A stretch of 64,000 nucleotides of DNA from Bacteroidota bacterium. Lineage in GTDB: Bacteria; Bacteroidota; Bacteroidia; Bacteroidales; UBA10428. Position 1 is the first letter of the stretch; every line of letters begins with the position of its first letter. This document shows, piece after piece, positions 1 through 64,000 of this stretch. Location of the stretch: the NCBI GenBank assembly GCA_003252385.1, contig QKEH01000009.1, positions 16,916 through 80,915 on the forward strand, given 5' to 3'. Both the position numbers and the translations under genes were made by a program. Under the pieces are notes generated by a model. It was given only the letters and a program-made list of their open reading frames with translations. It had not been told where the DNA came from and did not search any database.

Positions 1-272
1 TCTCCGCGGGCATTTAACGTACTGTTCCATATTTTTTCCGGTCGATCTTTCATCCAGTCCGGAATGAGCCCCCAGGTTGCCACCCGGGGTGTTAATGGAG
101 TTTGGTTAGGATAAATTATCAGTCGGGGATGGGAAAAACCCGAGGACACTAATTTTTCATCGCCCGTAAACACGTCCAATTCTTTTTCAATTTCGGAAGC
201 CAGTCCATCCATCTGGTAATGGCGGGCCCGTTTCAGCATCGACTTTAGTTTTGCACTGATCGTATAACACAT
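1..272 (-). CDS. SOS response-associated peptidase (SRAP / YedK / HMCES family), truncated by window edge
   Basis: My minus-strand translation from 272: MCYTISAKLKSMLKRARHYQ...TPRVATWGLIPDWMKDRPEKIWNSTLNARGE. Has Met-Cys2 start, WGLIPxW and NAR motifs of SRAP. Not in the ORF track because it is open at the edge. Confidence 0.85.
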   Translation of the reverse strand, partial: MCYTISAKLKSMLKRARHYQMDGLASEIEKELDVFTGDEKLVSSGFSHPRLIIYPNQTPLTPRVATWGLIPDWMKDRPEKIWNSTLNARG

Positions 273-604
273 GGCGACAGCGGTTCTGAGAAATAAAATT
301 ACGATTTTACCTAAAAGAGCAGTTGTCTTTCGCGATAAAACTCATTTGTTTGGGGGTACGATGTATTCTGAATGGAGTACTCAGTAGAGTCTGAGAGAAC
401 ACTTCCCACTCTTTTGCCTTGAACAATCTGCTTGATTCCAACAGCTTCCTTCCTTAACTCAGAGCCACTTCCAAACTTTGATATTATGCCTTTTGCCTTT
501 TATTTTTGGGGTACACCATACAGAGACTGACCAGTTCTCTTTTTTGCCTTAGATGTATGATTTTTATAGCCTGTAACCCCTTCACAATCACCCTAAAACG
601 CCAA

Positions 605-627
605 AAGCCACGCAAATTGCGTGGCTT
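605..627 (-). terminator. Intrinsic terminator downstream of tRNA-Arg
   Basis: AAGCCACGCAA/TTGCGTGGCTT inverted repeat followed on the minus strand by TTTTGGCGTTTT. Confidence 0.6.
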
Positions 628-631
628 CGTG

Positions 632-705
632 TGAACCCGAAGGGATTCGAACCCCTAACCTCCTGATCCGTAGTCAGGTGCACTATCCAATTATGCTACG
701 GGTCC
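632..705 (-). tRNA. tRNA-Arg (anticodon ACG)
   Basis: Minus strand GGACCCGTAGCATAATTGGATAGTGCACCTGACTACGGATCAGGAGGTTAGGGGTTCGAATCCCTTCGGGTTCA; acceptor, anticodon stem CCTGA/TCAGG with loop CTACGGA, GGTTCGAATCC T-arm. Confidence 0.95.
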
Positions 706-774
706 ATAATGGAGGTGCAAATATAGATAATATTCTTACACCTGCTAAGCTTCATCGTTATTTTATTCTAAAAA

Positions 775-1869
775 TTATTTATGCAAGGGCACTGTAAAGC
801 GAAAAGTGGCCCCCTTCCCTTCTTCGCTTTCAACGGTTATTTCACCTTTATTCTTAATTACAAACTCTTTAGTCAGAATTAATCCAAAGCCTGTACCGGG
901 TTCGTTTTCCGTTCCCGGAGTAGTCGACAGGTTGCTGGGCATAAACATTTTCTCCAGCCGGTTAGTCGGAATTCCAATACCGGTATCCTTTACCTCAATA
1001 ATGGCCTTATCCGCCTTTCGCAATACCGACAGGTATACGCTACCGCCTTTGGGCGTGTATTTTATGGCATTGCTCACCAGATTTCGAATGGTAGTTTGAA
1101 GCATGTGGGTATCGGCAAATACGTGTAAATTACTTTCTGCTAAAAAAGAACAACTCACATCCTTATTCCTGGCTTGCTGATTCACCAAAGCCAGAATATC
1201 ATTGATTATTGTGCTAAGTTCAACTTCCTCGGGAGAATATCGGATTTTACCGGTTTGAACGCGTGTCCAACTCAGCAGGTTTTCCAATAAATTATGCGAA
1301 ATCCGCGATGAATCAACCATATTCCGGATCAGTTCCTTCTTCATGGCATCATCATAGCTGTCGTATTCACTCAGAAGTATCTCACCCAATCCCATAATAT
1401 TAAAGAAGGGCGTTTTCAGGTCATGGCTGATAACGGATAAAAGGGTATCCTTTGTGTTGTTAATTTCACGAAGCTCCTTCTCACGCTGACGGAGTATGAT
1501 ATGCGTTTTTACCCGGGCAACTAATTCAACGGGATTAAAGGGTTTGGTTAAGTAATCCACTCCACCTACTGCGAAGCCTCTTTCTATGGCCACATCGTCG
1601 GTTTTGGCGGTTAGGAAAATAACGGGAATGCTCGCAGTGGCCGGATTGGCTTTAATATGTTCGCAAACAGAAAAGCCATCCATTCCGGGCATCATTACGT
1701 CCAGCAATACTAAATCGAAGGCGCGGGATCCAATCTGCTTAATTGCCGAATCGCCACTTTGAGCAAAAAACAGATTATAGCCCTCCTGGGTAAGAAACTT
1801 TGCCACCAACTGGATGTTCTTTGGCATATCGTCCACAATAAGGATGGAGTAGTTCTGATTATCTTGCAT
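775..1869 (-). CDS. Response regulator receiver-histidine kinase hybrid (REC-HisKA-HATPase)
   Basis: N-terminal REC (ILIVDDMPKN...VLLDVMMPGMDG...KPF), HisKA (SVISHDLKTP), HATPase N/G boxes. Confidence 0.9.
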   Translation of the reverse strand: MQDNQNYSILIVDDMPKNIQLVAKFLTQEGYNLFFAQSGDSAIKQIGSRAFDLVLLDVMMPGMDGFSVCEHIKANPATASIPVIFLTAKTDDVAIERGFAVGGVDYLTKPFNPVELVARVKTHIILRQREKELREINNTKDTLLSVISHDLKTPFFNIMGLGEILLSEYDSYDDAMKKELIRNMVDSSRISHNLLENLLSWTRVQTGKIRYSPEEVELSTIINDILALVNQQARNKDVSCSFLAESNLHVFADTHMLQTTIRNLVSNAIKYTPKGGSVYLSVLRKADKAIIEVKDTGIGIPTNRLEKMFMPSNLSTTPGTENEPGTGFGLILTKEFVIKNKGEITVESEEGKGATFRFTVPLHK

Positions 1870-4800
1870 CTTTCTGGGTATTTTCTATTCTGTCCATAAT
1901 CCGTTGGATCAACTCAGGCAACTCTACGGTTGTTTTATTAATCTCTTCAATATCAAAACCATCTGCTGCCTGACGAATGCGTTGGGCTAGTGCATAGAGT
2001 TCCGGTAAGTCAAATTTTTCCTTCAAAGTCATCACATGGCTGGCAAAAGTTCCAATCTCATCGAAGGATGATGATTCGCGTATAGCGGAATACTCCTGCT
2101 GCAATTGAAGCATATCTTGATTAAGCATTTTCAATGCATCGGGGCTGAATTTTTCCAGATCGATGGCCTGAAGTTTGGATTCATCGAAGGACTGGCCTTC
2201 CTGCTGTTCTTCATAAGGCAGAAACTTTTTAAGGACTTCCACCAGGTCAACCACTTTGAAGGGTTTTGGAATAAACACATCAAACAGTTTCGCTTTTTCT
2301 TCTTCTTTACGTGCAATGCGTGTTGCCGATATAGCAATTATGGGGATCGACTTAAGAGTTTCATGCTTCCTTACGTATTCCGTAACTTCGAAACCATTCA
2401 TCTTAGGCATGTTTAAATCCAGCAGCATCACATCGGGACGGTTTTGTTCCAGTACTTCTATGGCGTTCAATCCGTCATATGCTTCAAAAAATTTCAGGTT
2501 ATTGCCTTTAATAATGCCCCGCAGTAGCTCCCTGTTAATTTCCACATCGTCCACTATGAGTATCTTGGAATCGCGGAAACGCACTTTGGGAGGTTTGGAC
2601 GGAAGAAGGGGAACCTGAGGCAAGGCCACTTCGCCAACCAGCACATGCGGAATTTCAATGATAAAAGTACTCCCTTCGCCCAGTTTACTTTCTACACTAA
2701 TTTCGCCATCCATCAGTTCCACAATAAGACGGGTAATGGCCAGTCCCAATCCGGTGCCCCCGTACTTCCTGGTATCCTGATCTTCCTGTTGTTTGAAGGC
2801 CTCAAAAATGGATTTACGGGCATTATCGGCTATACCAATGCCTGTATCGGCTACTTCCAAATGCAGGGTTACAAAGCGCGAATTATCAATCTGGGTTGGA
2901 TCGAGTGCACGCACCACCACATCAATCCTTCCTTTCTCGGTAAATTTATGCGCATTACCCAACAAATTAATCAGTATCTGCCGGAATCGCAACTCGTCCA
3001 AAAACAAACTCTCCGGCATATCCTTATCCACATCCAGATGGAAGGCCAATCCCTTTTGCGTCATTTTTAGCCAAAACACATCCCTAATTTCTTGTATAAG
3101 GGTATGAAGTGATATGTATTCCGGCTTTAAGGATAATTCTCCGGCTTCAATTTTGGAAAGATCCAGAATATCGTTAATCAAACTTAACAGGGTTTTACTA
3201 CTCGACTTGATCGAATTCAGGTAGTCCTTATATTGCGGATTGCGTAACTCCTTACTCAACAATTCGGTAAACCCTAAAACCGCGTTAATTGGAGTTCGTA
3301 TCTCATGACTCATATTAGCCAAAAAAGCACTTTTAGCGGTATTCGCTTTCTCTGCCTCTTCCCAGGCGCGTTTAAGTTCTTTCTCGCTCTTCTTAAGCAC
3401 TGTGATGTCGCGAATGATCACCACCAGTTCATCGCTTCCGCTCACAATAAAACGCACTTCCTCAAATACCAGCTCGCCTCCATGCCAATAGGAATAATCA
3501 AAAGTAATCACCCCGCGGCTTTTAAAAGCTGCTTCAATGGCGTGAATAAATTTGTCGCGCAGGTTGGCCGGTATTCGTTTGGTAAATTTTTCACCCAGTA
3601 ACTTATGCGGAGGTACGTAAAGCTTGGAGGGATCATCGGTATAAACATCAAGTATCACACTCCTGCGATCGATGACAAAAATAAGATCGGGAATAATTTT
3701 TAATAGTGCGAGTTTTTTGGATTCACTTTTTTTAAGCGCATTAACCGCCTTTTTGCGTCGTGTTACATCCTGAATAATAGTAAACAGCACATCGCGATCT
3801 GCAATTTTAACCAAAGTAGGGTATACTTCAACATCCTTTAGCGAACCGTCCTTAAGCTTATGCTGCATATTCACAGGAACATGCTGGCTTTCAATGGCTT
3901 TAGTAAGCTGAGCGGAGGACGAATTGCGCTCAGTCAGGTCAATTTCGGCCAGGCTCATCGCCGAAATTTCCTCGGAGCTGTATCCATAAAAGTCAACAGC
4001 AGCCCGGTTAGCTGCTTCAATTCGGTTCTCTACCGGTTCAATCATCAGAATAATAACACTGGTATCTTCAAAGAAACTCCGAAACTTCGCCTCGCTTTTT
4101 CGTAATAATTCTTCCGATTGTTTTCGATAAGTGATATCGCGCGACACCCCAATTAAGCCCTCAAATTCACCGGTTACCGAAAATATGGGCTTTATTTTCG
4201 ATTCCAGCCAAATACATTCCCCATCTTTTCGGGTAAAGGATGATTCCCATTTATTTCCCTGAAGAACCATTTGGGGTGCATTTCGTTTTTTGCGCACTTC
4301 TGTCAACTCCTGGATTAACGTTTCCGGCAATTCGACAAAATAGTTCCGATGCCCCATCCTTTCTATCTCCTCTGCTTCAAACCCGGTAACATCTTTAATA
4401 CTCGGACTCACAAATGTATACCGCAAGTCGTAGTTCATCACCCAAATTACATCAACCACATTCTCGGCAAGCAAACGGTACTTTTTTCCACTCTCTCGCA
4501 CGGCATCGCGATACAATACCGATTGGGTAATATCCTGCAGAATGATGATAGTTTCAGCCACCTTCCCTTCCTGAAGAATCGGCGCAGTAATGATATCGTA
4601 GTAATGATTTCGTAAATCGGAGTAGCTGATGGTGGCCTCAAAACTGGTACTGATTTTACCTTTGAAGGTAAGGGCAATATTCTCACACGCAATGGAATGA
4701 TAGCGGGCATCAAAAAACGAATAGATGGTTTTTCCCAGCAACTCGGGCACTTCAACCTCAAAAACCCCCTTATTGGCGTAAGTAATAACTCCATCCTCAT

Positions 4801-6223
4801 CAATTTTAAGGATGTGAATGGGCGAATTTTCTGCCAAAATCCGGAATTGTTCTTCACTCGATTTAAGGGCATCCACCGCATTCTTCCTGTGAGTTATGTC
4901 CTGCTTGGTACAGATAAAATGGGTAATTGCACCATTCTGCAGAACGGGTGCAATAGTTGCCTCTTCCCAATAGTAGGAACCATCTTTCTTTACATTATAA
5001 AACACTCCGCTCCAGGTATTTCCACTGGTGATGGTATCCCATAAATCCTTATAAAACTCGGCACTATGATACCCGGATTTAAGAATACTGGGCTTTTTTC
5101 CAACCACTTCTTCGAGCTGGTACCCGGTGATACGGGTAAATGCGTTATTTACGAAAAGTATGACTCCCCTTGAATTCGTCACCAATACCGTACCCGGACT
5201 ATGCTCAATGGCTAAACGTAAAATCTCGGGCTGCTCGGACAGTATGGTGTTCGAATAACTATCGGACATAGCCGTGGTAGTATGACGAAGTTCGCTCTGC
5301 CTGATTAAGGCCAGTCTCCGATGTTCGGCAGTATATCCGTGCAATACCAAAAGTATAGGGATGGAGGCCAGTAAGTACATCTGCGAAAAAAAGATGGTAT
5401 CAAAAAAGTGCTCGCCAACCAAATTCACCAGATGACGCCCAACCGCATAACAGATCAGAGCCGATACAACAACCAGCCCTCCAACCGTATCCCGTAAAGA
5501 ATAGCGCATGGCAATCCAAAACAAGATCGGTACCAGCAGGTATACTATTTTTGCAGCAATGCCCGGCGATAATATTCCCATAAGACCGAACAAGGCAATT
5601 ACTCCCAGACCGGAAAGGACATATACGCTCCATTTCCCCGACCGCTTGACAGGGTAATTCGGCATTGAAAAAGCCATTACTAATGGAATAAACAATAGCG
5701 AACCAATTAAGTCGGCCCCTCCCCAAGCCACGAGAATATACCGTGTGGTAACTACGGCAAACTGCACTTTATCCTGTACGGCAAGTACCAAAACTACCAG
5801 CGAAAATAGGACGATACCGAGCAATATAAAAAACAGTTTTGCAAGCGCACCGGGATCACGAAAAAACGTATTCTCCGGAAGGAACCTTCTTATTAACCAG
5901 GCACGAAGCCCAACCTGAACCACTCCAAACGCACTCATGGCCAAGGCAATTCGTCCTGAATCAACCCATAACTCTACGGTAGAAAAATCGTGCAGGTAAA
6001 ACCCAACAAATAAAGCGGGGAAAACTACCATCAGGTACTTATACCCGAAAATCAGGATCAATCCGGTAGCAATGCCAAATGCCGGCCATACAGGAGGAAC
6101 ATAATACGGAACAACGGTCGCGCGCAGCCCAATGGGAACAGAAAAGCTTACAAGAATGAAAACGGTCAGGATCCTGACTAACCATTTCAATTTGTTCCTC
6201 TGGTAACTAACCGGCTGCCCCAT
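1859..6223 (-). CDS. MASE1-like membrane sensor, multi-PAS hybrid histidine kinase with C-terminal receiver domain
   Basis: N-terminal multi-TM region with PPVWPAFGIA; several PAS/PAC repeats; MSHEIRTPINAVLGF; C-terminal REC ILIVDDVEINRELL...LLDLNMPKMNG. Confidence 0.9.
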   Translation of the reverse strand: MGQPVSYQRNKLKWLVRILTVFILVSFSVPIGLRATVVPYYVPPVWPAFGIATGLILIFGYKYLMVVFPALFVGFYLHDFSTVELWVDSGRIALAMSAFGVVQVGLRAWLIRRFLPENTFFRDPGALAKLFFILLGIVLFSLVVLVLAVQDKVQFAVVTTRYILVAWGGADLIGSLLFIPLVMAFSMPNYPVKRSGKWSVYVLSGLGVIALFGLMGILSPGIAAKIVYLLVPILFWIAMRYSLRDTVGGLVVVSALICYAVGRHLVNLVGEHFFDTIFFSQMYLLASIPILLVLHGYTAEHRRLALIRQSELRHTTTAMSDSYSNTILSEQPEILRLAIEHSPGTVLVTNSRGVILFVNNAFTRITGYQLEEVVGKKPSILKSGYHSAEFYKDLWDTITSGNTWSGVFYNVKKDGSYYWEEATIAPVLQNGAITHFICTKQDITHRKNAVDALKSSEEQFRILAENSPIHILKIDEDGVITYANKGVFEVEVPELLGKTIYSFFDARYHSIACENIALTFKGKISTSFEATISYSDLRNHYYDIITAPILQEGKVAETIIILQDITQSVLYRDAVRESGKKYRLLAENVVDVIWVMNYDLRYTFVSPSIKDVTGFEAEEIERMGHRNYFVELPETLIQELTEVRKKRNAPQMVLQGNKWESSFTRKDGECIWLESKIKPIFSVTGEFEGLIGVSRDITYRKQSEELLRKSEAKFRSFFEDTSVIILMIEPVENRIEAANRAAVDFYGYSSEEISAMSLAEIDLTERNSSSAQLTKAIESQHVPVNMQHKLKDGSLKDVEVYPTLVKIADRDVLFTIIQDVTRRKKAVNALKKSESKKLALLKIIPDLIFVIDRRSVILDVYTDDPSKLYVPPHKLLGEKFTKRIPANLRDKFIHAIEAAFKSRGVITFDYSYWHGGELVFEEVRFIVSGSDELVVIIRDITVLKKSEKELKRAWEEAEKANTAKSAFLANMSHEIRTPINAVLGFTELLSKELRNPQYKDYLNSIKSSSKTLLSLINDILDLSKIEAGELSLKPEYISLHTLIQEIRDVFWLKMTQKGLAFHLDVDKDMPESLFLDELRFRQILINLLGNAHKFTEKGRIDVVVRALDPTQIDNSRFVTLHLEVADTGIGIADNARKSIFEAFKQQEDQDTRKYGGTGLGLAITRLIVELMDGEISVESKLGEGSTFIIEIPHVLVGEVALPQVPLLPSKPPKVRFRDSKILIVDDVEINRELLRGIIKGNNLKFFEAYDGLNAIEVLEQNRPDVMLLDLNMPKMNGFEVTEYVRKHETLKSIPIIAISATRIARKEEEKAKLFDVFIPKPFKVVDLVEVLKKFLPYEEQQEGQSFDESKLQAIDLEKFSPDALKMLNQDMLQLQQEYSAIRESSSFDEIGTFASHVMTLKEKFDLPELYALAQRIRQAADGFDIEEINKTTVELPELIQRIMDRIENTQKDAR

Positions 6224-6459
6224 TGATACTAACTTAATAATTGGTGACTGCTAATACGTTCGCTCTCCCATCTCCCTTTCCTTCCTTCAACTTTGAGCAA
6301 CCCACCTCCCAATCGGATGTGCGATCGTTATCTCCTTAATTTACTGAAGGATTTGCCATGAAGAATGCAAGAACACGAGCTTTCGTGCATGCACTAATTA
6401 AGTTAGATTATTCCGGGCTATCTTACAAGTTTTGATCGACAATTATACTGAAAAAACCA

Positions 6460-8046
6460 CTATTTATTCTTTGTAAAACTAACCATACAGGTGGTTCCCT
6501 GCTCCTGCATACTGTGCATGGTAAATTGCCCATCGAGCCATTGGGTGTATTTTTGTGCCAACATCAACCCCATTCCCGATGCCGTCATTTTTTCCCGGTT
6601 GTGTATATCCGAACCCGAACCTTCTCCGGGAACAATGCCAATACCATCATCCTGAATCTTCAGCTGAATCTGATCATGTAACTCTGTCACCGAAATCAGG
6701 ATACTTCCCCCTTTGGGAGTGTACTTTATTGCATTGGACAGAAGGTTTCTCACAATTACCCCTAACATATGCTTATCGGTGTGGAGGATGTTTTCTTCAG
6801 GCAAATCAATATGAATCCGAAGTTTTTTTAATGACAGGATATACTTGAACAACTCCATATTCTCTTGAATGATTTTGGCCAGCGACACCTGATTTGAAAC
6901 CGGTTTAATACGGTTATTATAGATATTCGACCACCCTTTGATGTTTTCAAGCAGAAAATAGATGTTTTTAATGGAATTATCAATCAACTCCACGCGCTCC
7001 AGCATCTCCTCTTTGGAATAGGTATCCTTCTTTTGCTGCAACAATTCAGAATACCCCATGACCGAGTGCAACGGATTCATTAAATCGTGCGAGATTACAG
7101 AAAGCAGCTTGTCCTTAATATGGTTCGCTTCGGAAAGTTTGGTTGCCTGATCTTTTAAAAGATTCTTCGAACGGATACGGTGAAATTCCGCGGCCGTGCG
7201 CAAGGCAAAAAAGGAAAGAATATGACGTGAATTGGGAATCTCGTCCATCATTTTATCGCTCGCAATTCCCATCACTCCAATTACATCGCCCGCGGTACCA
7301 TAAATAGGAGCACACATGAATCCCTCTATTTGGTGGGATTGGGTAAACGGATCGTTGGGAAACAATTCGCGAGCCCCTCTGGGGTAAAAGGAGGTATAGC
7401 CTCTGGTGGTATTCTCTACCAAACTCCATTTTACTGTAAAAACCTGGGGTAAATTGGGGTCAACAGGTCCATACGCACCTACTATCTCCATCTTGGTCTT
7501 ATCGTTACTTAACTTGCCCACAAAAGAAATCGGAACATCAAAAGTTTTGCAAAGCAGTCGTGTAAGTTCTTTGAAATATTTCATACCGGTAACATGGGCA
7601 GTTCCATGAAGCAGGTTGCTCATCACTTCTTCGGCCCGTAAATAATCTACCGACCTGCTCACCCGCAAAACTACGTAGGTTTTTCCATCCATTTTAACCG
7701 TCCGCTTAACCAGCTTACCCCAAAACACATTCTGCCGGAAACTTCGGAAAGCCATTTCCTGGGTATGTTCTCCCAGGTTGGAAATATTCTTCTCCAGAAG
7801 TTCCTGGGATAAATCGGTAAATTCGCTTTCGTACAAGCGAAAGGATGGAAGGTTGAGCAGACTGGCCTTGGATTCTACCTCAAAAAGATCCAAAGCTTTT
7901 GCGTTGCAGTCAAGAATACTGTAATTGACCCCATCCAGAATGAAAAGAGCATCGGGAGCATTGGCAAAGAGAACTTCAACCAACGGATTACCCTGAAAAT
8001 AAACATCGGGAGTGGAGGCTGGGGTAACGTGTTTAACATACAACAT
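6460..8046 (-). CDS. PAS-GAF sensor histidine kinase
   Basis: N-terminal PAS-like, GAF-like middle, HisKA (SVISHDLMNPLHSVMGYSELL), HATPase motifs. Confidence 0.85.
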   Translation of the reverse strand: MLYVKHVTPASTPDVYFQGNPLVEVLFANAPDALFILDGVNYSILDCNAKALDLFEVESKASLLNLPSFRLYESEFTDLSQELLEKNISNLGEHTQEMAFRSFRQNVFWGKLVKRTVKMDGKTYVVLRVSRSVDYLRAEEVMSNLLHGTAHVTGMKYFKELTRLLCKTFDVPISFVGKLSNDKTKMEIVGAYGPVDPNLPQVFTVKWSLVENTTRGYTSFYPRGARELFPNDPFTQSHQIEGFMCAPIYGTAGDVIGVMGIASDKMMDEIPNSRHILSFFALRTAAEFHRIRSKNLLKDQATKLSEANHIKDKLLSVISHDLMNPLHSVMGYSELLQQKKDTYSKEEMLERVELIDNSIKNIYFLLENIKGWSNIYNNRIKPVSNQVSLAKIIQENMELFKYILSLKKLRIHIDLPEENILHTDKHMLGVIVRNLLSNAIKYTPKGGSILISVTELHDQIQLKIQDDGIGIVPGEGSGSDIHNREKMTASGMGLMLAQKYTQWLDGQFTMHSMQEQGTTCMVSFTKNK

Positions 8047-8210
8047 AGCGTACTTTTTGTAATTTCTAACCAGTACGAAAACGTCTCATTTTTAGTTATA
8101 CATTATGATACTGCTTTTGACGAAAGCCATGACATGATAAATTTTCTCCTTATCTCAAATGATATATAAGGCAATATGCCTAATTTTATTTTGCATATAA
8201 ATACGAAGCC

Positions 8211-11039
8211 ATGAAGAAATTTTTTAAAATCCTGCTAATAACCATTGTAACGCTTCTGGTGCTGCTACTTGTAGCCCCAGTACTTTTTAAAGGTAAAATT
8301 ATAGCCCTGGTGAATGAACAATTAGAGAAGAATCTCCATGCGAAAGCCTCATTCTCCGATATTAGTTTGTCCTTTTTCCGGGACATTCCCAATTTAAGCA
8401 TCCGGCTGGAGAAGCTGTGTGTTGCTGGAATCGACGATTTCGAGAAGGATACTCTGGCTTCTATTGATGCACTGGATATCTCGGTGAATATTGCGAGTGC
8501 TATTAAAATGGAAAATATTGAAATAAAGCGCATTGGCATTACCCGCCCACGTATCCATGCCATAGTACTCAGCGATGGCCGGGCCAACTGGGATATCGTG
8601 CCCGAAAGCGACACCACCGAGGTGGCAACAACCGAAGAGGATACCACCAGTTCGGAATTAAACACCCGTGTAGCATTGAAACTATTTGAAATTAAAGAAG
8701 CCTTCATCCAATACAACGACCAGAGTGCTAACATGATGGCCGAACTTTCCAACTTCAACTTCACCCTTTCCGGAGACCTTGGGCAGGACTTCTCTGCCAT
8801 TCGTATCGATTCGAAAACCGATGCGCTGACCTTCGGCATGGATGGTATTACCTACCTGAACCAGGTGGCATTAGGGTTACACTTTGATGTGGATGCCAAT
8901 TTGAAGGAATCGATTTATACCTTAAACGAGAATTCGGTGTCGCTCAACGACCTGACCCTTACTTTCAACGGAGATGTTGCCATGCCCGAATCGGGCGATA
9001 TTATCACCAACCTGAATTACGCAACCAGCAACACCAGTTTTAAAACTCTGCTTTCCCTCATACCGGCCATCTACCTCTCCGATTTCAGCGATTTGACCAC
9101 TACGGGTAAACTTCAGCTCCAGGGAAGTGTTTCGGGTGCTGTCACTGAAACCACCACGCCCAGTGTTGATGTGAACCTGCGGGTTGAAAATGCCAGCTTT
9201 AGCTACCCGGATCTGCCCAAATCGGCCAGTGATATTCAAATGGATGTGCAAGTGCATTACGATGGGGTTCAAAACGACAATACCACAGTAGATGTTAACC
9301 GGTTCCATCTGAACATGGGTGGCAATCCGGTGGATATGACCCTCAATCTGAAAACACCTATAAGCGATCCGTTCACTAACGGCAGCCTGCACATCAACCT
9401 CGACCTGGCCAGTATCCTGGATATTATCCCCCTGGAAAAAACGACCCTGAGGGGTACCATCACCACCCACCTCGATTGGATGGGTAAGCTTTCCAGTATT
9501 GAAAATGAACAATACGAAGAATTTAAGGCCGATGGCTCCATCCAGGTGGCCAATCTGTACTACAACAGCCCCGATGTTCCTAAGGCTTTTGAACTGTCCG
9601 AATCCAAAATCACCTTTTCGCCCAAACAGGTACAGATTGCCAGCTTTAATGCCAAACTCGGTTCCAGCGATTTCAGGCTGCAAGGGCAACTGAGCAATTT
9701 TATTTCTTATGCGTTAAAAGATGGAATAGTCAGCGGAGAGCTGGTATTGGCTTCCAACACCATGAATCTGAACGAACTCATGCTGTCGGAAGATACCGAC
9801 ACCCCTCCCGGCAACGAGTCCGCCACAACCGAAGACTCGAGCGAGCCGCTGGAAGTAATAGAAGTACCCAAAAACATCAATTTCCGGTTTCAGTCGGATA
9901 TTGGCACCTTGTATTACGACCAGTTGGAAATTACGAACCTTATGGGTCTGATCGAGATAAAAGAAGGGCGCGTTTTACTCAATCAGGTTAAAATGAACCT
10001 GCTGGACGGCGAAATGAAACTCTCCGGTGAATACAACACACAGGATATGCTCAACCCCTTGGTCGATTTCTCTTTCGAAGCCAATCATCTGGATATTCAG
10101 AAGTCCCTTAAAGCCTTCGATATTCTGGGAACTATAGCTCCCATCGCCAAACAGGCAACGGGTAACATCAGCCTGGGCATGTCGTATTCCAGCCTGCTCA
10201 TGCAAGATATGAACCCGGTGATTAAGTCCATTGCCGGCGATGGCCACCTGAGTTCCCAACAGATCGGAATTAAGGGAGCCAGTTCCTTAAAGGCTATTGG
10301 TAAAGCGCTAAAAACCGATGCACTCAACGATGTAGTGCTAAAAAATATTAACCTGTCGTTCCAGATTCAAAACGGAAGCCTCCAGGTACAACCGTTCGAA
10401 ACCCAAATTGGCACCATGGCCCTGCGTGTGGGAGGAGAACAAACCTTCGAAAACCTGCTGAATTACGACATTGACCTGATGGCGCCACGATCGCTGCTCG
10501 GAATGGAAAATCCGACGGTAAATAATCTGTATAGCCAGGCAGCCTCCAAAGGCTTGAACCTGGAACGATCCGAAACTATTAATCTGGCCATTAAACTTAC
10601 CGGAGCCATGGCCGATCCGAAGGTGAGCCTGGATTTAAAACAAAGTCTGGGCAATCCGGCCGAGAATCTTAAGGATGCAGTTAAGGAAAACGTAAGTGCC
10701 GCCGTTACCGCAAAAAAGGAAGAAGTTAAAGCCGATGCCAAAGCAGAAGCCCGCAAAGAGGCCGACAAAATATTGCGCGAAGCCGAAGCCCAGGCTCGTA
10801 CGGTTCGCAGCGAAGGCAAACGGGCAGCCGATGCCGTACGCAGCGAATCCAACACTAACGCCAATAAGTTGGTTCAGCAGGCCACGAATCCGGTTTCGCG
10901 AAAAGCAGCTCAGGTATCGGCCGACCGAATGCGGGACGAAGGCAACCGAAAAGCCGATGGTATAGAACGCGAATCGAACGAAAAGGCCGACCGGATACTC
11001 CGTGAGGCACGAACCAAAGCAGACCGGTTATTACAATAA
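8211..11039 (+). CDS. AsmA family protein with C-terminal charged coiled-coil tail
   Basis: N-terminal TM (ILLITIVTLLVLLLVAPVLF) and AsmA-type repeats; C-terminal Ala/Glu/Lys/Arg-rich repetitive region. Confidence 0.8.
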   Translation: MKKFFKILLITIVTLLVLLLVAPVLFKGKIIALVNEQLEKNLHAKASFSDISLSFFRDIPNLSIRLEKLCVAGIDDFEKDTLASIDALDISVNIASAIKMENIEIKRIGITRPRIHAIVLSDGRANWDIVPESDTTEVATTEEDTTSSELNTRVALKLFEIKEAFIQYNDQSANMMAELSNFNFTLSGDLGQDFSAIRIDSKTDALTFGMDGITYLNQVALGLHFDVDANLKESIYTLNENSVSLNDLTLTFNGDVAMPESGDIITNLNYATSNTSFKTLLSLIPAIYLSDFSDLTTTGKLQLQGSVSGAVTETTTPSVDVNLRVENASFSYPDLPKSASDIQMDVQVHYDGVQNDNTTVDVNRFHLNMGGNPVDMTLNLKTPISDPFTNGSLHINLDLASILDIIPLEKTTLRGTITTHLDWMGKLSSIENEQYEEFKADGSIQVANLYYNSPDVPKAFELSESKITFSPKQVQIASFNAKLGSSDFRLQGQLSNFISYALKDGIVSGELVLASNTMNLNELMLSEDTDTPPGNESATTEDSSEPLEVIEVPKNINFRFQSDIGTLYYDQLEITNLMGLIEIKEGRVLLNQVKMNLLDGEMKLSGEYNTQDMLNPLVDFSFEANHLDIQKSLKAFDILGTIAPIAKQATGNISLGMSYSSLLMQDMNPVIKSIAGDGHLSSQQIGIKGASSLKAIGKALKTDALNDVVLKNINLSFQIQNGSLQVQPFETQIGTMALRVGGEQTFENLLNYDIDLMAPRSLLGMENPTVNNLYSQAASKGLNLERSETINLAIKLTGAMADPKVSLDLKQSLGNPAENLKDAVKENVSAAVTAKKEEVKADAKAEARKEADKILREAEAQARTVRSEGKRAADAVRSESNTNANKLVQQATNPVSRKAAQVSADRMRDEGNRKADGIERESNEKADRILREARTKADRLLQ

Positions 11040-11040
11040 C

Positions 11041-11073
11041 AAAAGAGGCTGCCCGTATTGGGCAGCCTCTTTT
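11041..11073 (+). terminator. Intrinsic terminator after AsmA-family gene
   Basis: AAAAGAGGCTGCCC-gtatt-GGGCAGCCTCTTTT followed by gttt. Confidence 0.85.
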
Positions 11074-11315
11074 GTTTAGTTGGAATTACCTTAATTTGAC
11101 CGTTGTATTCCGTGATTTCCCCATCTTCAACTCCGGAAATATTGCGTCGCATTCATTCTGACAGAACACGGTACCAGCGTAACATTCTTAACGACTCCAA
11201 TGATCAGAAGCAGGATCTGAATCCACCACTTAGCATGGATCCTCCACACAATACCTGCTAACAAAGCGCACAACAAACCTTCGGCTCAATAACATAGCAT
11301 TACTGTTTACTCCAT

Positions 11316-11347
11316 AAAAAAAGCCGCTCTGAACAGCGGCTCTTTTT
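11316..11347 (-). terminator. Intrinsic terminator downstream of rplS
   Basis: AAAAAAAGCCGCT-ctgaac-AGCGGCTCTTTTT hairpin, T-rich on both strands. Confidence 0.75.
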
Positions 11348-11361
11348 GTTCTTTCAAGTAC

Positions 11362-11709
11362 TTAGAATCTTTTTTCCTGAATACGTGCTTTCTTACCGGT
11401 AAGCTTACGCAGGTAGAAAATACGTGCACGACGTACACGACCTCTTTTGTTTACATCAATTTGGTCGATAAATGGCGATGCAATGGGGAAGATACGCTCT
11501 ACGCCAATACTACCTGACATTTTACGTACGGTAAAGGTCTCTTTGATACCCGTTCCTTTTCGCTGCAATACCACGCCGCGAAAATTTTGGATACGCTCCT
11601 TGTTTCCTTCAATAATCTTATAATGTACAGTTATTGTATCGCCAGCTGAGAAATCAGGAAATTCTTTTCTTCCGTCAAATTGTTCTTCAGCAATTTTCAA
11701 TAGGTCCAT
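11362..11709 (-). CDS. rplS: 50S ribosomal protein L19
   Basis: [56 protein letters not shown] is the L19 signature. Confidence 0.97.
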
Positions 11710-11820
11710 CCTTATATCGTATTTTATGTTATTACCCTCAAAAATTCAGGTCGCAATATTACAACTTTTTTTTCAATGATCATAGGCCTATAACGTATTT
11801 AATTAATATCCCCTCCAAAC

Positions 11821-13449
11821 TTAATGGTTTTCTGTTGCTTTAAACCGGTAGCTATCGCCTGTTTCTTCCACAATTTTTCGGTACCAGGCCTCACCGTAAC
11901 CCGGTTGATCCAGTTTCGGATTTCGCTGACCGGGCACTGTCTCTTTACAATTTCCATCCATAAAACGGGTAAACAGGAACCGATACAAGCCCTGCCATTC
12001 ACTCAATGTGTTTTCGGCCATGCGGATTGAAAAGTTCGTAGTTTCCCGACTCAGTGTTTGCGGGTTGTTCCGATAATATTCAAGAAACCGGGAATCGTTC
12101 TCCTTCACTTTCTGTATATAAAAGGTTTCCAACGAGTCCTGTAAATGCCGGATAAAGGGAATCATATCGCGGTAGCGGGTATACGCAAAATTCGATACCT
12201 GATTAAAAATCCAGAAGGCTGCCTGAGGATCAAATTCCATCAAACCTCCGGTACCTTCGGCATACCCGCGTGGAATTTCATTCATGCCACAATACATCGG
12301 GGTATAAACCGTGCTGTAGGTATCATCCACCCCAAACCATAACAAGCCACCCATTGCATCGGGCAGCCAATTGCGACTCTGCGACACAAAGGAAAAAGCA
12401 GTTTGCTGAGTCGATATGGAGCGCTCGTTAAAATACGTTACACTATCCACCGTCCAGGTCAATGGCCGCCAGCGAACAATACACTGGTATGGCCCCGCGC
12501 CAACATCGGTAGTTAAATCCATTTTGGTGCCGCCAAAATAATCGCGCAACAATTCCAAGGCGTCTTTCACTCCCAGTTTTTTATCGGGCTTAATCCACAA
12601 AGGAAGGGTATGTTCCAGATTCTCCCCCATGGCATAGTCTTCGTAAACCGACATTTCGGCATTCATCCTTCGAAATCCGGACCACACCCGAGCCTCACAC
12701 CAACGGGCTCCGGCAAAATCCAAGGGAGCATAGGCATCCCGAAAACTAAATGAATCGGGATCCCCGTTGTAATACCCCCTCTCCTGGGCAAAACGGATGA
12801 CATCGGCTGAGTACAGACAAATTTCCGGATCATGTTGAGGAAAGGTAGTGATACGTGACTGATTAGCATGACCACTAAGGTAGCCATCGGGTATCCGCCG
12901 AGCCACCCAAACTGCCCCTTTGTTCCCCAATCCTTTACCTATCATCTCCAAAATCCATACTTCCCGGGTATCGGCAATGGAAAAGGACTCTCCCAAACTG
13001 TAATACCCGTATTGCGACACCAATCGATCCATCTCCTGAATGGCCTCCCGAGCGGTCTTGGCACGTTGTAAGGTGAAATAGATCAACGATCCATAATCGA
13101 TCCCCCCGGTGCTATCGCGTAATTCAGGCCGTCCACCAAAAGTGGTTTCAGCAATGACTAATTGGTGTTCGTTCATATTGCCTACCACCTTGTAGGTTGA
13201 ACCTGCCTGAGCAATGCGACCAAGCCGGTTGCCGGTTTCCCAATCGTATACATCCACTGAATCTCCCATGGAATACGAAGCCGGTGGCCTAAAATACAGT
13301 TCACCATACATCAGATGCGAATCGGCTGAGTATAAAATCATGGTTGAGCTATCCTCTGTTGCTCCACGGGTAATTAAGAAATTGGTACAAGCCAGGAGCG
13401 AACTGCCATACAGCGTTAAAATCAGATGAGCAATATATTTTTTATTCAT
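11821..13449 (-). CDS. C69 family dipeptidase (peptidase U34-like), secreted
   Basis: Signal peptide, then catalytic N-terminal Cys region ACTNFLITRGATEDSSTMILYSADSH. Confidence 0.88.
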   Translation of the reverse strand: MNKKYIAHLILTLYGSSLLACTNFLITRGATEDSSTMILYSADSHLMYGELYFRPPASYSMGDSVDVYDWETGNRLGRIAQAGSTYKVVGNMNEHQLVIAETTFGGRPELRDSTGGIDYGSLIYFTLQRAKTAREAIQEMDRLVSQYGYYSLGESFSIADTREVWILEMIGKGLGNKGAVWVARRIPDGYLSGHANQSRITTFPQHDPEICLYSADVIRFAQERGYYNGDPDSFSFRDAYAPLDFAGARWCEARVWSGFRRMNAEMSVYEDYAMGENLEHTLPLWIKPDKKLGVKDALELLRDYFGGTKMDLTTDVGAGPYQCIVRWRPLTWTVDSVTYFNERSISTQQTAFSFVSQSRNWLPDAMGGLLWFGVDDTYSTVYTPMYCGMNEIPRGYAEGTGGLMEFDPQAAFWIFNQVSNFAYTRYRDMIPFIRHLQDSLETFYIQKVKENDSRFLEYYRNNPQTLSRETTNFSIRMAENTLSEWQGLYRFLFTRFMDGNCKETVPGQRNPKLDQPGYGEAWYRKIVEETGDSYRFKATENH

Positions 13450-13680
13450 GGTCTATGTGTATGCCGGCATGAGTTTTTGTGAAATAGTTGAAACACAGCC
13501 GATAATTTAAATAAAGATTTTTTTACGTATTTAATTACTGTTTGTCAGCAAGCGGACAAATAACGAATCAATATCTTTCATATTAATATTTATTTAGCTG
13601 AATTTTATGTATTTTGTTATTATTAACATTTTTTTTGTAATTAATTAACATTTCTATGTGGTAAATTAATAAAAACTACT

Positions 13681-13688
13681 TATTTTTG
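13681..13688 (+). promoter_or_regulatory. Bacteroidetes-type -7 element (TATTTTTG)
   Basis: Exact match to TAnnTTTG within an AT-rich intergenic region; no clear -33 TTTG found. Confidence 0.5.
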
Positions 13689-13691
13689 CAT

Positions 13692-13813
13692 TGTAATTAG
13701 CTGAGAAACCTGAAGCCTTTGTAGCAGGAGGAGTCAGAATAAGGTTTTGTTAGTAATTAGATTGTTTTAGTAGTTAGGGTTATGAAAGTGGACCGACCAG
13801 TCCACTTTCATTA
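13692..13813 (+). ncRNA. Candidate orphan small RNA between promoter-like element and terminator
   Basis: TAnnTTTG at 13681, no plausible ORF, ends at hairpin TGAAAGTGGAC-cgacca-GTCCACTTTCA (13783-13810) plus ttattttat. Confidence 0.4.
13783..13810 (+). terminator. Intrinsic terminator-like hairpin (11-bp perfect stem)
   Basis: TGAAAGTGGAC/GTCCACTTTCA with 6-nt loop; T-rich downstream on the + strand. Confidence 0.65.
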
Positions 13814-13815
13814 TT

Positions 13816-14877
13816 TTATAGCCCTGCCAATACTCCACCGCTTGAATCGCTTCGTGCTCCGGTTACCGATGCCAAACAATTCACTCTGCCCAGATAGCGT
13901 AACAATCCCAGAAAACCAAAGATTAAGGCTTCCTTAAATTCGATAATTTCCCGATCGGGTACCACAATGGTTCCGGAAACCTTCTCTTTGATCTTTTCCA
14001 CCAGAAAACTATTTAACGCCCCGCCTCCGGTGAGTAAAATATATTGCAACCCATAGGTGCCTGCAATCGTTGCAATCTGTGTGGCAATGTGCTCGTAAAC
14101 AGTCGCCAGAATATCCTGGGTATCCCAATTCGATTGCGTAATAAGCGGCTCAATATACTGCTCCAGCCACTCCCTCGAAAGCGATTTGGGTGGAGATGCA
14201 GCATAATATGGAAGCGCGTTCATTTGATCCAACAATTCATCGATTACCTTCCCCTGCCTCCCTATATTTCCATCCAGGTCACAATCCAACCCAAAGTCAC
14301 GCACCAATGCATTCAACAGAATATTTACGGGACAAATATCAAAGGCTTTTCGTTCTCCCTGAATATCAAAAGAGATGTTCGAGAAACCTCCCAGATTCAA
14401 GCAGGCATCAAATTCGGAAAAAAGTACCTTGTCTCCGACAGGCACCAACGGAGCTCCCTGGCCACCCAGGGCCACATCGAGCGAACGCAAATCATAAACG
14501 ACCGGCAAACCCGTTACTGCAGCCATTGCATTCCCCGAACCGATTTGCAGGGTATACCCCAACTCCGGTTTGTGGAAAACGGTATGCCCATGACTCGAAA
14601 CAAGGGTTGGAGGAGCAATTCCAAAACGGATGTGAGCCAGGATCTGTCTTCCAATTTCGGCTCCGTAATCCCGATCCAGCTGAACCAACGCTTCCCCCGA
14701 CAAAGTATGGGCGGTCTCCAACCGGTTCTTCCAGGCTGATGTATACGGCAGGGTAACAGCCTGGTCTATATCAAAATGCCATCCAGCTTCTGTTTCCCGG
14801 AAATGACACTTTACCAAATCCAGTCCATCCAAACTGGTACCAGACATCACTCCAATTACAGTATATCCTGACTCCAT
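13816..14877 (-). CDS. anmK: Anhydro-N-acetylmuramic acid kinase
   Basis: YTVIGVMSGTSLDGLDLVKC, SSHGHTVFHKP, CLNLGGFSNIS, LLTGGGALNSFL motifs. Confidence 0.92.
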   Translation of the reverse strand: MESGYTVIGVMSGTSLDGLDLVKCHFRETEAGWHFDIDQAVTLPYTSAWKNRLETAHTLSGEALVQLDRDYGAEIGRQILAHIRFGIAPPTLVSSHGHTVFHKPELGYTLQIGSGNAMAAVTGLPVVYDLRSLDVALGGQGAPLVPVGDKVLFSEFDACLNLGGFSNISFDIQGERKAFDICPVNILLNALVRDFGLDCDLDGNIGRQGKVIDELLDQMNALPYYAASPPKSLSREWLEQYIEPLITQSNWDTQDILATVYEHIATQIATIAGTYGLQYILLTGGGALNSFLVEKIKEKVSGTIVVPDREIIEFKEALIFGFLGLLRYLGRVNCLASVTGARSDSSGGVLAGL

Positions 14878-14880
14878 CGT

Positions 14881-16611
14881 CTAGTAAAAAAAGGTGCTTT
14901 TATAGGTAGTCGCATTGCCTTTGCTATCGGCCACTTCGATGCGCAACTCGTGCTGCTTACCACTATCCAGATACTCCGGATCAATAGCATATTCGATACG
15001 ATCCGATTTGGCATCGTAAGCAAATAATGCCCAACGGTTGTCAATGTAGGCATTGTATTGGTTTATCCCCGACAGGTTATCGGTTATCTGGAATACCAGG
15101 GAATCCGCTGCCAAATAATGTCTGGTTGTACTATGTTTCACCGGAATCACCTGGGGAGGCAAGGTATCATACATCACCACATACTTCCCCATATTCCGAA
15201 CCGATGCAACCAGTTTCCCCTGCAGATAATCGCCACCTTCTGCCTGCAGGCCGTTCCCGTTTATACGAACAAACAGGAGCTTTTCACTTAAATGCGGAAT
15301 ACTGTCACCCAACGCTAACTCCAAACGAATTGCCTTTTGAAGCCCTTCCCCTGAGGTGTGTATATTAAAAGTATCCTGAAGTAAGGCCTCTCCCCCATAC
15401 CTGGCCTCCAGGATAAAATTCACATCGCGGTACAAGGCGCCCGGAGGAACGGTCACTTTCAGCCGGTCTTTCTCCAATACGGCTCCTTGCTTCCAGCTCA
15501 CTTTCTCTCCCGGGGCTTGCATTAACGATTCATCGGGCTGTTTGCGAATGCAGGCAAAATGCAATATACTTTGGTTCCCGTATGGATCCATGGCTCGTAC
15601 CTGAATCTGAATTATAGAATCGACGGGCACGTGCAATACCCCATCCTTACCGGACGGTATGTAGATTTGCAAGGCATTGTTGGGCAAACGGTATAAACGA
15701 TGAATGCTTCTTCCTTCATTGCTTTTAAGATCGTAATCCATGTGGGCATTAATAAACCGGGTCTGATCAAAGGGTATTTGATCCAATTGAAAACCAAACA
15801 CCACGGTATCTTGTACCAACATCTCCAGGCGATACACCCCACAACGATTTGAAGAACCATTCAGGTAATCGTAGACTTCCACTCCAAACGCAACAACATC
15901 GGCATGCACCACTATTGGCTCCTTACTCCGATAAAGGCTATCGTTGATGCGGACAAGCGCAACTTCATTTCTGGTTTCTGAAGCCCAGTTTACTCCCGAT
16001 CCAGTGTAGGCATAGGTAAACAAAGCCTTAAATACAGGCGGAATACTATCTGCGACAGGCAAGTGGTAGAGTAATCCATTTACCGGTAGCTGGCTGTCGG
16101 TTTTGCGTACCTCGAAATGCAAATGAGGCCCACCGGAACGCCCGGTATTTCCTGAATAAGCAAGTAGTTCGCCCGCCTGAAAACGAAACATTCCAGAAGC
16201 CGGAAACAACTCAATCTCATAACTTTTCCTCAGGTATTGATTGTGCTTTATGTATTTCTCCAGTTCGGGTTTAAAACGCTCCAAGTGAGCATACACCGTA
16301 GTATAACCATTTGGGTGGGTAACATATACCGAACGCCCGTAGCCTCCGCTTTCAATTTTTATCCGCGACACATAGCCATCGGCGACACAAAACACGGGTT
16401 TTCCGTTTTGACTTTGGGTTTTTAGGTCAATGCCCGAATGGAAATGTCCGGTACGTAATTCACCAAAATTTCCCGACAGGTATAAGGGGATGTGTAAAGG
16501 TGACTGAAAATCAGCCGACTTGTTGTTTTGTCCGGAAACCGGGGCCATAACGCCAATAATCAACAGGCAAAATGTTAGGAATTCAATCATATTTTTGCTA
16601 CTTTTAGGCAT
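14881..16611 (-). CDS. M23 family metallopeptidase (LysM-less, secreted)
   Basis: GELRTGHFHSGIDLKT...GGYGRSVYVTHPNGYTTVYAHL...GGPHLHFEVR. Confidence 0.9.
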   Translation of the reverse strand: MPKSSKNMIEFLTFCLLIIGVMAPVSGQNNKSADFQSPLHIPLYLSGNFGELRTGHFHSGIDLKTQSQNGKPVFCVADGYVSRIKIESGGYGRSVYVTHPNGYTTVYAHLERFKPELEKYIKHNQYLRKSYEIELFPASGMFRFQAGELLAYSGNTGRSGGPHLHFEVRKTDSQLPVNGLLYHLPVADSIPPVFKALFTYAYTGSGVNWASETRNEVALVRINDSLYRSKEPIVVHADVVAFGVEVYDYLNGSSNRCGVYRLEMLVQDTVVFGFQLDQIPFDQTRFINAHMDYDLKSNEGRSIHRLYRLPNNALQIYIPSGKDGVLHVPVDSIIQIQVRAMDPYGNQSILHFACIRKQPDESLMQAPGEKVSWKQGAVLEKDRLKVTVPPGALYRDVNFILEARYGGEALLQDTFNIHTSGEGLQKAIRLELALGDSIPHLSEKLLFVRINGNGLQAEGGDYLQGKLVASVRNMGKYVVMYDTLPPQVIPVKHSTTRHYLAADSLVFQITDNLSGINQYNAYIDNRWALFAYDAKSDRIEYAIDPEYLDSGKQHELRIEVADSKGNATTYKSTFFY

Positions 16612-16691
16612 AGTTCAATTCGCAGATTTTCTTGATATGCGGCAAAACTAAGACATATTTAGTAAGGCGGTAAAATGATTCAGGATTTTTT

Positions 16692-16699
16692 TATATTTG
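16692..16699 (+). promoter_or_regulatory. Bacteroidetes-type -7 element (TATATTTG)
   Basis: TAnnTTTG 31 nt upstream of the 16731 start codon. Confidence 0.55.
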
Positions 16700-16730
16700 C
16701 GAGTTCGAATTAATAGAGATCAAAAATTTC

Positions 16731-17024
16731 ATGGATTCCAACAGCGAAATAGTTGCCAGTTTACGCCACAATTTAAAGCGGATCATCCAGCTCTACGAGG
16801 CACAAAAAGAGGATAATAAAAGCCTGCGTGAGCAAAATGAAACCCTAAACAGGCAAATCGCCAGGTTGAAATCCCAACAAAACGAGCTTGAAACCAGCAG
16901 CAACTCTATGCAACTGACACAAGCTTTTATCACAGCATCCGGAGGATCAAGCCACGATGCTAAACTAAAAGTAAACCGTATTGTGCGGGAAATTGATAAA
17001 TGTATTGCTCTTTTAAATAAATAA
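16731..17024 (+). CDS. Small coiled-coil protein upstream of ZapA (ZapB-like by position)
   Basis: Heptad-rich coiled coil (YEAQKEDNKSLREQNETLNRQIARLKSQQNEL) directly preceding zapA. Confidence 0.65.
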   Translation: MDSNSEIVASLRHNLKRIIQLYEAQKEDNKSLREQNETLNRQIARLKSQQNELETSSNSMQLTQAFITASGGSSHDAKLKVNRIVREIDKCIALLNK

Positions 17025-17030
17025 TCCTGT

Positions 17031-17324
17031 TTGATGGATGACAAGCTTTCCATACGTGTAAATCTGTGCGACCGATACTATCCGCTCAAAATTGAACGGA
17101 CGGACGAGGAGAAGATCAGGAAAGCCGGTAAAATTATTAACGAGAAGGTTCTTCAATACAAACAAAGATATGCTGACAAAGATGTTCAGGATTTTTTGGC
17201 CATGGCAGCATTACAGTATGTAACACGACTAATTGAGCTGGAGGACAAGGAAGACGTTAACCGTTTTCTGGAAGACATAAAAGAACTTAATGAGGAATTG
17301 GAAGTATACCTTCGGGAAGAGTAA
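17031..17324 (+). CDS. zapA: Cell division protein ZapA
   Basis: LSIRVNLCDRYYPLKIERTDEEKIRKAGKIINEKV...DFLAMAALQYV. Confidence 0.85.
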   Translation: MMDDKLSIRVNLCDRYYPLKIERTDEEKIRKAGKIINEKVLQYKQRYADKDVQDFLAMAALQYVTRLIELEDKEDVNRFLEDIKELNEELEVYLREE

Positions 17325-17354
17325 TATACGTTCTTTACATAAAAAGATTAAACT

Positions 17355-17558
17355 ATTGCCCGCATAGTTACTTTAGATATTTGCGAAACTCAACATTTAC
17401 CACATTGGAGTTTCTCTTAGATCATTTAAGACAGGCCCAGTAGCCGCTGGTCGGTGATCCTGGTCTTCCAGGACGTTGGAAGTCTGACCTGATCTAGCAA
17501 CTCCACCCATGTCATTGACGGGGTTTCTTAAATTCTAAAGGATTATGCGGGTTTTTTT
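17355..17558 (+). ncRNA. 6S-RNA-like structured RNA (ssrS-like / 6S-Flavo-like)
   Basis: Closing stem CCCGCATA (17359-17366)/TATGCGGG (17544-17551) followed by T7; nested stems GGAGTT/AACTCC (17407/17499) and AGATCA/TGATCT (17419/17490); apical hairpins CCAG..CTGG and CCTGG-tctt-CCAGG; large open bubble between closing and central stems; located zapA-rny. Confidence 0.7.
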
Positions 17559-17580
17559 ATAAACCTATAAGCAACAACGT

Positions 17581-19149
17581 ATGATTACTATTTTACTGAT
17601 AGCCAATACCTCGATGATAAAACTAGCCACAACTGGCATCCTCTCGCTGCTTGCCGGTGGTGTTTTATCGTATCTGGTATGGAATGTGACGCAAAAAAAG
17701 AAAAGCGCGAATATCATTAACGAAGCAAAGACTGAGGCCGAAGTCATCAAGAAAGATAAAATTCTTCAGGCCAAGGAAAAATTTCTTCAGCTTAAAGCGG
17801 AACACGAAAAGTTCATCAACGAGCGTAATAATAAGTTAAACCAGGCAGAAAACCGCTTCAAGCAAAAAGAAGCTACTCTCTCGCAAAAATTTGAAGAAAG
17901 CCAGCGCGCCAAGAAAGAAATAGACACCATTCGCCGCAACTTGGAAACCCAAATGGAACTGGTTGACAAGAAGGAACAGGAGCTGGTTAAACTCCACAAA
18001 CAGCAAGTGGAACAGCTCGAAGCAGCCTCCGGCCTGTCAGCCGAAGAAGCCAAGGAACAGCTTATTGAATCCCTGAAGGAAGAAGCCAAAACGGAGGCTA
18101 TCTCCTATATCAATGAAATTGTGGACGAAGCCCGTTTGAGTGCCAACCGCGAGGCCAAGAAGATTGTCATTGAAACCATTCAGCGGGTAGCCACTGAAAC
18201 TGCTATCGAAAACGCTGTCACCGTGTTCAATATTGAAAGCGATGAGATAAAAGGGCGTATCATTGGCCGCGAAGGACGTAACATTCGTGCCCTGGAAGCG
18301 GCCACAGGGGTTGAAATTATTGTCGATGACACCCCGGAAGCCATCATACTTTCGGCGTTTGACCCGGTTCGCCGGGAGATTGCCCGCTTATCGCTCCACC
18401 AACTGGTAACCGACGGCCGAATTCATCCGGCGCGTATTGAGGAAGTTGTTGCCAAAACCCGCAAGCAGATCGAAGAAGAAATAGTAGAAGTTGGAAAACG
18501 CACCACCATTGACTTGGGCGTTCACGGCTTACACCCCGAAATGATTCGCCTGATCGGTAAAATGAAATATCGCTCGTCCTATGGACAAAACCTGCTACAA
18601 CACTCCCGCGAAGTAGCCAATTTGTGTGCGATTATGGCTTCGGAGTTGGGTCTCAACACCAAGTTAGCCAAGAGGGCAGGTTTGCTGCACGATATTGGAA
18701 AAGTTTCCGATGAAGATCCGGAACTTCCCCACGCAGTGTATGGCATGAAGCTGGCCGAAAAACACAAGGAAAAACCTGAAGTCTGTAACGCCATTGGAGC
18801 TCACCACGACGAGGTGGAAATGACCAGCCTTATTGCTCCAATTGTTCAGGTTTGTGATGCCATTTCGGGAGCACGCCCCGGGGCACGCCGCGAGGTGGTT
18901 GAATCGTACATTAAGCGTTTGAAGGAGCTCGAAAACCTGGCACTGTCCTTCCCTGGTGTACTTAAAACATATGCTATTCAAGCCGGAAGGGAACTTCGGG
19001 TAATTGTGGGCAGCGGACAGGTCTCCGATAAGGATGCCGATGCATTATCGTACGAAATTGCCAAACGTATACAGGACGAAATGACTTACCCTGGACAGGT
19101 AAAAATCACTGTAATCCGCGAAACACGCGCTGTAAGTTTTGCCAAATAA
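17581..19149 (+). CDS. rny: Ribonuclease Y
   Basis: N-terminal TM, long coiled coil, KH ([26 protein letters not shown]), HD domain ([10 protein letters not shown]). Start codon may be the internal Met 12. Confidence 0.95.
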
Positions 19150-19150
19150 A

Positions 19151-20020
19151 CTATTGAAAAATTTGAAGAAGCTCGCACAGCCGGGTCATTTTATCCTCAA
19201 AACCGAGTTTCTCATACGATACAATTAAACCATTGATAAGTCTTACTAAAGTTTCCTCATTGCTGCAGGGAACATAGTAGGACTTATCAGGTTTTAGCTG
19301 GTTCTGTTCCAAAAAATAATCAATCTCCTTCTTACTAAGTATGGCTCCTTTATTATAGGGATTGATATAAAAAATTATATCCTGTATTTCGTCCTGCGAG
19401 TCGATATAACGATATTCGTCCTTATAAGCCAGAATAAAGTTTTTAGGCAGATTGACTCCATAAATAGGCAAATTCAATTTATCGGCAATAGCTTTATAAA
19501 GAATGGCCAGCGAAAGAGGGTTCCCTTTGCGGGTCTCCAACACCTGATTAAGGAAGGAATTTTGCGGTGAGTAAAAATTGTGGGTATTGCGGGCGAACTT
19601 ATGAAGTTCAAATAATACATAGTTGATGATTTTGACCTTTTCAACAGCCGTAAGATTCGTGCCAATTTCCAACCATACATCGTTCTTAATTTTCTCCACC
19701 CGATCATCGATTTGAAAAAAGCTGGTTTCAGGAAATTGAAATTGCACCAAATAGCTGGCTCCTTCCAGAATATTGGTTGCTCCGCCGTTCTTCCAGTTCC
19801 TCAAATTGGTGCGTGTAGTTTCAAACTGAATGTCGTAAATAACCCGTTCAAGCCGCTCCTGAACCCGGCTATCAGGGGTATTCTCCCATACCTTCTCCAA
19901 ATGGGGCACAATGGTTATGCCGTGCTGCATCAGATTATCTGTAACGGCACTCACCACCTCGGTATCCGTGTCGTCCAACAATGAGATCAATGCTTGTATC
20001 TTACTGACATCCATATTCAT
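19151..20020 (-). CDS. Transglutaminase-like (SirB1-like) family protein
   Basis: FYSPQNSFLNQVLETRKGNPLSLAILYKAIADKLNLPIYGVNLPKNFILAY. Confidence 0.75.
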   Translation of the reverse strand: MNMDVSKIQALISLLDDTDTEVVSAVTDNLMQHGITIVPHLEKVWENTPDSRVQERLERVIYDIQFETTRTNLRNWKNGGATNILEGASYLVQFQFPETSFFQIDDRVEKIKNDVWLEIGTNLTAVEKVKIINYVLFELHKFARNTHNFYSPQNSFLNQVLETRKGNPLSLAILYKAIADKLNLPIYGVNLPKNFILAYKDEYRYIDSQDEIQDIIFYINPYNKGAILSKKEIDYFLEQNQLKPDKSYYVPCSNEETLVRLINGLIVSYEKLGFEDKMTRLCELLQIFQ

Positions 20021-20102
20021 ACTATAATTTACATAAAAATATAGATTATTCCTAGAGGGCTGATAAATTAAGTATTTTTGTTATTAACGGAGAATAGTGC
20101 TG

Positions 20103-20141
20103 ACAAACAAAAACCCGGCAAATACCGGGTTTTTGTTTGTC
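20103..20141 (-). terminator. Bidirectional intrinsic terminator downstream of transketolase
   Basis: GACAAACAAAAACCCGGcaaataCCGGGTTTTTGTTTGTC, near-perfect inverted repeat. Confidence 0.8.
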
Positions 20142-20159
20142 ATTCAGGTTGTTACCAGT

Positions 20160-22190
20160 CTACTTCATCAGTAAGGTCACTGCCTGTTGGTATACATTTT
20201 CTGCTGTATATCCGAGTTTTTCATCGAGCACAGCAGCCGGAGCCGAATAGCCAAAACTATCCAATCCGATAATTTTCCCCCGGGAACCTACCAAACCCTG
20301 CAAGGTTACCGATAGTCCAGCGGTCAAACCCAATGTGGGCAGATGTTCCGGTAATACCGATTCCTGATAGCCGGGATCCTGATCGCGAAACAGGCCCTCG
20401 GAAATGATGGATGCTACCTGAACGTTAATTCCTTTTCGTTCCTTCAACAATCGGGCCCCTTCGATGAGCGTGGAAACTTCAGAACCATTTCCAACAAAAA
20501 CAATATCGTTCTGAGACGCATCCTTATGCACCAAATAACCGCCCCTGGTGGCATTCAGGGCATCCTGATACCGATCACCATTGGAGGGTACATCCGGAAT
20601 GTTCTGGCGTGATAAAATAAGAGCTGTTGGGGAACCGGTATTTTCCAGAGCCATTTTCCAGGCTACATTGGTTTCCATAGCATCGGCCGGCCGCAATACC
20701 AATACGCTGCGCTTTCCGTGATGGTTTCTCAGCTGCTCCATCAAACGAATTTGCGCTTCGTGTTCCACAGGCTGATGCGTAGGACCATCCTCCCCAACCC
20801 GGAAGGCGTCATGGGTCCATACGTATTTCACTGGCAGTTGCATAAGAGCTGCCAAACGAACTGCAGGCTTCATGTAATCGGAAAATACAAAGAAAGTGCC
20901 GCACACCGGAATTACCCCACCATGCAGTGCCATGCCGTTCGCAATGCCTGCCATGGTGAGCTCGGCCACCCCCACCTGAAGGAAGGCTCCACGAAAATCG
21001 CCTTTTACAAACTGAGTGGTTTTCTTCAGAAAGCCTTCGGTTTTGTCGCTGTCCGACAGGTCGGCCGAAGCCACAATCATATTTTCCACCTTACCGCAAA
21101 GCTCGGCCAGAATGGTTCCTGAGGCCACACGCGAGGCAATATTTGACTTTTGTTTTATGGACGAAAAGTCGATATCCGGCATGGCTCCTGAATAGAACAG
21201 TTTCAGTTTTTCAGCCAGTTCCGGATTGTCGTTTTCCCACTGTTTAAATTCTTCTTTCTGTTCTTTGGCAAGCTGTCGTTTGTTTAAATTGATTTTTTCC
21301 CAATATTCTTTAACATCATCGAAGATTACGAATGGGTTTTTGGGGTCGCCGCCCAGGTTCTCAATGGTTTTCTCAAACGATGCTCCTGCCGCTGACAGCG
21401 GCATACCATGGGTAGCACAATTCTTCTCGAAGGAATGTCCGTCGGGGGTCAGGGCTCCTTTGCCCATAACGGTTTTACCAATGATAAGTGTAGGCCGATC
21501 CTTTTCGGAATGAGCAGCATGCAAACTTTTCCGGATTTCAGCTGGATTGTTTCCATCAATCGTGAGCACGTTCCATCCCCAGGCCTGGTATTTCATGGCC
21601 GTATCCTCGCGGGTTACGGCATCGGTTTTGGTAGAAAGCTGAATGTCATTGGCATCGTAGAACATAATCAGGTTATTCAACCCTAGGTAACCGGCAATTC
21701 GGCCGGCACCCTGACTCACTTCTTCCTGTACACCACCATCGGAGATGAACGCGTAGGTTTTATGCGCAACAATATCGCCGAAGCGCGCCACCAAAAAACG
21801 TTCGGCTATGGCCGCCCCAACCGCCATGGTGTGCCCCATGCCCAGAGGGCCCGATGTGTTTTCAACCCCGTGTGCCGGATCGGCTTCGGGATGTCCGGGA
21901 GTTATGCTGCCCCATTGACGAAAATTTTCAATATCCTTCATGTTGTAATAGCCGGCATACAGCAGGATGGAATATAACATGGGAGACATGTGGCCCGGAT
22001 CCAGAAAGAAACGGTCGCGGTTTATCCAATGTCCATCGGTTGGATCGTAATGAAGAAACTCGGAATATAGGATAGAAACGAAATCAGCTCCACCCATGGC
22101 TCCCCCTGGGTGCCCCGACTTGGCCTTTTCTACCATAGATGCAATCAGTATTCGGATATTATCGGCTGATCGTTCAATAACACTTTTCAT
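20160..22190 (-). CDS. tkt: Transketolase (full length)
   Basis: KSGHPGGAMGGAD, DPGHMSPMLYS, GPLGMGHTMAVG, THDAFRVGEDGPTHQPVEH. Confidence 0.93.
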   Translation of the reverse strand: MKSVIERSADNIRILIASMVEKAKSGHPGGAMGGADFVSILYSEFLHYDPTDGHWINRDRFFLDPGHMSPMLYSILLYAGYYNMKDIENFRQWGSITPGHPEADPAHGVENTSGPLGMGHTMAVGAAIAERFLVARFGDIVAHKTYAFISDGGVQEEVSQGAGRIAGYLGLNNLIMFYDANDIQLSTKTDAVTREDTAMKYQAWGWNVLTIDGNNPAEIRKSLHAAHSEKDRPTLIIGKTVMGKGALTPDGHSFEKNCATHGMPLSAAGASFEKTIENLGGDPKNPFVIFDDVKEYWEKINLNKRQLAKEQKEEFKQWENDNPELAEKLKLFYSGAMPDIDFSSIKQKSNIASRVASGTILAELCGKVENMIVASADLSDSDKTEGFLKKTTQFVKGDFRGAFLQVGVAELTMAGIANGMALHGGVIPVCGTFFVFSDYMKPAVRLAALMQLPVKYVWTHDAFRVGEDGPTHQPVEHEAQIRLMEQLRNHHGKRSVLVLRPADAMETNVAWKMALENTGSPTALILSRQNIPDVPSNGDRYQDALNATRGGYLVHKDASQNDIVFVGNGSEVSTLIEGARLLKERKGINVQVASIISEGLFRDQDPGYQESVLPEHLPTLGLTAGLSVTLQGLVGSRGKIIGLDSFGYSAPAAVLDEKLGYTAENVYQQAVTLLMK

Positions 22191-22380
22191 AATTGAAATA
22201 CTTTTCTTAGATTACAATTCTTAATTAAATGGCTGCGAATTTACCTATTTATAGGCATTATTCGACGACAAAAAACGCCAAATTAACATCTAATTCAGCA
22301 CTTTTCGGCCAAAGCTCGCATAATAAAACCCATACAACTTTTTGAAAGTTTAGTATATTTACCCCCAACAAAATTTTCAT

Positions 22381-22863
22381 GTGATGATACAACGAATACA
22401 GACTGCCTTCCTGCTTGTAGCCACGGTATTTTCCTTTCTCATGCTCACCCACCCTATTTCATCGATTAACTTATCAAACCATGCCCACCTGTCCTTCAGG
22501 CCAACGGGGCTGTCCAATTTTGCCACTCCCCCAACCTATTACATGCACACCTGGCCTGTGTTCATTCTTATGGTACTAACTGCGGCCATTAACCTGGGAA
22601 CCGTATTTCTTTTCCGAAAGCGGGTGTTGCAAATGCGCCTTTGTGTTTACAATATTCTGTTGACCCTCGGATTGTCGGGGTTAATGTTCTTTTATTACTT
22701 TTATATAAAACATCACGAAATTATTGAAGGAGCAACCTTTACCAGTGGACGATTCTCTTATACCTCCATATTGCCCTTTGTTAATATTATTCTTCTATTT
22801 CAGGCATTTCGAGCCATACGCCGCGACGAACTGTTGGTAAAATCGTACGACCGACTACGATAA
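22381..22863 (+). CDS. DUF4293 family membrane protein
   Basis: MIQRIQTAFLLVATVFSFLM, four predicted TM segments, RAIRRDELLVKSYDRLR C-terminus. Confidence 0.75.
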   Translation: MMIQRIQTAFLLVATVFSFLMLTHPISSINLSNHAHLSFRPTGLSNFATPPTYYMHTWPVFILMVLTAAINLGTVFLFRKRVLQMRLCVYNILLTLGLSGLMFFYYFYIKHHEIIEGATFTSGRFSYTSILPFVNIILLFQAFRAIRRDELLVKSYDRLR

Positions 22864-22885
22864 TTTCTTTTTTTAGGAAGCTGAT

Positions 22886-23341
22886 TTACAAAATAACCAT
22901 GTGTTCCTTATCGGTGATTTTTTCGCAATAATGGCAACGCAGTTTTAGTTTTTTGCGATTAATTACTAAAAACCGGGTTGGAACCGCTTCGTGATTCGTA
23001 ATACACGATGGGTTATCACATTTCACAATGCTGTAAATATCGTCAGGTACTTCCACGTCCTTTTTCTCAACTACCTGGTAATCGCGTATCACGTTTAGTT
23101 TGGCTTCCGGGGCTACCAGCGAAATGCGGTTGATGTCCTTATCCTGAAAGTACACATCAGACAATTTGATTATGCCTTTTTTGCCATGCTTTTTACTCGG
23201 CAAATTGGTCCCAAAGGTGATCATTCCCTGTAGATGGTCGAGACGTAATATGGAAACCACTTTAAAAAGACTGTCGGCCGGAATATGATCGATAACCGTT
23301 CCGTCCTTGATGGCACTCACCTCGAGTTTGTTGTTTTTCAT
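22886..23341 (-). CDS. pyrI: Aspartate carbamoyltransferase regulatory subunit
   Basis: LEVSAIKDGTVIDHIPA...; Zn-site CDNPSCITN...RCHYCEK. Confidence 0.95.
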   Translation of the reverse strand: MKNNKLEVSAIKDGTVIDHIPADSLFKVVSILRLDHLQGMITFGTNLPSKKHGKKGIIKLSDVYFQDKDINRISLVAPEAKLNVIRDYQVVEKKDVEVPDDIYSIVKCDNPSCITNHEAVPTRFLVINRKKLKLRCHYCEKITDKEHMVIL

Positions 23342-23350
23342 GGCTGTTCC

Positions 23351-24259
23351 TTATTTTAGACCTAGCATTAAGGCTATAATAGCCTGGCGCACATACACGC
23401 CGTTTTCGGTTTGCTGAAAGTAATACGCTTTGGGGTTGGAATCGACACTGGTATGGATTTCGTTGACACGTGGCAGCGGATGCAGTACCCTCATGTTGTC
23501 CCTGGTGCCCTCAAGCATGTGGTTCTTTAACACATAGGCATTCTTGGTTCGCTCGTATTCAATCGGATCCGAGAATCGTTCTTTTTGCACCCGGGTCATA
23601 TAGATAATATCAGCATTTTTCATGTTATCATCGAGTTCCGTTGACTCGTAATATTTCAAACCTAACTCCTCAAGGTACATTTTATATTCATCGGGCATAC
23701 GCAGTTCATCAGGCGAAATAAAATAGAAGGTTGCATTGAATTCAGACAGTGCCATAAGCAGCGAATGGACTGTGCGTCCGTATTTCAGATCGCCTACCAA
23801 AAAGATATTCAGATCATTCAGTTTGCCCTGAGTTTTCTGAATGGAATACAAATCGAGCAAGGTTTGGGTAGGGTGCTGATTGGATCCATCGCCGGCATTG
23901 ATAACGGGTACGTTGGCAATTTCGCTGGCATAGCGAACACTGCCCTCCAAGGGATGACGCATCACAATAAGTTCGCAGTAATTGGTTACCACCCGTATGG
24001 TGTCATTTAGGGTTTCTCCTTTGGTAACGGATGAAGTAGCGGAATCTGTAAAGCCTATTACGCGGCCGCCCAATCGGTTAATGGCGCTTTCGAAACTCAA
24101 TCGGGTACGGGTAGACGGTTCAAAAAAAAGTACCCCCACCACCTGTCCGTTCAATAAATTCTGATAAGAGTTGGCTTCAAATTCGGCGGCCACCTCCAAG
24201 ATGCGTAAGTATTCTTCCTTCGAAAAATCCGTAATGGTTACCAGACTTTTATTCTTCAT
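23351..24259 (-). CDS. pyrB: Aspartate carbamoyltransferase catalytic subunit
   Basis: [42 protein letters not shown]. Confidence 0.96.
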
Positions 24260-24336
24260 AGCTCCTAGGATGTTTTGAGTGTAAAGGTACGTATCTATCG
24301 ATGCAATTGGTATGCCTGTTCAAATCTTGTAATAAT

Positions 24337-25002
24337 TCAGTTTTCGTATAAAGTGAGGTATTCAATGGCTTTGAGTTTTTCAGTGACAGGCATGTAGAAC
24401 GACTTCCTTACTGCAAGCCGCATGATGCATTCCAACTCAAAATTTTGTTCGATCACAGTCACCTCCAAGTCTTTAATAATTCGCATCACCTCGTTCATCT
24501 GCGGGTATCGGAAACCGATATTAAACAACACATCTTCGGTTCGCTCAATGATTTGAGCATTTTCAAGGGCATCGGCGGCGGCCGCTTTGTAAGATCTTAT
24601 AAGACCGGGAGTGCCCAATAGAGTGCCCCCAAAATAGCGAACCACAAAAATGGCTATGTTGGTAATATTCCAGGAGAGTATCTGTCCGTAGATGGGTTTG
24701 CCGGCTGTACCGGAAGGCTCACCATCGTCGTTCATTCGATACGAATCGTTTGTGGCACCCAAACGATAGGCAAAACAATGATGCCGTGCCGTATGATGAG
24801 CTTTCCGTAGTTGATCCAGGTGTTCTTTTACTTCGTCTGCCGATTTTACCGGAAAGGCGAAAGCCAGGAATTTACTTCCCTTTTCCTTATAAATCCCTTC
24901 GGAAGGGAATTGTATGGTTCGATAGACATCCTCTTTCATGGGGTAGCGGCATCCTTCTGGGTGAAACATTCCCGGTATTGGAAAAAAAAAGCAGGTAATC
25001 AA
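24337..25002 (-). CDS. YigZ/IMPACT family protein (likely start at internal Met, ~24939)
   Basis: KGSKFLAFAFPV...AHHTARHHCFAYRLG...DDGEPSGTAGKPI...VVRYFGGTLLGTPGLIRSY. Confidence 0.88.
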   Translation of the reverse strand: MITCFFFPIPGMFHPEGCRYPMKEDVYRTIQFPSEGIYKEKGSKFLAFAFPVKSADEVKEHLDQLRKAHHTARHHCFAYRLGATNDSYRMNDDGEPSGTAGKPIYGQILSWNITNIAIFVVRYFGGTLLGTPGLIRSYKAAAADALENAQIIERTEDVLFNIGFRYPQMNEVMRIIKDLEVTVIEQNFELECIMRLAVRKSFYMPVTEKLKAIEYLTLYEN

Positions 25003-25013
25003 CCTGCCTTTCC

Positions 25014-26435
25014 TTAGAATTTTAATTTCTTCTCAATGTCATCAATCTGATTTTTAAACTGCTTATCGGTGTCCATGAGATTGTTAACGGTCTTACAGGC
25101 ATGCAGCACGGTGGCGTGATCCTTACCTCCTATTTGAGCCCCGATAGTGGCCAACGACGACTTGGTAAGGCTCTTACTAAAATACATGGCCACCTGCCGG
25201 GCTTGAACTATCTCACGCTTCCGAGTTTTTGACTGAAGCATCTCCACGCCTATGTCGTAGTAACTGCAAACCACCTTCTGAATGTAATCGATGGATACCT
25301 CGCGCTTGGTGTTTTTAATCAATTTCTCGATCATCTCCCTGGCGAGATCCAGATTGATGTCCTTGCGATTAAGGGTCGACTGGGCAAGCAACGAAATCAA
25401 GGCTCCTTCGAGCTCGCGAATGTTATCGGTGATATGGGTCGAAATGTATTCGATGACCTCATCTGACATTTCAATACCATCCTTATAGATCTTTTGTTTC
25501 AGAATGGCAATCCGGGTTTCGAAATCGGGTATCTGCAGATCGGCCGATAAACCCCATTTAAACCGGGAAAGCAGACGCTGCTCCATGCCCTGCAACTCCA
25601 CCGGAGGTTTGTCCGATGTGAGTACCAGCTGTTTTCCGGATTGATGCAGATGATTGAAAATATGAAAGAACGTATCCTGGGTTTTTTCTTTACCGGCGAA
25701 CTCATGCACATCGTCGATGATAAGCACATCTATCATTTGATAGAAATGTAAAAAATCGTTCTTGTTATTATTGCGTATGGACTCCACGAACTGAGTCTGG
25801 AATTTATTGGCATTTACGTACAATACGGTTTTATCCGGGAATTTCTCCTTAACTTCAATACCAATGGCCTGTGCCAAATGTGTCTTTCCCAAGCCGGAAT
25901 CGCCATAGATCAACAAGGGGTTAAAAGCAGTTCCTCCGGGGTTGTTTGCCACCGCAATTCCTGCTGAACGTGCCAGACGATTGCATTCTCCCTCCACGTA
26001 ATTGGCAAAACTGTTCTCCGGATTTAAGCGCGGATCAATATCCAGTTTTTTTAGTCCGGGAATAATAAAGGGATTCTTTATGCTCTTTTCATCGGTGTTC
26101 AACGGTACCGAAACGGGTCGGTTTTTAAGCTCCCGCTGGTTATTTGCCGGCAATTTAACGGTAAGCGGATCCTTCCGCGAGGCAGTACTATAATCCATCA
26201 CAACGCTGTATTCCAACTTTGCATCGTATCCTAATTCCTTCCGCAACGTTTTACTAATAATCTCAATATACTTTTCTTCGAGATATTCATAGAAGAAAGG
26301 ACTGGGTACCTGGATTGTTAGTATATTTTTCTCCAATTTTAAGGGAACGATGGGCTCGAACCATGTTCTAAAGCTTATGGATGGCACATTATCTTTAATA
26401 ACATTAAGACAATTGTTCCAAACTTCCCTATGCAT
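25014..26435 (-). CDS. dnaA: Chromosomal replication initiator protein DnaA
   Basis: Walker A YGDSGLGKTHLAQAIG, Walker B VLIIDDVHEF, C-terminal GGKDHATVLHACKTV. Confidence 0.98.
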   Translation of the reverse strand: MHREVWNNCLNVIKDNVPSISFRTWFEPIVPLKLEKNILTIQVPSPFFYEYLEEKYIEIISKTLRKELGYDAKLEYSVVMDYSTASRKDPLTVKLPANNQRELKNRPVSVPLNTDEKSIKNPFIIPGLKKLDIDPRLNPENSFANYVEGECNRLARSAGIAVANNPGGTAFNPLLIYGDSGLGKTHLAQAIGIEVKEKFPDKTVLYVNANKFQTQFVESIRNNNKNDFLHFYQMIDVLIIDDVHEFAGKEKTQDTFFHIFNHLHQSGKQLVLTSDKPPVELQGMEQRLLSRFKWGLSADLQIPDFETRIAILKQKIYKDGIEMSDEVIEYISTHITDNIRELEGALISLLAQSTLNRKDINLDLAREMIEKLIKNTKREVSIDYIQKVVCSYYDIGVEMLQSKTRKREIVQARQVAMYFSKSLTKSSLATIGAQIGGKDHATVLHACKTVNNLMDTDKQFKNQIDDIEKKLKF

Positions 26436-26574
26436 AATTGTATTTTATTTATTGTTAGGCTATTGCTGAACCGTGGTGTTCATAATTTTACACCGGCAAT
26501 TTTGTGAAAAAAAACATAAAAAAAAAACTACATTCCTCTTGACTTTTTCGGAAGAAATCTATTGGTTTTAGTAT

Positions 26575-26790
26575 CAACATTTTAAAAATAGAATTTTTTT
26601 TATAATAATTATAGTACTGATCTTCAATTATTTACAATCGTCAACGCCGTAGCCAACTGTATACTAACTATTTACATTGCATTGCCAATTTATTAACATT
26701 TAAGTCATGTTATTCTGCCTTTCCACTTGACACTGCCTATGGTTATTGCCATGTAGACAATTATATGTAATTTCAACCCTGTTAATAACG
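26575..26790. other. Candidate oriC / DnaA-box cluster upstream of dnaA
   Basis: AT-rich tract followed by four DnaA-box-like 9-mers: TTATTTACA 26628-26636, CTATTTACA 26668-26676, TTATTAACA 26690-26698, TGTTAATAA (reverse) 26780-26788; most one mismatch from TTATNCACA. Confidence 0.4.
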
Positions 26791-26811
26791 TTTTGTAAAC
26801 AGGAAATCAGT

Positions 26812-27888
26812 TTGTCGAATCGCCTTTTTATTATCGGAAGTGCAGGGATTCCGGCTCGCTACGGTGGGTTCGAAACGTTCGCCGAACAACTGACCGGCAA
26901 ACTGGCATCGGACACCCCCATTACCATATACTGTTCGGCTTTTATCTATAAAACTTCAGAAAGGCACTTGCAACAAGGCCGCATAACACACCATTATATT
27001 CCCTGTAAAGCCAACGGTCCCTTTAGCCTCCTGTACGATTTTCTTTCGATAACCCATGCTATTCGCACTTCCTCTCCAACCGACCATTTTCTGATACTCG
27101 GAATAGGCCCCGGGCTTTTTCTTCCTTTTATGGGTGTACTGCGAAAACGAAAAATAATTCTGCATGTGGATGGGCTGGAATGGAAACGCAGCAAATGGAA
27201 ACTGCTTACCCGGCAAATCTTAAAGCTGGCTTTTTCCTGGGCCTGTTCGGTTGCCGATGCAATTATAGTAGACAATGAGGCACTTCGCAGTAGCATTGAG
27301 GCAAAATACCAATATAAAATTGCGCTGATACCGTATGGTTCCGATCATATTCCTTGCACACAGCTTCCTCCTCCAATACAGGGTAAGTATGCTCTGGTTA
27401 TAGCACGAGCCGAACCTGAAAACAATCTGGAAATTATTACCCAGGCCTTCCTCGACCAGACTAACCTTCCACTTTATCTCATCTCCAATTGGAAAGACAC
27501 CCATTTTGGACGAAAGCTATATAAAAGGTACGGTAGCTGTCCAAACATTCATTTTATAGATGCCATCTACGAACGTCCGGAATTATTACAAGCCTACCGG
27601 AAGAATTGCTCCGTTTACATTCACGGACACAGTGCTGGAGGCACCAATCCTTCGTTGGTGGAAGCCATGGCATCGGCTATCCGGATCATTGCGTTCGATA
27701 ATGTTTTTAACCGAAATACCACTAACCACTCCTGTCTTTACTTTAAGGATGGGAAACACCTGAAGGAACTCATCAGCCAAATAGGAACCCAGGCTACCCA
27801 TCACATGTCTGACCTATTATACAGGTATGCAAAGGAACACTATTCCTGGGATACGGTTGCCTTAAAAATCCGAGAGTTACTTCGGTAA
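26812..27888 (+). CDS. Glycosyltransferase (DUF1972 / rhamnosyltransferase-like); TTG start likely at 26812 rather than 26746
   Basis: FIIGSAGIPARYGGFETFAEQL and GHSAGGTNPSLVEAMA; codons 1-22 of the listed ORF overlap the intergenic DnaA-box region and lack family similarity. Confidence 0.85.
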   Translation: MSNRLFIIGSAGIPARYGGFETFAEQLTGKLASDTPITIYCSAFIYKTSERHLQQGRITHHYIPCKANGPFSLLYDFLSITHAIRTSSPTDHFLILGIGPGLFLPFMGVLRKRKIILHVDGLEWKRSKWKLLTRQILKLAFSWACSVADAIIVDNEALRSSIEAKYQYKIALIPYGSDHIPCTQLPPPIQGKYALVIARAEPENNLEIITQAFLDQTNLPLYLISNWKDTHFGRKLYKRYGSCPNIHFIDAIYERPELLQAYRKNCSVYIHGHSAGGTNPSLVEAMASAIRIIAFDNVFNRNTTNHSCLYFKDGKHLKELISQIGTQATHHMSDLLYRYAKEHYSWDTVALKIRELLR

Positions 27889-27969
27889 TTTAGAACTGCT
27901 TTTATTTATTGGTTTTCCCAGGGATTTCCATCTTTTCACTAATTTTAAAGCGTAAAAAATAAGGGATAC

Positions 27970-29295
27970 ATGCAGATGTCAGAAGATTTTAACGTACCCC
28001 AACTTGGGAAATGCACCGTGAACTCAACATTGGATCTGTCGCGTAAAACCGGCGAAGGTATATTTAATTACATACCCGATTCGGAGCGCGTGGTAATGAA
28101 CACCAACTTAGGCTACTATAATGAATGCCTGGCCAATAACCGCGTGCCAGTTTCCTTTGAGAAAGCAGGGCCGAAGGAAAAAATCTACTTTGACCCTACC
28201 AAAACCAAAGTAGCCATTGTTACCTGTGGCGGCTTGTGTCCTGGCCTGAACAATGTAATTCGCGGCTTGGTAAACCAGTTAAACAAACGTTACGGGGTAA
28301 AACGGATTGTGGGCATACGCTATGGTTACGAAGGGTTTATTCCGGAATACGGACACGATATCATTGACCTTACTCCGGAAGAAGTTGAGGACATTCACAT
28401 GCACGGTGGTTCCATACTCAGTTCTTCGCGCGGCCCGCAGGATCCGGCGGAAATAGTGGATGCACTGGAACGTATGAACATTAACATACTTTTTACCATT
28501 GGTGGCGATGGCACCTTACGGGGCGCCCAGGCCATCATGGACGAAATAACCAAAAGAGGTCTTAAAATCAGCGTGGGAGGTATCCCAAAAACCATCGACA
28601 ACGATATCAACCTGATCGAGAAATCCTTTGGGTTTGAAACTGCTTTCACCAGCGCGGCTGAAATATTACGCGGCGCCCACAACGAGGCCAAAGGTGCCTA
28701 CAACGGAATTGCCCTGGTAAAACTCATGGGGCGCGACTCCGGCTTTATTGCAGCCAATGCGGCCTTGGCCGTACAGGAAGTGAACTGTGTCCTGATTCCC
28801 GAAATGAATTTTGAGCTGTTCGGCCCTCATGGTTTTCTGAAATGGCTCCGGCACCGGCTCGAAACCAAGCACCATGCACTTATTGCCGTGGCCGAAGGAG
28901 CCGGACAACACTTATTCGAAGATGCCGGCAAGGAGAAGGATGCTTCAGGAAATGTAAAATACAAAGACATTGGCATTTATCTGCGCGACCGGATCAAGGA
29001 GGAATTCGATCATAAATCATTTTCCTACAGTCTTAAATATATTGACCCCAGCTACATTATCCGCAGTGCCCCTGCGAATGCAAACGATAGTTTGTTCTGC
29101 AACCTGTTGGCCCAAAATGCAGTGCATGCGGCAATGGCAGGACGTACCGGTTTTACAGTCGGTTACTGGAATGCTCAGTTTACCATTCTACCCATTCCCC
29201 GTGCCGTTGCCAAACGGAAACGAATATCCATTGAGGGGGTACTCTGGTCGAATGTGATTGAAACAACCGGGCAGCCTAAAAAATTCAGCAAATAA
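27970..29295 (+). CDS. 6-phosphofructokinase, GGDG/PKTIDND subtype (ATP-dependent predicted)
   Basis: VAIVTCGGLCPGLNNVIRGLV, TIGGDGTLRGAQ, GIPKTIDNDINLIEKSFGFETA, KLMGRDSGFIA. Confidence 0.9.
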   Translation: MQMSEDFNVPQLGKCTVNSTLDLSRKTGEGIFNYIPDSERVVMNTNLGYYNECLANNRVPVSFEKAGPKEKIYFDPTKTKVAIVTCGGLCPGLNNVIRGLVNQLNKRYGVKRIVGIRYGYEGFIPEYGHDIIDLTPEEVEDIHMHGGSILSSSRGPQDPAEIVDALERMNINILFTIGGDGTLRGAQAIMDEITKRGLKISVGGIPKTIDNDINLIEKSFGFETAFTSAAEILRGAHNEAKGAYNGIALVKLMGRDSGFIAANAALAVQEVNCVLIPEMNFELFGPHGFLKWLRHRLETKHHALIAVAEGAGQHLFEDAGKEKDASGNVKYKDIGIYLRDRIKEEFDHKSFSYSLKYIDPSYIIRSAPANANDSLFCNLLAQNAVHAAMAGRTGFTVGYWNAQFTILPIPRAVAKRKRISIEGVLWSNVIETTGQPKKFSK

Positions 29296-29315
29296 AGCAA
29301 GCTTGAACCGTCCAC

Positions 29316-30227
29316 TTAAACCACATCCCAATCCAGTATGGGTTGTGGATTTTGTGCAATCCATAGGTTTAATTCGGAAGGTGTCAGATTGGAGTAGACC
29401 AGCAGATACCCCCCTCCGCCTGAGCCACACAATTTCATAGTGTATTGCCCACCGTCCAGTCCTTGTTGCCAGATACCCAGCACCGTATCCGGAATCATGG
29501 AACGGAAGAACTCCAGCTGGAAACGGGAAATCTGGATCATATCGTACTTCAAAGCATTGGTATCGGAAGTAAGCACATGCTGAACCATGCTATCCACATT
29601 TTCCACGTATTTCACATAGTGTTTCTTTCGATCTTTATCAGCAAGCAGCTTGTAAAATTCATCCACCAGGCGCCGTGTTGAAGCATAAATGCGGGTATCA
29701 AATAGATAGAACTGACTCAGCACCGGATTGGTCCGAGAACCCGGTACTCCCTCCACCCGGGCGCCATGCACCCGGAGCAATTGGTTCCGATAGGCACATA
29801 AAGGATCGAGCCCGGAACTATTACCGTGAAAATACGACTCGGCTCCGGCCAAAACTTCTTTTTGATCGCATATGGACAAGGCTGCCAGTTGGGGAAAATA
29901 CGCTCTAAAAACCGAGGCAACCAAGGCTCCGGAACTCCCCAACCCATATCCCTGCGGTATGGTGGAGTCGAAAAACAGCCCATCCTGAATATGGTCCTGA
30001 AGCAAATCCATATCACCCTGAAGCTCTTCGATCCAAGGAAGTCCTTGCAGATAGTTATAAAAACCAGCCAGAGCACGATTGGACTGAATTACAGATGGTG
30101 TAGGTTCTTTGTCGCCCATGAAACCCAGCTCCCCGGAGTACTTTGAAAAAGGAACCACCAACGCCGGCGAACCCTCCAATACAGAGTATTCGCCGCACAA
30201 CAATACCTTGGAACAGACCCTACTCAT
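29316..30227 (-). CDS. GHMP kinase, probable mevalonate kinase
   Basis: KVLLCGEYSVLEGSPALVVP; PQGYGLGSSGALVASV; SGLDPLCAY; CGSGGGGYLL. Confidence 0.8.
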   Translation of the reverse strand: MSRVCSKVLLCGEYSVLEGSPALVVPFSKYSGELGFMGDKEPTPSVIQSNRALAGFYNYLQGLPWIEELQGDMDLLQDHIQDGLFFDSTIPQGYGLGSSGALVASVFRAYFPQLAALSICDQKEVLAGAESYFHGNSSGLDPLCAYRNQLLRVHGARVEGVPGSRTNPVLSQFYLFDTRIYASTRRLVDEFYKLLADKDRKKHYVKYVENVDSMVQHVLTSDTNALKYDMIQISRFQLEFFRSMIPDTVLGIWQQGLDGGQYTMKLCGSGGGGYLLVYSNLTPSELNLWIAQNPQPILDWDVV

Positions 30228-31332
30228 GACCTATCAGTTTTACAGGCCCACTCCCCAGAGTATCGTGAATCACCCGACCCCCAGCACACAGTTCGGCCAG
30301 TTGCCCTTGTATGAGTTCGGTTCTAACCTTGCCGGCTTCCTTTTCAGGGTACAATACATGTACTGCAGCTCCTGCATCAATGGTGAACCCTACCGGAACC
30401 CTTGTTTGATCCCGGTAGCGACGTATACGTTGCAATGCCTCCAAACTCTGAGGCTTAAGCAAGATATATCCAGGAAAGGAGGTTAACATCATGGCATGCA
30501 GACAAAGTGCCTCGTATTCCACCCAATCGATAAATGCAAACCAGTCGTCTTTCGATACTAAATTGAGAAGAATTTGTAGATGGGTGGATGCTTGTCGGAA
30601 GCGTTCCACAGAAAAAAGATTGCCCTCCATCAGCCGATGCCCTTGAGAACTGGAAACGGTTTTTGCATCCTCATCCAGTATTAAAACGGAATCGTTAAGG
30701 GTCTGGAACAGTGGATGAACCGCGAATGGCAACGGTACCGCCCAGGTATCGGAAGAACCCCTAAGGTCCTGCACCTTTCCCCAAATGGTCCACCCACCGT
30801 ATACCGAACGGCAGGCACTTCCCGATCCGAGTCGCGCCAGATAGGATGCTTTCCTGAAAAATGTATCCTGCGTCCATTTTATTCCGGTAAGCTCTTCCTC
30901 CAAACTCACCAAAGCCAGTGCCAACGCTCCATAAGCCGATGCTGAAGAAGCTATTCCCGAAGAATGTGGAAAGGTATTGGACGATTCGATGGTGAGTTCA
31001 ACCCCCTGAATCCACGGAAGGTAGGACTGAAGCATACCTATATAATGGGTGATTCTTTCCAGAAACTCCCCCTTCCTGTCTCCTTCCAGAGAGAAATGGA
31101 TTTTCGGTTGTTTTCTCTTACCATCATAGTGGTATGCCACCAATGTTCGTGTTACCGATTCTTTCAGAGTGAAGCTCAATGAGGGATTCATGGGTAGCTG
31201 CTGACCGTGTTTACCCCAGTATTTCACCAGGGCAATATTCGATGGGCACTCCCAACCCGTTTTTCCCGACCTTTCGGCGAAAGGAAGCTTGGAATCGGCT
31301 CCATTTTGTAAAGAATCCGAAGAATGCAACAT
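30220..31332 (-). CDS. mvaD: Diphosphomevalonate decarboxylase
   Basis: SNIALVKYWGK, SSGIASSASAYGALALAL, GSGSACRSVYGGW, FTIDAGAAVHVLYP. Confidence 0.93.
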   Translation of the reverse strand: MLHSSDSLQNGADSKLPFAERSGKTGWECPSNIALVKYWGKHGQQLPMNPSLSFTLKESVTRTLVAYHYDGKRKQPKIHFSLEGDRKGEFLERITHYIGMLQSYLPWIQGVELTIESSNTFPHSSGIASSASAYGALALALVSLEEELTGIKWTQDTFFRKASYLARLGSGSACRSVYGGWTIWGKVQDLRGSSDTWAVPLPFAVHPLFQTLNDSVLILDEDAKTVSSSQGHRLMEGNLFSVERFRQASTHLQILLNLVSKDDWFAFIDWVEYEALCLHAMMLTSFPGYILLKPQSLEALQRIRRYRDQTRVPVGFTIDAGAAVHVLYPEKEAGKVRTELIQGQLAELCAGGRVIHDTLGSGPVKLIGHE

Positions 31333-31338
31333 GGTATT

Positions 31339-32277
31339 TCAGTTTATAGACACAATATCCTGATAGGCAAACCATTGGTTCAATCCCTTCCGACGCAAAT
31401 AATCTTCTACCTGAGCCCGATTGCCCCGATGGGTGCATACTACAAAATCGCCTCCCCAGGCTCCTAACGATTTCACCACATAGGGATAGTCGTGAAAAAG
31501 CCCTTCGGCTACCGGCACGGCACGAATATGTCGGGCAATTAAGCTTTCGTGCTCTCGTAGGAGTTTTTCAAAATCTTCCAACTGACTCACCTGACATAAG
31601 GCATTGGTTATTTGCGAGATTCGGCTGGTTAGCATTGGATCCTCTTCAATCTGGTGGCTATAAGCAGCCACTTCGGAAGCAGAGGTCTGTTTGTTTCCCA
31701 AATAGACAAACAGTAACTGATTGTGAAATTCGGGATTAAACGAAGTTTCCAGGCAGGTGGGCTGCTTGTTACTTAAACCATACACAAAGGGTCGATCTCG
31801 CACCGCAGCAGCAATATCGTAACCGGATCCACCGGTAATTTCAGCATTCAAGCTATAGGGGTCTGCTCCAACCCAGGCAGCTAAATTACGGAGTAAGGTA
31901 GAGCTTGATCCCCAACCCCAGTTTCTGTCGAACTCCAGGTTGGTTCTGATGCGCCAAGAGAATGAACCTGAAAAGAAATCGGGCCTATACCGGTTCAACG
32001 CTTGCAGGATACGACTCAATGGTTTTGCCAGGAGAACTGCACTGGTACTAGCGCAGGTAAAATCGGGCAGATGGTAGGTGGCGGTAAACCAAATTCCATT
32101 GCGCTCCCGGGCTTCCCATTCGAGTTTTGGGTGGCAGGTGGTGCGAATTTCTTCCACCGTCATCGACTGTCCGTACTGCAAAGGAAGAACAAGCGCCAGG
32201 GCTCCCCGAAGAACGGCATATTCGCCGCTGAGCAATAATTTACCCTTCGCGTAAAAATGGTGTATCCTGTTTATCAT
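31339..32277 (-). CDS. GYDIA family GHMP kinase, candidate phosphomevalonate kinase
   Basis: KGKLLLSGEYAVLRGALALVLP, NWGWGSSSTLLRNLAAW, GGSGYDIAAA (namesake GYDIA). Confidence 0.8.
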   Translation of the reverse strand: MINRIHHFYAKGKLLLSGEYAVLRGALALVLPLQYGQSMTVEEIRTTCHPKLEWEARERNGIWFTATYHLPDFTCASTSAVLLAKPLSRILQALNRYRPDFFSGSFSWRIRTNLEFDRNWGWGSSSTLLRNLAAWVGADPYSLNAEITGGSGYDIAAAVRDRPFVYGLSNKQPTCLETSFNPEFHNQLLFVYLGNKQTSASEVAAYSHQIEEDPMLTSRISQITNALCQVSQLEDFEKLLREHESLIARHIRAVPVAEGLFHDYPYVVKSLGAWGGDFVVCTHRGNRAQVEDYLRRKGLNQWFAYQDIVSIN

Positions 32278-33586
32278 GACGTAACTGCTGCAGGTATTCT
32301 TTAACTGCTACAGAAGAAACTGTTTTCTTGCGGAAATGTTCTTTTATTTGAGCTCGCTCGCGTATATTGGCACCCAACTGAGTGGCTATGTTGGAAAGAT
32401 GAAGTTGCATGTGCCCGGACTGAATGCCCGAGGTCACCAAGGCTTTAACCGCGCTGTAGTTATTTGCCAGGCCCACTGCGGCAGCAATCTGCATGAGTTC
32501 AACCGCGCTGGGGTTTCCTAACAGTTTCCCGGCGTGCCGGGCCATGGGATGCACTGTGGTGGCTCCTCCTACTGTTCCAATAGCCAAAGGCAGCTCCAAT
32601 GAAAAAGTAAATATCCCTTGGTGCAGGGTGGCAACCGACAGGCTCCGATACGATCCGTCAGCCGATGCCCAAGCATGCGCATTGGCTTCCACCGCCCGAA
32701 AATCGTTACCTGTGGCCAGCACCACAGCATCCACTCCATTCATGATACCCTTATTGTGCGTTACTGCCCGAAACGGATCGCCTTGTGCAATGGCAACAGC
32801 TTTGGTAAAGCGAGAAAGAAAGGTCTCACTGTCCATATTCGGTGCCATATCCCGGAGTTCATTCACAGGAGCCGCCACCTTACAAAGCACCCGGCAATCC
32901 GGTGTATAATTGGAGAGGATGCACATGAGCACCTCCACACGCCTCCAGGATTCGGGCCAGGTTCCATTCCCTGCCAGGGATTGCGTCCATACCCCTGCCA
33001 GACTTTCCAGTACCGTATTGATAAAATTGGCGCCCATGGAATCGGCCGTATCAAATTGAACCTGAAGCTGGTAGTAATTGGGAAGAATATGAGGCAGGCG
33101 AACCACCTGCAGCCCCTTTATACCCCCTCCCCGTTTGTCCATGGAGGTGGTAAGTGGTTTGAGCTGAACCAGCATCTCAGATTGAACCTGCCCGAAAAAT
33201 TCCTGAAGCTTTTCTTCATTGCCCTCCCAGAGAAAATGCACCTGCCCGGTTTTTGTGGTGCCCTGTACCCGGCAGGTAAAACCTCCGTGCCTATCCCAGA
33301 ATTTTGCGGCAGCGGCGGCGGCGGCCACCACCGAACTTTCTTCCGTTACCATGGGAACATGATACCGCATGCCATTGATCCGGAAATTGGGTGCCACGCT
33401 GAAAGGTAAATGATAATTACCCACCATATTCTCCGACAACTCCTCATAAACCTGCTGATAGTTTTCGTTTGTCGCTCTGTGGGAATCCAAATCATCGACC
33501 CAATTCCCGCTGTTGGGCATTATTGAAGCCAGCAGTTGAATCCGCTCCAGACGATCCCGGCTTGAAAAACCTTCAATTCGTTCCAT
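32240..33586 (-). CDS. mvaA: Hydroxymethylglutaryl-CoA reductase, class II type
   Basis: ENMVGNYHLPFSVAPNFRINGMRYHVPMVTEESSVVAAAAAAAKFW; DSMGANFINTVLE; THNKGIMNGVDAVVLATGNDFRAVEA; GTVGGATTVHPMA. Confidence 0.94.
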   Translation of the reverse strand: MERIEGFSSRDRLERIQLLASIMPNSGNWVDDLDSHRATNENYQQVYEELSENMVGNYHLPFSVAPNFRINGMRYHVPMVTEESSVVAAAAAAAKFWDRHGGFTCRVQGTTKTGQVHFLWEGNEEKLQEFFGQVQSEMLVQLKPLTTSMDKRGGGIKGLQVVRLPHILPNYYQLQVQFDTADSMGANFINTVLESLAGVWTQSLAGNGTWPESWRRVEVLMCILSNYTPDCRVLCKVAAPVNELRDMAPNMDSETFLSRFTKAVAIAQGDPFRAVTHNKGIMNGVDAVVLATGNDFRAVEANAHAWASADGSYRSLSVATLHQGIFTFSLELPLAIGTVGGATTVHPMARHAGKLLGNPSAVELMQIAAAVGLANNYSAVKALVTSGIQSGHMQLHLSNIATQLGANIRERAQIKEHFRKKTVSSVAVKEYLQQLRHDKQDTPFLREG

Positions 33587-33599
33587 CCTCTAAGCTGTT

Positions 33600-34598
33600 T
33601 TAACCGGGTTTTATCCGTAAAAAAGCCTGTGCCATACGCAGCGCCTTAACCTGACTTTCCACATAGGCATGCAATGCCTCGTAACTTTGACGGGCATATC
33701 GTAAAAAATTGGATGCCTGTCCGTAGACTGCAGGCAGTGGCGACTTTTCGAGCAGGTAATACCCGTCCAGAAAATTGCGTATGCCGCCCGATAGAATAAG
33801 CTGCTTACACTCCATAACTCCCCCTTCCTGCCGGATCTCCAGTATGGCATCCAGCATGCTTTCGGTATCTTCGCCAATATTTTCAAAAGCCCGTAGCGCA
33901 TCTTTTGAGGCGTCATCTTGCCGCAATACTTCCAACCGGGAAAAATTGGTGCCACCATACCCCGAAGTTTCTATAGCTTCCAGGGGCAAAGCCAGCAAGG
34001 CTCTGAGACTATCTTTACCCATTCCCTGCCCCACCTCTTTAACAATTACCTTATAGGGACACTGTTCCAGAAAGCGGTTTAGGGTAGTAAGTGGAGGCTC
34101 GGTCAAACGATCGCCTTCGGCCTGCACCCATTCCTGCAAGGGATTTACATGAACAATCAGCCCATCGGTGCGCAGACGTTTAACCACATCGTGCAGCCGG
34201 TTGATTTTTCCTCCGGCAAGAAGTTGTTCCAGCTGGCTGATACCAATATTGGCATAAAAAGCGGCATCATCGCCCAGTGTATCGCGCAGGTCGAAATCCT
34301 TAAAATGTCCCTCTTCCTCGAGTAAAATTCTGCATGAACCCAAACCCATTCCCATTCCAAAATCGCGGCATATCCGGGCCAGGTTATGATTGATTTTTCC
34401 CGCCATCTGAGTGCCTCCGGTCATGCTCGAAACCCACAGGGGTACTTTAAACGGTTTCCCCAAAAAAGTGAATTCATGAAACAGTTCCAACGGATGGGCA
34501 CTGAGCATGGGTTCGTATCTAAACCTCGGGTCGGCAAGTTCTTTGTTGGTTTGCGACTGAAAAGCCAACTCAATATGACTCTGTTTTCGATCGTGCAT
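33600..34598 (-). CDS. fni: Isopentenyl-diphosphate delta-isomerase type 2
   Basis: RKQSHIELAF, PLWVSSMTGGT, GMGMGLGSCR, FMN-type TIM barrel with ETSGYGGTNFSRLE, LILSGGIRNFLDGYYLL. Confidence 0.88.
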   Translation of the reverse strand: MHDRKQSHIELAFQSQTNKELADPRFRYEPMLSAHPLELFHEFTFLGKPFKVPLWVSSMTGGTQMAGKINHNLARICRDFGMGMGLGSCRILLEEEGHFKDFDLRDTLGDDAAFYANIGISQLEQLLAGGKINRLHDVVKRLRTDGLIVHVNPLQEWVQAEGDRLTEPPLTTLNRFLEQCPYKVIVKEVGQGMGKDSLRALLALPLEAIETSGYGGTNFSRLEVLRQDDASKDALRAFENIGEDTESMLDAILEIRQEGGVMECKQLILSGGIRNFLDGYYLLEKSPLPAVYGQASNFLRYARQSYEALHAYVESQVKALRMAQAFLRIKPG

Positions 34599-34603
34599 AC
34601 GTG

Positions 34604-35761
34604 CTATTTCTTTAGGCCGATGTGCCGGGAAATCACCACCCGAAGAATTTCGGAGGTACCTTCACCGATTTGCAGGATTCTCTGGTCGCGATAAAACCGT
34701 TCAATTTCAGAGTTTTTAAACAAACCATAGGCTCCATGCACCTGAAGCGCCTCATCGGCCACTTCCCGGGCAATCTCGGAACAATACAATTTGGCCATAG
34801 CTGCTTCCTTACTAAAAGGCAAGCCGGTATCCTTACGCCAACAGGTGGTATACAGAAAGTTCCGTGCCAGTTCAATTTTGGTGGCCATGTCGGCTAATTT
34901 AAACGATATTGCCTGAAAATGTGCTATGGGCCGGCCAAATTGCTTTCTTTCCTGTGCATATGCCATGGCCAGTTCGTAAGCACCCTGAGCCAACCCCAGT
35001 CCCATGGCTGCAATCGACAGGCGTCCCGAATCCAGTGTTTCCAGCATAATTCGTGCTCCTTCGCCGGGTTTACCCAGCATATTTTTACGTGGTACCACAC
35101 AGTTACTAAAAAACAACTTTCCGGTATCGGCAGCCCGCCACATCATTTTATTATCAATTCGTTCGCAACGATATCCGGGTGTGTCGCGCGGTACCATAAT
35201 CACCGATAACTCTTTCTTGCCTTCCTTTTGGCCCGTTACCACCTGTATGGTAGCTCCTGCCGAAATATCGGATGCGGAGTTGGTAATAAACATCTTGGAT
35301 CCGTTTATATGCCACAAACCATGTTCCAGCCGGGCTTCCGATTGTGTGCCTAAGGCATCGGAACCAGCATGTTGTTCCGTAAGCCCAAAGGCCCAAAGCT
35401 TTTCTCCGGTACACAGTTGGGGTAACCACTGCCGCTTCAGCTCGGGATGCGCAAAATGGTAAATTGGTGCCAGTCCCAGTGAATTATGCGATGCCACGGT
35501 GGCTGCCTGCGAACCATCGATACGGGCTAATTCCTCCACCGCTATGATATAGGACAGGGTATCGCGGTTTTGTCCGCCGTATTCCAAAGGAAGAGTGATG
35601 CCGAATAAACCCAGTTCCCCCATTCGTTGCGTCAACTGGTACGAGAACGTTCCGGATTCGTCCAGCAGGGCAGCTTGTGGTTTTATTTCCTGTTCGGCAA
35701 ATAAACGAACCTGATTGCGCAAAGCCTGATGTTCGGCTGTAAGTGTCGGGTATGAAATCAT
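34604..35761 (-). CDS. Acyl-CoA dehydrogenase (context: isovaleryl-CoA dehydrogenase step); listed ORF extends to 35857 but Met33 is the likely start
   Basis: AIFGLTEQHAGSDALG-type FAD motif (WAFGLTEQHAGSDA), QFGRPIAHFQAISFKLADM, RDQRILQIGEGTSEILR. Confidence 0.88.
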   Translation of the reverse strand: MISYPTLTAEHQALRNQVRLFAEQEIKPQAALLDESGTFSYQLTQRMGELGLFGITLPLEYGGQNRDTLSYIIAVEELARIDGSQAATVASHNSLGLAPIYHFAHPELKRQWLPQLCTGEKLWAFGLTEQHAGSDALGTQSEARLEHGLWHINGSKMFITNSASDISAGATIQVVTGQKEGKKELSVIMVPRDTPGYRCERIDNKMMWRAADTGKLFFSNCVVPRKNMLGKPGEGARIMLETLDSGRLSIAAMGLGLAQGAYELAMAYAQERKQFGRPIAHFQAISFKLADMATKIELARNFLYTTCWRKDTGLPFSKEAAMAKLYCSEIAREVADEALQVHGAYGLFKNSEIERFYRDQRILQIGEGTSEILRVVISRHIGLKK

Positions 35762-35924
35762 ATATTTTCCAATTGGTAACTGATCAACAAGGGCAAGCCG
35801 GTTTTGTTTAGCCCTGGCGACTATGTTCCGGTGTCTTGCAGTACGATGCCGTACCACGAGGTGTTATGGACTCACCGGCAGGCTTCATGCCAATACCTCA
35901 ATGGATAAAAAGTTCGGTTTATGC

Positions 35925-37925
35925 TCAGCCCTGTTCATCGGCTACCTGTGCTAAACGCAACAAAGGTTGTCCTTCGCGTACCAAACCACCTTCTACATAA
36001 AGAACATCCTGAACCACGGCATTAAAGGGAATGCGTACCTCGTTTTCCATTTTCATGGATTCAATCACCAGCATACGATCCCCCTGATGCACCTTCTGGC
36101 CGGTGGTAACGTAAACTTTCACCAGTTTGCCGCTTATCGGAGCCTGAAGGATGTCCGAAAAAATGCTTTCGGTCTGAGTTTGATTTAATTGGGATCGCTT
36201 TGTCAGGGGCCTACGGGTGGTAAATTGCATCCTGTTAATGCCCTGTCCAATTTCAATACCATCCTCCTCGCCCCACGAATAATCCAATTGCCTCCAAATC
36301 CCTTGCATACAAACCATAAGTTTGCCACGGCCATGCATGGTTACCTCCATGTTATAGATCTTGTTGGCATGGTAAACGGATAACGTACGACCATCGACAT
36401 GGTCAATCTCCACCGACTGTTCTTCCCCATTGAGCCAAAAGGTGAGGTTTCGCTGCAGTTTCCAAGCACCCAACTGACGTATTGCCGGGGGAAGTGACAG
36501 CGTTTGGCGGTTCCAATGCAAATAAAGTGCAACCAGGCCCAAATGCAGTTTCTCTTCGAGAGTTGGAGTTAACGGAACCGTCAACTCTTTTAAATTCTGG
36601 TCGATAAACGAAGTGTTTATCCGATTGTCCAGAAAAGCCCGTGAATGAAGCACATTCCAAAGAAACACCTGATTATGTTTCAGACCCTGTATGGATATTT
36701 TTTCCAATGCTTCCCTCATCCGCATGAGGGTTTCCTCCCGATTAGAGCCATGCACAATTACTTTGGCAAGCAACGGATCAAAGGCTGCCCCTACCTCTAT
36801 TCCCGGCTGCAAATCGTACTCGACACGTACCGAGTGCAGCGGAAAGGACAGTTGGGTAATGGTTGCAACCGATGGACGGAAATCGCGTTGTGGGTCTTCG
36901 GCATACAGTCGTACTTCCATGGCATGCCCCTTTAGGGATGCCCTTTTCAAGTCGCTGCTCAGGGGGTGTCCCGCAGCCAGACGAATTTGCTCCTGCACCA
37001 GGTCGATACCGGTAACCATTTCGGTAACAGGGTGTTCTACCTGAATACGAGTATTCATCTCGAGAAAAAAATGGTTGCCATTGGAATCCACTAAAAACTC
37101 AACCGTACCCACATTGCGATAGCCTATTGCCCGAACCAGTTGCAGGGCATCGTGGTACAATTTTTCGCGAATAGCTGAAGTCAGTGATACTGCAGGTGCT
37201 TCTTCCAGTACTTTTTGGTACCGGCGCTGCAGACTGCATTCACGCTCAAACAAATGGGCTGCATGGCCATACTGGTCGGCCAGCACTTGTATTTCGATGT
37301 GGCGGCAACCATGCATCTGCTTTTCCACAAACACCTGATTATTGCCAAAGTAAGCAAGCGATTCGCGAGCGGTATGCTCCACCGCTTCCAAAAGTTCGCT
37401 TCGGTTACCGGCTACCCGCATGGCCTTTCCTCCACCACCCAGGGCAGGTTTAACCAAACAGGGAAACAGGGTGTCGTCCATGGAATCCATTATCTGTTCT
37501 GGCGAGCCATGCACCCCTGGAATAATGGGTATCCCAATTCGAAAGGCTACTTCCCGGGCAGCTGTTTTATCGCCCATCAGGCGTATATTTTCATCCGACG
37601 GGCCAATGAAGAGCAGGCCCCGCTCAACACAACGCCGGGCAAAGTCGGAATTTTCCGCTAAAAACCCATAGCCCGGATGAACTGCATCGCAACCGGAAGC
37701 ACAGGCAATATCCAGCAACTTTTCACCATTCAAAAAGGTCGAACTCAGCGGACCCGTACCCAGCGAAACCGCCTCATCAGCCTCATGAACATAGAGCAGG
37801 TCTTTTTCCGATTCGTTGTAAACCACTACCGAAGAAATTTCCATACGCTTCAGGGTTCGCAGAATGCGCCGTGCCATTTCCGACCGGTTTGCAATGAGTA
37901 CCTTTCGAATGGTTTTTAGCTCCAT
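35925..37925 (-). CDS. Methylcrotonyl-CoA carboxylase biotin-carboxylase/biotin-carrier (alpha) subunit
   Basis: Biotin carboxylase (KVLIANRSEMARRILRT, EVRLYAEDP) and C-terminal biotinyl motif VIESMKMENEV. Confidence 0.88.
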   Translation of the reverse strand: MELKTIRKVLIANRSEMARRILRTLKRMEISSVVVYNESEKDLLYVHEADEAVSLGTGPLSSTFLNGEKLLDIACASGCDAVHPGYGFLAENSDFARRCVERGLLFIGPSDENIRLMGDKTAAREVAFRIGIPIIPGVHGSPEQIMDSMDDTLFPCLVKPALGGGGKAMRVAGNRSELLEAVEHTARESLAYFGNNQVFVEKQMHGCRHIEIQVLADQYGHAAHLFERECSLQRRYQKVLEEAPAVSLTSAIREKLYHDALQLVRAIGYRNVGTVEFLVDSNGNHFFLEMNTRIQVEHPVTEMVTGIDLVQEQIRLAAGHPLSSDLKRASLKGHAMEVRLYAEDPQRDFRPSVATITQLSFPLHSVRVEYDLQPGIEVGAAFDPLLAKVIVHGSNREETLMRMREALEKISIQGLKHNQVFLWNVLHSRAFLDNRINTSFIDQNLKELTVPLTPTLEEKLHLGLVALYLHWNRQTLSLPPAIRQLGAWKLQRNLTFWLNGEEQSVEIDHVDGRTLSVYHANKIYNMEVTMHGRGKLMVCMQGIWRQLDYSWGEEDGIEIGQGINRMQFTTRRPLTKRSQLNQTQTESIFSDILQAPISGKLVKVYVTTGQKVHQGDRMLVIESMKMENEVRIPFNAVVQDVLYVEGGLVREGQPLLRLAQVADEQG

Positions 37926-38710
37926 TGTGGTTTCCTCCTTTCCAGGAAGGCCTGCAGGCCTTCCTGAGCTTCGTCCGATATGCGGCTGGCTGCAATAACT
38001 CGGGCAGTCAGTTCTTTCAAATCGGGGTTCACGTCCGGTGCGTTAAGTTGCCCCATCAGTTGTTTAATTCCTTTTTGTGCATGGGCCCCACCTTGCACAA
38101 TCGCATCTTTTAAACGATCGAATGCCGCATCCATATTTTGCGGTTGAATCCTTTCATCGACCAAACCCAGTGCAAGTGCTTCCTCCGCAGAAAATGAATT
38201 CCCCAGTAACATCAGCTGTTTGGCCTTGCCTGCACCAATACGATGTATAACATAGGGTGCAATGGTAGCCGGAATAAGCCCCAGTTTGACCTCGCCAAAT
38301 GCAAAGTGAGCAAGGTTGGAGGCCAACACAAAATCACAAACCGCAATCAATCCAATAGCACCGCCATAACAAGCTCCTTGTATGGTAGCCACCACTACTT
38401 TGGAACACTTATTCACGGCCTCAAACAAATCGGCCAGCAACCGGCATTCGGCCAGATTCTCTTCTTCAACCAAGTCTTTTGACGCTAACATCCAGTGAAT
38501 ATCTGCCCCTGCCGAAAAGGTATCGCCTGCCGATTGAATCCGGACTACACGCACATGATCCATCGAATTTATAGTATTGAAAGCCTTTAACAGCTCATGA
38601 ATCATTGCGGAGTTAAGTGCATTTCTTTTCTCGGGCCGGTTTAAGATAATTAGGGCCACTTGCTGACGAACGACCACCTGAATGCAGGGGTCTGATTTTG
38701 TAGCTTCCAT
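37916..38710 (-). CDS. Enoyl-CoA hydratase, methylglutaconyl-CoA hydratase-like
   Basis: NRPEKRNALNSAMI, FSAGADIHWM, GACYGGAIGLIAVCDFVLA, FGEVKLGLIPATIAPYVIHRIG. Confidence 0.85.
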   Translation of the reverse strand: MEATKSDPCIQVVVRQQVALIILNRPEKRNALNSAMIHELLKAFNTINSMDHVRVVRIQSAGDTFSAGADIHWMLASKDLVEEENLAECRLLADLFEAVNKCSKVVVATIQGACYGGAIGLIAVCDFVLASNLAHFAFGEVKLGLIPATIAPYVIHRIGAGKAKQLMLLGNSFSAEEALALGLVDERIQPQNMDAAFDRLKDAIVQGGAHAQKGIKQLMGQLNAPDVNPDLKELTARVIAASRISDEAQEGLQAFLERRKPQWS

Positions 38711-40354
38711 TTACATGCGATAAATTCCGGCACGAGGTTCCGGAATGGTTTTATTCAAAGAGGTTTCGATGGCCATGGCCAGCACCTTTCGGGTATCGGC
38801 CGGATCGATGATCCCATCATCCCAGAGTTCCGATGAGGCAAAATACGCCGAACTTTCCAACTCGTATTTCTTAAGCACAGGTTCCTTCAGGTTGTTCATT
38901 TCCTGATTAGTGAGTTCTTTACCCTCCTTTTGCAACTGCTCCTGCTTAACCACTGCCAGGACTGTGGCTGCTTGCTCTCCCCCCATAACCGCCACCCTTG
39001 CATTGGGGTACATGAACATAAAATTCGGGTCGAAGGCCCTTCCTGACATGGCATAATTGCCAGCGCCATACGAGCCCCCATACACCAGGGTAAACCGGGG
39101 CACTACGGCATTGGCAACAGCATGCACCATTTTGGCACCATCGCGTGCAATACCGCCGTGTTCGTATTTCTTGCCCACCATAAATCCACTTACATTTTGC
39201 AGGAACAGCAGGGGTATTTTCCGGAAATTACATAGCTCGATAAAGTGGGTAGCCTTCAACGCCGACTCGGAATACAGAATGCCGTTATTGGCAATAATTC
39301 CAACCGGATATCCCATAATATGGGCAAATCCGGTGAGCAGTGTTTGGGCATATTTTTTTTTGAATTCGTGCCACTCGCTACGATCCACCAGTCGGGCAAT
39401 CACCTCGTAAGCATCCACCGCTTCGCGCGGCGACTGCCCTAAAATTCCATAGAGTTCTTCAATGGGGTACAGCGGATCGGCAGGTACCTCGGTATTTAAA
39501 ACCTGTTTTTCCGGCTTAGGGAGCGTTGCCACAATGGATCGCCCCAATTGCAAGGCATGTTCCTCGTCGCGTGCCAGGTGATCGGCTACCCCCGATACCG
39601 AGGTGTGCACCTCTCCCCCTCCCAGTTCTTCTGCGGATATCTTTTCGCCAGTGGCTGCCTGAACCAGTGGCGGACCACCTAAAAATATTGTTCCCTGCTC
39701 CCGGATAATGACTGTTTCATCACTCATGGCCGGAATGTAGGCTCCACCTGCCGTGCAGGATCCCATCACAATCGCTATCTGAGGAATGCCCTGTGCCGAC
39801 ATACGCGCCATATTAAAAAATATACGGCCAAAATCATCCCGGTCGGCAAATACCTTCGACTGTTCCCGCAAGAAAATACCTCCTGAATCAACCAGATAAA
39901 TGCAGGGTAAATTATTCTGCATCGCAATTTCCTGTGCCCGCAGGTGCTTCTTAATGGTTTCGGCTACATAGGTACCTCCCTTAACTAAAGAATCGTTCGC
40001 TATCACCACAACTTCCCTTCCATGGATGTAACCCACACCGGTAACGATTCCAGCGTTGGGAAATTGCCCATGGTATTTCCCATAGGCCGCAAAAACCGAC
40101 CATTCAAGAAATGGTGTGCCCACATCCAACAATCGGTCAATACGTTCCCGAACCGGTAAGCGCCCCCGGGAGAGATGACGTTCCAGCAAATGCGATTCCC
40201 GAACACTTTGCTCGCTAAGTTTTCTTCGAAAATCGGCTATCAGTTCCCGGTACGATGCCGTACGTTGCAGAAATTCGGGATCCTTAACCAGAAGCCGTGT
40301 AACCAGTGATTCCAAATTGTATAATTCCTTAATACGTTTTAGCCACTTTAACAC
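38711..40354 (-). CDS. Methylcrotonyl-CoA carboxylase carboxyltransferase (beta) subunit
   Basis: GSCTAGGAYIPAMSDETVIIREQGTIFLGGPPLVQAATGEKISAEELGGGEVHTSVSGVADH. Confidence 0.9.
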   Translation of the reverse strand: MLKWLKRIKELYNLESLVTRLLVKDPEFLQRTASYRELIADFRRKLSEQSVRESHLLERHLSRGRLPVRERIDRLLDVGTPFLEWSVFAAYGKYHGQFPNAGIVTGVGYIHGREVVVIANDSLVKGGTYVAETIKKHLRAQEIAMQNNLPCIYLVDSGGIFLREQSKVFADRDDFGRIFFNMARMSAQGIPQIAIVMGSCTAGGAYIPAMSDETVIIREQGTIFLGGPPLVQAATGEKISAEELGGGEVHTSVSGVADHLARDEEHALQLGRSIVATLPKPEKQVLNTEVPADPLYPIEELYGILGQSPREAVDAYEVIARLVDRSEWHEFKKKYAQTLLTGFAHIMGYPVGIIANNGILYSESALKATHFIELCNFRKIPLLFLQNVSGFMVGKKYEHGGIARDGAKMVHAVANAVVPRFTLVYGGSYGAGNYAMSGRAFDPNFMFMYPNARVAVMGGEQAATVLAVVKQEQLQKEGKELTNQEMNNLKEPVLKKYELESSAYFASSELWDDGIIDPADTRKVLAMAIETSLNKTIPEPRAGIYRM

Positions 40355-40416
40355 CGTACATTTACAGATTGTTTACTGGTTACCGATAAGTACAACCCTG
40401 CCATTCCGTCCGCTGA

Positions 40417-40447
40417 TAAACATAACGTGACCTATATCTAAAGCAAA
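40417..40447 (-). promoter_or_regulatory. Predicted promoter of the leucine/mevalonate operon
   Basis: Minus strand TTTG-N19-TATGTTTA, close to Bacteroidetes TTTG / TAnnTTTG (7/8 at -7), 63 nt upstream of the GTG start at 40354. Confidence 0.5.
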
Positions 40448-40539
40448 TTTTGTCACACTGACAGCGACATTCATTCATTTATTACTAATTTTAATGAAAC
40501 TTCACTGCCCATTTACCGTTTCACAGAAAAATTCTTACT

Positions 40540-40902
40540 ATGAACTCAGCTGTCGCCCGCAAACGCAACCAACGCAGATACAATGTTCCGGTTATCGGAC
40601 ATTTTGCCAACCGGAGCATCCGTTTTAATTCCATTATCGAAGCCGAAGACCATACCGGAATTTCCTACACGCTGATTTTTGAAGCATGCGTCGGAAAAAT
40701 TTACAAAGCCCGAAATGTATATTGGGAATTTGCCAATGGCACCCACTTTCTGAAATACAAGGCCCATTATATCAAACAACAAGCTGCACTGGCCGAGTCC
40801 GGAGGTCACGGACATGGCGGACACGGGCACGGAGGACATGGGCATTCTGATAAACAGGCTGCACTGGAACCACACCAACACGATTCGCACAAGAAACATT
40901 AA
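40540..40902 (+). CDS. Hypothetical protein with His/Gly-rich C-terminal tail
   Basis: C-terminus GGHGHGGHGHGGHGHSDKQAALEPHQHDSHKKH; N-terminal ~90 aa unrecognised. Confidence 0.7.
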   Translation: MNSAVARKRNQRRYNVPVIGHFANRSIRFNSIIEAEDHTGISYTLIFEACVGKIYKARNVYWEFANGTHFLKYKAHYIKQQAALAESGGHGHGGHGHGGHGHSDKQAALEPHQHDSHKKH

Positions 40903-42035
40903 CCACCTGCCTCTACCTGAAAACCCAACTGCTCCAGCTTTACAACATCCTCCTGGCAAGCATTTTTCAATTGTACGGTGTACGCCAAAAATTCCCTCCT
41001 TACCCGATAGCTACCCCGAATTCTTTCAAAATCGGAAGGCGCCCGCCTGAGAAGTGCATCATCTTCGGAAATGGGATAGCATTTTAACACCAGTTCACAC
41101 ACTACCTGCTGAAAAGTTTTGTTCCCGGTATTGCATATCAATTGGTGGGTAATCGGAACCGGTAACACCGGAATCCAGTCCTCCAGGTTCAATCCCATAT
41201 AAAGACCTGCTTCCTTTACCACCATGCGTGTGGCATTGGCTTTCCCATCGGAAGAATAACCAGCAATATGCGGAGTGGCCAGCGCCGATCGGCTCAGTAA
41301 TTCCAGGTCAATATCGGGTTCGTTTTCCCACACATCCAGTATGGCTTGGTTGCGGTCATTCCCATCCAGAAATTGCTTCAGAGCAAGTGAGTCAATTACT
41401 TCGCCTCGGGATGTATTAATCACCAAGGCACCCGAATTTACCTTACTAAAAAACTGCGCATCGGCCAGGTGAAAGGTCGCATCGCTTCCCTCCCTGGTCA
41501 GGGGAACATGAAAGGACAGTATGTCGGCTTCCTGAAGTACCTGTTGCAACGAACAAAAAATCCTTTCTCCTTCCCTGCGAACCCGGGGAGGGTCGTTGAG
41601 CAAGACCCGCATACCCAAAATTCCTGCAAGATGAGCCACCTTTCTTCCTACATTTCCTACCCCAATAATTCCAAGAACCCGCGTGGAAAGATCGACCCGG
41701 TGGTGTTCGGCCCAATGAAGCAAGGCACTGGCCACATACTGCATAACCGAACCCGAATTGCAGCCCGGAGCATTCTTCCAAAATATTCCGGCACCTTGGC
41801 AATAATTGGTGTCGATATGATCGGTTCCTATGGTGGCACTAAGTATGAGCTTTACGCTGCTCCCTTCCAGTAAGTCGCGGTTGCAAAGAGTGCGTGTCCG
41901 AACAATGAGGATGTCGCAAAAACGAACATCGGCAGGGGTTATGTCGCTGCCGGGAAGATAGACTACATGGGCATACTCTTCCAACACTCCCTGTATAAAT
42001 GGAATCTTATCGTCTATAACTATTCGGTATCGCAT
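40899..42035 (-). CDS. pdxB: 4-phosphoerythronate dehydrogenase
   Basis: D-isomer-specific 2-hydroxyacid DH: VLGIIGVGNVGRKVAHLAGILGMRVLLNDPPR, LVINTSRGEVID, TPHIAGYSSDGKANAT plus C-terminal extension. Confidence 0.9.
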   Translation of the reverse strand: MRYRIVIDDKIPFIQGVLEEYAHVVYLPGSDITPADVRFCDILIVRTRTLCNRDLLEGSSVKLILSATIGTDHIDTNYCQGAGIFWKNAPGCNSGSVMQYVASALLHWAEHHRVDLSTRVLGIIGVGNVGRKVAHLAGILGMRVLLNDPPRVRREGERIFCSLQQVLQEADILSFHVPLTREGSDATFHLADAQFFSKVNSGALVINTSRGEVIDSLALKQFLDGNDRNQAILDVWENEPDIDLELLSRSALATPHIAGYSSDGKANATRMVVKEAGLYMGLNLEDWIPVLPVPITHQLICNTGNKTFQQVVCELVLKCYPISEDDALLRRAPSDFERIRGSYRVRREFLAYTVQLKNACQEDVVKLEQLGFQVEAGG

Positions 42036-42278
42036 GGGTTAATATTTGGCATCAAGATACGGTATAAATATGGGTTTACGAAGGCACATTGAAACCCTGA
42101 ACAGAACGGTTCCTGTATCTGAAAAAAACACACATTATTTCGCATAAAACCAATTTTTGCATACACTTTAGCGTTCCACTTGCGTTATTAACAAATCGCA
42201 AACAATATTCACAATTTATCGTAGAATTCAATATTTAATTGTTACTTTGATTTATAGTATTACCACAGCCCGCACGCA

Positions 42279-45200
42279 ATGACCTTTCAAATGTATTGCC
42301 TACCAGCTATTTACACAGCCGGAATTTCCCTGATTTCGGGTATTTCCCTTGTTCTCTCCGGCAGTATCCTTCCCATTCTTCTTTACTTCGGTTTCAGGTT
42401 CTTCTTCCGTAAAAACGCCAATCCGGTTAAAGCTGCCGCATCCAGCATATTCGACGAAAACGACCAATTAAATACCCTATTCAATAACTTGCCCAATGGG
42501 GTATATATTAAAGATAATGCCTCACGTTATATTTTGTGTAACGAGCGCTTTTCTGCTTCCCTAAAAACCGATCGCCCCGATAAATTATATGGCAAAACGG
42601 ATTTGGATCTTTACCCTGGAAACGACGGTGCCAAATATATGGAAGAAGATCAGGAAATCATTACCGGGCAGAAAGAGATCATTGACCGGGTGCAGGAATC
42701 CATTAAACACGGAAAGAAATACTTCTCGCATACCGTTAAAATACCCATCCGTAATAAGCAAGGCTCCATCATTGGTCTGATGGGTACCTGTTCGGATATT
42801 ACCGCCCAAAAAACAGCCACCCTGCTACTGGAAGAACAAAATGTAGCGCTGGAAAAAGAGCGAGGCCTGTTCAGGGCGCTAATGGATAACATGCCCGACA
42901 CCATCTATATTAAAGACAGCGAAGGTCGTTTTCTGGATGGCAATCCGGCTCTCATTGATGTTACCAAGGCAGGAAACCGGAAGAATTTATTGGGCAAAAC
43001 CGATTTCGATTTCTTCCCCAAAGAAGTGGCTGAGATCTATTTTAACGACGACCAAACCTGTTTGCAAACCGGTCAAGCTGTGTATAACAACGAACAGGTT
43101 AGCTTTGATGCCAAAGGTAATATTCGCATTAAATCTACCATCAAGGTTCCTTTCAGGGATGCGGAAGGCAACATTCTGGGGTTGGTGGGAATAGGCCGCG
43201 ATATCACCAAACAAAAAGAAATAGAAGACAAACTCCTGGAACAGGCACAAAGCCTGCAAGAGACCAATGTATTGTTGGAAGAACGGCAGGAAGAAATCAA
43301 TCAGCAATCGGACGAACTGAGTGCCCAGAACCGGATCCTGGAGGAAGATAAAAGGCTGTTGCGCACACTGATTGACAGCTTACCTGATCTTATTTACATT
43401 AAGGACAGAAATTCCCGTTTCATTACTGTCAATAAGAAAATGATGTCGATTTTTAAAACCGACAACCTGGATCGTATCATTGGGAAAACGGATAGCGATT
43501 TTTACCCGAGTGAATATGTTAAAGGAATGATGGAAGACGACCTGAATGTTCTGAAAACGGGAAAGATTATAATGGATAAAGAGGAACCCGGTATCGATGA
43601 GGAAGGTAATTTCATTCAACTGCTCACCACCAAGGTTCCCCTGCGCGACCCTGAAGGTGAGATTGTTGGAATTATTGGCATTGCCCGCGATATTACGGTG
43701 CTCAAGGAGGCCGAATTGGCTCTTAAGGAACAAGCCGAGAGCATGAAAGAAATTAATGTACTCCTGGAAGAAAGGCAGGAAGAAATTCAACAACAATCCA
43801 CTGAATTACGAAGCCAGAATATCATTCTCGAAAACGAACGTAACCTGTTACGCGCCCTAATTGACACCCTCCCCGACTTTATTTACATTAAGGATACCGA
43901 AAGCCGGTTTATCACCGCTAATAAGAAACTCATCGAATTGTTTAAGGTGCCTTCACCGGAATTTCTGGAAGGTAAAATCGATTTCGACTTCTTCCCCAAG
44001 GACATTGCCCAATTGTACTACGATGATGAGCAGCAGATCTTTAAAACCAATCAGCCGATCATCAGCAAGGAAGAAGTGGGAATGGATGTACAAGGTAACG
44101 AACTGGTAGTATCCACCACCAAGGTGCCTTTTTACGACGCTAATGGCCATATTGCCGGCTTGGTAGGTATTGGGCGCGATGTGACCAAAATGCGCCAGTA
44201 TTCCACGCGTTTGGAACAACAGGCGGTAGAGCTTCAAAAAAACAACGCGCTGCTAACCGAAAAACAGGAAGAAATTCAAAAACAAAGTGAATACCTCAAC
44301 GAGCACAACCAGATTCTGGATCGGGAAAGGAAACTGTTACGCACGCTCATCGACAATATGCCCGATTACATTTATGTTAAAGATAGCGAGAGCCGTTTCC
44401 AACTGCTGAATAAGAAGCTGCTTGAATTGATTGGATTCACCAGTTACAATGATGTGATCGGAAAAACAGATTTCGATTTCGAACAGTTTAAAGGAGTCGC
44501 CCAGTTGTATTTCGACGATGAACAGCGGATTATTAAAAGCCGCAAGGCCATCATCAATAAGGAAGAAATAGGTTTTGACGAGAACAAACGTCAACGGGTG
44601 ATTTCAACCACCAAGGTACCCTATTTCGATGAGAGCAACCATGTGATTGGGATTGTAGGCATAGGACGGGATATTACCAAGCAAAAAAATGCCGAAAAAC
44701 AACTTCGTGAGCAGGCTCAAAACCTTCAGGAAGTGAATATAATTCTGGAAGAACGCCAGGAAAAAATCCAGCATCAGTCGGAAGAAATATCAAAACAATC
44801 TAAAATCCTCCAACGAGCCAATCACGAACTGGAACAACTCAACGCAACCAAGAACAAGTTCTTTTCCATCATTGCACACGATTTAAAAAATCCGTTCCAG
44901 GCCATATTCGGCTTCTCGGAGTTGCTTCTCCGAAATTTCAGCGACTTTGAGGATGCCCAGAAAATGGAACTTCTGGGGATGATTAAAACCTCCTCGGAAA
45001 GTGCCTTCGACTTACTGGAAAACCTACTCCAATGGGCTCGTACACAAACCGACCGGATTAAATACAATCCCATTAAACTGGATTTATCCGAACTGATACA
45101 ACAAAACATTGAGGTGAGCCGCGGTAGTGCCGAGAACAAACATATTACACTGGTTGCTGAGATTCGATGCAATCAGGCCGCTTATGCCGACAAAAACATG

Positions 45201-45533
45201 GTCAACCTGATCATTCGGAACCTGATCAGCAATGCAATAAAATTTACAGACAACCAGGGGGTTATTACCATTCAGTGTGCCGATGCGGGGAATACTATGC
45301 TGGCGATATCCATAGCCGATACAGGTATAGGCATATCGGATGATAACATTGCCAAGCTCTTCCGCATTGATGAATACTTTTCCACATCAGGTACTGCCGG
45401 AGAAGGAGGCACCGGCCTGGGACTTATTATTTGCAAAGAATTTGTAGAAAAAAACAAAGGAGCCATCTCCATTAACAGCGAACCCGGTGTAGGCACCACG
45501 TTTACATTCACCCTTCCAAAATTCCGAGATTAA
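42279..45533 (+). CDS. Histidine kinase with N-terminal TM and five tandem PAS domains
   Basis: Five repeats of the type LIDxLPDxIYIKDxxSRF...DITK with LLEERQEEIQQQS linkers; FFSIIAHDLKNPFQAIFGFSELL; HATPase. Confidence 0.92.
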   Translation: MTFQMYCLPAIYTAGISLISGISLVLSGSILPILLYFGFRFFFRKNANPVKAAASSIFDENDQLNTLFNNLPNGVYIKDNASRYILCNERFSASLKTDRPDKLYGKTDLDLYPGNDGAKYMEEDQEIITGQKEIIDRVQESIKHGKKYFSHTVKIPIRNKQGSIIGLMGTCSDITAQKTATLLLEEQNVALEKERGLFRALMDNMPDTIYIKDSEGRFLDGNPALIDVTKAGNRKNLLGKTDFDFFPKEVAEIYFNDDQTCLQTGQAVYNNEQVSFDAKGNIRIKSTIKVPFRDAEGNILGLVGIGRDITKQKEIEDKLLEQAQSLQETNVLLEERQEEINQQSDELSAQNRILEEDKRLLRTLIDSLPDLIYIKDRNSRFITVNKKMMSIFKTDNLDRIIGKTDSDFYPSEYVKGMMEDDLNVLKTGKIIMDKEEPGIDEEGNFIQLLTTKVPLRDPEGEIVGIIGIARDITVLKEAELALKEQAESMKEINVLLEERQEEIQQQSTELRSQNIILENERNLLRALIDTLPDFIYIKDTESRFITANKKLIELFKVPSPEFLEGKIDFDFFPKDIAQLYYDDEQQIFKTNQPIISKEEVGMDVQGNELVVSTTKVPFYDANGHIAGLVGIGRDVTKMRQYSTRLEQQAVELQKNNALLTEKQEEIQKQSEYLNEHNQILDRERKLLRTLIDNMPDYIYVKDSESRFQLLNKKLLELIGFTSYNDVIGKTDFDFEQFKGVAQLYFDDEQRIIKSRKAIINKEEIGFDENKRQRVISTTKVPYFDESNHVIGIVGIGRDITKQKNAEKQLREQAQNLQEVNIILEERQEKIQHQSEEISKQSKILQRANHELEQLNATKNKFFSIIAHDLKNPFQAIFGFSELLLRNFSDFEDAQKMELLGMIKTSSESAFDLLENLLQWARTQTDRIKYNPIKLDLSELIQQNIEVSRGSAENKHITLVAEIRCNQAAYADKNMVNLIIRNLISNAIKFTDNQGVITIQCADAGNTMLAISIADTGIGISDDNIAKLFRIDEYFSTSGTAGEGGTGLGLIICKEFVEKNKGAISINSEPGVGTTFTFTLPKFRD

Positions 45534-45617
45534 GGGGTTCTGGTAAAAACAGCAGCCCTTCTATCTCAAGATTACTGTCAAAGTTCATAATCGCTGGAAA
45601 TGTATAGGTTAACGGGT

Positions 45618-46610
45618 TCAAACCACCTCAGGTTTATATTCCATGGCACTACTAGCCGATGGCGTCCGGAACGTAACCTCCGCCTCAGAAACCAGCCCCT
45701 CCCCTGAAGCAGTATGCAATGGTGCTGGCATAAAGGGAAGGGTAAAATAGAATGCGGTTCCCTTGCGGGTGTTGGATTGGTACCACATTTTACCTCCCAT
45801 ATACTCCACCAATTGCTGTGAAATCGTTAAGCCCAACCCCATACCTTCATTAGAAGAACGGCCGGCTTCCTCCTTACCGAATGCAGCATATACCACATTC
45901 TCCCGCCCCTGCAGATCTCCGGCACCAGTGTCTTTGACAAAAAAGAGCATATTTGTACGTTCCAGGGTATAACCAAATACAATTTCTCCACTTGAGGTAT
46001 TCTGGGCTGCATTGAAGAGCAAATTAGAAATAACCTGCTGCATCCGATTACGATCGCCAAAAACAGTAAGTCCTCGCAGCTCAGGATCAACGGCAAGTCG
46101 TAAATCAACCGACTTGTCGTGAATATGTTGATGCAACGAAAAATACGAAAACACCTCGGTTAAAACTGAATACGGTTGTAATGGGCAGTTTTCAAACGAA
46201 ATATCACCTTCCTGAATAAACGCAGCTTCTACCAAATGATCAATTTTGGCCAGAAAACGATTACAGCTTTCCTGCAGATACCTGGTGTACACATCATTTT
46301 TAGAAGACTGCGTCTGATGTTTTTTTATCAATTCGGAAAACCCCATTATAGCATTTAAAGGGGTTCGTATTTCGTGGTACAAGTTTTTCAGGAAACCGGA
46401 TTTAACGCGTTCCATATAACCCTTGCTTTGAGCAAGTTCATTTTCCAATTCTAGTATCCGTTGTTGTAAAGCCGTTAAATTGCCCCTGGAGCTCCATGGC
46501 AACTTAATCTCTGAAAATGGCTTTTTAATCCACTGTTTACAGGCAATCCAGCTCATACTCATCCTTTCATTCTTTATTTCCGGCAGAATGACATTCCCTG
46601 CCACCACCAC
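45618..46610 (-). CDS. Cytosolic sensor histidine kinase (no obvious sensory domain)
   Basis: FLKNLYHEIRTPLNAIMGFSELI, HATPase with GMGLGLTISQQL. Confidence 0.88.
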   Translation of the reverse strand: MVVAGNVILPEIKNERMSMSWIACKQWIKKPFSEIKLPWSSRGNLTALQQRILELENELAQSKGYMERVKSGFLKNLYHEIRTPLNAIMGFSELIKKHQTQSSKNDVYTRYLQESCNRFLAKIDHLVEAAFIQEGDISFENCPLQPYSVLTEVFSYFSLHQHIHDKSVDLRLAVDPELRGLTVFGDRNRMQQVISNLLFNAAQNTSSGEIVFGYTLERTNMLFFVKDTGAGDLQGRENVVYAAFGKEEAGRSSNEGMGLGLTISQQLVEYMGGKMWYQSNTRKGTAFYFTLPFMPAPLHTASGEGLVSEAEVTFRTPSASSAMEYKPEVV

Positions 46611-46613
46611 TTG

Positions 46614-47375
46614 TTACTCTATTTTTCGAAGTATTCTTCTTGCATCGTCCGAGTAGTAGCCCTTGCGCTTTTCGATCTGTTCAAACGTCCGAAGAGCTTT
46701 GGATCGATCGGTTTTTAAATAGCATAAGCCCAGATACCATTCTGCCGATTCGACAAAGGCATTCGTTTGATCCTGAATGATCAGGGCAAACTGACCATTT
46801 GCCCGATCGAATTGTTCCAGTTCCATGTAGGATATTCCCTCGTATAACTTGATTCCCACACGAGTTGAATCTTTCTGAAACAATTCCTCAAAAATTGGAA
46901 TGGCATCAGCATATTGCCGGTTCTTATAAAGCTGCATGGCCGACTGCATTAATGCATCCAGCGGTTCACTGGCGGTGCGATAGGACATATTCATCTCTGC
47001 AGGGACATAAAAACGGGTATATATATCGGTACCCGAATGCCCTGGTGTTAACAAACGTATTCCACCATAGGCCACAATGGCAACGGAGGCGGCAATACCT
47101 GTAATTCGTATAATCAGTGAGCGTTTTAGTGCTTCCGACCGTTTTTTTCTTAGGGGGGCATACAGTTTGGCATATATAGCGTTTAACTGTTCCTCCAACA
47201 TCAATTCTCCGGTATCTGTCTTAAACAATTCAGCAATACGTTGCTGATGATGCAGTTCTTCCCGCAACGCCCTGTCGTATTGTAACCGTTCTATGAAGGC
47301 TTCCTTCTCGGTAGTACTCAGCCTATCGTCCAAATATTTGTCCACAAGTAGTGAGATGTTCACTTCAGTCTTCAT
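46614..47375 (-). CDS. Membrane TPR protein, anti-sigma-factor-like
   Basis: N-terminal YLDDRLSTTEKEAFIERLQYDRALREEL (anti-sigma-like), one TM (IIRITGIAASVAIVAYGGIRLL), C-terminal TPRs. Confidence 0.7.
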   Translation of the reverse strand: MKTEVNISLLVDKYLDDRLSTTEKEAFIERLQYDRALREELHHQQRIAELFKTDTGELMLEEQLNAIYAKLYAPLRKKRSEALKRSLIIRITGIAASVAIVAYGGIRLLTPGHSGTDIYTRFYVPAEMNMSYRTASEPLDALMQSAMQLYKNRQYADAIPIFEELFQKDSTRVGIKLYEGISYMELEQFDRANGQFALIIQDQTNAFVESAEWYLGLCYLKTDRSKALRTFEQIEKRKGYYSDDARRILRKIE

Positions 47376-47450
47376 TCCTTACTATTTAGTCATTCGATTT
47401 ATATTGTTGCATACACCCGATGGCGAGCCACGCAACAACATACAAAATTA

Positions 47451-47540
47451 AAAAGAAAAGGAGCCAATAAATTCCAGAATTGGATATAGAGAAGTTTTGT
47501 GCCGTTAAACCATTTATTGGCCGGGAATCCTTTTCTTTTA
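47451..47540 (-). other. Structured element copy A (three-way-junction, GTGCCGT loop)
   Basis: Outer stem AAAAGAAAAGGA/TCCTTTTCTTTT (12 bp perfect), one-sided bulge CGGGAA, middle stem GCCAATAAAT/ATTTATTGGC, hairpin TCCA-gaat-TGGA, hairpin GTTT-tGTGCCGtt-AAAC. Confidence 0.75.
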
Positions 47541-47639
47541 TAGCTGCAATTTTGTAGGTTTTTCACCCAATTTATATTTTAAAATCACCTTCTGGTGAGT
47601 GTCAACCCGTATAAGTACCAAATTCTCCAGCGGGGACAT
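47538..47639 (-). CDS. Possible 33-aa ORF between elements A and B (weak)
   Basis: MSPLENLVLIRVDTHQKVILKYKLGEKPTKLQL*; stop codon abuts element A. May be chance. Confidence 0.2.
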   Translation of the reverse strand: MSPLENLVLIRVDTHQKVILKYKLGEKPTKLQL

Positions 47640-47666
47640 CCACCTGTTCTCAATACTTTCAGAAAA

Positions 47667-47746
47667 AGAAAAGGAGGCAGAATAACACCCGGGCGGGTGG
47701 AAGGGTTGTGCCGTAATAACCCAAATTCTGCCTGTAGACCTTTTCT
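47667..47746 (-). other. Structured element copy B (same fold as copy A)
   Basis: Outer stem AGAAAAGG/CCTTTTCT, one-sided bulge GTAGA, middle stem AGGCAGAAT/ATTCTGCCT, hairpin CACCC-gggc-GGGTG, hairpin GGGTT-GTGCCGTaat-AACCC. Confidence 0.75.
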
Positions 47747-47877
47747 CAATTCTTTAACAAACCATGGTCTAAAATTCCCACCCTGCCTCCTCCTATAACA
47801 CTTTTTAGCGTAGCCGGAGTGACTTTCTTACCTTCTTTACCTGTCTGAATTAGGGTACAAAGTTTTTGCTTTTTCAT
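47746..47877 (-). CDS. Unannotated 43-aa peptide with GGG motif
   Basis: My translation: MKKQKLCTLIQTGKEGKKVTPATLKSVIGGGRVGILDHGLLKN*. Lys-rich N-terminus, leader-like xxLKSVIGGG; stop abuts element B. Confidence 0.5.
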   Translation of the reverse strand: MKKQKLCTLIQTGKEGKKVTPATLKSVIGGGRVGILDHGLLKN

Positions 47878-48028
47878 GACGATGGTTATTTTTGTTATGT
47901 CTATAGTTCCCCATACTTAAAAAATGTCACCGCTTGATTCCAACTTTTTTTGAAAAACAGGGTAAGCAGTATTCAATGCTCTAAATCATAAACATTCTAA
48001 CTGCTTTGACCACCTCCCCCATAGCTTC

Positions 48029-50842
48029 ATGAAACAACTGTTAATCCTGTTTTTTATCTGCTTAACGTTTCAACTTGCTTCCGGCGCGCCAAGCACCATA
48101 CAGGCCGATTCAATTAGTCAAATGCTTAAACGGGCTGAGATATCATTAGCTCAAGGCGATTACGAAAAAGCCGAAAAGTACACATCCCATTCCCATACCC
48201 TGCGTTTGCGAAACTACCCGCAATTTTCATCCGAAATGGTCTATAGTTACATAAATCTGGCTCGTATCAAACTTTATTTTTGGGATTATGATTCGTCGCT
48301 GTTCTATCTGCAAAAGGCCGATCAGGTGGCAAAAGGGCTTCCTTCCGATAACCCCGAAGTGGATGGGATGCTATTGTATCAATATGCGGTCTATTTTCGA
48401 AAGAAGGGCGACTTTGCCCGAGCCTCAGATTATCAACAACAGGCACACTTAATTTTTAACCGACACCCAGATATAAACTCAGATATTCTTCCAGAGATTT
48501 ACTCACAAATGGCCTATTGCGAGTACGCTTTAGGAAACATTAAGAAAGCCGAGTGGTATTACCAAAAATGCTACTCTTATAACCATAGAACTCAACGTAA
48601 AGACACGCTGACTTTTCTGAACTATTACCTGGGACTTGCCAATATTTATAGCTGGCAGGGGGACTATACCAAATGCATCACTGCCGAACAACAGGCCTTG
48701 GATTTGTTACTGGCCGATTCGGCAAATAACGCCTTCTACATTGGCCTGGTTAGAAATAACCTGGGCTGCGATTATACACAAATGGGCGATACCTTGCAGG
48801 CCTACCGCCAACTGCAATGGGCCCGACATTCCTTTAATTCACTAAGGGTTGAAGGATCGTACTATGGTATCTTACTTGAAAGTATTGCCGAATTGTATTG
48901 CCAAATGGGACGGTATCCACCTGCTCTGGAGTATATTGAAGCCGGTCTAAAGTGCTTAATGCCCAAAAATCCACCTGATCGAGGACAACTATTCCCGGAG
49001 GCTAATGCCTTTGTCGACCGAACAACAGCCCTGCAACTATTACGTACAAAAGCCAAAATACTAATACAGTATTACCAAAAAGACCAAAACACCTCCACAC
49101 TCGATCAGGCCATAGAGGTCAATCTGCTCTATATCCGCATACTTGAAGCTATGAAACAGGATTTCCAGAGTGTTGAAACGAAATTGGCAACCACCATGTA
49201 CGAGGCAAACATTTACCCTGCCACCTTGCAGCTTATTTGGCAGGCCTACCAGAATAACCCCCGCCCCGAGCTGGTGGAAAAAGCCTTTTGGGTTTCGGAC
49301 AAATCGAAGGCTTCCGTTTTGCTAGGGGCACTTACCGAGCTGGATGCCAAAACGTACTGCCACATTCCGGATACGTTGCTGGAGCGTGAAAGGGAACTCA
49401 AACGAAAGATTGCAGTTTACAAACTGGCTTTTAACAGGCCCAGAAAGGAATGTACTCAGGATCGAGCCCGGGCAGAAGAAATAAACACCGGGCTCTTTAA
49501 ACTCCAGGTTGAATTGGACGGGTTGATCGCCGGGCTGGAAAAACAATACCCGGAATATTACCGGTTGAAATACGATGTTCGGACTGTAACTCCGGAAACA
49601 ATTCAAAGCACCCTCGACCCACAAACAGCGCTTATCCAATACAGTATCAGCGACTCTGCCTTGTACACCTTTTGCATCACACGTCAATCGATCCGTTTGC
49701 TGCACCAATCCATTGATTCTACCCTGCACCGGCAGATCATCCAATATTGCCAACTCTTTCGTCATTTCGACTACAGCCGCCAAAACCGCGAAAGCTTCAC
49801 GGAATTCTGTACTTTAAGTTCCAGCCTGTATAAGGTACTTATTGAACCGGTGCTTACTTCGATACCAGGTTATCATCTGATCGTTATCCCGGAAGGCAGC
49901 CTGGCTTATGTTCCTTTCGAAACCTTAATTTCCAGTGCCCCGGAATCGATGGTGAACTACTCCGAGCTGGATTACCTGATCAAGCAGCACCCGGTGAGTT
50001 ATGCCTACTCATCAAGCACTTTATTTCAATCCGCAAAGCAGTCATGCAGGGCGGAACGTAGGCGGATTCTGGCCTTTGCACCGGGCTATGCATCGCCCAT
50101 ACCGATACCTGTCACCCAGGCAAATGCCGGAAATAGTCTCGAACCGATTCCGGGAACCACCCGTGAGATTGAAGGTATCAGCCAGCTGATGGCCACCGAT
50201 GCCTGTTTCAATGAGACAGCCACCAAAAAGCGTTTTATGGCCAATGCCGGCAAGTATAGCATATTGCATCTGGCCATGCATACCCTGATTGACAATACCC
50301 ACCCTTTGTACTCAAAACTAGTTTTTGAAACCGACTCCAGCGACCAGTATCACCAATGCATGCTTACCACCCAGGAAATTTTTGGAATGGATCTGCATGC
50401 CCAAATGGTAGTACTTAGCGCTTGTAGCAGCGGCGATGGGCCGATCGATAAGGGAGAAGGCATTATCAGTTTGGCAAGAGGTTTTGCCTTTGCCGGAGTA
50501 CCCAGTCTTATTGTATCCATGTGGAAACTGGAAGACCGCACGGGAACCAACCTCATGCTTGATTTCTACCAGGAAATTAAAAAAGGCCGAAACAAGGCCG
50601 ATGCCTTACGGTTAGCCAAACTCAACTACCTGAAACATGCAAAACCCGAGTATGCACACCCTTTTTTCTGGTCCTCAGTGCTGCTGATCGGTCAGGATAC
50701 GGCCATTTCGACGAACTACACTCCTATGGTTCTGATCGTGAGTATCCTGGCTGTATTGGCACTGCTCATCCTATGGCGTTTTGGAAGAAGGAAATGGTTC
50801 AGATTTGTTCGGTTAAAGCGGGATAATGTGGATCGGTTTTGA
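48029..50842 (+). CDS. TPR-CHAT domain protein (caspase-like), signal peptide and C-terminal TM anchor
   Basis: Signal peptide MKQLLILFFICLTFQLASGA; TPRs; CHAT His motif YSILHLAMHT and Cys motif VVLSACSSGDGPIDKGEGIISLARGFAFAG; C-terminal TM PMVLIVSILAVLALLILW. Confidence 0.9.
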   Translation: MKQLLILFFICLTFQLASGAPSTIQADSISQMLKRAEISLAQGDYEKAEKYTSHSHTLRLRNYPQFSSEMVYSYINLARIKLYFWDYDSSLFYLQKADQVAKGLPSDNPEVDGMLLYQYAVYFRKKGDFARASDYQQQAHLIFNRHPDINSDILPEIYSQMAYCEYALGNIKKAEWYYQKCYSYNHRTQRKDTLTFLNYYLGLANIYSWQGDYTKCITAEQQALDLLLADSANNAFYIGLVRNNLGCDYTQMGDTLQAYRQLQWARHSFNSLRVEGSYYGILLESIAELYCQMGRYPPALEYIEAGLKCLMPKNPPDRGQLFPEANAFVDRTTALQLLRTKAKILIQYYQKDQNTSTLDQAIEVNLLYIRILEAMKQDFQSVETKLATTMYEANIYPATLQLIWQAYQNNPRPELVEKAFWVSDKSKASVLLGALTELDAKTYCHIPDTLLERERELKRKIAVYKLAFNRPRKECTQDRARAEEINTGLFKLQVELDGLIAGLEKQYPEYYRLKYDVRTVTPETIQSTLDPQTALIQYSISDSALYTFCITRQSIRLLHQSIDSTLHRQIIQYCQLFRHFDYSRQNRESFTEFCTLSSSLYKVLIEPVLTSIPGYHLIVIPEGSLAYVPFETLISSAPESMVNYSELDYLIKQHPVSYAYSSSTLFQSAKQSCRAERRRILAFAPGYASPIPIPVTQANAGNSLEPIPGTTREIEGISQLMATDACFNETATKKRFMANAGKYSILHLAMHTLIDNTHPLYSKLVFETDSSDQYHQCMLTTQEIFGMDLHAQMVVLSACSSGDGPIDKGEGIISLARGFAFAGVPSLIVSMWKLEDRTGTNLMLDFYQEIKKGRNKADALRLAKLNYLKHAKPEYAHPFFWSSVLLIGQDTAISTNYTPMVLIVSILAVLALLILWRFGRRKWFRFVRLKRDNVDRF

Positions 50843-51395
50843 GCGACCGGGTTAGCGTTTCCTTGCATTTGTACTTTTTGTTCCGTACAATTTTTTCGCT
50901 TTTGTAGCCCATCTCAAGGGCAATATCCTCGTAGGGGATATTGGAAAACAGCATGCGCAACATGCGCTGGCATTCCTTCGGCAAAAGCAGAAAATACTTA
51001 CGATAGAGCCGCATGCGCAATTCGTTATCGATCTTTTCATCATCCATGCGAACACAACTTTCAAAAGGCTCAACCTGACGAATGGAACGCTCGTGTATGG
51101 AACGGCTTCGTTGCATTTTTAGCCATATTTTATTACAAATACCATAGAGATACCCCTCAAATGCCTGTTCGATGGTAAAATTCTTCCTGGCAGCTACCTG
51201 AAAAACAATGATTATAGCCTCCTGAAAAATATCCTTGGCATCTTCTTCCGATCCTCCCTTTTGCAGGATTACCTTACGAACGGGGGGAAACACCTTCTCG
51301 TAAAGGTAGGTAAGAATGTGATTTTCACGATTCCGCACCCCTTCAAGTATTTGTTCTGGCTCCAAAATAGTCACTTCTGAGATAAAAGATTTCAC
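50799..51395 (-). CDS. ECF-type RNA polymerase sigma factor
   Basis: GGSEEDAKDIFQEAIIIVF (region 2), EGYLYGICNKIWLKMQR, region 4 MLFSNIPYEDIALEMGYKSEKIVRNKKYKCKETL. Confidence 0.88.
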   Translation of the reverse strand: MKSFISEVTILEPEQILEGVRNRENHILTYLYEKVFPPVRKVILQKGGSEEDAKDIFQEAIIIVFQVAARKNFTIEQAFEGYLYGICNKIWLKMQRSRSIHERSIRQVEPFESCVRMDDEKIDNELRMRLYRKYFLLLPKECQRMLRMLFSNIPYEDIALEMGYKSEKIVRNKKYKCKETLTRSLKTDPHYPALTEQI

Positions 51396-51505
51396 ATTTT
51401 AGGATTGCCTAAGCCGGTTTAGCGAAATTTAATTTTAATATTTCAGAAAACAAAAAAAAGTAACCTTAAACACTTTTCCAGAACGCAGCCTTTGCGTATA
51501 TTCAG

Positions 51506-51670
51506 TTATTGGCTGTAGCGATTTTCTAAGGTTTTCGTCGAAACACAAGTCGCACAACCACTACAAACAGTTACTTTTTTAGATGCCGGTTTTAAAAAAC
51601 GAAATACACCGTAAACCATTCGTACCAAGGCTGCTGAAATAATGATATAGACAATCCAATCCTGAACCAT
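51506..51670 (-). CDS. FeoB-associated Cys-rich small membrane protein (54 aa, unannotated)
   Basis: My translation: MVQDWIVYIIISAALVRMVYGVFRFLKPASKKVTVCSGCATCVSTKTLENRYSQ*; TM plus CxxCxxC, directly downstream of feoB. Confidence 0.7.
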   Translation of the reverse strand: MVQDWIVYIIISAALVRMVYGVFRFLKPASKKVTVCSGCATCVSTKTLENRYSQ

Positions 51671-51680
51671 ACAACTTTTT

Positions 51681-54164
51681 TTAATTCATGAACAAACTAC
51701 CCAGTTGAAATACCCCCATGGAAACCAAATAAGCCAAGGCTGTGGTATAAAAAATCATAAATACCGCCCACCACACGCTTCCCGATTCTTTTTTCACCGC
51801 AGCAAACACTGCAATACACGGAAAATAAATCAACACAAAAAGTAAAAACGAAAGAGTTGATAGAGGATTAAACACCCGGCTTCCTTCTAAGGTGCCGGAA
51901 GTATACGTATCCTCCTGTATTTTAACTGCCAGATGGTTATCCTGTTCCGTTTCTTCATCATCAATCTGATAGAGAACAGCAAGAGTGCTCACCACTATTT
52001 CCTTGGCAGCAATCCCGCTAATGAGACTTACTCCCATTTTCCAATCGAAGCCTAAAGGAGACAAGGCCGGTTGAATAAACTTACCCAGTCGGCCTAAGTA
52101 GGAATCATTCAGATGTGTACCAGGTTGCACTTTGGAACTTGTACTGAGCGGTACCGGCTTGCTGAGCAAAGCTGCCGCCTCTCTGCCTGAACCTTGCGTT
52201 GGCGAGGTTACGGTTCGTGGAAAATAGCCTAATGCCCACAGTAATACCGAGGCGATAAGTATAACTCCTCCCATCTTTTTAAGATACTGCGACCCTTTGT
52301 GCCACATATGGCGCACTACCGAACGCATGGTAGGCATCCTGTACGGAGGTAATTCCATAACAAAAGGAACACTTTCAGCCTTAAAAATGATTTTTTTAAA
52401 CAGTAAAGCCACCCCAATAGCAATCAGAATACCAATAAAATACAGTACAAACAGCAAGGTTCCCTGATAACTGGGGAAGATGGCCCCAATCAGCAGCAGG
52501 TAAACGGGCAATCGTGCCGAACAGGACATGAATGGGTTAATTAACATGGTTAGCAACCGGTTGTTTCGGTCTTCGATGGTTCGGGTAGCCATAATGGCCG
52601 GCACGTTGCAACCAAATCCCATAATGAGCGGGATAAACGATTTACCGTGTAGCCCAATTTTATGCATCAGCTTATCCATAATAAAAACGGCTCGAGCCAT
52701 GTACCCCGAATCTTCCATGAACGAAATAAACAAAAACAGGATCAGTATATTGGGCAGAAAAACAATAACGCCACCAACGCCACCAACGACCCCGTCGATA
52801 AGCAGATCTTTCAGGGAACCAGGCTGCATATAGGTAGTCAGCAGGTTCCCAATCCAGGTTACCCCGTTCTCCAACCAGGCCTGAGGATAGGCTCCCAGCT
52901 TAAAGGTGGCAGCAAACATGCACCACATAAAAAAAATAAAAATCGGAAACCCAAAGAGCCGATGGGTGATAAATCCGTCGATAATGTCGGTGGTTTTACG
53001 CTCTTCCTGCTGATTTCGGGTAAAGGTCTCGTGCAAGGCTCCACTGACAAACCCATAACGTTTTCCGGTAACCAGCGATACAATATCATCACCCGCCAAA
53101 TCTTCAATACGTTTTTTCTCCTTCTCGGCAGTTTCAACCATTTCGTGGTAATTGGATGCCGTTTTAATGTAATGATCGACGTGGCTGTCTTTCTCCAACA
53201 ATTTTATGGCAATAAAACGCGACGACACCCTGTCGGTAATAACATAATTCTCGGGTTGTTTCAGATGCTTCTGAATTCGTTCTATGGAGGTCTCTATTTC
53301 CGGCCCGTAATTAATATGAAGGTGTCGACTGGCAGTTTCATCATCGTTGAATACCTGTTTCACCTTTTCCATCAGGGGGCGAACGCCGGTACCTTTCGAG
53401 CCTACAGTGGGCACAATAGGCATCCCGAACAATTTTGCCAGAAGGGAATAGTCCAGCTGGTCCTGCCGCTTTTCCAATTCATCGTACATATTAAGGGCCA
53501 GAACCACTTTTACGTCCAAATCAATAAGCTGAGTGGTCAGGTAGAGGTTCCGCTCCAAATTGGAAGCATCAATCACATTCACCACCACATCGGGCATTTG
53601 ATCGGTAATAAACTCGCGCACATAGCGTTCCTCCGGCGAATAAGCCGAAAGAGAATAGGTTCCGGGCAGATCGGTAAGCAGAAATTCCGTATCCCCCAAG
53701 CGGTAGCTGGCCGTTTTGGAATCAACAGTTACTCCGGAATAGTTACCGGTATGCTCGTTGGAGCGCGAAATAAAATTAAACAGACTGGTTTTTCCGGCAT
53801 TTGGGTTCCCTACAAAAGCAACACTGATAGCGGTACGGGTTGAAGGGAGTATTTTTCTGTCGTATTCCAAGTGAAGGCTTTTAGTTCTCTCAGCATGCCC
53901 CGTTTGCAACGGCGGGGTAGCTTCGTGGCTTACCTCGATATGGCTGGCTTCGCTTCTTCGCAAAGATATCCGGTAACCCAGCACAGAATACTCAATAGGA
54001 TCCTTTAAAGGTGCATTTTTGATCACGGTAACCGTTTTACCGGCAATAAAACCCATCTCCAACATCCGGCGCCGAAATGCACCTCGCCCACGTATCTTCT
54101 GTATTACAACTTTCTCTCCGGTCTTCGCCTGTGACAACTGCATAATATCCAAAATAAAGTGCAA
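51681..54164 (-). CDS. feoB: FeoA-FeoB fusion ferrous iron transporter
   Basis: N-terminal FeoA SH3-like domain, then G domain VAFVGNPNAGKTSLFN, DLPGTYSL, and FeoB permease. Confidence 0.95.
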   Translation of the reverse strand: MHFILDIMQLSQAKTGEKVVIQKIRGRGAFRRRMLEMGFIAGKTVTVIKNAPLKDPIEYSVLGYRISLRRSEASHIEVSHEATPPLQTGHAERTKSLHLEYDRKILPSTRTAISVAFVGNPNAGKTSLFNFISRSNEHTGNYSGVTVDSKTASYRLGDTEFLLTDLPGTYSLSAYSPEERYVREFITDQMPDVVVNVIDASNLERNLYLTTQLIDLDVKVVLALNMYDELEKRQDQLDYSLLAKLFGMPIVPTVGSKGTGVRPLMEKVKQVFNDDETASRHLHINYGPEIETSIERIQKHLKQPENYVITDRVSSRFIAIKLLEKDSHVDHYIKTASNYHEMVETAEKEKKRIEDLAGDDIVSLVTGKRYGFVSGALHETFTRNQQEERKTTDIIDGFITHRLFGFPIFIFFMWCMFAATFKLGAYPQAWLENGVTWIGNLLTTYMQPGSLKDLLIDGVVGGVGGVIVFLPNILILFLFISFMEDSGYMARAVFIMDKLMHKIGLHGKSFIPLIMGFGCNVPAIMATRTIEDRNNRLLTMLINPFMSCSARLPVYLLLIGAIFPSYQGTLLFVLYFIGILIAIGVALLFKKIIFKAESVPFVMELPPYRMPTMRSVVRHMWHKGSQYLKKMGGVILIASVLLWALGYFPRTVTSPTQGSGREAAALLSKPVPLSTSSKVQPGTHLNDSYLGRLGKFIQPALSPLGFDWKMGVSLISGIAAKEIVVSTLAVLYQIDDEETEQDNHLAVKIQEDTYTSGTLEGSRVFNPLSTLSFLLFVLIYFPCIAVFAAVKKESGSVWWAVFMIFYTTALAYLVSMGVFQLGSLFMN

Positions 54165-54325
54165 TTATAGCGTTCCGGCAGTTAGCTAACAATCCCTATA
54201 AATGGGGATTCGATCCTGTAAATACCGAACGCTGAAGCAATAAAAGTCACTGTAAAAAAAAACATATATTATCGGCAAATAATTGGGTTAAGAGAATGTT
54301 TTTTATATATTAGTTAATACGACAA

Positions 54326-55081
54326 GTGAGTAGTAATCAAAGAATCAATCCATTGAAAGCTGCGGGAAACATATTGGACTTCCTCAACGAGAGTAGCCAT
54401 GTCAGACCTGGAAACATCAGTCTGCTGGAAAAACCGATTAATCCATCCACCCAGTTGGAATACTACCGTTGTGCTCAAAATCATGAGAACGATATCCGAG
54501 ATGAAGAAGTCATTCAAAAAAAGGAGTTGATATTCAGCGACTCGATCAGTTTGGATGAGAAAAAGATCCTTCTGGTACAGCTGGCATCGCTAAGCCATGT
54601 AGAAGCGTACCGCACTATTGAAAAATACCTGCATAAACCCGGTATAAAACTTTATGAATGGGCCTACCTGGCATGGTTGGAAAGTAAAATGCTTTTGGAG
54701 AGCGACCTGTTGGAAGAAAGCCAGATGTTGATTACCAGTGGACTGGGTGCCAAAGGGAACAAATTGCGTTACTTCATTGTGTTCTTTACCGAGGATGGTA
54801 CCAATATTACCGAACTCCAACAAAAAATTATCCGCAACGAGTTGCATTATGCGTTTAAGTGCAAAAGTGCCGAAATTGAGAACATCTCCTTTCAGGACGG
54901 ATTTGCGGCCTTTACAGCAGTGGTTCCCTATCAGATTCCGGTACAGGAATTCTTCCTGAGCATTGTTCAGGAATGCAACGAATTTGGCACTTTCCTGTTC
55001 AACGACTACATTATTACCAATGTAAAAGTTCTTTCTGTAGAAGAGATTTATGATGTTCTGGCAGAAAACAATATTGTTTAA
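54326..55081 (+). CDS. Conserved-type hypothetical protein (start uncertain)
   Basis: Long ORF with coding-like composition, directly upstream of a UPF0045 gene. Confidence 0.6.
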   Translation: MSSNQRINPLKAAGNILDFLNESSHVRPGNISLLEKPINPSTQLEYYRCAQNHENDIRDEEVIQKKELIFSDSISLDEKKILLVQLASLSHVEAYRTIEKYLHKPGIKLYEWAYLAWLESKMLLESDLLEESQMLITSGLGAKGNKLRYFIVFFTEDGTNITELQQKIIRNELHYAFKCKSAEIENISFQDGFAAFTAVVPYQIPVQEFFLSIVQECNEFGTFLFNDYIITNVKVLSVEEIYDVLAENNIV

Positions 55082-55092
55082 ACCTATCACGT

Positions 55093-55398
55093 ATGTTCGA
55101 GCAGGTAAACGTAGCCATACAAGTGCTTCCACAATCCGGCACAAAAGCCCCTTACGTCATTATCGACCGGATTATTCAACACATTCAACAATCGGGGCTG
55201 CGCTATCGGGTATGTCCATTCGAAACAGTTGTGGAAGGTTCTTTCGATGCCATCATGGTTTTGATTCGTGAAATACAGGAAATTGGTATCCAGGCAGGTG
55301 CACAAAAAATGCTTACCAACATCAAGATTGAAATCCATGCCTCTGGGCAAGTAAGCATCGATGATAAAATGGCCAAATACGAAAAGGGAGGCGATTGA
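55093..55398 (+). CDS. MTH1187/YkoF-like thiamine-binding family (UPF0045) protein
   Basis: VNVAIQVLPQ...IIDRIIQHIQQSGLRYRVCPFETVVEGSFDAIMVLIREIQE. Confidence 0.8.
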   Translation: MFEQVNVAIQVLPQSGTKAPYVIIDRIIQHIQQSGLRYRVCPFETVVEGSFDAIMVLIREIQEIGIQAGAQKMLTNIKIEIHASGQVSIDDKMAKYEKGGD

Positions 55399-55415
55399 CC
55401 TCCCTTTTCGTATTT
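55375..55415 (+). terminator. Bidirectional terminator overlapping the end of the UPF0045 CDS
   Basis: 17-bp perfect stem AAATACGAAAAGGGAGG-cgattga-CCTCCCTTTTCGTATTT; the TGA stop lies in the loop. Confidence 0.85.
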
Positions 55416-55438
55416 AGCAAGCGGGTATATGATACTAG

Positions 55439-55864
55439 TTAATTCTCGGCACGGGCTGCTTCAGCTTCCACCTGCTCCAGATCATCAAATTCTACATCAG
55501 TAAAAACACCAGTTACACCTTCTTCCTCAACCATATCGTCAATTAATTCCTGGCGATTTTCTTTGATGTAATCAATGGTACCGAGTAAGCCTTCAATAAA
55601 TTTTTCAAAATCTTCCTTGTACAGGAAAATTTTGTGCTTCTCGTAAAAGAAGCGCCCATCCTTTTGGTAACGCTTTTTGCTTTCGGTAATTGTCAGATAG
55701 TAATCATTTCGGCGTGTAGCTTTCACATCGAAAAAATAGGTCCGCTTACCTGCCCGTATGGCATTGGAAAAAATCTCTTCCCGGTCGAGCATGTCGGTAC
55801 CATCCTTTTTTTCTATTCCTTCTTCCATCATTAAATTGTTTTTTCGGGGTTCTACTCTTGTCAA
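55439..55864 (-). CDS. DUF3276 / PUR-alpha-like nucleic-acid-binding protein (start probably at an internal Met)
   Basis: EIFSNAIRAGKRTYFFDVKATRRNDYYLTITESKKR. Confidence 0.88.
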   Translation of the reverse strand: MTRVEPRKNNLMMEEGIEKKDGTDMLDREEIFSNAIRAGKRTYFFDVKATRRNDYYLTITESKKRYQKDGRFFYEKHKIFLYKEDFEKFIEGLLGTIDYIKENRQELIDDMVEEEGVTGVFTDVEFDDLEQVEAEAARAEN

Positions 55865-55996
55865 AAATATAAAAAATATCAGAATACAAAACTTTTAGAC
55901 CATAAATCTAAAATGCTGACATTCTATTTCTTATACCTCCCGGTGGAAATCCGTCTTTTTTCGATGCCCAACCCGCTGCAATTCAAAAAAAGCAAT

Positions 55997-56004
55997 TAAT
56001 TTTG
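55997..56004 (+). promoter_or_regulatory. Bacteroidetes-type -7 element (TAATTTTG) upstream of nusB
   Basis: Exact TAnnTTTG 28 nt upstream of the start codon. Confidence 0.55.
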
Positions 56005-56032
56005 CACCTCATTCATACAGGTTCTTTGCGAT

Positions 56033-56986
56033 ATGATTAGCAGGCGAATATTGAGGATAAAGATTATGCAGGCATTGTATGCCTATTTTAAACACGATGG
56101 CGAATCGACCTTGAAAAAATCGGAACAGGAACTGATCCACAGCATACACAAGGCTTTCGATCTGTATCATTATCTTTTCCTTCTGTTACTGGACGTTCAA
56201 CAGTACGCCGAATCACGTATCGAACTGGCCCGTCAAAAACGGATACCCACCCCCGAAGATTTAAACCCCAATACCCGCTTTATTAACAACCGGATATTTA
56301 AGCAGCTCCGCGCTAACCAGCAATTGCTGCGCTACATCCAGAATTCGAAACTCAGCTGGGTAAATTATCCGGAACTCGTTCGCGGTTTGTACCACGATAT
56401 TATAGCATCGGATGTATATAAAGAATACATGGCCGCTGAAGAAGACTCCTACCTGGCCGACAAAAATTTTCTGTGTACTCTCCTGAAAACAATCGTTGCA
56501 GCCCACGAAGCATTGTATCAGAACCTCGAGGAACAAAGCATTTACTGGAACGATGAGCCCGAATTCATTATTGGCATCATTATTAAAACCCTGAAAAAGA
56601 TGCAGGAATCCGATGGCGAGGATGCGGTGCTGATGTCGCTCTACAAAAACAGCGAGGACGAAGAATTTTCCAAACGACTGATTCGCAAAGTGGTGTTAAA
56701 TCACAAAGAATATCTGGAACTTATTGAGAAATTCAGTAAAAACTGGGAAGTTGACCGTATCGCTTTCCTGGATATTCTTCTGATGCAAATGGCCATTGCC
56801 GAAGCCATTGAGTTTAAATCGATTCCGGTAAAAGTTACGCTGAATGAGTACTTGGAAATTGCCAAGTATTACAGTACCGCCAAAAGCAGCATCTTCCTGA
56901 ACGGAATTCTGGATAAAGCGTTCAGCCAGCTCAGGACGGATAAAAAAATTGAGAAAACCGGTCGCGGACTAATCGGCGAATTATAG
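56033..56986 (+). CDS. nusB: Transcription antitermination protein NusB
   Basis: MISRRILRIKIMQALYAYF and C-terminal AIAEAIEFKSIPVKVTLNEYLEIAKYYSTAKSSIFLNGILD. Confidence 0.93.
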   Translation: MISRRILRIKIMQALYAYFKHDGESTLKKSEQELIHSIHKAFDLYHYLFLLLLDVQQYAESRIELARQKRIPTPEDLNPNTRFINNRIFKQLRANQQLLRYIQNSKLSWVNYPELVRGLYHDIIASDVYKEYMAAEEDSYLADKNFLCTLLKTIVAAHEALYQNLEEQSIYWNDEPEFIIGIIIKTLKKMQESDGEDAVLMSLYKNSEDEEFSKRLIRKVVLNHKEYLELIEKFSKNWEVDRIAFLDILLMQMAIAEAIEFKSIPVKVTLNEYLEIAKYYSTAKSSIFLNGILDKAFSQLRTDKKIEKTGRGLIGEL

Positions 56987-57122
56987 TTTTGTGTTCCCGA
57001 TCTTTTGTTCTTTCTTTGCAGAACATTATAGTAACATTCTCCGGAATGCTACTATTTAAGACGAACACGGCGATAATCCGTGTATAACAGAAAAACAGAA
57101 TCACATTTAAAACCATTTTACA

Positions 57123-57461
57123 ATGAGTAGTTTATTGAACTTCATTCTTATGGCTCCCGCGCAGACGCAAGGCAAGGGAGGCCAAACCAACCAAACTTCC
57201 TTTTTCATCATGATGGCTCTCATGATTGTAGTTTTCTACTTTTTCATGATCCGCCCACAAGTTAAAAAACAGAAAGAGATGCGTAACTTCCGCGACAACC
57301 TCGAGAAAGGCGATAAGGTAATTACCACCGGTGGAATTTACGGGAAAATCAATAACATTTCTGAAAACATTATCACAATGGATATCGGTAATGGCGTAAC
57401 TATCAAGGTTGATAAAAATGCCATTGTTAAGGACAATACCGACCTGCAACAACAGAAATAA
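57123..57461 (+). CDS. yajC: Preprotein translocase subunit YajC
   Basis: FIMMALMIVVFYFFMIRPQVKKQKEMRNF...GDKVITTGGIYGKI. Confidence 0.93.
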   Translation: MSSLLNFILMAPAQTQGKGGQTNQTSFFIMMALMIVVFYFFMIRPQVKKQKEMRNFRDNLEKGDKVITTGGIYGKINNISENIITMDIGNGVTIKVDKNAIVKDNTDLQQQK

Positions 57462-57467
57462 AAATTT

Positions 57468-57512
57468 ACGGAGTTTAAGGTATCTTTACGATACTTTAAA
57501 CTCCGTATTTTT
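57468..57512 (+). terminator. Intrinsic terminator after yajC
   Basis: ACGGAGTTTAAGGTATC-tttac-GATACTTTAAACTCCGT then ATTTTTTG. Confidence 0.85.
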
Positions 57513-57538
57513 TGAATACCAAACCGAAAAAAGCGACT

Positions 57539-58576
57539 ATGCCCTTTCGAGTGTTGCTCCCGCGCATATGGAAATACATTCGCAGAATACGGCAAGAACA
57601 TTTTGCCTTTTTCTTCTTTTTACTACTTGCCGCAGCCGCCTGGCTGGGTCAGGCCCTCAACGAAACCTACGTGGCAAGTATCGAATACCCGGTAAAATAT
57701 ACCAACCTTCCTCCCAACCGGATGCTTTCCCAGCCCCCGCTCGAACGACTCACCCTGCAAGTGCAAGCCGATGGTTATACCATAATTAGCAGCCGGTTGA
57801 AATACAAACGCCCGTTGAGCTACAACATCAATGCGTTTGCCTTGTATTCGCTCACGCTGGATTCCACTTCGGTATACACTCTTACCCGCTATGCCACCAA
57901 CCGCCTTTCCGCCGAACTGAACCTGTCGAACAGGGACATTAAGATTTTGGATATTGACCCGGACACCCTGATTTTTAACTTCTCGAGGGTAAAAAAGAAG
58001 CGATTGCCCATTGTACCCCAACTGGCCGACAACCCAAACCTGTTCGAGAAACAATACATGCTCAGTGGATTACCTTACGCCTCACCCGACTGTGTTGAAG
58101 TAACCGGCCCCTCCTTTATTATTGATACGCTACAGTACATTCCTACCGAACCCCTTCGGCTAAGCCGACTCAACGACACGGTTGTAAAAAAAGCCGTACT
58201 GGTGGAATACAACCGGGTCAGTTACCCGTTAAGCCGTGTCAAAGTAACAGTGCCGGTTGATGAATTCACCGAGTCGGAATATCTGATACCGGTTCAGCAG
58301 CGAAATGTCCCCGATACGGTGCTGCTGAAAACCTTCCCGAAAGAGGTTAAAATAAACTACCTGGTAACCCTCTCACATTTTGATAACGTGCAACCCGAAC
58401 AATTCAAGGTATGGGTAGATTACAACAGCATACAATCCAACGGAAATTCCCTGCTCCCGGTTAACATGGATCCTGTATCTAACACCATTCAAAAAGTGCG
58501 TATTGCACCCCGTAGTGTCGAATATCTAATCGAAATTACCCATGCTAAAGATCGGAATAACGGGGGGAATAGGTAG
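57539..58576 (+). CDS. YbbR-like domain protein (ATG at 57539 preferred over TTG at 57512)
   Basis: N-terminal TM and YbbR-like repeats; the upstream start would lie inside the yajC terminator. Confidence 0.75.
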   Translation: MPFRVLLPRIWKYIRRIRQEHFAFFFFLLLAAAAWLGQALNETYVASIEYPVKYTNLPPNRMLSQPPLERLTLQVQADGYTIISSRLKYKRPLSYNINAFALYSLTLDSTSVYTLTRYATNRLSAELNLSNRDIKILDIDPDTLIFNFSRVKKKRLPIVPQLADNPNLFEKQYMLSGLPYASPDCVEVTGPSFIIDTLQYIPTEPLRLSRLNDTVVKKAVLVEYNRVSYPLSRVKVTVPVDEFTESEYLIPVQQRNVPDTVLLKTFPKEVKINYLVTLSHFDNVQPEQFKVWVDYNSIQSNGNSLLPVNMDPVSNTIQKVRIAPRSVEYLIEITHAKDRNNGGNR

Positions 58577-59123
58577 TGGTAAAACCATCATCTGTAAGGC
58601 CTTTGGGGCTTTGGGCATACCGGTTTACTATGCCGATATCCAAGCCAAACAACTTATCCATACGCACCCGGCACTCCGAACCAAACTGACAGAGGCATTT
58701 GGCCGCGATACCTTTACCAACCAAGGATACAACACCCAATATGTTGCCTCGATTGTTTTTACCCATCCGACCGAACTCCAAAAACTCAATAGCATCGTAC
58801 ACCCGTTCGTCAAGGCCGATCATGCCGCCTGGTTCTTGCGTCAGCAGGCTCCCTACACCCTCTACGAAGCCGCCGTACTCTTTGAAAATGGCGGAGCCAA
58901 CCAAATGGATCAGGTTATTCTGGTAGATGCCCCCGAAGAGCTCCGGATCAGCCGGGTGGAGCAACGCGATGGTATGAGCCGCGAAGCCATTCTCAGCCGC
59001 ATAGCCAACCAGTGGCCTGCCGACAAAAAACGAGCAATGGCCGACTGGGTGATTGAAAATAACGACAAACAATTACTTTTGCCCCAGATATTGAGCATAC
59101 ATAACGAACTCACCGAACAATAA
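58542..59123 (+). CDS. coaE: Dephospho-CoA kinase
   Basis: [48 protein letters not shown]. Confidence 0.94.
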
Positions 59124-59845
59124 TGGCAAAATTTGGAAAATGGATCGGAGCCGGTCTGGGATGGACATTTGGCGGCCCCATAGGCGCAGTCATCGGATTA
59201 GGCATTGGCTGGATGTTTGATTCTGCCCAACAGACAGATCAATCAAGAGGATACAGCAACACCACCACGGGCGACTTTGCAATAAGTATGATGGTACTGC
59301 TGGCAGCGGTAATGAAAGCCGATGGCAAAGTAGTGCGCTCGGAACTCGATTACGTTAAAAATTTCCTTGCCCGGAAATTTGGCACCGACTCGGCCAACGA
59401 AGCCTTGCACATGCTGCGCGACCTGCTCAAACAAAACATACCCCTGCAGGATATTGCCACTCAAATTGGCCAACGGCTCGATTATCACTCACGTCTGGAA
59501 CTGTTGCACCTGCTCTACGGAGTGGCTCTGGCCGATGGCAACCTGCATTCCGCCGAAATTCAGACCATCAACCAGATTGCCTATTTTATGGGCATTACAG
59601 CCCAGGATCAGCAATCGATCCGGAGCATGTTTACCGCATCGGCCGATAGTGCCTATAAAATTCTGGGAGTAGACCCCAACACCCCGGTTGAGGATATTAA
59701 AAAAGCATACCGAAAGCTGGCGGTGGAATACCATCCCGACAAAGTGGGCTACCTGGGCGAGGAATTCAGGAAGGATGCTGAAGAAAAATTCCAGAAAATA
59801 AATGCCGCCTACGAACAAATTAAAAAAGAGAAAGGCTTCAAATAA
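59123..59845 (+). CDS. TerB-like + DnaJ domain protein (DjlA-like)
   Basis: TerB-like [16 protein letters not shown] and C-terminal J domain [31 protein letters not shown]. Confidence 0.88.
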
Positions 59846-59900
59846 GCACATCATCCGCAGCTTTTCGAGCCGAACATTTTTTTCGTATGAGGCAGATTAC

Positions 59901-59908
59901 TATTTTTG
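59901..59908 (+). promoter_or_regulatory. Bacteroidetes-type -7 element (TATTTTTG)
   Basis: Exact TAnnTTTG upstream of the 59967/60024 gene. Confidence 0.5.
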
Positions 59909-59966
59909 CACCTCGTTTTAACCATTAACAAAGAAACAGATCCGCTCTGACCGGGCTCCCAATCAG

Positions 59967-60470
59967 TTGTTCAGCCTGGAGGCTGAGCTGCCGAGCCGCA
60001 GACACGATCACAATTCGAAATCTATGAAACTAAAGGACATTCTTGCCATTTCCGGAAAAGGCGGGCTTTATAAGTTTGTATCGCAAGGCCGTAATGGAAT
60101 TATTGTTGAATCCTTCGCCGATGGAAAACGTATTGCCGTTTCCTCCAGCGCTAAGGTAAGTGCCCTGAACGATATTTCCATATTTACCGAAACCGATGAA
60201 ATTCCCCTGAGCAAGGTTTTGCAAAGTATTTACGACAAGGAAGAAGGCAAGGAGACCATTAGCCATAATGCATCGAACGATGAACTGAAGGCATTCATGG
60301 AGTCGATTTTGCCTGAATACGACCGGAACCGGGTTTATGTATCGGACATGAAAAAACTGGTTCAATGGTACAATATTCTACAAAGCAAGAACCTGTTGCT
60401 GCCCGATGCTTCGGAAGAAACGGAATCTACTGAAAAAACAGAGGAAACCACCACCGCTCCCCAGGAATAA
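59967..60470 (+). CDS. DUF5606 family protein (true start probably MKLKDILAISGKGGLYKF at 60024)
   Basis: MKLKDILAISGKGGLYKFVSQGRNGIIVESF. Confidence 0.8.
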   Translation: MFSLEAELPSRRHDHNSKSMKLKDILAISGKGGLYKFVSQGRNGIIVESFADGKRIAVSSSAKVSALNDISIFTETDEIPLSKVLQSIYDKEEGKETISHNASNDELKAFMESILPEYDRNRVYVSDMKKLVQWYNILQSKNLLLPDASEETESTEKTEETTTAPQE

Positions 60471-60496
60471 CAAACAGGACGAAGCGTCCGCACTCT

Positions 60497-62224
60497 ATGA
60501 ATCCGATTCGGGAACAAGCCAAGCAAAAACGACGATTTCTGCCGGCCGGCCTGTGCCTAGACCACTGGAAGGCCGTGCAGCCATTTGCCGGACAGTTGCT
60601 GGAGTTGCCCATAGCCTGCGAATCGGATTTGAAAAGCTGGCTGCGTATGCGCAGTGAGTTGGAATCGGCTTTGGAGGAAGAAAAAGCCTGGCTCTATATC
60701 CATCAAAGCTGTAAAACCGATAACGAAGAAAACAGCCGGGCGTTTTCCGACTTTGTACAGAGGGTGTATGAGCCTTATGCGCTCATCCGCCACCAACTGG
60801 ACGAAAAGTTACTGGCGTATTGCGAATTGAACGGCTATCCCCAGGAATACGAAATATTTATCCGCACCATACGGCAGCAGGCTGCCTTGTTTCGCGAAGA
60901 AAACACCAAAATACAGGCACAACTGGAGGTGGAAGAACAGGAATACGGAACCGTAACCGGTTCCATGACCATCACCTATCAGAACCAGGAATTGACCCTT
61001 CAGCAGGCCCAAAATCTGCTGAAGTCCCCCCAGCGGGCTACACGCCAAGAGGCTTTTGAACATATTGGGGCACGCCGAAACCAGGATGCTCTGACGCTTC
61101 ACGGGCTGCTGGACCGCTTGCTGGAAAAACGCCATCAACTGGCACTTAACGCTGGTTTCGAGAACTTTCTTACCTATCGTTTTGCCCAACTGGGTCGGTT
61201 CGACTACACTGTAGCCGATTGCCATACCTTTCATAAAGCAGCTCAGGATTACGTAGTTCCCTTGTTGGACTATTTTCATACCCTGCGTAAGGAGAAATTA
61301 CAACTGGACACCTTGCGCCCCTACGATCTGGATGTAGATGAAAACGGACTGGAGCCCTTAAAGCCCTTCGCCAGCATCGATGAACTGGTCAACCATACCA
61401 TTGCCTGCTTTGCGGACATCGACCCCGATTTTGGCACCTTCATACAAATTATGCGCGATAATGGCTTCCTCGACCTGGAATCGCGCAAAGGCAAAGCACC
61501 GGGAGGCTATAACTATCCGTTACCGGAAAGCAATGTGCCCTTCATCTTCATGAATGCCACGCGGAATTTGCGCGATCTGGAAACCATGATGCACGAAGGC
61601 GGTCATGCCATCCATTCATTTCTGTGTAAAGATTTGGAATTTAGCTATTTTAAGGAAACACCGGCCGAAATAGCCGAAGTGGCCTCCATGGCCATGGAAC
61701 TGATTTCGATGGAACACTGGGAACATTTCTTCACCCACCCTGCGGACTTAAAACGCGCCAAACTCAGCCAACTGCATGGCATAATAGAAGTAATACCCTG
61801 GGTAGCCACTATCGACAAATTTCAACATTGGCTATACACCCACCCCCAACACAACCATGAGCAACGCACCCAGGCCTGGCTGCAATTGCAAGCCGAACTG
61901 GGCAGCTCCTGTGTAAATTGGGATGGTTATGCAACGCTGCGGGAAAATCTGTGGCAAAAGCAAATTCATATCTACCAGTTTCCGCTGTACTATATTGAGT
62001 ATGGCATTGCCCAACTGGGAGCATTAGGTATCTGGAGAAATTATAAAAACAACCCCAAACAGGCTGTTCAGCAATACCGCAAGGCCTTAAGTATGGGATA
62101 TTCGAAAACGCTGCCGGAACTCTACCGGGAAGCAGGTATCGCTTTTAATTTCTCTGCCAACTACATTCGTGAATTGATGGCTTTTGTAAAGCACGAAATT
62201 GATGCCCTGAACACAAACGGGTGA
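60497..62224 (+). CDS. M3 family oligoendopeptidase
   Basis: HEGGH zinc motif (METMMHEGGHAIHSFL) and M3 family architecture. Confidence 0.93.
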   Translation: MNPIREQAKQKRRFLPAGLCLDHWKAVQPFAGQLLELPIACESDLKSWLRMRSELESALEEEKAWLYIHQSCKTDNEENSRAFSDFVQRVYEPYALIRHQLDEKLLAYCELNGYPQEYEIFIRTIRQQAALFREENTKIQAQLEVEEQEYGTVTGSMTITYQNQELTLQQAQNLLKSPQRATRQEAFEHIGARRNQDALTLHGLLDRLLEKRHQLALNAGFENFLTYRFAQLGRFDYTVADCHTFHKAAQDYVVPLLDYFHTLRKEKLQLDTLRPYDLDVDENGLEPLKPFASIDELVNHTIACFADIDPDFGTFIQIMRDNGFLDLESRKGKAPGGYNYPLPESNVPFIFMNATRNLRDLETMMHEGGHAIHSFLCKDLEFSYFKETPAEIAEVASMAMELISMEHWEHFFTHPADLKRAKLSQLHGIIEVIPWVATIDKFQHWLYTHPQHNHEQRTQAWLQLQAELGSSCVNWDGYATLRENLWQKQIHIYQFPLYYIEYGIAQLGALGIWRNYKNNPKQAVQQYRKALSMGYSKTLPELYREAGIAFNFSANYIRELMAFVKHEIDALNTNG

Positions 62225-62227
62225 CGG

Positions 62228-62619
62228 CTATTTCACCACCGTTCCCTTAATGTACAACTTGGTTAGCCCATCTTCCGAATTGGTATACACCGTTATGGTT
62301 TTGCTAAAATAACCTTCCGCTTTACCATCAAAAGTTACCTGTATCTTTTCTTTGCCACCGGAAACAATCGGATGTTTGGGATAATCGGCTACGGTACAAC
62401 CACACGAAACGAAGGTTTAACATCGCTAATGATCAGAGGAATCATTCCCGGATTTTTAAATCCGAACTCGGCTACCACCGGCTCACCGTAAGGCACTTCG
62501 CCCAAATCTATTTCGGTTTCGGACCATTCGATGGTTGCACTTGGGTTAAGCCCGGCAAAGGTAACCCCATGCTGAAGATGAATGATTCCAACAATTACCA
62601 ATACAAACAGCTTTCTCAT
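62228..62619 (-). pseudogene. DUF1573 domain protein, frameshifted
   Basis: Frame 1 MRKLFV...FKNPGMIPLIISDVKPS continues in another frame as CGCTVADYPKHPIVSGGKEKIQVTFDGKAEGYFSKTITVYTNSEDGLTKLYIKGTVVK*; junction at about 62401-62412. Confidence 0.8.
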
Positions 62620-62815
62620 TTTCGTTCATTTTATACGGCTAATATACAATGGGCTGGTAATTCAACCATGGCGCCCCTGCCTAAAAAATGTTAACGAATT
62701 CCTAAAAAGAAAGTTCTACGGCAACGGTTGAATCGCCCGGTATCTGGGGAATTTTAGCATTATACAAGCTGGGATTTCCTGCTCATATTATAGCCAAAAT
62801 TTATAACTTGCGGCC

Positions 62816-64000
62816 ATGAACGAACAAGTGGTTGTAGGTATCGCGGGAAAACAAGGCCCTTTTCAGAATGTGGCAACTGCCCTGGCTGCCCTGGATTTGA
62901 GCAGTATTGCCCAAAAATCGGTATTAATAAAGCCCAACCTGGGCCGGGTGGCAGGCGTAGGCCATGGCTACAACACGCACCCCGAAGCGGTAGCCGCCGT
63001 GGTGGAGGCTATGCAAAAAGCCGGAGCCTCCAAAATTGCGATTGGCGAAAGCCCACTGGTAGGCATTAACACCATGGAGGCTTTTGAACGGGGCGGGATT
63101 ACCGAAGTAGCCCAGCGGTATGGTGTGGAGCTGCTTGATTTCGACCAGCATAAACCAGTTAAAACCGAAATTCACAACGGGCGCATCCTGGAGCATACGC
63201 GAATTTGTTCACCTGTATTTGAATACGATGTTCTGGTATCGGTCCCGGTAACCAAAACACACATGCACACGGGCGTAACCTTAGGGATGAAAAACCTGAA
63301 AGGCTGCCTGTACCGGCACGAAAAAGTACGCTACCATCAGTTGGAATACCTGCATACTACCTACCCGGAAAAAACGCTCGACTCGGCCATATCCGATCTG
63401 GCCACGGTGCTCCTCCCCGACCTGACCGTAGTGGATGGTTACATTGGCATGGAGGGCCTGGGCCCTTCGGGTGGGGAACCCAAGAAATCGGATTTTGCCG
63501 TGGCATCCTGGAACCCGGTGGCTGCCGATATCTATGCCTGTGTTCTGATGGGGATTGATCCTTCAACCATCCCGCACATCAATCTGATATCGGAACGGAT
63601 GAACATCAGCAATAATCCGGGCGACTACACTCCGGTACCCGCCGATTACCACCCTTTTATTTCCCCCTATAAAGCGCCGCCCAAATACATCTCCGGCGAA
63701 TTTAAGGACATTGTTATCCACGATAAGGAATCGTGCAGCGCCTGCCTTTCGACACTTATGCTGTTTTTACGCCGTTTTAAGGACGATATGACTCCCTACC
63801 TGCTGGGCGATGGAAAATTCCATATTGCCATTGGCAAAGGCGTGCACGATGCACCGGAAGGCTCGGTATTTGTGGGGAACTGCTCCTGTTCTTTAAAGAA
63901 AGGCGGTATTTATGTTAAGGGCTGCCCCCCGGTTCCTACCCGCATCTACGAAGCTGTTACCGGAGAAGAACCGGAGGAAAACGAACCCGAAGTCCACTAG
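62816..64000 (+). CDS. DUF362 domain-containing protein
   Basis: VLIKPNLGRVAGVGHGYNTHPEAV...VSVPVTKTHMHTGVTLGMKNLKGCLYR; ends at TAG exactly at the window end. Confidence 0.88.
   Translation: MNEQVVVGIAGKQGPFQNVATALAALDLSSIAQKSVLIKPNLGRVAGVGHGYNTHPEAVAAVVEAMQKAGASKIAIGESPLVGINTMEAFERGGITEVAQRYGVELLDFDQHKPVKTEIHNGRILEHTRICSPVFEYDVLVSVPVTKTHMHTGVTLGMKNLKGCLYRHEKVRYHQLEYLHTTYPEKTLDSAISDLATVLLPDLTVVDGYIGMEGLGPSGGEPKKSDFAVASWNPVAADIYACVLMGIDPSTIPHINLISERMNISNNPGDYTPVPADYHPFISPYKAPPKYISGEFKDIVIHDKESCSACLSTLMLFLRRFKDDMTPYLLGDGKFHIAIGKGVHDAPEGSVFVGNCSCSLKKGGIYVKGCPPVPTRIYEAVTGEEPEENEPEVH

Follow-up and report, generated by a model that had tools for sequence, protein, structure and literature searches.

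A Bacteroidales operon joining leucine degradation to the mevalonate pathway suggests an isoprenoid route independent of HMG-CoA synthase

A nine-gene operon within a 64,000-nucleotide stretch of a Bacteroidales genome (the whole stretch analyzed, here called the window) most probably encodes a mevalonate pathway that is independent of HMG-CoA synthase and is fed by leucine or isovalerate. The observed gene content, gene order, and conservation, together with the pattern in which genes are missing, support the leucine-to-isoprenoid interpretation of the original prediction, in which enzyme specificities, co-transcription, and flux are inferred. In the proposed sequence, an acyl-CoA dehydrogenase (ACAD) would oxidize isovaleryl-CoA to 3-methylcrotonyl-CoA, 3-methylcrotonyl-CoA carboxylase (MCC) would carboxylate it, and methylglutaconyl-CoA hydratase would hydrate the product to (S)-HMG-CoA. 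HMG-CoA reductase (HMGR) would then reduce (S)-HMG-CoA to mevalonate, which would be phosphorylated twice, by a mevalonate kinase (MK) and a GYDIA kinase, and decarboxylated by diphosphomevalonate decarboxylase (MVD) to IPP, with isomerization to DMAPP by a type 2 isomerase (IDI2). Such a route would run parallel to the MEP pathway in the window's genome and would apparently be the sole isoprenoid route in several relatives.

The nine packed minus-strand genes of the original prediction are all present in the window sequence with open frames, in the order foreseen, and the operon is intact. In the order of transcription, followed by two noncoding regions, the features are:

38711..40354, minus strand, MCC-beta (3-methylcrotonyl-CoA carboxylase carboxyltransferase subunit), 547 aa, GTG start as listed
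37916..38710, minus strand, 3-methylglutaconyl-CoA hydratase, LiuC/AUH-type crotonase, 264 aa
35925..37925, minus strand, MCC-alpha, biotin carboxylase and biotin carrier, 666 aa, biotin site ESMKMENE
34604..35761, minus strand, ACAD, 385 aa, start shifted from the GTG at 35857
33600..34598, minus strand, type 2 isopentenyl-diphosphate isomerase (IDI2), 332 aa
32240..33586, minus strand, class II HMGR, 448 aa, catalytic residues intact
31339..32277, minus strand, GYDIA family GHMP kinase, 312 aa, likely phosphomevalonate kinase
30220..31332, minus strand, MVD, 370 aa
29316..30227, minus strand, mevalonate kinase-like GHMP kinase (MK-like), 303 aa
35762..35924, minus strand, MCC-alpha/ACAD gap of 163 nt, the operon's sole sizeable gap
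40355..40539, no strand assigned, divergent intergenic region, putative site of the operon promoter

The intergenic gaps are, in the same order, 0, -10, 163, 5, 13, -38, 6, and -8 nt. The largest, anticipated at about 160 nt, lies within the leucine half and away from the leucine/mevalonate junction; its length rests on the ACAD start at 35761, which was chosen because homologues are 380 to 393 aa long and not 417 aa. At the junction itself, ACAD and IDI2 are separated by only 5 nt. The nine genes presumably form one co-transcribed unit. A scan of the divergent intergenic region for sigma-70-type promoters gave no match above chance, and terminator matches were no more frequent than the chance level.

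In the leucine half, MCC-alpha, MCC-beta, and methylglutaconyl-CoA hydratase of the liu pathway are all present. MCC-beta aligns over its full length with Pseudomonas aeruginosa MCC-beta from the PDB at 655.9 bits, compared with 443 for geranyl-CoA carboxylase and 268 for propionyl-CoA carboxylase (PCC), and the alignment is gap-free across the active-site stretch, with every Phe of that stretch kept. Assignment as PCC or geranyl-CoA carboxylase was rejected, since both the scores and the active-site stretch favor MCC. Phe191 is a reported position in this stretch (PMC4673880), with its exact counterpart left unpinned here owing to chain numbering. The hydratase is a crotonase that has gamma-carboxygeranoyl-CoA hydratase (liu/atu type) as its second-best NCBIfam model and 3i47 as its best PDB match. 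The catalytic base of the ACAD is of the Glu376 type (IGEGTSE) and not of the Glu254 type found in classical isovaleryl-CoA dehydrogenase, and its role is therefore assigned from context: it probably serves this order as isovaleryl-CoA dehydrogenase, and its ortholog (57-68% identity) is also the fourth gene in lyase-containing leucine clusters.

The mevalonate half shares HMGR, MVD, and IDI2 with the canonical mevalonate pathway, and its two GHMP kinases are putative counterparts of mevalonate kinase and phosphomevalonate kinase. The canonical pathway, however, includes HMG-CoA synthase, whereas the operon is without it and HMG-CoA would enter from leucine. The HMGR residues E82/E83, K279, D295, and H392 are conserved in 15 of 15 sequences. 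IDI2 matches only IDI-2 structures in the PDB (1vcf, 1.1e-32), with a TIGR02151 score of 199.9 bits that falls under the cut-off of 281. MVD scores 120 bits for its Pfam domain and 148.5 bits for TIGR01240 (cut-off, 171), and its best PDB match is a diphosphomevalonate decarboxylase (6n0x, 3.2e-37). Similarly, the MK-like protein scores 78.7 bits for TIGR00549 (cut-off, 163) and finds mevalonate kinase 2x7i as its best PDB match (1.1e-10). The GYDIA kinase exceeds the cut-off of NF040656 (313.8 bits); a literature search on GYDIA returned no relevant paper, and its place as the third GHMP-type protein in a mevalonate set points to a likely phosphomevalonate kinase.

The lack of HMG-CoA synthase and HMG-CoA lyase that had been noted for the locus extends to the whole of the window's genome, in which profile searches detected neither a synthase (PF01154) nor a lyase (PF00682 and NF004283; best NF004283 E value, 4.8e-14). 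The four HMGL-like proteins of the genome comprise two of LeuA/CimA size, one NifV-like homocitrate synthase, and one distant aldolase. The same PF01154 search finds HMG-CoA synthase (HMGS) in other Bacteroidia and in control genomes, including that of the haloarchaeon Haloferax.

When the locus is placed among 247 genomes of the same order, HMGR is found in 74, and PF01154 detects HMGS in none of these 74. MCC-beta accompanies the operon's type of reductase in 61 of 66 genomes, versus 40 of 181 others (Fisher 1e-24, in a test that ignores phylogeny). The fusion of leucine and mevalonate neighborhoods, for which a wider survey had been proposed, recurs in 20 of the 247 genomes, and the full operon is present in the cultured Tangfeifania diversioriginum DSM 27063. 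As the 20 genomes span 14 families and their proteins are only ~30-65% identical, the fused arrangement is not due to chance. The ACAD-IDI2 junction is at most 26 nt in 14 of 17 measured fused loci. HMG-CoA lyase is found in 0 of 20 fused genomes, including the single-contig genome G214, versus 31 of 41 unfused ones, a contrast for which the HMGR tree, where about five layout changes suffice, provides two to three independent comparisons, too few for significance. An assembly gap was rejected as the cause of the missing synthase and lyase on the grounds that the same absence is seen in all 20 fused genomes, the single-contig one among them.

The unfused clusters show what the mevalonate genes have replaced. 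Their order is MCCb-MGCH-MCCa-ACAD-HMGCL-CoA-transferase A/B-HMGCL. The leucine half of the operon thus keeps the gene order of the bacterial liu cluster in lyase-containing relatives (MCCb, hydratase, MCCa, ACAD), but that cluster ends (in locus L069) in HMG-CoA lyase and acetoacetate CoA-transferase. The fused layout is a module swap: after the same four leucine genes, IDI2 and the mevalonate genes stand in place of the lyase and CoA-transferase genes.

The two halves could instead be co-transcribed neighbors without direct carbon transfer, if an unrecognized synthase, archaeal-type or unrelated, supplied HMG-CoA and an unrecognized lyase removed the HMG-CoA derived from leucine. With PF01154, whose detection limit is ~20 bits, the archaeal-type HMGS-like proteins encoded by HMGR-negative genomes of the order reach only 25.6-33.3 bits, and a more diverged synthase could therefore be missed. 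This explanation is nevertheless unlikely, as it requires two unknown enzymes to have been missed in the same 20 genomes, a single-contig one included, on either side of a shared metabolite. The surroundings of the examined HMGR loci contain neither type of HMGS, and HMGL-like matches in fused genomes have E values above 1e-17, compared with 1e-24 to 1e-60 for true lyases. An alternative HMGS adjoining HMGR in unfused loci was also sought by tblastn with both HMGS types and gave no match there; beside HMGR, those loci carry genes for a chaperonin, an adenine deaminase-like protein, and a phenylalanyl-tRNA synthetase-like protein, among other unrelated ones.

A degradative HMGR, which would oxidize mevalonate to HMG-CoA in the manner of Pseudomonas mevalonii and have its downstream steps in common with the leucine genes, is very unlikely. 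The best NCBIfam model for the reductase is indeed "HMG-CoA reductase, degradative" (TIGR00532), although the score is barely over the cut-off, and class II HMGRs serve biosynthesis too. The known degradative pathway, however, ends in HMG-CoA lyase, which P. mevalonii-type operons pair with HMGR and which is missing from the window's genome, and the co-located MK, GYDIA, MVD, and IDI2 genes point to IPP/DMAPP synthesis. Reverse flow of the myxobacterial kind, in which HMG-CoA is dehydrated and decarboxylated to isovaleryl-CoA for iso-fatty acids, is scarcely credible: the hydratase can work in both directions and iso-branched fatty acids are products of Bacteroidota, but this direction requires HMG-CoA synthase, which the myxobacterial aib route uses and which was not found in the genome, together with an AibA/AibB decarboxylase, whereas the locus has ATP-using MCC in its place, with no AibAB-type gene among the nine, and the mevalonate kinases would be pointless.

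The extent to which cells may depend on leucine-derived HMG-CoA differs among genomes. The MEP markers whose search had been suggested (dxr, ispG, and ispH) are all present in the window's genome, and the operon is therefore a second isoprenoid route there, not a sole or obligatory one. Four genomes (G163, G201, G101, and G046), each more than 90% complete, are without DXR, IspG, IspH, and HMGS while keeping HMGR and MCC, so that, judged by recognizable genes, leucine-derived HMG-CoA looks like their only isoprenoid source. MEP loss is not general among HMGR-bearing genomes, with dxr missing in 6 of 66 versus 10 of 181 (p 0.38). It is an even call whether some of the Bacteroidales must draw the carbon of all their isoprenoids from leucine or isovalerate, with synthase-free mevalonate as the only route to IPP/DMAPP in the lineages G101/G201, G046/G156, and G163, which are without DXR, IspG, and IspH.

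Isoprenoid precursors are conventionally taught to come from either the MEP pathway or a mevalonate pathway that starts from acetyl-CoA. If the obligatory-leucine reading is true, it would add a third complete natural supply of isoprenoid precursors, tying cell envelope lipid synthesis to one amino acid. An operon starting from leucine would explain HMG-CoA reductase without HMG-CoA synthase across a large bacterial order, and would change how "incomplete" mevalonate pathways in genomes are read. It predicts leucine label in menaquinone and dependence on leucine or mevalonate in MEP-less relatives, and it could be engineered to make terpenoids from leucine or isovalerate.

Precedent for such flux is broader than the original prediction allowed: leucine-to-sterol flux in trypanosomatids is known, as it had stated, and no dedicated bacterial leucine-mevalonate operon, synthase-free and lyase-free, was found described in the literature searched, but haloarchaea and myxobacteria are known cases as well. 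In trypanosomatids (Leishmania and Trypanosoma brucei), the intact leucine skeleton passes to mevalonate via HMG-CoA (PMC5993337 and its references 20-22 and 37), as proposed for the operon. These organisms differ in being eukaryotic and without an operon, in having an HMG-CoA synthase gene, in also feeding acetate into sterols, and in encoding a putative lyase. In myxobacteria, a sesquiterpene is labeled by dimethylacrylate-d6 and not by acetate (PMC7321100), and intermediates of leucine degradation therefore enter the mevalonate pathway there, as they would through the operon; the alternative aib route runs in the opposite direction, from HMG-CoA to isovaleryl-CoA (PMC9548883), and no fused MCC-HMGR operon was noted in these two papers. 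Halobacterium salinarum is reported to carry leucine into isoprenoid lipid via isovaleryl-CoA dehydrogenase (Yamauchi 2010, as cited in PMC9201399), a route that differs in being archaeal; HMGS is present in Haloferax, the haloarchaeon used as a control. A missing HmgS has also been reported for Legionella (PMC13001223).

The nine genes predicted to join leucine degradation to the mevalonate pathway lie where the original prediction placed them, and the gene listing, profiles and solved-structure matches agree with the identities it gave:

29316-40354, minus strand, nine-gene operon

By profile and structure matches, transcription runs from the beta subunit of 3-methylcrotonyl-CoA carboxylase (MCC) through a methylglutaconyl-CoA hydratase-type crotonase, MCC-alpha (which carries the biotin carrier) and an acyl-CoA dehydrogenase (ACAD) to type 2 IDI (IDI2), and then to class II HMGR, a GYDIA kinase, MVD and a mevalonate-kinase-like protein (MK). 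Scores for MVD, MK and IDI2 fall short of the curated NCBIfam cut-offs, but the best structural match of each is to the named family; the catalytic residues of HMGR are kept. The intergenic gaps are 0, -10, 163, 5, 13, -38, 6 and -8 nt in transcription order; the largest, previously put at about 160 nt, falls within the leucine half, and the leucine/mevalonate junction (ACAD to IDI2) spans 5 nt. Divergent from the operon, at 40540-40902 (+), is a small, possibly metal-binding protein with a His/Gly-rich tail (GGHGHGGHGHGGHGH), and at 42279-45533 (+) is a histidine kinase-like protein of 1084 aa containing a tandem array of several PAS-type repeats that closely resemble one another.

From sequence, a route can be proposed in which ACAD would convert isovaleryl-CoA to 3-methylcrotonyl-CoA, MCC would convert this, with ATP and bicarbonate, to 3-methylglutaconyl-CoA, and the hydratase would yield (S)-HMG-CoA. 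HMGR would then form mevalonate, MK and GYDIA mevalonate diphosphate, MVD IPP, and IDI2 DMAPP from IPP. Stereochemically, such a route agrees with what is established for the hydratase and HMGR. To start from leucine, the cell would need a transaminase together with a keto-acid dehydrogenase or ferredoxin oxidoreductase; environmental isovalerate could be an alternative entry.

The original prediction proposed searching the whole genome (3.93 Mb, 182 contigs, 97.6% complete; window on contig C124) for HMG-CoA synthase (mvaS), HMG-CoA lyase and the MEP genes. A PF01154 profile search found no synthase, and no lyase is present among the HMGL-like proteins, so that the MCC branch of the same operon is the sole recognised source of HMG-CoA for HMGR, and HMGR the sole recognised outlet for MCC-derived HMG-CoA. 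DXR, IspG and IspH are all present, and the cell thus has MEP genes in addition to the operon. As to the HMGL-like proteins rejected as lyases, two are 500-aa proteins of LeuA/CimA size, a third is a NifV-like homocitrate synthase adjoining nitrogen-fixation-like genes, and the remaining one is a distant aldolase. The NifV-like gene (locus L002, contig C142) sits beside 2Fe-2S ferredoxin-, NifX-like- and molybdate-binding-like genes; nitrogen fixation genes are probably part of this genome.

The fusion of leucine with mevalonate genes, for which a wider survey had been suggested, recurs in 20 of 247 Bacteroidales genomes, spanning 14 families. HMGR occurs in 74 of the 247, in 66 cases as the window's class II type, and PF01154 has no match in any of the 74, although archaeal-type relatives in the order clear this profile's detection limit by only some 5-13 bits; its three weak matches (25.6-33.3 bits) are all in HMGR-negative genomes. 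In a control search of 198 genomes from the class, this profile returned eight clear synthases (72-82 bits). Two archaeal-type HMG-CoA synthase-like proteins, each about 355 aa long and sharing 80% identity, occur at L016 (genome G012) and L017 (G047), in HMGR-negative genomes with an MCC-beta homologue.

MCC-beta, counted at at least 55% identity, is present in 61/66 class II HMGR genomes versus 40/181 others (Fisher 1e-24, phylogeny-blind). It lies at most 12 kb from HMGR in 18 genomes, and G149 and G014, where MCC-alpha and ACAD directly adjoin mevalonate genes, complete the 20. The ACAD-IDI2 gap is at most 26 nt in 14 of the 17 measurable loci of the order, one of the 14 being an apparent 97-nt overlap, probably owing to a miscalled start. 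Further copies of the IDI2-HMGR-GYDIA-MVD-MK core are found at L086, L087, L113 and L156, on contigs titled Bacteriovoracaceae/Halobacteriovoraceae (predatory bacteria), which suggests between-phyla transfer of the mevalonate module or mis-binned contigs.

Where the four leucine genes form a cluster of their own (L069, and similarly L070), they keep this order, and downstream of them come HMG-CoA lyase, two acetoacetate CoA-transferase subunits and another lyase. The mevalonate core of fused genomes occupies the position held by these lyase/CoA-transferase genes in unfused ones. Among genomes with both HMGR and MCC, an NF004283-group lyase (best E <1e-20) is found in 0/20 fused versus 31/41 unfused genomes (Fisher 5e-9), a phylogeny-blind p-value that overstates independence, as the HMGR tree holds only four or five independent pairs, two or three in the expected direction (lyase loss with fusion) and none opposite. 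Fused G214, a single 4.8-Mb contig, has neither synthase nor lyase. About five changes on this tree explain the fused label; unfused genomes fall mainly in one supported clade and fused ones on several deep branches, a pattern that an ancient fusion with a few losses could have produced.

The ACAD of the window and its orthologues, in fused and lyase-containing clusters alike, have a Glu376-type active site (GEGTSE) and Gly or Ser-Gly at the position of Glu254 in classical isovaleryl-CoA dehydrogenase. Because ordinary leucine clusters of the order employ this ACAD as well, it most likely acts as isovaleryl-CoA dehydrogenase in these bacteria.

Direct leucine-to-mevalonate flux of the kind proposed here is documented in trypanosomatids (PMC5993337), as the original prediction noted. 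It is likewise documented in Halobacterium salinarum (Yamauchi 2010, as cited in PMC9201399) and in myxobacteria, where a sesquiterpene was labelled by dimethylacrylate-d6 and not by acetate (PMC7321100). Our literature search, with subscription journals mostly outside its scope, found no paper on such a bacterial operon, in keeping with the earlier statement that no standard description was known. In a 2026 review of how isoprenoid pathways vary among bacteria, the words leucine and Bacteroid- are absent from the main text, and the missing HmgS of Legionella is flagged as unsolved (PMC13001223). What appears new is a conserved dedicated operon with neither synthase nor lyase, recurring over 14 families, and the apparent exclusivity of the route in some lineages.

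Such lineages may include five relatives with HMGR and MCC and with no match to DXR, IspG, IspH or HMG-CoA synthase (PF01154): the congeneric G101 and G201 (each 99% complete, in about 20 contigs), G046 (94%) with G156 (76%) from its genus, and G163 (91%). In these, leucine-derived HMG-CoA would be the sole recognisable way to IPP. G163 has the complete nine-gene set on two contigs and no HMG-CoA lyase; G046 and G156 keep the lyase. IDI2 was not found in genomes G101 (L046) and G201 (L047), where DMAPP would need IDI-1 or another isomerase, and neither MVD nor MK could be located in G101. Fused genomes G032 and G146 are without IspH; in their genus (fused loci L027, L030 and L032) it is missing from these two of three genomes (the third being G241), with DXR and IspG kept, possibly as MEP decay in progress. 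In G163, a 605-aa AtuA-like (acyclic terpene utilisation) protein lies between MCC-alpha and ACAD of the leucine cluster (L073, 5332-7149).
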